Source: Akkermansia muciniphila (GTDB lineage Bacteria; Verrucomicrobiota; Verrucomicrobiia; Verrucomicrobiales; DEV007). Taken from it: a stretch of 35,286 bases of DNA. Both the position numbers and the translations under genes were made by a program. The stretch is from positions 1 to 35,286 of the forward strand of contig CAMCXS010000060.1 in NCBI GenBank assembly GCA_945883495.1, written 5' to 3'. Below, piece by piece: positions 1-35,286 of the stretch (its first letter is position 1; the number at the start of each line of letters is the position of its first letter). Under the pieces are notes generated by a model. It did not search any database. It worked only from the letters and a program-made list of their open reading frames with translations, and was not told where the DNA came from.

Positions 1-94
1 AACAACCCGCCAATCCAATCCGCAACCCATCCGGCCTACTTCAGGCTCGGAGCGGACGGGCATGGACACCTGCGATGTGTTTTCGCACTTCCCC

Positions 95-386
95 GGGGAA
101 TGGCAACCGCTTACGGCCGATTCGGTTCGGGCTGAGCGTCGCCAACAGGACTTGCTGCGCTCCTTGCCCTCCGCTGCGGAGGTTGCTTCCAACAGTCAAG
201 CGGGATGATTGTTGTTTTGGGGAATGGCAACCGCTTACGGCCGATTCGGTTCGGGCTGAGCGTCGCCAACAGGACTTGTTGCGCTCCTTGCCCTCCGCTG
301 CGGAGGTTGCTTCCAACAGTCAAGCGGGATGATTGTTGTTTTTGCGGAGGTTGCTTCCAACAGTCAAGCGGGATGATTGTTGTTTT
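95..386. repeat. 124-bp tandem duplication plus a partial third copy
   Basis: Copy 1 is 95-218 and copy 2 is 219-342, with a period of exactly 124 bp; the only difference I noticed is C155 against T279. A truncated third copy, 343-386, repeats only the last ~44 bases. Each copy contains a GC palindrome (CCTCCGCTGCGGAGG) and ends with a 25-base core, at 186-210, 310-334 and 354-378. The same core recurs with two mismatches at 10317-10341, so it is dispersed as well as tandem. The near identity of the copies implies a recent duplication or a collapse-prone assembly region. Confidence 0.9.
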
Positions 387-540
387 TTATCCGTCCCACG
401 GTTCATGGGCAGGAAATCGTCCGCTCTCCGCGGAAACATTTGTCTTTGGGTCCAAGTTTGGTCCGGCGGAGGCTTGGATACATTTCTGGCGGCCGCCGGA
501 GGAGCGGCGGAGCTGAAAACATATGTATTTGCGACGGATC

Positions 541-690
541 TTATAAGTCTGGAGCCTCTGCAAAATGTTTTTGCCTCCAATCTTGTAAAATTGGTGCCGA
601 AAAAAATGTTTTCGGCTTCAGACTTGTAGAATTCCTGCCGGAAAAAATGTTTTCGGCTTCAGCGCTACAAAGTTGAAGGCGCCGGCATTT
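541..690. repeat. ~41-bp degenerate tandem repeats carrying hairpins
   Basis: Three to four degenerate units follow one another at 41-42 bp spacing. Each has a CTTGTA-AATT-like block followed by a short hairpin. The clearest hairpin is GCCGAAAA (596-603), a 5-base loop, then TTTTCGGC (609-616). A close relative occupies 637-657 with one bulged G, and a weaker one GCAAAA/TTTTGC lies at 560-574. The final unit (661-690) keeps only the first part. The DNA is AT-rich compared with its surroundings. Function is unknown; it may be an intergenic repeat family or transcribed structure downstream of the 788-2740 gene. Confidence 0.75.
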
Positions 691-787
691 GTCTTGGCCC
701 TCAGCCGACGAGAACCAGGGTCCGAGAATGTTGGAGGTGGAGGAGCGGCATGGCGCTGGGGTCTCGTGCGTGGCACTTCGCATCGAT

Positions 788-2740
788 CTACCGTCCCGCT
801 CGCTGTCGAACAAACTCCAAAAGCAATGGCAAAGCAGGCTCGGCCATTTTGCCGTGGTCAAAGCCGCCCAATTCTTTGAAGGTGAGGTCGCGGTGACCAT
901 TGAGCTTCAGCATCCGCCAGAAATACGCGTTCTCCTCATAGCGGCCCGCCATTTCCAATTCGCGATCCCCCGTGATCAACAAAATGGGCGGCGCATCCCC
1001 CCGCACATGATATAAGGGCGCAAACTCGTCCGCCAACGGTTGGTTTTGCCCGATCCCGCGCTCTTTGCGAATGGCGAAATGGGTGATCGATTGCGTGCTC
1101 AAGGGAATCAACCCCGCGATCCGGTCCGCATCGATCCCGTGCTTGCCGAGCCACTGCTTGTCCAGGCCGATCATCGCGCTCAAATAGGCACCGGCGGAAT
1201 GCCCGCTGACGAAGATCTTGCCGGCGGAGCCGCCCAGTTCCTCCATGTGCGCGAACGTCCAGGCCACCGCCGCCGCCGCGTCTTCGAGGAACGCCGGGGA
1301 TTTGTGATCGGGCGTCAGCCGGTAATTGACCGCCACCACGGCGATGCCTTGACGGCGCAAGGGAAGCGGAATCGATCGATTTCCTTTGCTCAATCCACCG
1401 CCGTGAAACCAGATCACCGTGGGGAACGCTTGGCGCCGCGCCGGATAGTAGACATCCAAACGGCAGCGAGCCTCTCCCTCCCGATATGCGATCTCCGTCT
1501 TGAGCCGATATTCGGGATCCTTCTCCGCTGGCGCCTCCGCGAACGCGGCCGGGCCGTCCTCAACGTTCGCCCGCACCGCGGCCAGGATGGTTGCGGCATC
1601 GGCCGTATTCCCCGCAAAGAGCGATCCCGCCGCACGATCCAGCTCCGCCTTGGAGCCAGCGCGCTTGCGCAGCTCATATAGTTCCTGGGGCAACCGCAGA
1701 TCCGATGCTGCATAGCGGCCAGCCGGGCGGCTCTTCTGCAACGCTTCTAAGTAGCGATATCCGTTGTTCCAAGCCGGCTCAATCACGGTTCCTTCGCCGT
1801 AATCATTCCAGGTCGCGATCTGCACCACCTTTGACTTTCCCTTGAGGGCGCGGTCCAGAGTCTCCGCAAACGTCTTCCCTTCCCTGTCATCAATATACCC
1901 GTAGCTGTCATGCAGCTTCGCCTGCTTGTAGATATCGACAAATCCGGGAAACACCGCCGCCACGGCGTCCGGGTGTCCGGCATCGATGAGATCGAGCTCC
2001 TTGCGCCAGGCTTCGGGACCGACGGTCTTTCCGCCAGAGACTGGGACCCAGGCGAACACGCCATCCATCGCGGTTTCTTTGGCGAGGTGCGCCAAGCCAT
2101 GGATTCGCGGCTTGGAGGCGAGAGCTGCGCGGACTTCCGTCCATTGTTCCCGCTTGAGAGATTGCGGACCGAACACGAGAAGCAGCGGACGGCCCTCCAC
2201 GCTTACATAACTCGGATCGGCGAACCAGTTTTCCTCAGCCCATCGCAGATCCTGAGTCGCCTGCTCAACCGCATCCGCCTCGGCGAGCTTCTTTCCGCGA
2301 ACCATTTGCCCGAGCGCTTGATCTTCATAGCAAATCGCGAAGCGCAATCCCGCGCGCTTGATTTGCGCGACGATCTTCCGGGTGTTCGCATGGTTTTGGG
2401 CATAATCATTGAAGTCCGCGATGCCATACCAATCGATGACGATGCCATCCAAGCCCGCGAACTTCATCTGCAACACCTGACATTCCAAGGCATCCGGATC
2501 CCCGGAATCATAGAGACCGATCAATGGATAATCGTGCGACGCCGCCTCCCGCTTTCCCTCCCAGCGGATCCGCTCCGGATCGAAGTGCTCCATGGTCCAA
2601 TGCCAGCCCCAGCGCCCGCTCACATCCTTCGAGCCATACCACGGCATATAGTGAGCGAGCACCAGCTTTTCCGGCTCGGCGGCCGCCAGGGTTGCGACCA
2701 GCCAACCAGCCGCGGCCAGAAAACGAACGAGGGGTTGCAT
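788..2740 (-). CDS. Secreted GH99-like glycosidase fused to an alpha/beta-hydrolase (esterase)
   Basis: This 650-residue protein begins with a signal peptide (about residues 1-21, cut near LAAAEP). Residues ~25-340 resemble the GH99-like/WbsX glycosidase family: the first strand carries HYMPWYG (30-36), followed by IDWYG (102-106) and WNDYGEGTVIEP (311-322). D313 and E316 sit where GH99 enzymes place their catalytic acid pair. Residues ~420-650 form an alpha/beta-hydrolase of the carbohydrate-esterase/BD-FAE type: oxyanion motif HGGG (446-449), nucleophile motif GHSAG with S515, acid D592 in LLITGD and base H629 in GGFDHG. The likely role is cutting an exported or environmental polysaccharide and removing acyl groups from it. 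The substrate cannot be read from the sequence. It lies 9 bp downstream of the MoeB-like gene on the same strand. Confidence 0.85.
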   Translation of the reverse strand: MQPLVRFLAAAGWLVATLAAAEPEKLVLAHYMPWYGSKDVSGRWGWHWTMEHFDPERIRWEGKREAASHDYPLIGLYDSGDPDALECQVLQMKFAGLDGIVIDWYGIADFNDYAQNHANTRKIVAQIKRAGLRFAICYEDQALGQMVRGKKLAEADAVEQATQDLRWAEENWFADPSYVSVEGRPLLLVFGPQSLKREQWTEVRAALASKPRIHGLAHLAKETAMDGVFAWVPVSGGKTVGPEAWRKELDLIDAGHPDAVAAVFPGFVDIYKQAKLHDSYGYIDDREGKTFAETLDRALKGKSKVVQIATWNDYGEGTVIEPAWNNGYRYLEALQKSRPAGRYAASDLRLPQELYELRKRAGSKAELDRAAGSLFAGNTADAATILAAVRANVEDGPAAFAEAPAEKDPEYRLKTEIAYREGEARCRLDVYYPARRQAFPTVIWFHGGGLSKGNRSIPLPLRRQGIAVVAVNYRLTPDHKSPAFLEDAAAAVAWTFAHMEELGGSAGKIFVSGHSAGAYLSAMIGLDKQWLGKHGIDADRIAGLIPLSTQSITHFAIRKERGIGQNQPLADEFAPLYHVRGDAPPILLITGDRELEMAGRYEENAYFWRMLKLNGHRDLTFKELGGFDHGKMAEPALPLLLEFVRQRAGR

Positions 2741-2749
2741 CCCCCTGAT

Positions 2750-3922
2750 TCAATACCGTTTCACCGACGGATCAATCTCCGCCCACGCGAGAATGCCGCC
2801 TTTCACGTTGCGCACCCGCGTCCAGCCTGCGTCTTGGAGCATCTTCACGGCCTTCGCACTGCGACCGCCGGATTTGCAATGCACCGCCACGTCGCGATCC
2901 CGCGGCACCTCGCTCATCCGCTCGCCAAGCTGGCCCAGCGGAATCAACACGGCTCCCGGAATCCGGCAGATTTCCACTTCGAACGGTTCGCGGACATCGA
3001 CCAAGTGAATGTCACCCGCCTCGAGCCGGGCTCGCAAATCTTCCACGCTCAGCTCCTCACCCGGAGCCTCCGGTTTGGGCACGCCGCCGCAGAACTGCTC
3101 GTAGTCAATCAGCTCGCGCACCGTCGGATCCGCCCCGCACACTGGGCATTCCGGATCCCGTCGCAGCTTGATCTCCCGGAAGCGGAAACCCAGCGCATCG
3201 AAATGCACGAGACGGCCTACGAGCGGCTCACCAATCCCCAAGATCAGCTTGATGGCCTCCAGCGCCTGCAATGTGCCGACGATCCCCGGCAATACCCCAA
3301 GAACTCCGCCTTCCGCGCAGCTCGGCACCGTCCCCGGCTCCGGCGGCACCGGGAAAAGGCAACGGTAACACGGCCCGCCCAAATAGGGCGCGAAGACCGA
3401 ACATTGCCCCTCAAAGCGGAAGATGGATCCATACACATTCGGCTTACCCAACAGCACCGCCAAATCGTTGCTTAAATAGCGCGTCGCGAAGTTGTCCGTC
3501 CCATCCAAAATCACATCATACGGCCGCGCGATTTCCATCGCATTCGCGCTCGTCAACCGCGTCTCGTGCCGCACGATTTCCACCCCGGGATTGATGTCAC
3601 GCAACGTCTCCACCGCCGAATCGAGCTTGGGCCGGCCCAGATCGTTTTCCCCGTGGAGAATTTGCCGCTGCAAGTTCGAGCGATCCACTTGGTCAAACTC
3701 CACCAAGCCGAGCTTCCCAATCCCCGCCGCCGCCAAATACATCGTCGCCGGACTGCCCAACCCGCCGAGGCCGATGCAAAGCACGGAAGCGGCCCGCAAC
3801 CTGCGCTGTCCTTCGATGCCGACTTCGGGGATCGTGATGTGGCGGGCGTAGCGTTCCAAATCGGACGATTCAAGGGAAACGCCAGCCTCGCGTGAAGGAT
3901 CGATGAGCGATGGAAACGGCAT
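2750..3922 (-). CDS. moeB: MoeB/ThiF-type adenylyltransferase with C-terminal rhodanese domain
   Basis: The 390-residue protein has an E1-like ThiF/MoeB domain (about 20-275) and a rhodanese domain (about 290-390). Visible signatures are RYARHI (25-30), the ATP-binding loop GLGGLGS (51-57), DGTDNF (140-145), the zinc cysteine pairs C185/C188 and C259/C262, and the conserved C202. The rhodanese loop CKSGGRS places its persulfide cysteine at C349. Proteins of this layout (MoeB/MoeZ/ThiF) adenylate the C-terminal Gly-Gly of a sulfur carrier such as MoaD or ThiS and pass sulfur to it, for molybdopterin, thiamine or thio-modified products. No carrier protein or cofactor genes are nearby, so the pathway stays open. 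It is probably co-transcribed with the 788-2740 gene although the functions look unrelated. Confidence 0.92.
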   Translation of the reverse strand: MPFPSLIDPSREAGVSLESSDLERYARHITIPEVGIEGQRRLRAASVLCIGLGGLGSPATMYLAAAGIGKLGLVEFDQVDRSNLQRQILHGENDLGRPKLDSAVETLRDINPGVEIVRHETRLTSANAMEIARPYDVILDGTDNFATRYLSNDLAVLLGKPNVYGSIFRFEGQCSVFAPYLGGPCYRCLFPVPPEPGTVPSCAEGGVLGVLPGIVGTLQALEAIKLILGIGEPLVGRLVHFDALGFRFREIKLRRDPECPVCGADPTVRELIDYEQFCGGVPKPEAPGEELSVEDLRARLEAGDIHLVDVREPFEVEICRIPGAVLIPLGQLGERMSEVPRDRDVAVHCKSGGRSAKAVKMLQDAGWTRVRNVKGGILAWAEIDPSVKRY

Positions 3923-3926
3923 GGAA

Positions 3927-3942
3927 CGGTAGCAAACTACCG
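3927..3942. other. Perfect 6-bp stem hairpin upstream of moeB
   Basis: CGGTAG (3927-3932), loop CAAA, CTACCG (3937-3942). It sits 5 bp upstream of the moeB start and downstream of the minus-strand hydrolase gene. It could act in the moeB leader or contribute to ending the upstream transcript. There is no T tract. Confidence 0.5.
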
Positions 3943-3948
3943 GAATCC

Positions 3949-3982
3949 GCCCGGCGCAAGAGGTGGCGGGGCAAAGCCGGGC
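3949..3982 (-). terminator. Possible terminator after the serine hydrolase gene
   Basis: A perfect 7-bp inverted repeat, GCCCGGC (3949-3955) and GCCGGGC (3976-3982), lies 5 bases beyond the stop of the 3988-5553 gene. The loop is 20 bases and no T run follows, so intrinsic termination is uncertain. Confidence 0.35.
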
Positions 3983-3987
3983 TTCGG

Positions 3988-5553
3988 CTACGCCATGATT
4001 CTCCCACGCAGCGGCGCGCGCGAGTCTTTGGCCGCCGGATTCATGCCCGTGATGCTGTTGAGAAAGGTCAGCGTCACCGTCTCCCCGGTTTCATCAAATA
4101 CGCAGGTCACGGTGTCACGATGCGGCGTTTCGTAATATCGCAGACTGATAGTCAACGTCCGTTCGTCCGTCCAGGCCGCCGCGGCGGCGATCTTGGATTT
4201 CCCCATCTCGGGTGACCGGCCACCCGAGATGAGCCGCGGAGGAGTGCCCGGAATGGCGGCCTCGCCCCGGAGCCACTTGCCCCACCCGCAGGCGATCGAC
4301 TCGCCGCCTACGGTAAACAGGCAGCGCTCCGGGGCGAACGCGAAGGAAACGGCGTCCCGTCCGAGATCATTCGGCTCCAGACGATACGTCCGTTGCGACG
4401 CCAGCGCGGCCGGCGTGGCGGCCGTTCCGGAGGGCAGCGGAACTTGAAGTTTGGGAATCACGGAAGCCTGCCATTTGGCATCTGACTTCTTGCCGATGGC
4501 CGGGAGCAAGTGCCGCCAGACCAAATCGAGCTGGCCCTGCATGTTCTTGTTTTCGCTCGTCATCACGATCACGGCGTCTTCTTTGGGAAGCACGATCGTG
4601 AATTGGCCAAAAGCGCCGTCCCCCCGGAAGCCGCCATGCTGGCAACGCCAGAACTGGTAGCCATAACCTTGCAGCCAGTCATTCTGGGCCTTGGGGCGGT
4701 CCGGCTTATCCTCGCCTGGCTGCTGAATGTGAAAGCGGGTCGCTTCTTCGATCCAAGATTCCGGGAGAAGTTGCGCGCCGTTCCATTTCCCTTTCTGGAG
4801 GAGAAGTTGTCCGAACTTGGCGAGCCCTTCGGTCTTAATGCTCAGGCCCCAACCGCCGGTGTTGATCCCGCGAGGGCAGGTCTCCCATCGCATCCCGCGG
4901 ATCCCGAGCGGTTCAAAAAGACGCGGGGTGAGGTAATCCAAAACCGTCTGCCCGGTGATCCGCTGCACGATGGCGGAACACAGATAGGTCGCCGCGCTGT
5001 TGTAGAGAAATTGCGTCCCGGGCCGGTGCGCGATGGGCTGCGCAAGAAAGGTCCGAACCCAATTCTCCGATTTCACACAGGTCTGCGTCGGCTCCTTTTC
5101 ATTCCCGGTGGACATTGTGAGCAAGTCCCGCACCCGCATCGCTCCCAGGTTCTCCGTCACTTGCCAAGGCACGTCGTTTGGGAAGAACGAGACCACCCGG
5201 TCATCCACCTTGAGCCTCCGCTCACTGACGGCAAAGCCCACCGCCGCGGAGGTGAAGCTCTTGCTCATCGAATACATGGAGTGGACAAAGTCCGGACCAT
5301 AGGGTTCCCACCAGCCCTCGGCGATGACCCGGCCGTGCCGCAGCATCATGAAGCTGTGCAGCTCAAACTGGGCCTGCTCCACCGCATCGAGAAACGCAAC
5401 GATGTCTTCCGGGGCGACTCCCTCCGCTTCCGGGGTGCTCCGGGGCAACGCGCCCTCCGGCGCCAAAGCGTGGACGGCGGCAACGCCCGGCAGCCCCAGG
5501 GCAAGGGTCGAATAACCGGCGTGTCGAAGAAAAAAGCGGCGTGAAGCGGGCAT
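3988..5553 (-). CDS. Exported beta-lactamase-family serine hydrolase
   Basis: From the chosen start the protein is 521 residues. The frame stays open to 5724, but the start at 5553 gives a clean export signal: MPASRRFFLRH with a twin-arginine-like pair, then a hydrophobic stretch ending near residue 30. The domain is the penicillin-binding/class C beta-lactamase fold. The nucleophile motif S-M-S-K is at 95-98 (SxxK), the second motif is in FLYNSAATYL, and a G-rich GDGAFGQ motif stands in for the third. The family includes 6-aminohexanoate-dimer hydrolases and esterases, and the substrate cannot be assigned. It is divergent from the cvfB-like gene with ~121 bp between starts, in which I see no clear promoter. 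Starting further upstream would overlap that gene. Confidence 0.88.
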   Translation of the reverse strand: MPASRRFFLRHAGYSTLALGLPGVAAVHALAPEGALPRSTPEAEGVAPEDIVAFLDAVEQAQFELHSFMMLRHGRVIAEGWWEPYGPDFVHSMYSMSKSFTSAAVGFAVSERRLKVDDRVVSFFPNDVPWQVTENLGAMRVRDLLTMSTGNEKEPTQTCVKSENWVRTFLAQPIAHRPGTQFLYNSAATYLCSAIVQRITGQTVLDYLTPRLFEPLGIRGMRWETCPRGINTGGWGLSIKTEGLAKFGQLLLQKGKWNGAQLLPESWIEEATRFHIQQPGEDKPDRPKAQNDWLQGYGYQFWRCQHGGFRGDGAFGQFTIVLPKEDAVIVMTSENKNMQGQLDLVWRHLLPAIGKKSDAKWQASVIPKLQVPLPSGTAATPAALASQRTYRLEPNDLGRDAVSFAFAPERCLFTVGGESIACGWGKWLRGEAAIPGTPPRLISGGRSPEMGKSKIAAAAAWTDERTLTISLRYYETPHRDTVTCVFDETGETVTLTFLNSITGMNPAAKDSRAPLRGRIMA

Positions 5554-5674
5554 CGCGAAAAAGGCTACAACGCCACGGAGCCGCTCCGCAACCCGCGAAT
5601 CCGCCACGATGAACTCGCGGAAATCCCCTTCCCTTCCCCGGCAGGTGGGCGAACTTCCCGCTTCTGCTTCGATC

Positions 5675-6517
5675 ATGTCGCTTCTTGGAACACGCTCGTC
5701 CCTCGCCATCGTCCGCCAGTCCACGCCCGGGTCCTACCTCGATGGCGGCAAATTAGGCGAAATTCTGCTGCCAGGACGCCTGGTGCCCGCCGGCGCTCAA
5801 CCCGGGGACACCGTTGACGTCTTCGTCTACCGCGATTCCGAGGACCGGCTCGTGGCCACCACGCAAACGCCGCTGGCGATGGTGGGAGAGGTCGCCTATC
5901 TCCGGGTGCTTTCTCATCACCATTCCATGGGCGCCTTTCTCGACTGGGGATTGGAAAAGGATCTCCTCCTCCCGCGCCGCGAGTACGCCGGTGGGGTTCA
6001 CCCCGGAGGTTTCGCCTTGGTTTTCGTGACCATCGACGAACGCTCCAACCGCATCGTCGCCACCTGCCGCCTCAACCGCCACCTGAACCTCAGCGCGCCT
6101 ACCTATGGAAAAGGTCAGGCAGTGCAGTTGATCGTCGAGAGCGAAACTCCGTTGGGCTACCGGGTCGTCGTCAATCACGCCCACCTCGGCCTTCTCTACC
6201 ACACGGAACTCGCCGGACCGCTCACGATCGGACAATCGCTCGACGGTTTCGTCCGCACGGTGCGCGTGGATGGGAAAATCGACGTCGGTCTCGACCCCGC
6301 CGGCCCGGACCGGATCCTCCCGTTCTCCGAGCAGATTCTCCGCGCGTTGGAAAAGGCGGGCGGCCACCTGCCGTATCACGATGGCTCGACGCCAGAGTCG
6401 ATCCGTAACGCGTTTGGGATGAGCAAAAAGGCGTTCAAGCAAGCCATTGGTGGTCTTTTCCGCCAGCGCCTGATCGTGATCGAGCCCGACGGCATCCGCT
6501 TGGTCAACATCCCCTGA
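5675..6517 (+). CDS. cvfB: S1-domain RNA-binding protein, CvfB/YitL family
   Basis: The 280-residue product from the ATG at 5675 matches the usual length and opening of CvfB/YitL proteins: a short beta strand then PGSYLDGGKLGEILLPGR. The frame extends 22 codons further upstream, but that part is not family-like. Order: N-terminal S1-like domains (about 1-70 and 70-140, with GAFLDWGLEKDLLLP), a third S1-like barrel (about 145-215), then a winged-helix-like C terminus with FGMSKKAFKQAIGGLFRQ and LVNIP. In Firmicutes the family affects virulence-factor expression and binds RNA. Here it is presumably an RNA-binding regulator. The gene stands alone, divergent from the serine hydrolase. Confidence 0.9.
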   Translation: MSLLGTRSSLAIVRQSTPGSYLDGGKLGEILLPGRLVPAGAQPGDTVDVFVYRDSEDRLVATTQTPLAMVGEVAYLRVLSHHHSMGAFLDWGLEKDLLLPRREYAGGVHPGGFALVFVTIDERSNRIVATCRLNRHLNLSAPTYGKGQAVQLIVESETPLGYRVVVNHAHLGLLYHTELAGPLTIGQSLDGFVRTVRVDGKIDVGLDPAGPDRILPFSEQILRALEKAGGHLPYHDGSTPESIRNAFGMSKKAFKQAIGGLFRQRLIVIEPDGIRLVNIP

Positions 6518-6534
6518 TCCAGCGCTCGCCGCGA

Positions 6535-6552
6535 CATGACTCTTCAGTCATG
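6535..6552. other. Perfect 7-bp hairpin after cvfB
   Basis: CATGACT (6535-6541), loop CTTC, AGTCATG (6546-6552), 18 bases after the cvfB stop. The tetraloop hairpin is stable, but no T tract follows. It may be a processing site or a weak terminator. Confidence 0.45.
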
Positions 6553-6631
6553 ACAGCCGCGGATGTGCTGCTGTTCCTGCCAGGCTTCCGGTGCCAGGTT
6601 CCTGACGAAACCTGTTGCTTGAAACCGAACC

Positions 6632-8206
6632 ATGAACTTCTCATTCCCTTTATTTTTCCCGGATCACCATCGTACTCCCGCACCGGCTGCCCCGCCGGAT
6701 CCCGGCCACGAAATGTTCCGCGTCGATGTCCGCGGACTCCGCCGCAAGTTTGCGCATCGGCCCAAGAGTTTCCTCGTTCACGAGCTGTATCAAAACGCTG
6801 TCGATGAGGATGTCACGATGGTGCGGATGACCCTGGAACGCATCGCCGCGGAAACCAAAGCGGAGGCGGCCCCGGACGCGCCCGTCTTGGTCCGATTGGT
6901 CGTCGAAGACGACAGCCCCGAGGGGTTCAAAGACCTCAGCCACTCCTACACGATGTATGCCGACAGCTCCAAGCTCGACAACCCGGAACAACGCGGGATC
7001 TGGAACCTGGGCGAAAAGCTCGTGCTCGCGTTCTGCGAGGAAGCCAGGATTACCACGACGAAGGGAACGGTGCGCTTCCGCGACGGCCGCCGCTTCCATG
7101 AAGACGTGCGCAGCGAGCGTGGCACCACGTTTGAAGGGACGTTGTGGATGCGCCCGGCGGAACTCGAGGAATGCGCCAGCGGCGTCGGCCAACTCATTCC
7201 TCCGGGGGACATCGCGGTGTTTTTCAACGGCGTCCGCCTCGTCGTGCCGCCATTCCTTCACGAGTTCACCACCACCTTGCCCACCACGTTGGGCGACGGC
7301 GAGGGCGCGATCCGCCGCACCCGCCGCAAAACGGCCGTCCGCATCTACGAACCGCTCAACGGAGGACCCGCGATGATCTTCGAAATGGGCATCCCCGTCG
7401 TTGAGACCGGGGACAAGTGGCACTACGACGTCCAACAACGCGTCCCGCTCAACATGCAACGCGACAACGTAACCCCAGCGTATCTCCAAGAACTGCGGGT
7501 CGCCGTCTTCAATCATTGCCATCACTTGCTCGGTGAAGACGACGTGAAATCCGATTGGTCGCGAGCCGCCAGCAATGACAAGCGCTGCGCCCCGGAAGCA
7601 ATCACCCGGGCCCTCGACCTCCGCTTCGGCACCAAACGCGTATCCTACGATGTCCGGGATCCCGAGGCCAACAAGAAGGCGATGGCGGAAGGTTACACGG
7701 TCGTCCACGGCGGCGCGATGTCGAAGACGGAATGGGCCAACGCCCGCCAGGCCCAAGCCATCCAACCCGCCGGCAAAGTGACCCCGAGCAATTGGCCCGA
7801 ACCCGCCGCCATGCCCGTGAAGGAAGGGGAAGCGCCGTTCCAAGTCTCTCCGGCGATGCAAGCGGTCGAGGCCTACGTCCACCGGATCGCCGCCGGTCTG
7901 ATCGATCACGACGTCAACGTCCGCTTCGTCTCGAAGCCCGACTGGCCGGTTCTGGCTACCTTTGGACGAGAGAGCGCGGAGCTCACCTTCAACGCCGGGA
8001 CCCTCGGGGAGAGATTCTTCGCGGATCGAACTTGGGCAGGTTTTCAGGAGATCAACGAACTGATCCTCCACGAGTTCGCCCACGAATACGCGTCCGACCA
8101 CTTCACCCGGGAGTTTTATGACAGCGTCGGCCGGATTGGAGCCCGCCTCGTCAATCTAGGCTTGCAAAGCCCTGGGTTGTTCGCCGGGATGGTAACGGCG
8201 AGGTGA
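6632..8206 (+). CDS. GHKL-type ATPase-like protein with C-terminal zincin motif
   Basis: The product is 524 residues. An N-terminal region (about 28-250) looks like a GHKL (Hsp90/MutL/histidine kinase) nucleotide-binding fold. It has an N-box-like HELYQNAVDE with E51, N55 and D58, a G1-like VEDDSPEGF (91-99) and a G2-like RGIWNLGEKLVLAF (121-134). The middle (about 255-440) is not recognisable. The C-terminal part carries LILHEFAHEYASDHF: H480, E481, H484 and H490 fit HExxHxxAxxH, close to the metzincin-type HExxHxxGxxH zinc site. There is no signal peptide, so it is probably cytoplasmic. It is monocistronic in appearance. ATG 6713 (MFRVDVRG) is a possible alternative start because the first 27 residues are proline-rich and unlike a domain. 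The zinc site and ATP site are read from motifs only, and I cannot assign a cellular role. Confidence 0.7.
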   Translation: MNFSFPLFFPDHHRTPAPAAPPDPGHEMFRVDVRGLRRKFAHRPKSFLVHELYQNAVDEDVTMVRMTLERIAAETKAEAAPDAPVLVRLVVEDDSPEGFKDLSHSYTMYADSSKLDNPEQRGIWNLGEKLVLAFCEEARITTTKGTVRFRDGRRFHEDVRSERGTTFEGTLWMRPAELEECASGVGQLIPPGDIAVFFNGVRLVVPPFLHEFTTTLPTTLGDGEGAIRRTRRKTAVRIYEPLNGGPAMIFEMGIPVVETGDKWHYDVQQRVPLNMQRDNVTPAYLQELRVAVFNHCHHLLGEDDVKSDWSRAASNDKRCAPEAITRALDLRFGTKRVSYDVRDPEANKKAMAEGYTVVHGGAMSKTEWANARQAQAIQPAGKVTPSNWPEPAAMPVKEGEAPFQVSPAMQAVEAYVHRIAAGLIDHDVNVRFVSKPDWPVLATFGRESAELTFNAGTLGERFFADRTWAGFQEINELILHEFAHEYASDHFTREFYDSVGRIGARLVNLGLQSPGLFAGMVTAR

Positions 8207-8270
8207 TGAGGCTTCCACGCAATATTCCCGGCCCTGCCCTCATCCTGCGCAAGAATCCTCAAACCGAATC

Positions 8271-10193
8271 ATGAAAATGAAGCCTGTGGTTCTTCTCCTC
8301 TTTCTCACCACCGCCGCCGCCCAGTCTCAAAGCGCTCCCCGCCAACCGGATGGCCATGCCATTCTGACGATCACGGGTGAACAAAAGCAATGGCACAAGG
8401 TCACGCTCACACTGGATGGTCCCTTTGCCGCGGAGAAGGACACGCAACCGAATCCTTTCACCGACCTCGCCTTCAACGTCACCTTCACCCACGAGAGCGG
8501 CAAGCCGAACTACATCGTCCCCGGTTACTTCGCCGCGGATGGCGATGGAGCGAACACCAGCGCCGAGTCCGGCACGAAATGGCGGGCGCACCTCTCTCCC
8601 GATAAAACCGGCACCTGGAACTACCGAGTGAGCTTCACGAAAGGCAAAAACGCCGCGCTCCATGGCGGTGGCGAGGCTTTGAAGCCATTCGATGGCGTCA
8701 GCGGCTCGTTCCAGATCGTCGCGAATGACAAAACGGGCCGCGATTTCCGCTCGCAGGGCCGCTTGCAGTATGTCGGCAAGCCGTACCTACAGTTCGCTGG
8801 CTCAAAGCAATACTTCCTCAAAGCAGGCCCCGACTCGCCGGAGACGCTGCTGGCCTTCGCCGGCTTTGATGGCACCGAAGCCCACAAAGACAACGTCCCG
8901 CTTAAGACCTGGGCACCTCACGCAGGCGATTGGAAACCCGGCGATCCCACGTGGAAAGGCGGCAACGGCAAAAACCTGATCGGCGCGCTGAACTACCTCG
9001 CTAGCAAAGGCGTAAATGCCTTCTCCTTCCTGACCTACAACGCCGCGGGCGATGGCGACAATGTCTGGCCCTTCATCGAGCGAAATCAGAAGCTACACTA
9101 CGACTGCTCAAAGCTCGATCAGTGGGGCATCGTCTTCGATCACGCCACCACGCTTGGTCTCTATCTGCACTTCAAACTGCAAGAGAATGAGTCTGACGAT
9201 GAACGCCTCGGCATGAACCGCAAGCCCGGCAAACGACTCGAGGCTCTCGATGGCGGCAAACTCGGTATCGAACGCAAACTCTACTGCCGCGAACTCATCG
9301 CCCGCTTCGCTCATGCGCTCGCCCTGAACTGGAACGTCGGTGAAGAGAACACCCAGAGCACCGAAGAAGTCCGCGACATGGTGAAATACCTCCACGACAC
9401 GGATCCTTACCAGCACCACATCGTCCTCCACACCTTCCCGCCGCAACTGGACGAGGTATACCGGCCACTACTCGGAAACAAGTCACTGCTCTCCGGCGTA
9501 TCGATGCAGACGGGCTGGAAGATGTCGCACAAAAAGACTCTCCAGTGGCGCAAAGAGTCCGCAGAAGCAGGCCGCCATTGGGTAGTTGCCCACGACGAGC
9601 AGAACTCCGCCAGCCTCGGTGTGCCCCCTGACCCGGGATACAAAGGATTCAGCGGCGCGGCCTCCGAGAAAACCCCACCGAAGGGCAAAGAGGGCGAAGG
9701 CTTCATCGCCTCCGATGCCTACACCCTCCATGACGTGCGCAAACAATGTCTCTGGGGACACTTCATGGCCGGAGGCGCTGGTGTGGAATATTACTTCGGC
9801 TACAAACTACCGGCGAACGACCTCAATTGCGAAGACTTCCGCAGCCGCGACAACAGCTGGGACTACTGCCGCATCGCCCTCGACTTCTTCCGCGAACAGA
9901 ACATCCCCATCGCCGAAATGCGGAACGCCAATGCTCTCATCGGCAACACGAAGGACAATAACGACAAATACTGCCTCGCCAAGCCCGGGGAGCTTTATCT
10001 GGTCTATCTCCCGGATGGCGGCAGCACCGATCTCGATCTCTCGGACGCGCTAGGCAGCTTCACCGTGAACTGGTTCAATCCTCGTCAAGGCGGCAATCTC
10101 AACGTTTCCGTCCAACCCATCGCAGGCGGAGACAAAAGCAAGCTTACCGCCCCTGATGACAATGACTGGTTGGCGGTCATCCGGAAGAATTAG
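8271..10193 (+). CDS. Secreted DUF5060-domain glycoside-hydrolase-like protein
   Basis: The 640-residue protein starts with a signal peptide (MKMKPVVLLLFLTTAAAQS). An N-terminal DUF5060 beta-sandwich follows (about 35-125; QWHKVTLTLDGPF, PDKTGTWNYRVSF). A TIM-barrel-like catalytic region comes next (about 165-520), with FLTYNAAGDGDNVWPFI, LHFKLQENE, LNWNVGEEN and VAHDEQN. Acidic residues in NVGEEN and AHDEQN are candidates for catalysis. The last ~90 residues resemble the small C-terminal beta domain (putative collagen-binding) often attached to such proteins. DUF5060/DUF4038-like proteins occur in polysaccharide-degrading bacteria, and the substrate is not evident. The gene has its own leader and nothing follows it on this strand for 339 bp. 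Confidence 0.82.
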   Translation: MKMKPVVLLLFLTTAAAQSQSAPRQPDGHAILTITGEQKQWHKVTLTLDGPFAAEKDTQPNPFTDLAFNVTFTHESGKPNYIVPGYFAADGDGANTSAESGTKWRAHLSPDKTGTWNYRVSFTKGKNAALHGGGEALKPFDGVSGSFQIVANDKTGRDFRSQGRLQYVGKPYLQFAGSKQYFLKAGPDSPETLLAFAGFDGTEAHKDNVPLKTWAPHAGDWKPGDPTWKGGNGKNLIGALNYLASKGVNAFSFLTYNAAGDGDNVWPFIERNQKLHYDCSKLDQWGIVFDHATTLGLYLHFKLQENESDDERLGMNRKPGKRLEALDGGKLGIERKLYCRELIARFAHALALNWNVGEENTQSTEEVRDMVKYLHDTDPYQHHIVLHTFPPQLDEVYRPLLGNKSLLSGVSMQTGWKMSHKKTLQWRKESAEAGRHWVVAHDEQNSASLGVPPDPGYKGFSGAASEKTPPKGKEGEGFIASDAYTLHDVRKQCLWGHFMAGGAGVEYYFGYKLPANDLNCEDFRSRDNSWDYCRIALDFFREQNIPIAEMRNANALIGNTKDNNDKYCLAKPGELYLVYLPDGGSTDLDLSDALGSFTVNWFNPRQGGNLNVSVQPIAGGDKSKLTAPDDNDWLAVIRKN

Positions 10194-10238
10194 CGGAATC
10201 TCACGCCAACTTCATCCGGCCGGCCCCGCTTCCGGCCA

Positions 10239-10315
10239 GCGCGAGTTGATCCTGCCAAAACGTGTCGCCGTTCGGATAGGCCACAAGGCCGAGATCCGCC
10301 TGCCGCTCCGCGACC
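10239..10315 (-). pseudogene. Remnant of a lysR-type regulator gene
   Basis: This short piece is nearly identical to an internal segment of the lysR gene at 11559-12458: 10239-10268 matches 11954-11983 and 10271-10315 matches 12010-12054, with about 28 bases missing between them. Read on the minus strand it still encodes VAERQADLGLVAYPNG then DTFWQDQLAL, against VAEGRADLGFVAYPNC and DTFWQDQLVL in the intact gene. Bases ~10211-10238 also resemble the sequence just past the intact lysR stop (about 11528-11555). It therefore looks like a decayed, internally deleted lysR copy. No start, HTH or full effector domain remains. Confidence 0.75.
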
Positions 10316-10316
10316 A

Positions 10317-10341
10317 CTTCCAATAGTCAATCGGGATGATT
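10317..10341. repeat. Dispersed 25-bp repeat copy
   Basis: CTTCCAATAGTCAATCGGGA then TGATT matches the core of the 124-bp tandem repeat (186-210, 310-334, 354-378) at 23 of 25 positions. It begins exactly where the similarity to lysR ends, so it may mark the junction of a rearrangement. Confidence 0.7.
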
Positions 10342-10382
10342 CCTATTTCCTCCGGGTGTGATGATTGTCATGGACGCTGGAA

Positions 10383-10431
10383 CGGAATTCTTGGGAATTC
10401 CGCTACTCAGAATTCATTCTCGTAGCGGAAT
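10383..10431. repeat. Two overlapping palindromes, REP/MITE-like
   Basis: Palindrome A: CGGAATTC (10383-10390), loop TTGG, GAATTCCG (10395-10402). Palindrome B: ATTCCGCTAC (10397-10406) and GTAGCGGAAT (10422-10431); the bases between them contain a further AGAAT/ATTCT stem (10409-10413 and 10416-10420), so B is almost wholly self-complementary. A and B share 10397-10402 and cannot form together in one strand. This part of the 10194-10532 gap is otherwise gene-free. It may be a dispersed palindromic element or a switchable leader for the methyltransferase gene at 10533. Confidence 0.7.
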
Positions 10432-10532
10432 CGCCCACGCATTCCGCCCTTTCTGACCATCAGTTCCATTCACACCCATTTCCTCCAGTCATCTTGACCT
10501 GTGCTTCCGTACGGGTATGCTGAGAGTCTCCC

Positions 10533-11300
10533 ATGAGTCACTCTGCTTCAGCCAGCTCCGCGAGCTTGGGCCGGAGGCTTCGCGCCTCGCTTGGTCCTGA
10601 GGTCACCGAAGGCAGCTCCGTCGATCAAGAATCGGAGTTTCGCGCCTTGCTCGAAGCGATCCATCCGCAACGGATGATCGAGATCGGGACCCGCCACGGC
10701 GTTTCCGCCGCGCTCTTCGCGGAATACGCGGACGAAGTGACGACGATCGATATCGCCCTCAGTCCGGACAGCTACCGGGAATGGACCGGCAAGGTCTGGG
10801 CGGCCTCTGGCACCGCCGCCAAGATCCGTCCGTTTTTGGCCGCCGGCACGAACGGCAAGGAGTGCAACGCCAGCAAAGCCGCGTTTCTCAGGGATCGCGA
10901 ATTCGATTTCGCCTTCATCGACGGCAGCCACATCACCCGGGAGGTCATCTTTGATTTCCAGTGCCTACGCCGCTGCGGCTGCATCTTGTTTCACGATTAC
11001 AAGCCAGAAGGCCGCTCGTTCGCCACCTGCACGAACGAACGTTACCCAGGGATCGCCGCCTTCATCGATTCCTTGTCCCCTCGCGCCTATCTCATCGGAA
11101 AACATTGCAGCATGATGGCCCTCTGGATCGCGGAAGATCATCCATGCCGGAACCGTCCCGAGACCCAGGCTTTCCTAGAAACTCTGGCCCGGCCCAGCCG
11201 CTCTCCCATGGCCGCGCGGGCCGATCTTTTCCGCCTGCAACTGACCGGGGCATGGCGCCGGATTGGCCGGACCATCGGAAAACGATTCGGCAGGAAGTGA
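10533..11300 (+). CDS. Class I SAM-dependent methyltransferase (Methyltransf_24-like)
   Basis: The 255-residue protein has the Rossmann methyltransferase pattern. Motif I MIEIGTRHGVSAA is at about 48-60, an acidic end of strand 2 in VTTIDIA (69-75), then FDFAFIDGSH (124-133), LFHDYKPEG (152-160) and a final strand region LIGKHCSMMALW. The FIDGSH and FHDY motifs are typical of the Methyltransf_24 group, often linked to glycan or secondary-metabolite modification. Residues 1-30 are low in structure and the frame could start later. No partner gene is adjacent, so the acceptor is unknown. Confidence 0.82.
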   Translation: MSHSASASSASLGRRLRASLGPEVTEGSSVDQESEFRALLEAIHPQRMIEIGTRHGVSAALFAEYADEVTTIDIALSPDSYREWTGKVWAASGTAAKIRPFLAAGTNGKECNASKAAFLRDREFDFAFIDGSHITREVIFDFQCLRRCGCILFHDYKPEGRSFATCTNERYPGIAAFIDSLSPRAYLIGKHCSMMALWIAEDHPCRNRPETQAFLETLARPSRSPMAARADLFRLQLTGAWRRIGRTIGKRFGRK

Positions 11301-11381
11301 GCGGCACGCTCGCTAGCCCGCATCTCACAAGGATCGCGTCGCGAGGCGCCGCCAACGGGCAGTGCCTGCAAGACGCGCGAA

Positions 11382-11421
11382 GGATTCCAGGGTGAGCGGT
11401 ATGCCGACATACCGTGAATCC
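11382..11421. other. Nested hairpin between the methyltransferase and lysR
   Basis: Inner stem CGGTATG (11397-11403), loop CCGA, CATACCG (11408-11414), enclosed by GGATTC (11382-11387) and GAATCC (11416-11421). It lies between two converging genes (11301-11558), where I see no other gene. There is no T tract; it may be an RNA structure or a palindromic repeat. Confidence 0.5.
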
Positions 11422-11558
11422 TGAAATGCGAGCGCAACGCAGCAGGAATGCCATTGGGCAAGCCGCAGCAGCGAGAGCTTGAGAAATGCGGGCTGGATAC
11501 GCCGGGGATGGGAGAGAGTCCCACAATCATCCCGTCGGCCCCGGTCCCGGCCAGCCGG

Positions 11559-12458
11559 TCAGAACAACCTCTCGTTGCGCAGCAGCTCCGTAAACTCCCG
11601 GGCGGCCGCTGAGAGCTCTTCGCCAGCCCGGCGCACCACGCCGAGGGGTCGCACGATTTCCGCCGCCGGCACATCGAGTTTCGCCTCCGCCAAACGGCCG
11701 CCACGCACTTCGGCATAAACCGTTCGTTGCGGCACGATCGCGACCGCGTTTTCCACTTCCACCGCCCGCTTGACCAGTTCCACGTTGTCCAAGGCCATCA
11801 GTTCATCGACCTTCACGTTCGCCCGGGTCAGCATGGCGTCGATCGCTTTGCGGGTGGGCAAATCCGGCTCAAAGGAAATGAAGCGCACGCCGTCCAACTC
11901 CGCCGGACGGACCGCGGGACGTTCCGCCAGCGGATGGCCCGGAGGCAGAATGAGCACGAGTTGATCCTGCCAAAACGTGTCGCACGCCAATGCGGGATGC
12001 CCGTCACAGTTGGGATAGGCCACAAAGCCGAGATCCGCCCGCCCCTCCGCGACCTCGCGGTAGACGTGATCGGAGCGATGATACTCCACCCGCACCTCGG
12101 CGTTCGGGTAATGGTCACGAAACCACTTCAGATAAGGTGGCAACTCGTGCAGGCCGATCGAATACACCGTGCTGATCCGCAAGGCTCCACTCACTGGCTG
12201 GCGCATTTCGCGCAGCCTGCGGCGGCAATCATCGTAGAGAGCCAGGATCCGGTGCGCGTTTTCGAGCAGCAACTTACCCTCCGGCGTCGGCTCGGTGTTG
12301 TTCCTCACTCGGACCAAGAGGCGAACGCCCAGCTCCTTTTCCATCGACGCGATCCGTTGACTCACCGCGCTTTGGGTGAGGCGGTGCTTTTCCGCGGCGA
12401 TCGAGAAGCTGCCCGCCTCCACGAGATCACAAAAGAGCCTGAGGGTTTCGATTTGCAT
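11559..12458 (-). CDS. LysR-family transcriptional regulator
   Basis: 299 residues, the standard LysR length. The N-terminal winged helix-turn-helix is clear: METLRLF-type opening (MQIETLRLFCDLVEAGSFS), AAEKHRLTQSAVSQRIASME (about 21-40) and LGVRLLVR. The effector-binding domain spans about 90-299, with RISTVYSIGLHELP, EGRADLGFVAYP and VENAVAIVPQ. It resembles the CysB/CysL-like branch broadly, but the inducer is unknown. It is divergent from yggS (12534) with only ~75 bp between, the usual arrangement for control of its own promoter and a neighbour's. A decayed copy of part of this gene lies at 10239-10315. Confidence 0.93.
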   Translation of the reverse strand: MQIETLRLFCDLVEAGSFSIAAEKHRLTQSAVSQRIASMEKELGVRLLVRVRNNTEPTPEGKLLLENAHRILALYDDCRRRLREMRQPVSGALRISTVYSIGLHELPPYLKWFRDHYPNAEVRVEYHRSDHVYREVAEGRADLGFVAYPNCDGHPALACDTFWQDQLVLILPPGHPLAERPAVRPAELDGVRFISFEPDLPTRKAIDAMLTRANVKVDELMALDNVELVKRAVEVENAVAIVPQRTVYAEVRGGRLAEAKLDVPAAEIVRPLGVVRRAGEELSAAAREFTELLRNERLF

Positions 12459-12533
12459 CGAGAGGGGCGGAGATTACTCTGAGTCCCCGGCCGTTCGCAA
12501 GGGCGAGCGCCGTGAATCTGGACAGGAAACCTC

Positions 12534-13232
12534 ATGCCCGATCCGGACTCAATCCGCATCAGCGCCAATCTCGAAACGGTTCACGCCCAGATCGCGTCGG
12601 CCGCCGCCCGCGCTCACCGCGATCCGAAGGACGTCACCCTCGTGGCGGTTTCGAAAACTTGGCCCGTTGACCTGGTCCGGCTCGCGGTGGAGGCCGGCCA
12701 AACCGTCTTCGGAGAGAACAAAGTCCAAGAGGGCGAAGCAAAAGCGCCCCTGCTCCCCTCTCACCTCGATTGGCACCACATCGGCAACCTCCAAAAAAAC
12801 AAGGTTCGCAAAGCGCTGGCGATCTTTTCCACGATTCATGGGGTCGATAGCCTGGACCTAGCGCGGCAGATGGACCGGATCGCCGCCGAGGAAGGCTTGG
12901 AACCGGCCGTTTACCTGCAAGTCAACCTGGCCCGCGAAGCGAGCAAACACGGATTTACCGATGAAGACTTGTGCCGCGACTTCCCCGCGCTGCTCGAATT
13001 GGGACGGCTGCGGATCCAGGGCCTCATGATCATCCCGCCCTTCACCGAAGATCCGGAAGCGACCCGGCCGATGTTCGCCGCCTTGCGCGCCTTCCGGGAT
13101 GACTTAGTGGATCGATTCTCCGTACCGCTGCCCGAATTATCCATGGGCATGAGTCACGATTACACGATCGCCGTCGAAGAAGGAGCCACCCTCGTGCGGG
13201 TCGGGTCCGCAATCTTCGGGAGCCGCGGATAG
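12534..13232 (+). CDS. yggS: YggS/PLPBP-family pyridoxal phosphate homeostasis protein
   Basis: 232 residues, the family length. It is a single-domain alanine-racemase-like TIM barrel. PLP-binding K41 lies in VAVSKTW. Other family motifs are FGENKVQE, WHHIGNLQKNK, VNLAREASKHGF, GLMIIPP, LSMGMSHDY and VRVGSAIFGSR. The protein binds PLP without known catalysis and maintains vitamin B6 and amino acid balance. One of the few good ribosome-binding sequences of the window (ACAGGAAACC) precedes the ATG. It is divergent from lysR and convergent with the PII gene. Confidence 0.96.
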   Translation: MPDPDSIRISANLETVHAQIASAAARAHRDPKDVTLVAVSKTWPVDLVRLAVEAGQTVFGENKVQEGEAKAPLLPSHLDWHHIGNLQKNKVRKALAIFSTIHGVDSLDLARQMDRIAAEEGLEPAVYLQVNLAREASKHGFTDEDLCRDFPALLELGRLRIQGLMIIPPFTEDPEATRPMFAALRAFRDDLVDRFSVPLPELSMGMSHDYTIAVEEGATLVRVGSAIFGSRG

Positions 13233-13284
13233 TTTCGAACGCACTTTCCCGCCCTCAACCATCAACTCTCAACCCTCAACCAAC

Positions 13285-13614
13285 CTACACCGCCACCTCG
13301 CCATGCTCGTTGGTGCGGATGCGGATGACGTCCTGGACTCCCTGGACCCAAATCGGCGCGGAGGGAGAAATTGTCTCAATCGCTTCCACCGCCGCCTCTT
13401 CGCGATGATCCGGGATCACGACCTCCAGTTTGAGACTCGGATCGAAATCCACCCGGATCGGCACACTGCCGAAATATTGCGCCCCCAGCCGTTTGTCCAA
13501 ATCCCGGAAACGGCGAATTTCGCTGACCGTCATGGCGACAAACCCGTTCCTGGTCAGCGAGTCTCGAACATCTTCGAGAAGATACGGTTTGATGATGGCT
13601 TCGACCTTTTTCAT
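13285..13614 (-). CDS. Divergent PII-family signal protein
   Basis: The 109-residue product starts at MKKVEAIIKPYLLEDVRDSL, the classic PII opening; an open frame of 45 codons before it is not PII-like. The family core is visible: VSEIRRF, the T-loop region with AQYFGSVPIRVDF, LKLEVVIPD and VIRIRTNEHGE. It departs from GlnB/GlnK in two ways. The loop tyrosine equivalent to E. coli Tyr51, the uridylylation site, is absent. The segment corresponding to GDGKIF reads SAPIWVQ, so the conserved ATP-contact lysine is missing. It probably does not work as a conventional uridylylated nitrogen sensor. No amtB, glnA or glnD gene is near it. Confidence 0.85.
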   Translation of the reverse strand: MKKVEAIIKPYLLEDVRDSLTRNGFVAMTVSEIRRFRDLDKRLGAQYFGSVPIRVDFDPSLKLEVVIPDHREEAAVEAIETISPSAPIWVQGVQDVIRIRTNEHGEVAV

Positions 13615-13765
13615 GGTGCCTTTGGATGAGCCCGGCTTAGAAGCAGGTTCAATACCAGTCTCCAACCCAGCTTCCCGTACTCTGCATACCCCCTCGGAGG
13701 TTTCCCTCTGGACACCGCCCTGAGTTCGGGCAATTTTTGCGCTAGCCAATCGTCCAATCGCTCAC

Positions 13766-13984
13766 ATGAACGTCATCTCCATCATTATTGGAATCGTTGC
13801 CCTGGTCCTCATGATCGTCGGCCTGGTACCCTTGCTGGGGTGGCTCAACTGGCTCGTCGTCGTCCTCTGCGTGGTCGGCATCGTCTTCGGCGCCGTTTCC
13901 AAGCAGAAGTCTGGCATGGGCGTGAACGGCGCGATCCTCGTCATCAGCCTCCTCCGCCTCTTCCTTGGCGGCGGCATCATCTGA
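13766..13984 (+). CDS. Small hydrophobic membrane protein
   Basis: A 72-residue open frame with a compact, strongly hydrophobic composition. Segments at about 3-22 and 27-46 are clear membrane spans, and a third at about 54-70 ends in LRLFLGGGII. The connecting segment SKQKSGMGV is positively charged. The pattern resembles small DUF-type bacterial membrane proteins with a GxxFGxxS loop. No function can be named. It is divergent from the PII gene (about 150 bp between starts), which does not prove a link. Confidence 0.7.
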   Translation: MNVISIIIGIVALVLMIVGLVPLLGWLNWLVVVLCVVGIVFGAVSKQKSGMGVNGAILVISLLRLFLGGGII

Positions 13985-13999
13985 TTCGGGCCGTTCGGT

Positions 14000-15280
14000 T
14001 TACTCCACGACCCGGTAAACGTGGGTCGTGGTCCGCACGTAGAGCGCTACCCCGTCCGTGGCCGGGCTGGCGAACATCCCGGCGTCGAGTTTGTTTTCGG
14101 CCACCTTCTGGAAGGTCGCCCCATCCCGGACAACGATCCCCTTCCCGCCCTCGTCGAAGAGATACACCAAGTCCCCGACCGCGAGAAGCGAAGCGGAGAA
14201 TGGGATTTCGGAGATCCGCTCCGCCCAAATCTCTTCGCCCGTGACGCGATTCAGGCAGGAAAGCACGCCTTGATCCGAGATCGCGTAAATCCGTTCCCCG
14301 ATCCGCACCGGCGAACAGCGATTCGGCATCCGCTTTGTGTTCTTCCAAACCACATGAGATTCCGCGAGCTCCCCTTTTGCCTGGGGATCGAGGCGCAAAG
14401 CCCACAGCTGGGATTTGCCGTAACCGGTGTTGAGATAGATGCGATCGTCGTCCAAAATCGTCCGGGACGCGGTGGAGTGTTCCTTCCAATGCACGCTCCA
14501 AATCTCGTTGCCCGTCAGCGGGTCGTAAGCCCACGCGGCCTTGGCGCCCGGACTGATCATCCAGGTCTGGCCATCTCGTTGGACAAAGATCGGCGTGTTG
14601 AACGCTTTGCGCATATCCCCATCCCGCTCCGGCGATCCGTCCGGCGTGAGATCCCCGTAATTCGTGCTCCGGTCCCGATGCCAAACCGTTTTGCCCGTGG
14701 CTTTGTCGAGCGCCTCCAAATATTGGCGATCCGCGCCATCGAAGGTCAAAATCAAGAGATCGCCAAAGAGCACCGGCGATGAGGCTGGCCCCCGATAGTG
14801 ATCACACGGCAGGTCGCGGCGCGTCCAAATCGTGCCAAACGTCTTCGTATCCAGACACGCCGTACCGTAGCTCCCAAAATGCAGGTAGACCCTTCCTTCT
14901 TCGATCACCGGGGAGGGCGACGCGTACGTATTGCGATCGTTGCCCAACGGCGCCGGGGTGGCGTTTTCGAAGAGCAGTTGTTGGTGCAACACCTTGCCCG
15001 TGAGCCGGTCCAGGCAGTAAACCGATTGTTCCTTCCCGTCTTCCGTGGCTGTGGTCAGCCAAACCTGGTCTCCCCAAATCACCGGAGTGCACCATCCCTT
15101 GCCGGGGATCGCCGTTTTCCAAGCGACGTGCTCGGTTTCGCTCCAGATCACCGGTAGCTTCGATCCGGCCGGCGCTTGGCCGTCATGGCTCGGCCCACGA
15201 AAATCTGGCCAATTCGCCGCCAAAGCCGAAGACGTCAGCAACGCCGCGAGGAATAGCAGAGGGGATTTCACGGAGAACAT
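14000..15280 (-). CDS. Exported PQQ-type beta-propeller (BamB-like) protein
   Basis: 426 residues with a signal peptide (MFSVKSPLLFLAALLTSSALA) followed by NWPDFRGPSHDG, the usual opening of PVC exported propellers. Repeated blade motifs include VAWKTAIPGKGWCTPVIWGD, VYCLDRLTGKVLH, LEALDKATGKTVWHRDR, AWAYDPLTGNEIWSV and LSCLNRVTGEEIWAERI, giving about seven or eight blades. These proteins are called PQQ-binding-like, but the repeats alone do not show that a cofactor is bound. It probably acts in the periplasm. It is 6 bp downstream of the sugar isomerase gene, hence in the same operon. Confidence 0.9.
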   Translation of the reverse strand: MFSVKSPLLFLAALLTSSALAANWPDFRGPSHDGQAPAGSKLPVIWSETEHVAWKTAIPGKGWCTPVIWGDQVWLTTATEDGKEQSVYCLDRLTGKVLHQQLLFENATPAPLGNDRNTYASPSPVIEEGRVYLHFGSYGTACLDTKTFGTIWTRRDLPCDHYRGPASSPVLFGDLLILTFDGADRQYLEALDKATGKTVWHRDRSTNYGDLTPDGSPERDGDMRKAFNTPIFVQRDGQTWMISPGAKAAWAYDPLTGNEIWSVHWKEHSTASRTILDDDRIYLNTGYGKSQLWALRLDPQAKGELAESHVVWKNTKRMPNRCSPVRIGERIYAISDQGVLSCLNRVTGEEIWAERISEIPFSASLLAVGDLVYLFDEGGKGIVVRDGATFQKVAENKLDAGMFASPATDGVALYVRTTTHVYRVVE

Positions 15281-15286
15281 ACGACC

Positions 15287-16111
15287 TCAGGACAGCGAAT
15301 CTTGCAAGCAACGGCGCATGCAAGCCATGCTCTCCTCCAAAATCCGCTCCGGTCCGGGCGCGTAATCGAAGACTTCCACGCTGACCCAACCGTCGTAGCC
15401 GATCTCCCGCAACGCCGCGAAAATCGGCGCGCAATCGACCTCGCCCATCCCTGGGCCGAGCAAATTCGGATCGTTCGCGTGAAAGTGCGCTACCCAAGGG
15501 GCGCTTTGCCGGATCACCTCGGGGATCGAGATCGTCTCGGTCGACATCGCCTTGATATCGAGGTGCAACTTCACCCGCGGAGAATCGATCATCTTGGCCA
15601 GTTCAATCCCCAGCGCTGCGGTGTTGAGAAAGTTCCCCTCCTTGGGACCAAGCGGTTCCAGGGCCAAGGTGATCCCCCGCTCTTCCATCACCGGCACCGC
15701 CCGGCGGATCGTGTCCGCGGCGAATTCCATCGCCTGCTCATGCGTCACGCCGGGGAGAAGATTGCGCTGCACCGGCGAGCCCAAGACCATGAGATTTCCG
15801 CCCAAATCGGCACAGAGATTCGTCAATTCCGCCAAGTAATCGCCCGTGCGACGGCGCACTTCGGCATCTGGGGTGGTCAAGTAATAGCCCTCGGTCTTCG
15901 CAAGTAGCCAGTGCAACCCGACGACCTCCATGCCGAGATCCGCGATCAACTGCTTCACCGACGCCCGTTGCTCTGGCGACACCGCGTAGGCGTCCTTGGC
16001 CAGGGTGAACGGGGCGATCTCGATGCCCGTATAGCCCAACGCCCGGGCGGCGCGAAATGCGTCCACGAAGGGCTGGTCCCCAAACATCTCATTGCAGAAG
16101 GCGAATTTCAT
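15287..16111 (-). CDS. Sugar phosphate isomerase/epimerase (xylose-isomerase-like TIM barrel)
   Basis: 274 residues, the normal size of the AP-endonuclease-2/xylose-isomerase-like TIM barrel family. Strand ends carry MKFAFCNEMF, YTGIEIAPF, VVGLHWLLA and NLMVLGSP. The likely divalent-metal ligands are the Glu in LALEPLG, Asp in HLDIKAMS, His in HFHANDPN and Glu in VSVEVFDY. Family members isomerise or epimerise sugars and related polyols. The substrate is not evident. It forms an operon with the propeller gene directly downstream, a common pairing in Verrucomicrobiota and Planctomycetota sugar-catabolism loci. Confidence 0.9.
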   Translation of the reverse strand: MKFAFCNEMFGDQPFVDAFRAARALGYTGIEIAPFTLAKDAYAVSPEQRASVKQLIADLGMEVVGLHWLLAKTEGYYLTTPDAEVRRRTGDYLAELTNLCADLGGNLMVLGSPVQRNLLPGVTHEQAMEFAADTIRRAVPVMEERGITLALEPLGPKEGNFLNTAALGIELAKMIDSPRVKLHLDIKAMSTETISIPEVIRQSAPWVAHFHANDPNLLGPGMGEVDCAPIFAALREIGYDGWVSVEVFDYAPGPERILEESMACMRRCLQDSLS

Positions 16112-16221
16112 GGTGGCTACGTGTTTTCCGCCCCGACCCTTCCGCGACCCAGCGCCGCTTTCAACTGTTACCTATGTTCTGACTGGGTCCCTCAAACCCT
16201 CAATGGGCGCGAACAGGGCCT

Positions 16222-17283
16222 CTAGGCCCGCGGAACTTCGAAGGCCTTGGCTCTCAAACTGTCCTTGAGTTCGGCGAACACGAGCCGCCCTGCATTGGTT
16301 TTGGTGAAGCCGATGACCACGACGTCCTGGCTGGTCCCCATCCGTTTCCGGCCGTCGTTGACCACGATCATCGTGCCGTCAGGCAGATATCCAACCGCTT
16401 GATCCGGATCCTTGCCCTCCTTGATGAGGGTGATACTCACTTCATCGCCCACCTTGAGCAAAGGCCGCAATGCCGCCGAAAGCTCTTCTAAATTGAGAGC
16501 CACCACTCCCTGCAGCCGGGCGGTGCGTTGCAAGTTAGCGTCGGTGGTAAGGATCCGCGCCGCTAGTCCGCGAGCCAAAGTCACCAGCTTCATTTCCCCC
16601 GTCTGCTCCGCTGGACCAATCGGTTCTTGGACCACGAGTTCGGTGCGGTGGGATTGCCGCATCTGCTCCAGACAATCCAACCCACGGCGTCCCCGTTCCG
16701 CCTGGACCTCGACTCCAGAATCCAGGAGCTCTTGCAATTCCTCGATCACTTCGCGAGGCACATGGAACGTGCCACCGAGGAATCCGATGGCGCAAATCTT
16801 GGGCAGACGGCCATCCAACAGCACATCCAACCCGATGACCGACGGCTGGTCCCGGATCCCATCCTGCCGGAACCGCACGTACGGAATCATCAGGGAAAAT
16901 TCCTCCCGGTTCGCCCGCAACCCGAGCATCATCCCAAGAAAGCCGAGCCCCATGTAAATGATCAGCTCAAACGTGGAGCGCGCCTCCTGATACTCCTCCA
17001 ACCCCTTGGTCCGGAAAAAGCCGATGCTCGAAATGAGCCAAGCGCCGGTCAGGCCCACCAAGAGACCCACCGTCGCATGCGAAAATCGTCGGAAGGTCAG
17101 GTCCCGCAAACCGAGTTCCAGGCCCACAAAGATGGCCGCGAAAAAGGCGCCCCACAAGGATCCTCCCGGCCACGAGTGCCCATATCCGGCGGAGATTGAG
17201 GCCCCCAAGGACATCGAAACCAGCACGAATCCGAGCCGGATCACGTGCATCAAGGCGGGGCGGGCAAGGGTTTTGCGCTCCAT
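16222..17283 (-). CDS. PIN and TRAM domain membrane protein (YacL-like)
   Basis: From the chosen ATG at 17283 the protein is 353 residues; the frame could begin 15 codons upstream (17328), but that part is polar and not family-like. Four membrane spans occupy about residues 10-135. A PIN nuclease-like domain follows, with its acidic residues in IGLDVLLDGRLPKI, REVIEELQEL and LTTDANLQ. A C-terminal TRAM domain (LKVGDEVSITLIKEGKDP, GYLPDGTMIVV) follows. YacL-type proteins are widespread with unclear cellular function; the PIN fold suggests RNA cleavage or binding near the membrane. There is no partner gene. Confidence 0.88.
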   Translation of the reverse strand: MERKTLARPALMHVIRLGFVLVSMSLGASISAGYGHSWPGGSLWGAFFAAIFVGLELGLRDLTFRRFSHATVGLLVGLTGAWLISSIGFFRTKGLEEYQEARSTFELIIYMGLGFLGMMLGLRANREEFSLMIPYVRFRQDGIRDQPSVIGLDVLLDGRLPKICAIGFLGGTFHVPREVIEELQELLDSGVEVQAERGRRGLDCLEQMRQSHRTELVVQEPIGPAEQTGEMKLVTLARGLAARILTTDANLQRTARLQGVVALNLEELSAALRPLLKVGDEVSITLIKEGKDPDQAVGYLPDGTMIVVNDGRKRMGTSQDVVVIGFTKTNAGRLVFAELKDSLRAKAFEVPRA

Positions 17284-17452
17284 AAACGCCCGGATCTTAC
17301 GCGAGGGATCCCTTGGCGCAAAAGCCAAAGCCTCTTCCGTATCGAGAACGGAAGTTCAATGCCTCCATGGCGCCTTGGGAATTTTGTCCCATCCATTTGC
17401 CCGTAGCCAGCCCACCGCCACGGCCATCACGCCCCTTCTCCCACCGAATCAG

Positions 17453-17484
17453 TTGACAATATAGTGCTCGTTTGTTTAGTGCTC
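17453..17484 (+). promoter_or_regulatory. Likely promoter with a direct-repeat operator
   Basis: A perfect TTGACA (17453-17458) lies upstream of the radical SAM gene. With 17 bp spacing the -10 is TTTAGT (17476-17481), which would put transcription start at or next to the ATG (17487), i.e. a leaderless message. A TATAGT (17460-17465) is an alternative -10 without a good -35. TAGTGCTC occurs twice, at 17462-17469 and 17477-17484, 15 bp apart, spanning the promoter. That layout suggests a dimeric repressor site. Confidence 0.5.
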
Positions 17485-17486
17485 AC

Positions 17487-18578
17487 ATGATTGGATCACT
17501 GCACGAGTTCGCTCCCCCGCCGGGCCGGGGTACGCCGGGAAATCCAGCCAACCGCTTCGAACGGCTCCGTGTCGAAATCGATGGAGATGCCATCGACGAT
17601 CTTCTCTCCTCGGCCGACCATGGCGCTCCAGACCGGCCGGTGACGCAATACTTTCGCGACTTCTCCAAGACGATCATCAGCCGCAACGAGAGCCCGGACA
17701 TCCGCTTCAACGCCAGCCTCAACCCCTACCGCGGCTGCGAGCACGGCTGCGCCTACTGCTACGCCCGCCCCTACCATGAATATCTCGGATTCAGCGCGGG
17801 GCTTGACTTTGAAACCCGCATCATGGTGAAGGAGGAAGCCGCATCGCTCCTTCGCCGGGAGTTGTCCGCGCCCTCTTGGATTCCGCAGCCCTTGGCGTGC
17901 AGCGGAGTCACGGATTGCTACCAGCCCGTCGAGAAACGGCTCGGGATCACCCGGGCCTGTCTTGAGGTTCTCTTGGATTTCCGCAACCCGGTAACGATCA
18001 TCACAAAGAACCACCTTGTGACCCGGGATATCGATCTTCTGAGCGGCCTGGCGCGGTTCGACGCCGCCGCGGTGTTCCTCTCCGTCACCAGTCTGGAATC
18101 CAGCTTAGCACGCCGGCTGGAACCCCGAGCCAGCTCTCCCTCGTTTCGGCTTCGCGCGATTCGCGAGCTGGCGGATGCCGGAGTGCCCGTTGGCGTTTCC
18201 GTGGCTCCGGTGATCCCAGGGCTGAATGATTACGAGATTCCTCGGATCCTGCAGGCCGCCCGGGATCACGGAGCCTCCTTCGCCGCATTCAGCCTGGTTC
18301 GGCTGCCCCATGGAGTCGCCAGCCTCTTCCTCGACTGGGTCGGGACGCACTATCCCGGACGGAGGCAGATGGTCGAACACCGGATCCGGGAGATGCGAGA
18401 TGGAGAGCTGAACCAGAGCCATTTCGGCCAACGGATGCGTGGGACAGGGACGGAAGCGCAACTGCTGACCAGCCTCTTCGCCACCTCTTGCCGCCGGGCA
18501 GGCCTAGCCCCGCGCACCCCGGAGCTATCCGTCGCTTCCTTCCGCAAAGCGACTGACAAACAGCTTTGGCTCTTCTGA
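17487..18578 (+). CDS. PA0069-family radical SAM protein
   Basis: 363 residues from the ATG at 17487 (a TTG five codons earlier is possible). The [4Fe-4S] motif CEHGCAYCYARP gives C84, C88 and C91 in the CxxxCxxC radical SAM pattern, within NPYRGCEHGC. Other family landmarks are HEYLGFSAGLDFE, CSGVTDCYQPVE, TIITKNHLVTRD, VSVAPVIPGLNDYE and a C-terminal KATDKQLWLF. The fold is like spore photoproduct lyase (SplB), and the PA0069/Rv2578c group is thought to be DNA-repair related, but its reaction has not been established as far as I know. The gene appears to stand alone behind a strong promoter with a direct-repeat site. Confidence 0.92.
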   Translation: MIGSLHEFAPPPGRGTPGNPANRFERLRVEIDGDAIDDLLSSADHGAPDRPVTQYFRDFSKTIISRNESPDIRFNASLNPYRGCEHGCAYCYARPYHEYLGFSAGLDFETRIMVKEEAASLLRRELSAPSWIPQPLACSGVTDCYQPVEKRLGITRACLEVLLDFRNPVTIITKNHLVTRDIDLLSGLARFDAAAVFLSVTSLESSLARRLEPRASSPSFRLRAIRELADAGVPVGVSVAPVIPGLNDYEIPRILQAARDHGASFAAFSLVRLPHGVASLFLDWVGTHYPGRRQMVEHRIREMRDGELNQSHFGQRMRGTGTEAQLLTSLFATSCRRAGLAPRTPELSVASFRKATDKQLWLF

Positions 18579-18656
18579 CGCAAACCAACGAGATACCGCC
18601 GAATTCTTGGAAGAACTCACGTTGCGGCCTAGTGCTAGCCACTGCCCCTTGAAACC

Positions 18657-20024
18657 ATGAAACAAGCCCTCCGCTTTTTTTCTCTCGTCCTCTGCTTTGC
18701 CCAGGCCTCCGCCGCGGACAAGCCCAACTTCATCTTGTTCCTCGCGGACGACCTCGGCTACGGCGACCTCGGCTGCTACGGACATCCAACGATTCAATCC
18801 CCCAACCTCGACGCCTTCGCCAAAGAAGGGATGCGGCTAACGCAGTGTTACTCTGCGAGCGCCGTCTGCAGCCCGTCCCGCTCCGCCTTGCTCACCGGCC
18901 GCACCCCGCACCGCAACGGAGTGTATACCTGGATCGCGGAGGGTTCGGAGGTCCACCTGCGAACCAGTGAAGTCACATTGCCCAAGTTGCTTAAAGCGAG
19001 TGGCTACTCCACCTGCCACGCTGGCAAATGGCACCTTAACGGCCTTTTCAACAACCCCGCCCAACCTCAGCCCGGGGATCACGGATACGACTGGTGGTTG
19101 GCCACCCAAAACAATGCGGCCCCAACTCACGAAAACCCCAATAATTTTGCCCGCAACGGCCAAGCCGTGGGACCGATGACCGGCTACTCCGCCCCGCTCG
19201 TGGTGGATGAAGCCATCTCCTGGCTCGCTCAAGAGCGCGATCCCGCCAAGCCCTTCTTCCTCGCGGTTTGGACCCACGAGCCACATTACCCCATCAAGTC
19301 GGATCCAACGTTCAAAGACCTCTACCCCAACCTGTCCGACGAAATCCAGATCGAGCACCACGCCAACGTCACCCAAATGGACTTCGCGTTCGGCAAGCTC
19401 ATGAAGGCGCTCGATGCTCAGGGACTGCGCGACCAAACCTTTGTGTTCTTCACTTCCGATAACGGTCCTGAGGGCGACGGAGTCAAAACCCCTGGCCGTG
19501 GCTCATCTGGAGGCTTGCGAGGCCGCAAACGTGATCTCCACGAGGGCGGCATCCGCGTCCCGGGCATCGCCCGTTGGCCGGGGAGAATCGCGGCGAACGC
19601 CACCTCCAGCACCCCCGTGATCGGAAGTGACATCTTCCCCACCATGCTGAACTTGGCAGGCGTCCCCGTCCCGAAAGAACGGGTGCTTGACGGCATCGAC
19701 GTAAGTGGCTTGCTCACCGGAACGTCCAGTCAGCTGAATCGCCCCCAACCGCTCTTTTGGCGCCTCCACATGGCCCCGAACGCCCAGTACGCAATGCGCG
19801 AGGGAGACCTCAAAATCCTGGCGGACGCCTCGTTAACCCACTTCGAACTCTACAACATCGCCTCAGATCCCGCGGAGACCACCGATCTCCAATCCAGCCA
19901 ACCCGAACGGTTCGCCGCCCTGCGTGATCAATTTCTGGCCCACAACGCGGCGATCGAGGCCGAGGGCCCCGACTGGTGGAAACGGCTCAGTCCCAGCGGC
20001 GGCACTCTGAAGAAACGGCCATAA
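18657..20024 (+). CDS. Exported formylglycine-dependent sulfatase
   Basis: 455 residues with a signal peptide (residues 1-20, ending ASAA). The arylsulfatase core is complete: metal-binding DD in FLADDLGYGD, the signature CSPSRSALLTGR with C71 as the residue converted to formylglycine, GKWHL, THEPHYP, and the second metal-site motif in FTSDNGPEGDG. The C-terminal subdomain (about 380-440) shows LYNIASDPAETTDL. It hydrolyses sulfate esters, probably on an algal or animal polysaccharide, in the periplasm or outside the cell. No formylglycine-generating enzyme gene lies in the window. Downstream comes the terminator that serves the opposite gene. Confidence 0.95.
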   Translation: MKQALRFFSLVLCFAQASAADKPNFILFLADDLGYGDLGCYGHPTIQSPNLDAFAKEGMRLTQCYSASAVCSPSRSALLTGRTPHRNGVYTWIAEGSEVHLRTSEVTLPKLLKASGYSTCHAGKWHLNGLFNNPAQPQPGDHGYDWWLATQNNAAPTHENPNNFARNGQAVGPMTGYSAPLVVDEAISWLAQERDPAKPFFLAVWTHEPHYPIKSDPTFKDLYPNLSDEIQIEHHANVTQMDFAFGKLMKALDAQGLRDQTFVFFTSDNGPEGDGVKTPGRGSSGGLRGRKRDLHEGGIRVPGIARWPGRIAANATSSTPVIGSDIFPTMLNLAGVPVPKERVLDGIDVSGLLTGTSSQLNRPQPLFWRLHMAPNAQYAMREGDLKILADASLTHFELYNIASDPAETTDLQSSQPERFAALRDQFLAHNAAIEAEGPDWWKRLSPSGGTLKKRP

Positions 20025-20042
20025 GCCAAAGCTTGCTCGCAC

Positions 20043-20072
20043 AAAAAAGCACCAGAGCCGGAGCCCTGGTGC
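20043..20072 (-). terminator. Rho-independent terminator of the peroxidase gene
   Basis: GCACCAG (20049-20055) pairs with CTGGTGC (20066-20072), extended inside by GC/GC around a CGGA loop. Read on the minus strand the hairpin is followed at once by six T (complement of 20043-20048). It lies 31 bases past the peroxidase stop. On the plus strand there is no T run. Confidence 0.88.
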
Positions 20073-20103
20073 CTGGGATGACGCAACCGGTAGGAAAACG
20101 CCT

Positions 20104-21834
20104 TCACTGAACAGCGGCAGCCGGGGGCGCGAACCAGACATTCGCTTGCAGCTCATCGCGAATGCCAGTGTTGCGGCGGATGATCATGCCCAAGGTTTGC
20201 TTCTCCACCATGGTCACCCACGGCTTGGGCAGGTAGCTCTGATACCAAAAGCGGTCGCCGTCTCTCAGCCGGGTGAACTGATCCGCGACGATCCGGGAGA
20301 AGGTCTCTCCCAGCATCGCCCCTGGTCTGGGAACCTCGGATAAGCCGCCGATCCAGAGATCAATATCCTCGACGGAGGCATACACGGCGGCCAAGCGCTG
20401 GACCACGGCAAGGTCGGGATTGAGGTCACTGAACTTGGTGACCGGACGCAGTTTCAGCGCACGGCGCATCGCCGCATAGCTGGGCAGTCCGTGATCGCGC
20501 CCGCGTTGCAAGTTGAGGGAGGCCAAGTCCAAACCGCCCGCTCCCGGAGGTCCGAAGAGGAAGTTGCGCACGCCGTCGATGACCATGGGGTCCAGTTCCT
20601 GGGCACGCTGCCGGGCCAAACCACGCAGGATCGGCTCAATCCCGTGATCGGTGACTTGGGACGGCGCGAAGAACGATTGCGCCAAACTCAGATTCCCGGC
20701 GGGAATGGGACGGTTGCTGGCGTCGAGCCGCAATAGGTTGGAGGAGAGTAGACTATGGCCGAACCGGTAGGCCGCCGTCGCGAACTCATTGGAGATCGTG
20801 GGGTTCACCCTCGCCTGATATCCTCGATACGGAGGCAGCGCTCCAGGGCCAAGCAGGATCGGCAGAAACTCGCGATAGGTGATCACCTGAATCTCCGCGC
20901 TGACGATCATGCGGCCGAACTGATAAACCTCGTCATCCGTGGCGTTCGGGTTGCTCGCTTTGTAAACGTCTGCCCAATGGTTGTGCTCACGCAGGAAAAG
21001 AGTGTGCATCGCAATCAGGCCCACCTGTTCGTTGACCCGGATGTCACCGGCCAGGAAGAAGGAAGGTCCGGGGGGCGCATTATCAACGCCTGCGGTGTTA
21101 AAGGGCAGCAAATCCCCGTGCGCGGCATTGGCAGTCACCTTGAGTCGGCCGCTTCCGTCGAGAGCCCGGAGCGCAAACGCCCGGGCGTCGTCCGAGCCGT
21201 AGACCATCGAGGCGTCGATATAGGCCGTGATCTCGCTGAACTGTTGGCGGACGCCCTTGATCGTCTGGTAGCCAGAACGGTTCAGCGGGATCGTCGCCGT
21301 TCCGGAATTCGATGGATCAAACTGCGGATCCCCAGCGGGCACGGAGATTGGGAAGGCTTCGGACGGATCCGCAGCCGGGGTTTCATCGAGATCGTGGTCC
21401 AGGAATTGGCCCCACTGCCAGAGGTAATCGGAGGCACCGCGCCGGTTGGGTTTGGAAGCGGACTGCGCCGCCACCGCGTTGCTGATGGCGCGTGGACTGG
21501 GCCGGTTTGCGCCGGCTGGGGTGGACGCGTTGTCGGCGTAGGCCACGGCGCCGAGCCGGAGGAAGGGCTGGCCTGCGGAGCCCCAGAGATTCTGGGTGGG
21601 ATTGTTTCCGGTGCCGTTAACGGTGCGGAACTCCGCCGGGAGATCAATGATGGTTGGCGTTCCCGGAGGAAGGGGCGGTTGGGGACGGATTTGCGGCTTG
21701 GGCGGTTGTGGCCGAGGGATTGGAGGCGCGCCGCCCGGCCGGGGAGGTTGTTGCGCGGAGGCGAGGCTAGCGCCTAGGCCGATGGCCAGGACGGTGGTGG
21801 CGTTTCGGAACCAGGTAGTGGATGTGGGTATCAT
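20104..21834 (-). CDS. Exported animal-type heme peroxidase
   Basis: 576 residues: signal peptide (cut near ASAQQ, residue 28), a proline-rich linker (about 30-60), then the myeloperoxidase/peroxidasin-like catalytic domain. The distal histidine is H147 in QFLDHDLDE, with D146 next to it as the heme-ester acid. GDIRVNEQ holds the catalytic arginine R266 and the second heme-ester acid E269. The proximal histidine is H360 in YRFGHSLL. REHNHWAD, ITYREFLPILLG and LQRGRDHGLPSY are family landmarks. The enzyme presumably oxidises halides or phenolics with hydrogen peroxide outside the cytoplasm. Its own terminator follows, and it is divergent from the M48 protease gene with ~254 bp between. Confidence 0.93.
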   Translation of the reverse strand: MIPTSTTWFRNATTVLAIGLGASLASAQQPPRPGGAPPIPRPQPPKPQIRPQPPLPPGTPTIIDLPAEFRTVNGTGNNPTQNLWGSAGQPFLRLGAVAYADNASTPAGANRPSPRAISNAVAAQSASKPNRRGASDYLWQWGQFLDHDLDETPAADPSEAFPISVPAGDPQFDPSNSGTATIPLNRSGYQTIKGVRQQFSEITAYIDASMVYGSDDARAFALRALDGSGRLKVTANAAHGDLLPFNTAGVDNAPPGPSFFLAGDIRVNEQVGLIAMHTLFLREHNHWADVYKASNPNATDDEVYQFGRMIVSAEIQVITYREFLPILLGPGALPPYRGYQARVNPTISNEFATAAYRFGHSLLSSNLLRLDASNRPIPAGNLSLAQSFFAPSQVTDHGIEPILRGLARQRAQELDPMVIDGVRNFLFGPPGAGGLDLASLNLQRGRDHGLPSYAAMRRALKLRPVTKFSDLNPDLAVVQRLAAVYASVEDIDLWIGGLSEVPRPGAMLGETFSRIVADQFTRLRDGDRFWYQSYLPKPWVTMVEKQTLGMIIRRNTGIRDELQANVWFAPPAAAVQ

Positions 21835-22088
21835 CTTGAAGTGAATTGGTTTTTGTGACCAGGGGGCGCCTGGACCGGTTTGGTCCGGGTTCGCATCCCC
21901 TGCTTGCCTCCATCTCGAGCTGGGCGTGTTAAGGTTTGATGTCGCCGATCCCGCAGATTTGTAAGGGAACGGTAAAGAGTCAGCGAGCTTGCGTCGGCTC
22001 GGTCGGACCTTTCCCAGGAACCATTTCCTCTAGTTGACACGTCCTAACTCCCGTACGAGAGAGGGAGTGATCCCCACCTCCTCCTCCG

Positions 22089-23951
22089 ATGTCCACTCCG
22101 GATCGCTCCTTCTCACGTTACGGGTTCGCCAAGCGCTACCTTCTTCCAGCCTTGATTCTGTTTCTGATTCCGGGATTCTCCTTCTGGTTTTTCGGGCATG
22201 TGGAAGCCGACTTTGATGCCAACGTCAGCGACTCCATCATTCGCCAAATCCAATCCGACCCGGAGTTGTCCGGGGAGCGCAAGGAGGAGCTCAGCCAGCT
22301 GTATCGCGAGCTTCCGATGTCCCGGATTCTCGCGGGCGAGATCCCAGAGCTTTCGCAAATCGCGGAGGGTATCCCCGAGGATTTGGCGCGGAACTATCTC
22401 ATCTTCCGCTGGTGCATCCGCATCGCTTTCTACTCGATCGTAACGGGCTTGGCCGTCTTCGTGCTCGCTCTGATCAGCGTCCTCTGCTCGCTAGCATCGC
22501 AACAAGCGCAGTTTTTGAGCTTATCAGTCGGCTGGCACCTGCTCCGCCTCTTCGCGTTCGCGCAAGTGGTCGCCCAGGGGGTCTTGGCCGTGGCGCTCTC
22601 GTTCTGGGTCACGGCGTTTTGGTTCGAGTCGTACTCCGTCAAGTTGATCGTGGTCGTCGCGGTGCTCGTGCTCTGCGGGGTGATCGCGCTGGTCCGCGCC
22701 ATTTTCACCAAGCTGAACGGCGAGAATGCGATCGAGGCGCGCTTGATTGAGAGCCATGGCGACGGGCCGATGTTGCGCCATTTGCGCGAGGTGGCTTCAG
22801 CCCTGAACACCGAGCCCCCCGCGCAGATCCTGGCGGGGATTGACGACAACTTCTTTGTCACGGAGCACCCGGTTACGGCCGCCGGACGGAAGTTTGAGGG
22901 AAGAACGCTCTTCGTCAGCCTGTCGCTCCTGCGCATCCTGACTCGTGGGGAAGCGAACGCGGTGCTGGCGCACGAGATGGCGCACTTCAGCGGGAGCGAT
23001 ACCTACTACGGCCGAAAAATCTCTCCATTGATGAGCCGGTATCTTGCCTACCTGCAGGCGCTGGATCGCGGCCCGGTGTTCTCGTTCATGCTGTTGTTCT
23101 GGAGTTTGTATCAATGGTCCCTGAACCGGATCAGCCGGCAACGCGAGTTCCGGGCGGATCAGATCGCCGCGGCCCACACATCGCCCCAGGATTTAGGCGG
23201 CGCGCTGCTCAAGATTTCCGCCTACTCTGAATACCAGCGCCAAGTTGAGCAGGAGTTGTTCGCCCGGGACACCGTCCACGAGTCCATCGCCTTGGCGGAC
23301 CGGGTGGCCAGCGGCTATCCCAGCTTCGCCATGTCCTATCTCCAGAGCGAAACGATCTCGCAGCAGCAGACTGCCCACCCGTTCGACTCGCACCCGCCGA
23401 CCGGTTCGCGCCTTCAAGCCGTTGGGGTGGACATCGCCGGGCTTACGCAAAATCCGGCTTTGATCGAGTCCGTGCCCGATAGCTGGTATCGCGCGATCGA
23501 AGGGGCCGGCAGTTTGGAGCAGGAACTCTGGGCGGCGTATGAAGCGAGGTTTAGCCAAGCTCATGAACGAGACCTCGCGTATCGCTATCTTCCGGAGGAC
23601 GCGTCACAAGAATCCATTGTGTTAAAATACTTTCCGCCGGTCCGGCTGGAGAACAAAAAGGGAACGGTATTCGCGGTGACCTACCAAGGCCTTGAAGCCA
23701 CCGAAAAGAGCCTGAACGTGAGCTTTGATCAGATCCTATCAATGCAAACCAAGGAAAGCTTGGGAAAACAATATCTCACGGTGGAATACCGGGACGGAGA
23801 TCAGAAGGCCAAGCAAACCGTTTGCCTGAGCGGCTTCCCGGCTCCCGTGCCTCAGCTCTTGGGAGTGATCAATCAATATTACGCGCGAAACCAAGTCTCC
23901 CGCGAATACAGCCACCAAAAGGCGCAAATGGCAGCGGCCACCCCGGCCTGA
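22089..23951 (+). CDS. Membrane M48-family metalloprotease (Ste24/HtpX-like)
   Basis: 620 residues, longer than HtpX. One membrane span lies near the N terminus (about 16-36), then an extracytoplasmic segment (about 38-105) and further spans at about 108-135, 148-175 and 180-205. The zinc site is HEMAH (295-299), and E353 in REFRADQIA is the third ligand. Spans follow around 320-345. The last ~130 residues form a soluble domain (RLENKKGTVFAVTYQGLEATE) of unknown type. M48 enzymes degrade damaged or mislocalised membrane proteins. The NTF2-like gene follows 16 bp later and may be co-transcribed. TTGACA at 22034-22039 could be a -35, but no good -10 follows. Confidence 0.9.
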   Translation: MSTPDRSFSRYGFAKRYLLPALILFLIPGFSFWFFGHVEADFDANVSDSIIRQIQSDPELSGERKEELSQLYRELPMSRILAGEIPELSQIAEGIPEDLARNYLIFRWCIRIAFYSIVTGLAVFVLALISVLCSLASQQAQFLSLSVGWHLLRLFAFAQVVAQGVLAVALSFWVTAFWFESYSVKLIVVVAVLVLCGVIALVRAIFTKLNGENAIEARLIESHGDGPMLRHLREVASALNTEPPAQILAGIDDNFFVTEHPVTAAGRKFEGRTLFVSLSLLRILTRGEANAVLAHEMAHFSGSDTYYGRKISPLMSRYLAYLQALDRGPVFSFMLLFWSLYQWSLNRISRQREFRADQIAAAHTSPQDLGGALLKISAYSEYQRQVEQELFARDTVHESIALADRVASGYPSFAMSYLQSETISQQQTAHPFDSHPPTGSRLQAVGVDIAGLTQNPALIESVPDSWYRAIEGAGSLEQELWAAYEARFSQAHERDLAYRYLPEDASQESIVLKYFPPVRLENKKGTVFAVTYQGLEATEKSLNVSFDQILSMQTKESLGKQYLTVEYRDGDQKAKQTVCLSGFPAPVPQLLGVINQYYARNQVSREYSHQKAQMAAATPA

Positions 23952-23967
23952 ACCATCCTTTCGAAAC

Positions 23968-24423
23968 ATGAGCCAGTCTCTCCAAACCTTCATTGACCAC
24001 CTGTCCACCGCCTTTGAAGCAGGTGATCCCGGTGTCGGCGCCAAGACACTGGAAAGCGCCAACGTCCATCGCCTCCAGGAGCTCTACCGAGCCTTCGCCC
24101 GCGGGGACTTCGACGCGATTGTGGCCACAACGGCCGATGACATCGAACTCGAGATTGTGGGCCCTCCCGCGGAACTCGGCTTCGTCTGTCAGGCCAAAGG
24201 ACGCACCGACGTGCTGGCCGCCTTGCAGCAGAACTTCTCCCAGGTCGAGGATCAGCAACCGGAGACGCTTTCCCTCGTCGCGCAGGGGGATTCGGTCGTG
24301 GTGATCGCCCGGGAAACAGGCAAGGTGCGGGCCACGGGCAGCTCCTACGAACTCCACTGGGTGCAACTCTTCCAGTTCCGCGACGGCAAGGTGGCCGTCA
24401 TGCGCGAGTTTACCGGCGCTTGA
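23968..24423 (+). CDS. NTF2/SnoaL-like small protein
   Basis: 151 residues. The cone-shaped NTF2-like fold is suggested by the pattern HRLQELYRAFARGDFDAIVATTADDIELEIVGP, then DVLAALQQNFSQVEDQQPE and YELHWVQLFQFRDGKVAVMREF, which is the typical final strand pair. The family covers ketosteroid isomerase-like enzymes and binding proteins, so the name does not set a function. The first ~30 residues are outside the core. It lies between the M48 protease and the DUF1552 gene on the same strand. Confidence 0.8.
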   Translation: MSQSLQTFIDHLSTAFEAGDPGVGAKTLESANVHRLQELYRAFARGDFDAIVATTADDIELEIVGPPAELGFVCQAKGRTDVLAALQQNFSQVEDQQPETLSLVAQGDSVVVIARETGKVRATGSSYELHWVQLFQFRDGKVAVMREFTGA

Positions 24424-24491
24424 GGAGACTGAAAGATCTGCCATTCTCTCTCCGTGCCAAAAGGTGTCTCCGACGCCCCGCATCCTCCGTC

Positions 24492-25769
24492 ATGCCCACT
24501 AAACTCGACCGCCGCCGTTTCGTTCTTCGCTCCCTGGGCGCTTCTCTGGCCCTCCCGGCCCTGCCCTCGCTTTTCGCGCAATCCGCATCGGCCGCCGTGG
24601 AGGCCACAAAGGGAGCCGGTCCTGATGCCCGCCGTTTCGTCGCCATTGGCAACTTGCTTGGGTATCAGCAAAAGCACTTCTTCCCGGAAACGGCTGGGAG
24701 CGCCTATGAACTCACCAGACTTCTGGAGCCTTTGGCGCAGAACCGCTCGCAGATGACTGTTTATCGCGGCCTCGACCACGGGGTCAAGGGCGGTCACTTC
24801 GCCGTCCATTCGTTCCTTTCTGGCGTGCTCAACTCGGAAGCCCAGAACCGTCCAGACGGAAACGTCTCGCTCGACCAGTTCATCGCGGATGAAGTCGGCG
24901 GGCAAACTCGCTTCCCGTCCCTCACCGTCGGCTCCGAAGGCGGGATTCACGGCGGTTGCCAGTTGGCTTGGACCAAGTCCGGCGTCCGCGTCCCTCCGAT
25001 CACCGGCCCAGCGGAACTCTTCGAAAAGCTTTTCATCAGCGATTCCCCGGAACGACGCGCCCGCCGCGCCCGGGAGAATCAACTGCAAACCTCCATCCTT
25101 GATCCCCTGCTCGAAGACGCCAAGCAGCTCGCCAACCGCGTCAACCACGAGGACCGCCAAAAGCTGGACGAATACTTCTCCTCCGTCCGCGATGTGGAGA
25201 AGCGCTTGCAAATGCGGCACCGTTGGGTCGATCTCCCGAAACCGGCCGCCCCGTTCGAAAAGCCGGCGAACCGCAACACCGTTGAGGACCTCCCCTTGCT
25301 TTACGAATTGATCGCCCTGGCGCTGCAAACCGATTCCACCCGGGTGGCCACGTTGGAAATCGGCGGCTGTTTTCTTCCTCAGCACCTCGGGATCGATCAA
25401 GCCTACCACGGGCTTTCGCACCACGGAAACGACGAGACCGCCATCGGCCATCTCCTCACGCTGGAGACTTACCAAATCCAGCACTTCGGCAAGTTCCTCT
25501 CCCGCCTTGCGGGGATTAAGGACGGCGGCTCGTCGCTTCTGGACTCCACCGCCGTCCTCTTCGGAAGCGGCATTGGGAACGCGAACAGCCACACCAACAG
25601 CGATCTCCCGATTGTCCTCGCTGGCGGTGGTTACCAGCACGGCCAGTTCAAGAAGGTCGAGCCCAAGGGCCAAAGCAAAATCCCGCTCTGCAATCTGTTC
25701 CTCGACATCGCGCAGCGCATGGGAGTGGAGGCGGAATCCTTCGGCACCAGCACCGGCACGTTCTGCTAA
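24492..25769 (+). CDS. Exported DUF1552-domain protein (Tat signal)
   Basis: 425 residues from the ATG at 24492; the frame extends 24 codons upstream without family features. The N terminus MPTKLDRRRFVLRSLGASLA is a twin-arginine export signal, cut near QSASA. The rest is a DUF1552 domain: VYRGLDHGVKGGHFAVHSFLSG, SLDQFIADEVG, YFSSVRDVEKRLQ and LAGGGYQHGQF. DUF1552 proteins in planctomycetes and verrucomicrobia are usually paired with a DUF1592/cytochrome protein, as here, 14 bp downstream. The biochemical role of the pair is not established. Confidence 0.92.
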   Translation: MPTKLDRRRFVLRSLGASLALPALPSLFAQSASAAVEATKGAGPDARRFVAIGNLLGYQQKHFFPETAGSAYELTRLLEPLAQNRSQMTVYRGLDHGVKGGHFAVHSFLSGVLNSEAQNRPDGNVSLDQFIADEVGGQTRFPSLTVGSEGGIHGGCQLAWTKSGVRVPPITGPAELFEKLFISDSPERRARRARENQLQTSILDPLLEDAKQLANRVNHEDRQKLDEYFSSVRDVEKRLQMRHRWVDLPKPAAPFEKPANRNTVEDLPLLYELIALALQTDSTRVATLEIGGCFLPQHLGIDQAYHGLSHHGNDETAIGHLLTLETYQIQHFGKFLSRLAGIKDGGSSLLDSTAVLFGSGIGNANSHTNSDLPIVLAGGGYQHGQFKKVEPKGQSKIPLCNLFLDIAQRMGVEAESFGTSTGTFC

Positions 25770-25783
25770 AGACTGCTGCATTC

Positions 25784-28303
25784 ATGTCATTGCTCCGGCC
25801 CCTCATTGGCCTCGTTTTTCTGTCCCTGGCCCTGGCCCTGGCATCGGCGCCGATGGCCGTGGCCGTGACCGCGCCCTCCGCGGTCGATCAGTTCATCGGC
25901 AACTATTGCCTAGAGTGCCACGATTCCGATGAGTCCAAGGCCGGCCGGGATTTTGAGGAGTTCGTTCTCCCGCTCGCCTCCACCGAATCCCTCATCACGG
26001 CGCAGGAGATCATCGATCAGGTCACCCTGGGTGAAATGCCGCCGCAGGACGCCAAGCACCAGCCGTCCGACGACGAGCGGCTCGCGCTGGTGCGGACGCT
26101 GCGTGAGGGAATTGCCACCGCCCGGCAACAGCTTCAGGCCCAAAAGGGCGGTGGTGGCTCCCGGACCGTGCTGCGACGTCTTTCCCACCGGGAATACGAA
26201 CGCACCCTGGCCGTCCTCTTCGACCGCCGCGTCGATACCTTGGGCCTCACGGCGGATTTTCCCCGGGAGATTGCCGGTCATCAGCCCGACACGATTGGGC
26301 AATCCCTCATCACCTCCGGCTTTTTGTTGGATCAATATTTCCAGGCGGCGCATCGCCTCGTCGAAGCTCGGCTCGAAAAACCGCAAACCGCACCGAAAAC
26401 GTGGCAATTCAACAAGCACTTCGTCCAATACGAGGAGCTGCAAGGCCCGCACGACGCCGTCTTCAAATACCGGTATCTCTGCCTTTACGAGCAACCCAAT
26501 ACCGACACCCGCCAGGGCGGTTACGGACACATCGAAGACTTCCTCAAGGGAGTTCCCGTTTCCGGCCTGTATGACATCGAGGTCCTCGCCCAGGCGCTGC
26601 ACCGGGACACGCACTACGATCCCGCGATCTTCGGAATCGATTTTTCAGAGCCCTTTCAATTGGGCATTGTCCCGGGAGACGTTACCAAGGGGCACATCCA
26701 TTACCCGCAAGCGATCGAACCGCTCCTCGCCAGCGCCGTGGTGCCGGACGGGAAACCGGAGTGGCTGCGATTCCAGGTCTGGTTGGAGGGTGGCCAAACC
26801 CCGCGCTTCATCTTCCCGAACGGCCCCTATGAATCCCGCGCCTCGGTTCTTCAGATCAACAGCCGCTACAAGGCCGAGTTCCAGGGGGATATCTCCAACT
26901 CGGGGGTGAGCCGCGCGCACATTCTTCGACAGGGGAAATTGCCCCACATCCGCATCTCGGAGATCAAGATCCACGGTCCGATTCCCGAGGAGGGCGGCAC
27001 CCGCGAAGAACGCGCCGTGTTCGGCCCCAGCGGTTTCCTGCCGGACCAAGCAATGCCGCAGTTGCTGCGCTTCGCGGAAAAGGCGTTTCGGCGGCCCTTG
27101 CAGGAAGAAGACCGCACCCGCGTGGAGCGGACCTACCAAGCGCAGATCGCGGAGGGCGCCTCCCCACGGGAAGCGGCGCTCGACACCGTAAAAATGATCC
27201 TCTGCTCCCCTTCGTTTCTCTACCTGCCCGAGGTGACTCCAGCGAACGAAACTCGTCTGCGCCCCTACGACCTCGCCTCCCGGCTCTCCTATGCGCTTTG
27301 GGCGCAACCTCCGGACAGAGTGCTCCTCAAAGCGGCTGCCTCCGGGGCTCTTGCCAAGTCCGGTGCCTTCCGGCAACACGCCGAACGGCTCATCGACAAA
27401 GACCGGGTGGAAGGCTTCGTCCACGGATTCCTCGATAGCTGGTTACGCCTCCGCGAACTCGGCGGCATGCCTCCTCCCCGAGAAACGAACCGCGCCTTCT
27501 ACGCCGAAGACTTGCCAGCCTCCATGAAGGAGGAAGCTCGGAAATTCTTTCTCCACCTGCTCCGGGAGAACCGGCCCGTGACCGACTTCCTAGACGCCGA
27601 CTACACGTTTGCCGATAAGAAGCTGGCCCGTCTTTACAATTTGCCGGACAAAGACCGGCTCCGGCTCGCGGACGGTTTTCAACGAGTCAGCTTGCAGGGC
27701 GCTCCGCAGCGTGGGGGGCTGCTCGGCATGGCCGGAGTCCTGACCGTCAGCGCCAATGGAGTGGAAACCTCTCCCGTCACCCGCGGCGTCTGGCTTTCCG
27801 AAAACATCCTCGGCATCGTTCCTCCAAAGCCTCCGGATGTGGTTCCGGCGATTGAACCCGATGTCCGCGGCGCCACCACCATCCGGGATCGGCTCGAAAA
27901 ACACCGCGCCTTGCAAACCTGTGCCGAGTGCCACCGGAAGATCGATCCCCTCGGGTTCCCCTTGGAGAACTTCGATCCCATCGGCCGTTGGCGCACCCAT
28001 TACCCGGTGCCCAAGGGCAAAAATCCGCCGCCTGCGCCCAAGATCGACGCCTCGGGATCGTTCTCCTCAGGCGAGTCTTTCACCGGGTTTCAAGACTTCA
28101 AACAGACCCTGCTCGCCACTCGCCAAGACGTCTTCACCCGGCACCTGATCTCTGCCTTCCTCAGCTACGCCACCGGCCGCGAAATGACCCCAGCGGACCG
28201 CTTCGAAATCGAAGAAATCCTCAACCGCGTGCGGACGAAGGGCTCCGGTCTGCGCTCACTGGTTTTGGAGTGCTTGGCGAGCGATTTGTTTCTCTCCCGC
28301 TGA
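25784..28303 (+). CDS. Exported DUF1592-family protein with c-type cytochrome motif
   Basis: 839 residues with a signal peptide (about 1-28). CLECH (42-46) is a heme-c binding motif of the planctomycete cytochrome domain type. DUF1587 (RRLSHREYERTLAVLF), DUF1592 (about 430-555; FAEKAFRRPLQEEDR), DUF1588 (about 575-680; RGVWLSENILGIVPPKPP) and DUF1585 (about 760-835) follow in order. A second CxxCH is CAECH (713-717) in CAECHRKIDPLGFPLENFDP. It may carry heme c and hand electrons to or from the DUF1552 partner encoded just upstream. In many genomes the cytochrome gene comes first; here the order is DUF1552 then DUF1592. Confidence 0.92.
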   Translation: MSLLRPLIGLVFLSLALALASAPMAVAVTAPSAVDQFIGNYCLECHDSDESKAGRDFEEFVLPLASTESLITAQEIIDQVTLGEMPPQDAKHQPSDDERLALVRTLREGIATARQQLQAQKGGGGSRTVLRRLSHREYERTLAVLFDRRVDTLGLTADFPREIAGHQPDTIGQSLITSGFLLDQYFQAAHRLVEARLEKPQTAPKTWQFNKHFVQYEELQGPHDAVFKYRYLCLYEQPNTDTRQGGYGHIEDFLKGVPVSGLYDIEVLAQALHRDTHYDPAIFGIDFSEPFQLGIVPGDVTKGHIHYPQAIEPLLASAVVPDGKPEWLRFQVWLEGGQTPRFIFPNGPYESRASVLQINSRYKAEFQGDISNSGVSRAHILRQGKLPHIRISEIKIHGPIPEEGGTREERAVFGPSGFLPDQAMPQLLRFAEKAFRRPLQEEDRTRVERTYQAQIAEGASPREAALDTVKMILCSPSFLYLPEVTPANETRLRPYDLASRLSYALWAQPPDRVLLKAAASGALAKSGAFRQHAERLIDKDRVEGFVHGFLDSWLRLRELGGMPPPRETNRAFYAEDLPASMKEEARKFFLHLLRENRPVTDFLDADYTFADKKLARLYNLPDKDRLRLADGFQRVSLQGAPQRGGLLGMAGVLTVSANGVETSPVTRGVWLSENILGIVPPKPPDVVPAIEPDVRGATTIRDRLEKHRALQTCAECHRKIDPLGFPLENFDPIGRWRTHYPVPKGKNPPPAPKIDASGSFSSGESFTGFQDFKQTLLATRQDVFTRHLISAFLSYATGREMTPADRFEIEEILNRVRTKGSGLRSLVLECLASDLFLSR

Positions 28304-28354
28304 GTCCGGGGTGTCGCTTCGAGTCGTTCGTGGTCGAAGGTGAATTGTCTCCTT

Positions 28355-28476
28355 GCTCGTGCTCGTGCTCAGCGAAGCGGTGCTCGTAATCGCAATCGAA
28401 ACCTCGTTGCCCCCATCGGCGCTCGATCGCCAAAAAGCGATCCGATTTAAATCCGATTACGAGCACGAGCACGAGC
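28355..28476. repeat. GAGCAC-rich inverted repeat
   Basis: GTGCTCGTAATCG (28380-28392) and CGATTACGAGCAC (28454-28466) are perfect 13-bp inverted arms 61 bp apart. The right arm continues as GAGCACGAGC to 28476. On the left the matching GCTCGTGCTCGTGCTC (28355-28370) is displaced by an extra nine bases (28371-28379). A third copy of the core closes the window at 35216-35243. The 28304-28836 gap has no supportable gene. Confidence 0.8.
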
Positions 28477-28491
28477 CTTCCCGCCCGTTGT

Positions 28492-28743
28492 CTTCCGAGC
28501 GCCGGAACGCCAGAAGGGACCGCCTCATGGTGGCTTCCGAGCGTCGAAATGCAAAATGTAACCGCCTCCGAGTGGCTTCCGAGCGCCGGAGCGCCCAAGG
28601 CGGACGTCGCATCCCGCTTCCCGAGCGTCGCGATACCCCAAAGGGGCGCCGCTGGGTTTCTCCAGAGCGTCGGAAGCACGGAATCGGCCACTCCAATCCG
28701 GAATCCGGACGTCGGCAGGGTCCGCGCGGGAGCGGTTTTGCTC
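28492..28743. repeat. 42-bp minisatellite
   Basis: Five clear units start at 28492, 28534, 28576, 28618 and 28660, and a decayed sixth at 28702, all exactly 42 bp apart. Each opens with a CTTCCGAGCG-like block. Because 42 is a multiple of three, several frames on both strands stay open and translate as 14-residue repeats (for example SERRNARRDRLMVA). The body of each unit differs far more than the opening block. There is no start signal or recognisable protein, so I treat it as non-coding repeat DNA. Confidence 0.8.
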
Positions 28744-28783
28744 ATTCCGAATGTCCGGACGAGAAGTTTCGTCATTTTTCGGT

Positions 28784-28814
28784 TTGCAAATAATTCAGAT
28801 TCATTGAGTATTTT
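28784..28814 (+). promoter_or_regulatory. Possible promoter of the coiled-coil gene
   Basis: An AT-rich island in GC-rich DNA with TTGCAA (28784-28789) and TATTTT (28809-28814), 19 bp apart. The start codon at 28837 follows 22 bp later. Spacing and match are only moderate. Confidence 0.3.
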
Positions 28815-28836
28815 CCTGACGGAACAAGAACTCGCC

Positions 28837-29847
28837 ATGCGCATCTCCGAAATCCCCCTGGATCAATTACCGGGCACTGGCCGCAAAGCGTATGCCGGCT
28901 TTCTGCTGCACCAAGAAGCGTTGAGTCTGCCGGTGTCCTTGGGAGAGAACCTGCTCGCGGCGGTGAAGGACGCCGATGTGAAGGAAGCGGCGTTCTACAA
29001 ATCCGCGGGGGAGCTCCGTCAGATCGGGACGCTGGTAGCGAAAGCGGACGAGGGCGGGATCGCGGCGATTCAAGCGGCCAAAAGTTACCTGCGCTACCGC
29101 TTGGGAATGCATTGGGGTCCTGGTTGGGCGGAAGCTGGGTACACGCAGAATACGCTGCAGGAACCCAGGTCCATTGAAGGGCGTTGCGAACTACTCGTAA
29201 GCCTCAGCAAGTATTTCGCCGCCCGTCCGGATTGGGTGAGCAAGGACCCGGAAATCAATGCGGGGATCCTGGAGATGGCGACGGCGCACCTGAAGGGAGC
29301 GCTGGAGAAAGAGGCCCAGCAATCCCGCGCTCACAAGCAAATCATCGCGCAACGCGAGGCCGCCTGCGCGCTGGTCTGTTCCCGTCTCCGCAGTTTGATG
29401 GACGAGGCTTCTCTTGGATTAGCGGATGACGATGCGCGCTACGCCGACTTCGGATTCGAGAGCCCGGCCGCCGCCCGCGCCGCCAAGCCCGCCCGGGAAC
29501 GGAAGAATCAGACCAAAACGGAAAAAGCCGCGGAGAGGCGCCACGACACCGCTGTCCGCCGCGCGGAAGAGGCCAAGGTCCGCGCGGAAAAGATGCGTGT
29601 CCGGGCGGACAAAGCGCAACTGGACGCGGATCGTCTCCGTGCCGGTGCGGACCAAGCCCTCGCGCATGCGGAAAGCTTGTTCGCCACGGCGCGTGAACTC
29701 GGCGCGGTTCGGACCTCTCAGCGCTCCGCTTCCTTGACGCTTCACGCCAGCGGCGACCCGGAAACCGCGCCCGCCCCGGTCCAGCGTTCCGCCCAACCCG
29801 GCCCAACGGAAGCTCCCTCTGGGGCCGAAGTTCCGTTGAGCAGCTGA
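28837..29847 (+). CDS. Uncharacterised protein with a coiled-coil C-terminal half
   Basis: 336 residues from the ATG at 28837. The frame is open a further 96 codons upstream, but that part is the minisatellite and is not counted. Residues 1-195 are mixed and probably globular, mostly helical, with YRLGMHWGPGWAEAGY and DDARYADFGFESP. The latter resembles a short motif I associate with uncharacterised PVC proteins, though I cannot name a family. Residues ~195-285 are a long charged stretch rich in Ala, Glu, Lys and Arg (AERRHDTAVRRAEEAKVRAE) that should form a coiled coil, followed by a disordered Pro/Ala/Ser tail. No signal peptide is seen. It precedes the Gld-type operon, but a hairpin at 29857-29875 separates them. 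Confidence 0.7.
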   Translation: MRISEIPLDQLPGTGRKAYAGFLLHQEALSLPVSLGENLLAAVKDADVKEAAFYKSAGELRQIGTLVAKADEGGIAAIQAAKSYLRYRLGMHWGPGWAEAGYTQNTLQEPRSIEGRCELLVSLSKYFAARPDWVSKDPEINAGILEMATAHLKGALEKEAQQSRAHKQIIAQREAACALVCSRLRSLMDEASLGLADDDARYADFGFESPAAARAAKPARERKNQTKTEKAAERRHDTAVRRAEEAKVRAEKMRVRADKAQLDADRLRAGADQALAHAESLFATARELGAVRTSQRSASLTLHASGDPETAPAPVQRSAQPGPTEAPSGAEVPLSS

Positions 29848-29856
29848 GGCGGGCGT

Positions 29857-29875
29857 CCGGACTTAGGCCGTCCGG
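29857..29875 (+). terminator. Hairpin after the coiled-coil gene
   Basis: CCGGAC (29857-29862), 7-base loop, GTCCGG (29870-29875), 9 bases past the stop codon. There is no T tract, so it could be a processing site. A second weak GCGGG/CCCGC pair follows at about 29889-29912. Confidence 0.35.
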
Positions 29876-29995
29876 CTGTAGAGCCCACGCGGGAAAGATG
29901 CCCCCGCAATTTCTTGTCAAAACGGCCTCGGGGCGGTAACAATGGTCCCTCTCAGCCAAGCCCGCGCGCACGCCCTCCCCTCTCAACGCTCCCGC

Positions 29996-30925
29996 ATGAT
30001 TCACGTTCAGGGCCTTACCAAGACCTACCGCGGTAGAGCTGTCGTCGATGGCATTTCCTTCGAGGCCGGTCGCGGGGAAATCGTCGGCTTCCTCGGGCCG
30101 AACGGCGCCGGGAAATCGACGACGATGCGGATTCTGTCGGGCTTCTTGCTGCCGACGGCCGGGAAAGTGGAAATCGCGGGGCACGACGTGGTGGAGCAGT
30201 CCCTGGCCGCGCGGCGGCACGTGGGCTACATGCCGGAGGATGTGCCGCTCTATCCGGAGATGCGGGTTGAGGAATACCTGCGTTACCGTGCGGGGATCAA
30301 AGGCGTGGCCCGGGACCGGCTGACGGCGCAGGTGGAGGCCACCATGGAGCGTTGCGGCGTGGCCCAGGTCCGGCGCAAACTGATCGGCACGCTCTCCAAG
30401 GGCTACCGGCAACGGATCGGCTTGGCGGATGCCTTGGTGCACGATCCCAGCATTCTCATTTTGGACGAGCCAACCAACGGCCTGGATCCGAATCAAATCC
30501 GCTCGGTGCGGGAGATCATCCGTTCGTTGGCCGGGCAGCACACGGTGTTGCTCTCCACCCACATTTTGGCGGAAGTGGAAGCGGTGTGCGAGCGGGTCAT
30601 CATCCTGGACGGCGGCCAAATCAGAGCCACCGGAGATCCGGCAACCCTAGCGCGGCGTCTGGAACGAGGGAGCCGGGTCACTCTGGAAGCGCGCGGGGCC
30701 ACGGAGGCCGTTTTGCGCAAAATCCAAGGCGTGACCAAGATCACCTCCGACGCTCTGGCCGATGACTGGACGCGGTTCCACCTCGACGTCCAAGGAACCG
30801 AAGATCCCCGGGAAACCATCTTCCGCACCGCGAGCCGGGAGCAATGGACCCTCCGGCATCTCTCGATGGAACCCGCGACGCTGGAAGAAATCTTCGCCGG
30901 TCTGACGGCCCCCCAACCGCAGTGA
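29996..30925 (+). CDS. ABC transporter ATPase, GldA-like
   Basis: 309 residues from the ATG at 29996; an 18-codon upstream extension (29942) is not family-like. Walker A is GPNGAGKST (34-42), the signature LSKGYRQRIGLA, and Walker B ILILDEP, with the H-loop in STHILAEVEAV. A ~90-residue C-terminal extension follows. In Bacteroidota GldA, GldF and GldG form an ABC complex tied to gliding. Homologous four-gene sets with DUF4340 occur in many non-gliding bacteria and have no settled substrate. It is the first gene of an operon, two bases ahead of the permease ATG. Confidence 0.93.
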   Translation: MIHVQGLTKTYRGRAVVDGISFEAGRGEIVGFLGPNGAGKSTTMRILSGFLLPTAGKVEIAGHDVVEQSLAARRHVGYMPEDVPLYPEMRVEEYLRYRAGIKGVARDRLTAQVEATMERCGVAQVRRKLIGTLSKGYRQRIGLADALVHDPSILILDEPTNGLDPNQIRSVREIIRSLAGQHTVLLSTHILAEVEAVCERVIILDGGQIRATGDPATLARRLERGSRVTLEARGATEAVLRKIQGVTKITSDALADDWTRFHLDVQGTEDPRETIFRTASREQWTLRHLSMEPATLEEIFAGLTAPQPQ

Positions 30926-30927
30926 AC

Positions 30928-31689
30928 ATGGAGATGGCGCGTCGATTTCTCATTTTGTTGCAGCGCGAACTGGCGGCGTTCTTCCTCTCGCCCATGGCCT
31001 ACTTCGTTCTGGCCATGGTGATGGGCTTGAACGGGGTCGCCTTCCGCTTCGCCACCGCCTTGATGGATGGCCGGATCCAGCCGCACAGCTTGGTGTCGCT
31101 CACCTTCAATTCGTTCTGGTTCCGGATGATTTTCTTCTTCCTCTTCCCGCTGCTGACGATGCGGCTCTTCGCGGAGGAACGGAAGATGGGAACCTTCGAA
31201 ACGCTGATGACGGCACCGGTGCGGGTCTCCGAGGTGGTGCTCTCCAAATACCTCGCTTGTCTCATTTTCTACTGCGCGCTCTGGGTGCCGGGCTTGGGGA
31301 ATTTCCTGCTCTTCCGGATGGTCACCGGGTCGAGCACCGCCTTTCCGGACGGCGCGTTGCTTGCCTCCGCGCTGTTGCTGCTCTTGCTGGGCGCCTTCAA
31401 CATCGCCCTCGGCACCCTGGCCTCCGCCCTGTCGCGCAACCAGATCGTCGCGGCGGTGGCAGGCGGGACGTTGGTCCTGATGCACTTCTTCCTCGGATTC
31501 CTGGCCGGGTTCGCCAAGGTCTCCGCGAGCGTGTTGGAACGAGTCACTTACTTCTCCAGCCTGGACCACATCAACCTCTTCGCGCAGGGACTGATCGACT
31601 CCCGCCCGGTGATCTATTACCTCTCCGCCACGGCCTTCCTGCTGATCCTGACGCATCAGGCCATTGAGCACCGCCGCGGCGGCATTTGA
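30928..31689 (+). CDS. ABC-2 type permease, GldF-like
   Basis: 253 residues from the ATG at 30928, two bases after the ATPase stop. It has six membrane spans and family motifs LQRELAAFFLSPMAYFVLA near the start, then FPLLTMRLFAEERKMGTFETLMTAPV. It forms the membrane pore or gate for the ATPase encoded just upstream. Only one permease subunit is present. The GldG-like gene follows with a two-base gap, so translation is probably coupled. Confidence 0.92.
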   Translation: MEMARRFLILLQRELAAFFLSPMAYFVLAMVMGLNGVAFRFATALMDGRIQPHSLVSLTFNSFWFRMIFFFLFPLLTMRLFAEERKMGTFETLMTAPVRVSEVVLSKYLACLIFYCALWVPGLGNFLLFRMVTGSSTAFPDGALLASALLLLLLGAFNIALGTLASALSRNQIVAAVAGGTLVLMHFFLGFLAGFAKVSASVLERVTYFSSLDHINLFAQGLIDSRPVIYYLSATAFLLILTHQAIEHRRGGI

Positions 31690-31691
31690 CG

Positions 31692-33173
31692 ATGAATCTT
31701 CCCCGCCTCAGCCCGGAATTGGCCAAGCTGACCCGGCACCCGTGGATGCGGGAGCTGGCGCAGGCTTGGCATGTCCCGGCCCGGATCGCCGCCGCCTTTC
31801 TGCTCCTCGTTTTGGTCAACGTGGTCTCCTTCCGGCACTATCAACGGACCGACCTCAGCGAAAACGGTCGTTTCACGCTCTCCGGCGTCACCAAATCCCT
31901 CGTAAAGAGCCTGAAGCAAGAGGTCGATGTCGTTGCCGTAATCCTCCCCAGCTCGGAAATCGCCGACGACGTCCGCACCTTGGTGGATGAATACCGCAAA
32001 GCCGCCGGGAAGAAGATCCGGGTGGAATGGATCGATCCCGCCCGGCAGCCAGACCGGACGGAAGCGATCAAGGCGCAGCACAAAGTGACCTTGCGCGGCA
32101 GTTCGCTGATCGTGGCCCGGGGTGGGCAACGCCGGGTATTGCGCGAGGAAGACTTGGTGCAACGGGACGGCTCGGGGTTGATCAACAAGTTCAACGGCGA
32201 GATCGCCCTTTCCGCCGCCCTCATTGAGGTGCTCGAAGAAACGCCGCGCAAACTCATCCTCGTCACCGGGCACAGCCCCGCGCCAGAGTTGCAGGCCACC
32301 GCGGAGGAGCTTCGCGTCCCCGGCTCGCGCCAAAATGTGAAGCTGGAGTTCGCCTCCCTGACCACCGCCGGGATCCCGAGCGATGCCAACGTCGTGGTCA
32401 TCGCGGCCCCCCAGACCGATTTCTCGCCGGCGGAAATGGCGGAAATTGAGCGTTACTGGTCGGAGGGACGGGGCTCACTCTTCATCACCTTGGATCCGGA
32501 CCGGGCGACCCCGCGATTGAAGGCCTTTGTCCGGGCTCTCGGGGTCGCGCCCCGAGGCGACCGGCTGGTCTACACCGAGCGGCGCCGAGGCGAGCCCGAC
32601 GTGAAGATCTTCTCGGTGGCCGCCTCGATCCGTCCGGGCTCGGCGATCACCCGGGATTTTGCCGGGATGGACCTTTCGCTCGGAGGCCGGACGGAATCCC
32701 TGGAACTCTTTCCGGACGCGGACATGATCCGGGCGCAGAATATCCACCTCACGCCCTTGTTGGTGGCGGATCCCCGGTACTGGGGCGAAACCGATTTCAC
32801 GACGGAACTGATCCGGCGGGACCGCTCCGACGACCATGCCGCCCCGCTCTATTTGGCCGCCGCGGTGGAAAAAGGAGCGGTGGACGATCCCAATCTCCGC
32901 GTCGACACCCAACGCCTCATCATCGTGAGCAACCCCAGCATTTTCCAAGGAGGGCTGGAACGGGACCAGACCCAATCCGACTTCGTGATGTCCTGCCTGA
33001 ACTGGCTCATGGATCGCACGCATCTCACCGGAATCGCGCCCAAGGAACCGGCTCGCTACGCCGTGGCGCTTACCGGGAAACAGCGCAACCAGCTGGAACG
33101 TTTCATTCTTTGGCTCGGCCCTGGCCTGGCCGCGCTGGCGGGCATCTGGATCGGCTGGTGGCGCCGGAAGTAA
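31692..33173 (+). CDS. GldG-like accessory protein of the ABC system
   Basis: 493 residues from the ATG at 31692; a TTG at 31686 is also possible but overlaps the permease stop. One N-terminal membrane span lies around residues 30-48 (PARIAAAFLLLVLVNVVSF) and one at the C terminus (LGPGLAALAGIWIGWWRRK). In between is a large extracytoplasmic region with the Gldg/DUF7088-type pattern TDLSENGRFTLSGVTKSL near its start and LILVTGHSP and VVVIAAPQTDFSPAE in the middle. Such proteins are thought to assist the ABC permease from the periplasm. DUF4340 follows after 9 bp. Confidence 0.9.
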   Translation: MNLPRLSPELAKLTRHPWMRELAQAWHVPARIAAAFLLLVLVNVVSFRHYQRTDLSENGRFTLSGVTKSLVKSLKQEVDVVAVILPSSEIADDVRTLVDEYRKAAGKKIRVEWIDPARQPDRTEAIKAQHKVTLRGSSLIVARGGQRRVLREEDLVQRDGSGLINKFNGEIALSAALIEVLEETPRKLILVTGHSPAPELQATAEELRVPGSRQNVKLEFASLTTAGIPSDANVVVIAAPQTDFSPAEMAEIERYWSEGRGSLFITLDPDRATPRLKAFVRALGVAPRGDRLVYTERRRGEPDVKIFSVAASIRPGSAITRDFAGMDLSLGGRTESLELFPDADMIRAQNIHLTPLLVADPRYWGETDFTTELIRRDRSDDHAAPLYLAAAVEKGAVDDPNLRVDTQRLIIVSNPSIFQGGLERDQTQSDFVMSCLNWLMDRTHLTGIAPKEPARYAVALTGKQRNQLERFILWLGPGLAALAGIWIGWWRRK

Positions 33174-33182
33174 CGACCAAGC

Positions 33183-35084
33183 ATGCTCCCACGCCGCACC
33201 ATCGTCACACTTTCCTACCTCGGCTTGGCCCTGGCCGCCACCGTTGCCGTAGTGACCTTGGAGAAAAACGCCCGGTCGCAGTCGACGGTCTTGACGCAGG
33301 TTCGCGCGGATGCCCTGGTCCGGGTGGACATCGCGGGACCGGCGGGGAAAACCGCCTTGGAACGAGACTTGGGCCGATGGAACTTCGTCACGCCCGTGGA
33401 AGATTGGGCCGACGCCACGGAAATGGGGAAGGCGGTCCAAGAGCTTGCCCGGCTGAACCTGCGGGAAACCATCCCAACCGGAGAAATCAAGGACTCGGTC
33501 TTCGGGCTCAGCTCCTCGAAGGCCATCAGCGTCCGGCTCGGATTCGAGCGGGAAAAGGCCAAGCCGGAACGGCTCATGTTCGGCCGCTCGGGCCCGTTTG
33601 AGAACACCGTGTATGCCCGAGCCGAAGGACACCCGGAACGCCCAGACGTTTACCTGGTCGAAACTCCTTTACGCCCCATCCTGCTGGCCCCTGGAGAGCA
33701 CTTGCGTGACCGCCGCCTCTTCGCGTTTCCGGCCGGCGCCATCCGCTCCTACCGGTTCCGGCAAGGCAACCTCGATATCGAGCTGACGCGGGACGAGAAG
33801 CAGCCCCGCTGGTTCCTCACCAAACCGATTCAGTGCCGGGCCAACGACGATATCGCCTATTCCATTCTCGACGAACTCGCCTCCCTGCGGGCGGGCAGTT
33901 TCGTGGAGGATCGCGCCCTAGCCACCGGAACCCAGGGTGCCGAAAACGCAGCCACTTTCGTCATCCAACCCCGGCAAGGCGAGGCAATCCGGATCCAGCT
34001 GGAATCGAAGAACTCTCCAGGCGCGACGCCCGGCTCGATGCTCGCCCACGTCGAGGGCCGCACCACCGTCCTGCAAATCCCGGATGACTTGGTCACTCGC
34101 CTCCCCCGCGACGTGGAACAGTTCCGCTTTCCCAATTTGATGGAGTTCGACAAAGACACGGTCGCCCGGGTCACCATCGAGAGCCGGGATGACCCCACGG
34201 TGGAATTGAAAAACGATGGCCGCCGTTGGGATCTTCTCAGCAACGGGCAATCCCGCCCCGCGAACGAAGAACGGATCAAACGATTGTTCGAGGCTCTGCT
34301 CGCGGAACCGGTGCTGGATTTCCGCTCCAACAGCCTTGCGGACCTGGAGCGCTTTGGGCTTGATCGCCCGGACGTCCGGGTCACCCTGGTCACCAGCAGC
34401 GTTGAGGCTGCCGACTACGATGCGTATCAGCGGGACGTCAAGCAGGCGCAGCTGGGAGGGCTCGATCCGGCCAGCGTGCCTGCTCCCCGAGTGGACGTGG
34501 AACGGCATGTCCTCGGATTCCGGCTCGGACCCGACGGAATCCTCAACGTCAATCTGGCGGGCACACCTTTTATCTACGGCATCGATCCCGCGCTGATCAC
34601 CAGCTCGATCCCGACGCACCCTCTCAAATGGCGCGACAGCCAGCTCCTGGGCTTCAGCCTCTTCGAGACCCGCGGCATTGAAATCACGGAGATCGGCGCG
34701 CCCGAGGTGAAGTTACACTACGACTACCTGCAAAACACTTGGACGGGGACTTGGGGCGGAACGCCTGTGGATCCCCAAATCGATGTGCGGCGGGCGGAGC
34801 GGCTCGTCGCGGCCTTGGGCAATCTCCGCGCCCGGGATTTCCTCACGAGCCGGGCGGAGGCATACCAAGCCCTGCGGAATCCGGCGTGCGTGGTCAAACT
34901 CCGCACCGCCGGACGCGGGGGCGAGAGCGACGTGGAACGCACGCTGCGACTGGCGGCGGCGGTGCGTGGCGCGGAGGTGGAATTCTACTTTGGCCAATTC
35001 GAAGGAGATCCCGATGTCTTCGTGATCGACGCCGCGACGTATGGCCGGATCGTCAGCCCAGTGATCCGGCCCGCTGAAGCCTGA
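33183..35084 (+). CDS. DUF4340-domain protein of the Gld-type operon
   Basis: 633 residues. A single N-terminal membrane anchor lies at about residues 7-26 (IVTLSYLGLALAATVAVVTL). The rest is a series of DUF4340 repeats: LERDLGRWNFVTPVEDWADATEM, then IELTRDEKQPRWFLTKPIQCRAND, then VELKNDGRRWDLLSNGQSRPANE, which look like three related beta-rich units. It probably extends into the periplasm beside the GldG-like protein. It ends the operon; a GC hairpin follows at 35094-35111. Confidence 0.9.
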   Translation: MLPRRTIVTLSYLGLALAATVAVVTLEKNARSQSTVLTQVRADALVRVDIAGPAGKTALERDLGRWNFVTPVEDWADATEMGKAVQELARLNLRETIPTGEIKDSVFGLSSSKAISVRLGFEREKAKPERLMFGRSGPFENTVYARAEGHPERPDVYLVETPLRPILLAPGEHLRDRRLFAFPAGAIRSYRFRQGNLDIELTRDEKQPRWFLTKPIQCRANDDIAYSILDELASLRAGSFVEDRALATGTQGAENAATFVIQPRQGEAIRIQLESKNSPGATPGSMLAHVEGRTTVLQIPDDLVTRLPRDVEQFRFPNLMEFDKDTVARVTIESRDDPTVELKNDGRRWDLLSNGQSRPANEERIKRLFEALLAEPVLDFRSNSLADLERFGLDRPDVRVTLVTSSVEAADYDAYQRDVKQAQLGGLDPASVPAPRVDVERHVLGFRLGPDGILNVNLAGTPFIYGIDPALITSSIPTHPLKWRDSQLLGFSLFETRGIEITEIGAPEVKLHYDYLQNTWTGTWGGTPVDPQIDVRRAERLVAALGNLRARDFLTSRAEAYQALRNPACVVKLRTAGRGGESDVERTLRLAAAVRGAEVEFYFGQFEGDPDVFVIDAATYGRIVSPVIRPAEA

Positions 35085-35093
35085 AGGCTGTTT

Positions 35094-35111
35094 GCCCGGC
35101 ACAAACCGGGC
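35094..35111 (+). terminator. Possible terminator of the Gld-type operon
   Basis: GCCCGG (35094-35099), 6-base loop, CCGGGC (35106-35111), 9 bases past the last stop. A smaller AGCC/GGCT hairpin (35078-35089) holds the stop codon in its loop. There is no T tract. Confidence 0.4.
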
Positions 35112-35215
35112 CGCCGCCGCGAATTAGCCTCCCGACGAACTCGATCCAGTTTACTGGGCGGGAGCGAGGGGACCGAGCTTGGTGGAGTGGGAGTTTTGAT
35201 GAACCGATTCAAACT

Positions 35216-35243
35216 CGATTACGAGCACGAGCACGAGCACGAG
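35216..35243. repeat. GAGCAC-type dispersed repeat
   Basis: CGATTACGAGCACGAGCACG followed by AGCACGAG. The same core occurs, inverted and direct, at 28380-28392 and 28454-28476. The repeat lies in the gene-free end of the window, 35085-35286, and continues toward the edge as ATTGAAAACGAAC. Confidence 0.8.
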
Positions 35244-35286
35244 ATTGAAAACGAACTTCGTCTCCTTCCATCGGCCCTTCGTATCT

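Follow-up and report, generated by a model that had tools for sequence, protein, structure and literature searches.

A predicted GHKL ATPase joined to a predicted Wss1-like zinc-protease domain in a conserved family carried largely by environmental phages

The stretch of Akkermansia muciniphila DNA analysed here (35,286 nucleotides, contig CAMCXS010000060.1 of assembly GCA_945883495.1; hereafter the window) encodes a protein in which a GHKL-type ATPase and an HExxH zinc-protease domain, as judged from predicted folds, intact catalytic signatures and joint conservation, share a single chain. The fused architecture is well supported, and the distribution of the relatives is that of phages and mobile elements. 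Tentatively, as a reading that we consider possible rather than probable, we regard the gene as having been acquired horizontally and as belonging to a phage-centred family of ATP-gated, clamp-type metalloproteases that would act on DNA-bound or crosslinked protein; its DNA target is what we infer, not what we observe.

The gene occupies positions 6632-8206 on the + strand. The frame that an earlier, sequence-only reading had assigned to it is open over 524 codons, and ELYQNAVD (residues 51-58), DDSPEGF (93-99), RGIWNLGEK (121-129) and HEFAHEYASDH (480-490) lie where that reading had placed them. The real start is probably the ATG at 6713 (M28), which would give about 497 amino acids, since the homologues start across from M28 and residues 1-26 have low pLDDT. 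On the same strand, folds and profiles place the GHKL (Bergerat) ATPase domain at 6713-7246 (about residues 28-205, borders approximate), with the N-box at 6782-6805, motif II at 6908-6928 and the ATP-lid motif III at 6992-7018. A predicted transducer (S5-like) domain follows at 7247-7531 (about residues 206-300), then a middle or linker region at 7532-7831 (about residues 301-400), assigned to no family, with the conserved positions D340, E345, W368, PAG 379-381 and P385. The C-terminal zincin domain, predicted to have a Wss1/minigluzincin-like fold, extends over 7832-8203 (about residues 401-524) and carries its zinc-site motif at 8069-8101. GC content near the gene is 0.58-0.64 and not distinctive; a promoter/terminator scan gave no signal exceeding shuffles, and no tRNA was found in the window.

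Relatives were collected from IMG/VR with two patterns taken from the ATPase half, which returned 192 relatives, the best 80 of which were retained. After thinning at 80% identity, alignment A2 comprised 59 sequences including the window protein; as A2 was meant for structure prediction, the phage- and plasmid-collection loci L005-L009 were kept out of it (they are present in A1), and it is also without L041. Throughout A2 (59/59 each) the N-box residues E51, N55 and D58, the motif II residues D93, P96 and G98, the lid residues G122, G127 and K129, as well as G164, Q269 and R277, are invariant, and position 270 is always K or R. The same holds for the zinc-site residues H480, E481, H484 and H490, so that the conservation of the HExxH residues in homologues, on which the sequence-only reading had made its proposal depend, is complete in this alignment. 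The C-terminal part otherwise has a mean column identity of 31%, and only five of its columns are invariant, P385 and the four of the zinc site. A domain that drifts around a constant zinc site would most simply be a working zinc hydrolase, because the site is unchanged though the domain diverges. The pattern HExxHxxxxxH arises in 126 of 100,000 shuffles of the window protein; a chance motif is ruled out by this figure together with the 59/59 conservation, and the conservation is the stronger evidence. Strict spacing is unmatched in three of 86 loci: in L025 and L077 the loop of the motif is two residues longer, and the L041 ORF carries HEFAHHSVSNH in its proper frame.

The C-terminal domain, folded separately, reached a pLDDT of 90. 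Its top Foldseek match is yeast Wss1 (E 2.8e-3, probability 1.00), and no match fell under E 0.001. In VIA comparisons two yeast Wss1 matches, each spanning 107 residues at about 3 A, had Z 9.2 (2.9 A) and 9.0, followed by S. pombe Wss1 (8.2), selecase (7.7), jannalysin (7.4) and SPRTN (6.5). As an unrelated HtpG chain reached Z 7.0 and aminopeptidases 5.6-6.9, the separation of the Wss1/minigluzincin match from other gluzincins is moderate in these models. The feature that defines Wss1/SprT-type minigluzincins, HExxH with a downstream third His ligand, is found in 59/59 sequences. Pfam gives weak WLM and YgjP-like matches; since WLM (PF08325) scores 16.4 bits against a cut-off of 26, we class the domain not as a member of that family, only as working like one. 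The sequence-only reading had called the zinc site metzincin-like. That assignment did not survive: residue 487, where metzincins have their Gly, is a Gly in just 3/59 sequences, and any Met within 35 residues past H490 occurs in 27/59 rows, with no Met-conserved column. The missing Gly, the missing Met-turn and a fold nearest to Wss1 and the minigluzincins rule out a metzincin identity, and on the basis of the models the domain is of the WLM/SprT type.

The full-length AlphaFold2 model, computed from the 59-row alignment (mean pLDDT 89.3, pTM 0.81), shows a GHKL ATPase followed by a transducer; thus the Bergerat fold, whose absence would have spoken against the sequence-only reading, is predicted. 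Foldseek gave 22 matches at E<=0.001, every one of them to a GHKL protein, among them MORC3/MORC2, MutL, topo VI, GyrB and sacsin, with TM-scores by query length of 0.19-0.36, low because each match spans just part of the chain. VIA-align placed TRAP1 first (Z 15.8), ahead of topo VI-B (15.7) and GyrB (15.3), mostly over residues ~20-350. The hallmarks of the GHKL superfamily, an ExxxNxxD N-box, the Asp and Gly of motif II and a glycine-rich lid, occur in 59/59 sequences each. Pfam HATPase_c_3 matches 48/59 members, HATPase_c 31/59 and sacsin 14/59 (E<=0.01); the window protein has no Pfam GHKL match at E<=1. Q269, K/R270 and R277 form a candidate nucleotide-sensing loop of the transducer.

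The claim that both parts lie in one chain stands, for both are conserved among the relatives. As the retained set was possibly biased toward full-length matches, each half was also searched alone. The ATPase half found 233 relatives, and among the 80 retained HExxH with a later His lies downstream in frame in 76; in the remaining four the motif is in another frame (L180, L213), the sequence is degenerate (L182) or the ORF leaves the contig (L188). The C-terminal half found 65 loci, 60 of them preceded in frame by the GHKL lid motif and four truncated by the contig start; L232, unmatched by the lid pattern, shows the N-box ELVQNSLDED. Both scans return many contigs of the IMG/VR best-80 set, so their counts are not independent samples. 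A chimaeric or misread ORF is ruled out, as the relatives and both half-only scans show the same fusion. Distant relatives on Picosynechococcus plasmids (22-23% identity) retain both parts, as do distant relatives on contigs assigned to many bacterial phyla and in two archaeal MAGs. At 44 genome loci the strict zinc motif was found in 30 and HExxH with a different loop before the last His in 11; it is missing from the scored ORF in three (L097, L126, L128), and near that of L126 a separate ORF bears HELAHALGDTPMEH. The N-box pattern matches 36 of these loci and the lid pattern 39. L182, with its degenerate sequence, and L128, a 393-aa ORF without the motif, are possible natural protease-less forms.

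Judged from these sequences, the family is conserved, unnamed and carried largely by environmental phages, with scattered members on plasmids and bacterial contigs. Among the best 80 of 192 relatives, ten are on viral contigs of at least 200 kb, the longest 435 kb, and a 485-kb uncultured phage record is the sole match among 50,697 phage records. Plasmids of Methylibium (599 kb), Bosea (692 kb) and Rhodovastum (115 kb) also carry the gene; from their annotation, we read the Methylibium and Bosea copies as surrounded by phage-like genes. The closest relative, at 61%, belongs to a Verrucomicrobiales MAG. In 57 genomes of the window host's relatives the gene occurs once, in the window's own. A survey of 387 genomes of the phylum gave ten with matches, full length only in the window's own; the other nine are weak matches confined to short stretches of the GHKL region and were left out of the member count. 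The gene thus looks acquired in the window's host, and the patchy host distribution supports a phage-derived acquisition.

In the window the gene stands alone among unrelated genes, as had been noted earlier: the ten flanking ORFs scanned are ordinary chromosomal neighbours with no phage setting. They encode GH99-like/esterase, ThiF-rhodanese, beta-lactamase-like, CvfB-like S1, DUF5060, methyltransferase, LysR regulator, alanine-racemase-like and PQQ-propeller proteins; the tenth, antisense to the CvfB-like gene, had no hit. The ORF at 788-2740 (- strand) combines GH99/WbsX-type and alpha/beta-hydrolase esterase profiles, as expected of a fused glycosidase-esterase. In a genus-mate (G001, 81% complete) the genes of window positions 788-6517 are found in the same order at 73-86% identity, and synteny stops just upstream of the GHKL-zincin gene, within window positions 6517-8271. 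Neither that gene nor the one at 8271-10193 is present in the 1.96 kb past the CvfB-like gene of G001. The CvfB-like gene occurs in 17/19 relatives and the downstream gene (8271-10193) in 6/19. From this comparison of sequences, 6517-8271 is likely the boundary of acquired DNA.

For the relatives, 150 of 157 selected flanking proteins from 58 non-redundant loci were scanned against Pfam and PHROG; the ORF caller used for these flanks was our own and misses some genes. Pfam families included SNF2 (5), Helicase_C (5), DUF932 (4), resolvases (3), DNA polymerase A (2) and DnaB (2). Neither blastp clustering of the ORFs at the loci nor the Pfam and PHROG flank scans revealed a constant gene partner; the two largest ORF clusters are antisense shadows of the GHKL-zincin gene. 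In the comparison of neighbourhoods that the sequence-only reading had proposed, for phage or defence genes, phage contigs were found among the relatives, and no defence genes among the ten ORFs of the window. On Picosynechococcus plasmids (L009:7379-13850, L010:7377-12654) a distant homologue lies between DisA_N/diadenylate cyclase and CHAT-domain genes on the same strand, an arrangement that resembles a cassette for signalling or defence.

Some phage neighbours are GHKL proteins themselves. A second GHKL-zincin family (family B, phrog_6077-like) has genes no more than 10 kb from that of the window family, at L016:8070-9386 (+), L032:7519-8898 (+), L064:4819-6126 (+), L071:12529-13968 (+), L026:3586-4947 (-) and L105:7017-8357 (-). 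Aligned by hhalign with the window family it gave a probability of 97.2 (E 3e-11) across 387 columns, those of the HExxH region among them, and 6/6 of these adjoining members have HExxH with a later His. In named phages (8 of 110 matching records) seven of eight family B proteins end without a zincin, as in E. coli phage 4MG; the protein of Moorella phage MTATph1, with HETLH, is the one that retains the motif. The phrog_6077 profile matches 14/59 relatives at E<=0.01 (best 4.1e-6), and at E<=1 no PHROG matches the window protein. The six members of family C (phrog_8203; L013:11756-13201, L014:12310-13737, L019:7241-8680, L020:12318-13757, L024:8439-9944 and L090:5816-7336, all +) seem circularly permuted in sequence, as their lid motif GQFGSGNK precedes the N-box EFxSNxID; a C-terminal EExxH replaces HExxH. 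Direct comparison of family C with the window family gave no link (hhalign probability 3.2); it is tied to it through family B alone (98.7).

How might such a protein work? By analogy with MutL, MORC, GyrB and Hsp90, the GHKL ATPase and transducer would dimerise and close as a clamp upon ATP binding, with the loop of Q269, K/R270 and R277 sensing the nucleotide state. The Wss1/SprT-like zincin would then cleave the client held by the clamp, most likely a protein bound or crosslinked to DNA; on phage DNA in replication this might be a roadblock from the host, a defence protein or a covalent adduct. Zinc binding, ATP hydrolysis, proteolysis, the DNA platform and this substrate are all properties that the window protein may share with its better-known analogues. 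The ATP-driven proteolysis suggested by the sequence-only reading would fit such a mechanism. MutL, MORC and topoisomerases hold DNA with the same ATPase type. A DNA-clamp protease is proposed because Wss1 and SPRTN act on DNA-bound proteins and the related ATPases hold DNA, and it is supported by catalytic signatures found in 59/59 sequences, by halves that travel together, by an N-terminal fold like that of the DNA-handling clamps MORC, MutL, topo VI and GyrB, and by SNF2 and Helicase_C being the commonest Pfam families among the 150 flanking phage proteins, with DNA polymerase A and DnaB also present. On the other hand, the protein clamps TRAP1 and Hsp90 match equally high, and the net charges of the transducer region (0) and the zincin region (-5) lend no help to DNA binding. 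The lack of a C-terminal Foldseek match below 0.001, the HtpG score, the small number of replication-type neighbours among the 150 and the want of a constant partner likewise weaken it, as does the window gene standing alone in a chromosome, outside a phage. The more specific scenario, in which the clamp is loaded onto DNA and passes bound proteins on to the Wss1-like zincin of the same chain, so that large phages strip their DNA of roadblocks, crosslinks or defence proteins, we consider doubtful.

The main rival is a clamp for protein clients, which the predicted fold permits equally: an Hsp90- or RIIA-like phage GHKL protein would capture a specific host protein for the zincin to cleave, without DNA. 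TRAP1 heads the VIA matches, RIIA proteins are among the viral fold matches (KVP40 RIIA, E 4.9e-6), and passages of a jumbo-phage survey treat RIIA as GHKL with a variable C-terminus and zincins as possible cutters of host proteins (PMC7824862). If this were true, the host target might be a defence component, cleaved in counter-defence or host takeover. We rate it as unlikely, for the C-terminal fold is closest to proteases of DNA-bound proteins, and strong conservation over many host phyla suits a general substrate better.

Improbable, too, is the defence effector that the sequence-only reading had entertained, in which the GHKL part senses infection and activates the zincin against a cell target or an invader protein, with phages and plasmids using it against rivals. 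A precedent exists in VcSduA, described in the parts of PMC12137116 consulted as a proven GHKL-nuclease defence protein; the Rhodovastum copy has HerA-SIR2 defence genes in its vicinity, and the cyanobacterial copies adjoin the cyclase-type and CHAT genes described above. PADLOC, run on three proteins, yielded weak TmtA matches in L006 and L009 only and none for the window protein at E<=1. Together with relatives mostly on phage contigs and the ordinary neighbours of the window gene, this weakens the claim and leaves the precedent in its favour.

Two further readings fare worse. A protease of DNA-damage signalling would resemble CapP, a metalloprotease that cuts the repressor CapH when activated by DNA; the GHKL kinase CapK is likewise activated by ssDNA (both from passages of PMC13373217). 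The C-terminal fold list does contain IrrE (E 0.15) and CapP (E 1.4), but with poor scores, and the flanking genes include no constant HTH or repressor neighbour, which makes this reading very improbable. We give slightly less credence to a chaperone-protease for virion assembly or maturation: passages of PMC7824862 propose such a role for a jumbo-phage MoxR-vWA pair with a fused metallopeptidase, and a few head-morphogenesis PHROGs appear among the 150 neighbours (2 each), yet helicases and other DNA-handling genes are the commonest annotated neighbours and the gene occurs alone in chromosomes too. The least credible reading, a structural zinc site or inactive protease in what would be an ATPase only, can point to the EExxH of the remote cousin family C, the lost motif of L182 and the zincin-less phrog_6077-type proteins of named phages, but Glu481, dispensable to a structural site, is invariant in a domain that otherwise drifts.

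The well-known ATP-dependent proteases rely on AAA+ unfoldases. In a conserved GHKL-protease chain, ATP and proteolysis would be coupled by another route and, if our tentative reading is true, such a chain would constitute a new class of energy-dependent protease with a GHKL clamp instead of an AAA+ ring. If it acts on DNA, large phages would bring their own crosslink or roadblock protease, and eukaryotic DNA-protein-crosslink repair would have a viral counterpart on a single chain. As the pairing recurs in phrog_6077-type proteins, GHKL-zincin would then be a module of general use among phages. The family is common on environmental phage contigs, yet it is unnamed in Pfam, NCBIfam, PHROGs and PADLOC.

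With MORC, MutL, GyrB, topo VI-B, Hsp90/TRAP1 and sacsin the window protein has motifs I-III and the predicted Bergerat fold plus transducer in common, at 9-17% sequence identity; by their titles, none of the 22 matches is a protease fusion. With Wss1/SPRTN and the archaeal minigluzincins (selecase, jannalysin, abylysin) it shares the C-terminal fold and HExxH with a third His. To our knowledge, Wss1 and SPRTN are not joined to a GHKL ATPase. According to passages of PMC7782752, they are proteases with low specificity that are activated by DNA and free it of crosslinked or tightly bound proteins. The phrog_6077-type phage GHKL proteins align with the window family by profile over nearly the full length, most of those in named phages lacking the zincin. 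RIIA is likewise a phage GHKL protein with a variable C-terminus; the BFVD match to KVP40 RIIA rests on the GHKL part (12% identity), and the BFVD RIIA matches are broad, poorly superposed alignments at 10-14% identity. The jumbo-phage survey lists SprT-like and other zincins, RIIA GHKL proteins and the MoxR-vWA-metallopeptidase pair, and its passages do not mention a GHKL-zincin fusion (PMC7824862). In PMC2292703, on bacterial MutL/MORC-like proteins, the terms 'zincin', 'peptidase' and 'protease' are absent, and a literature search of open-licence papers found no account of the fusion; no model describing it was matched in Pfam, NCBIfam (four proteins scanned), PHROGs or PADLOC. The nearest precedent is VcSduA of GHKL-Shedu defence, a GHKL ATPase-nuclease fusion in which, as proposed here, an N-terminal GHKL ATPase governs a C-terminal effector; in the passages available that effector is a PD-(D/E)xK nuclease, whereas the window protein has a predicted zinc-protease domain instead (PMC12137116). 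Both of its domains are known, and their conserved combination is, as far as we have searched, new.
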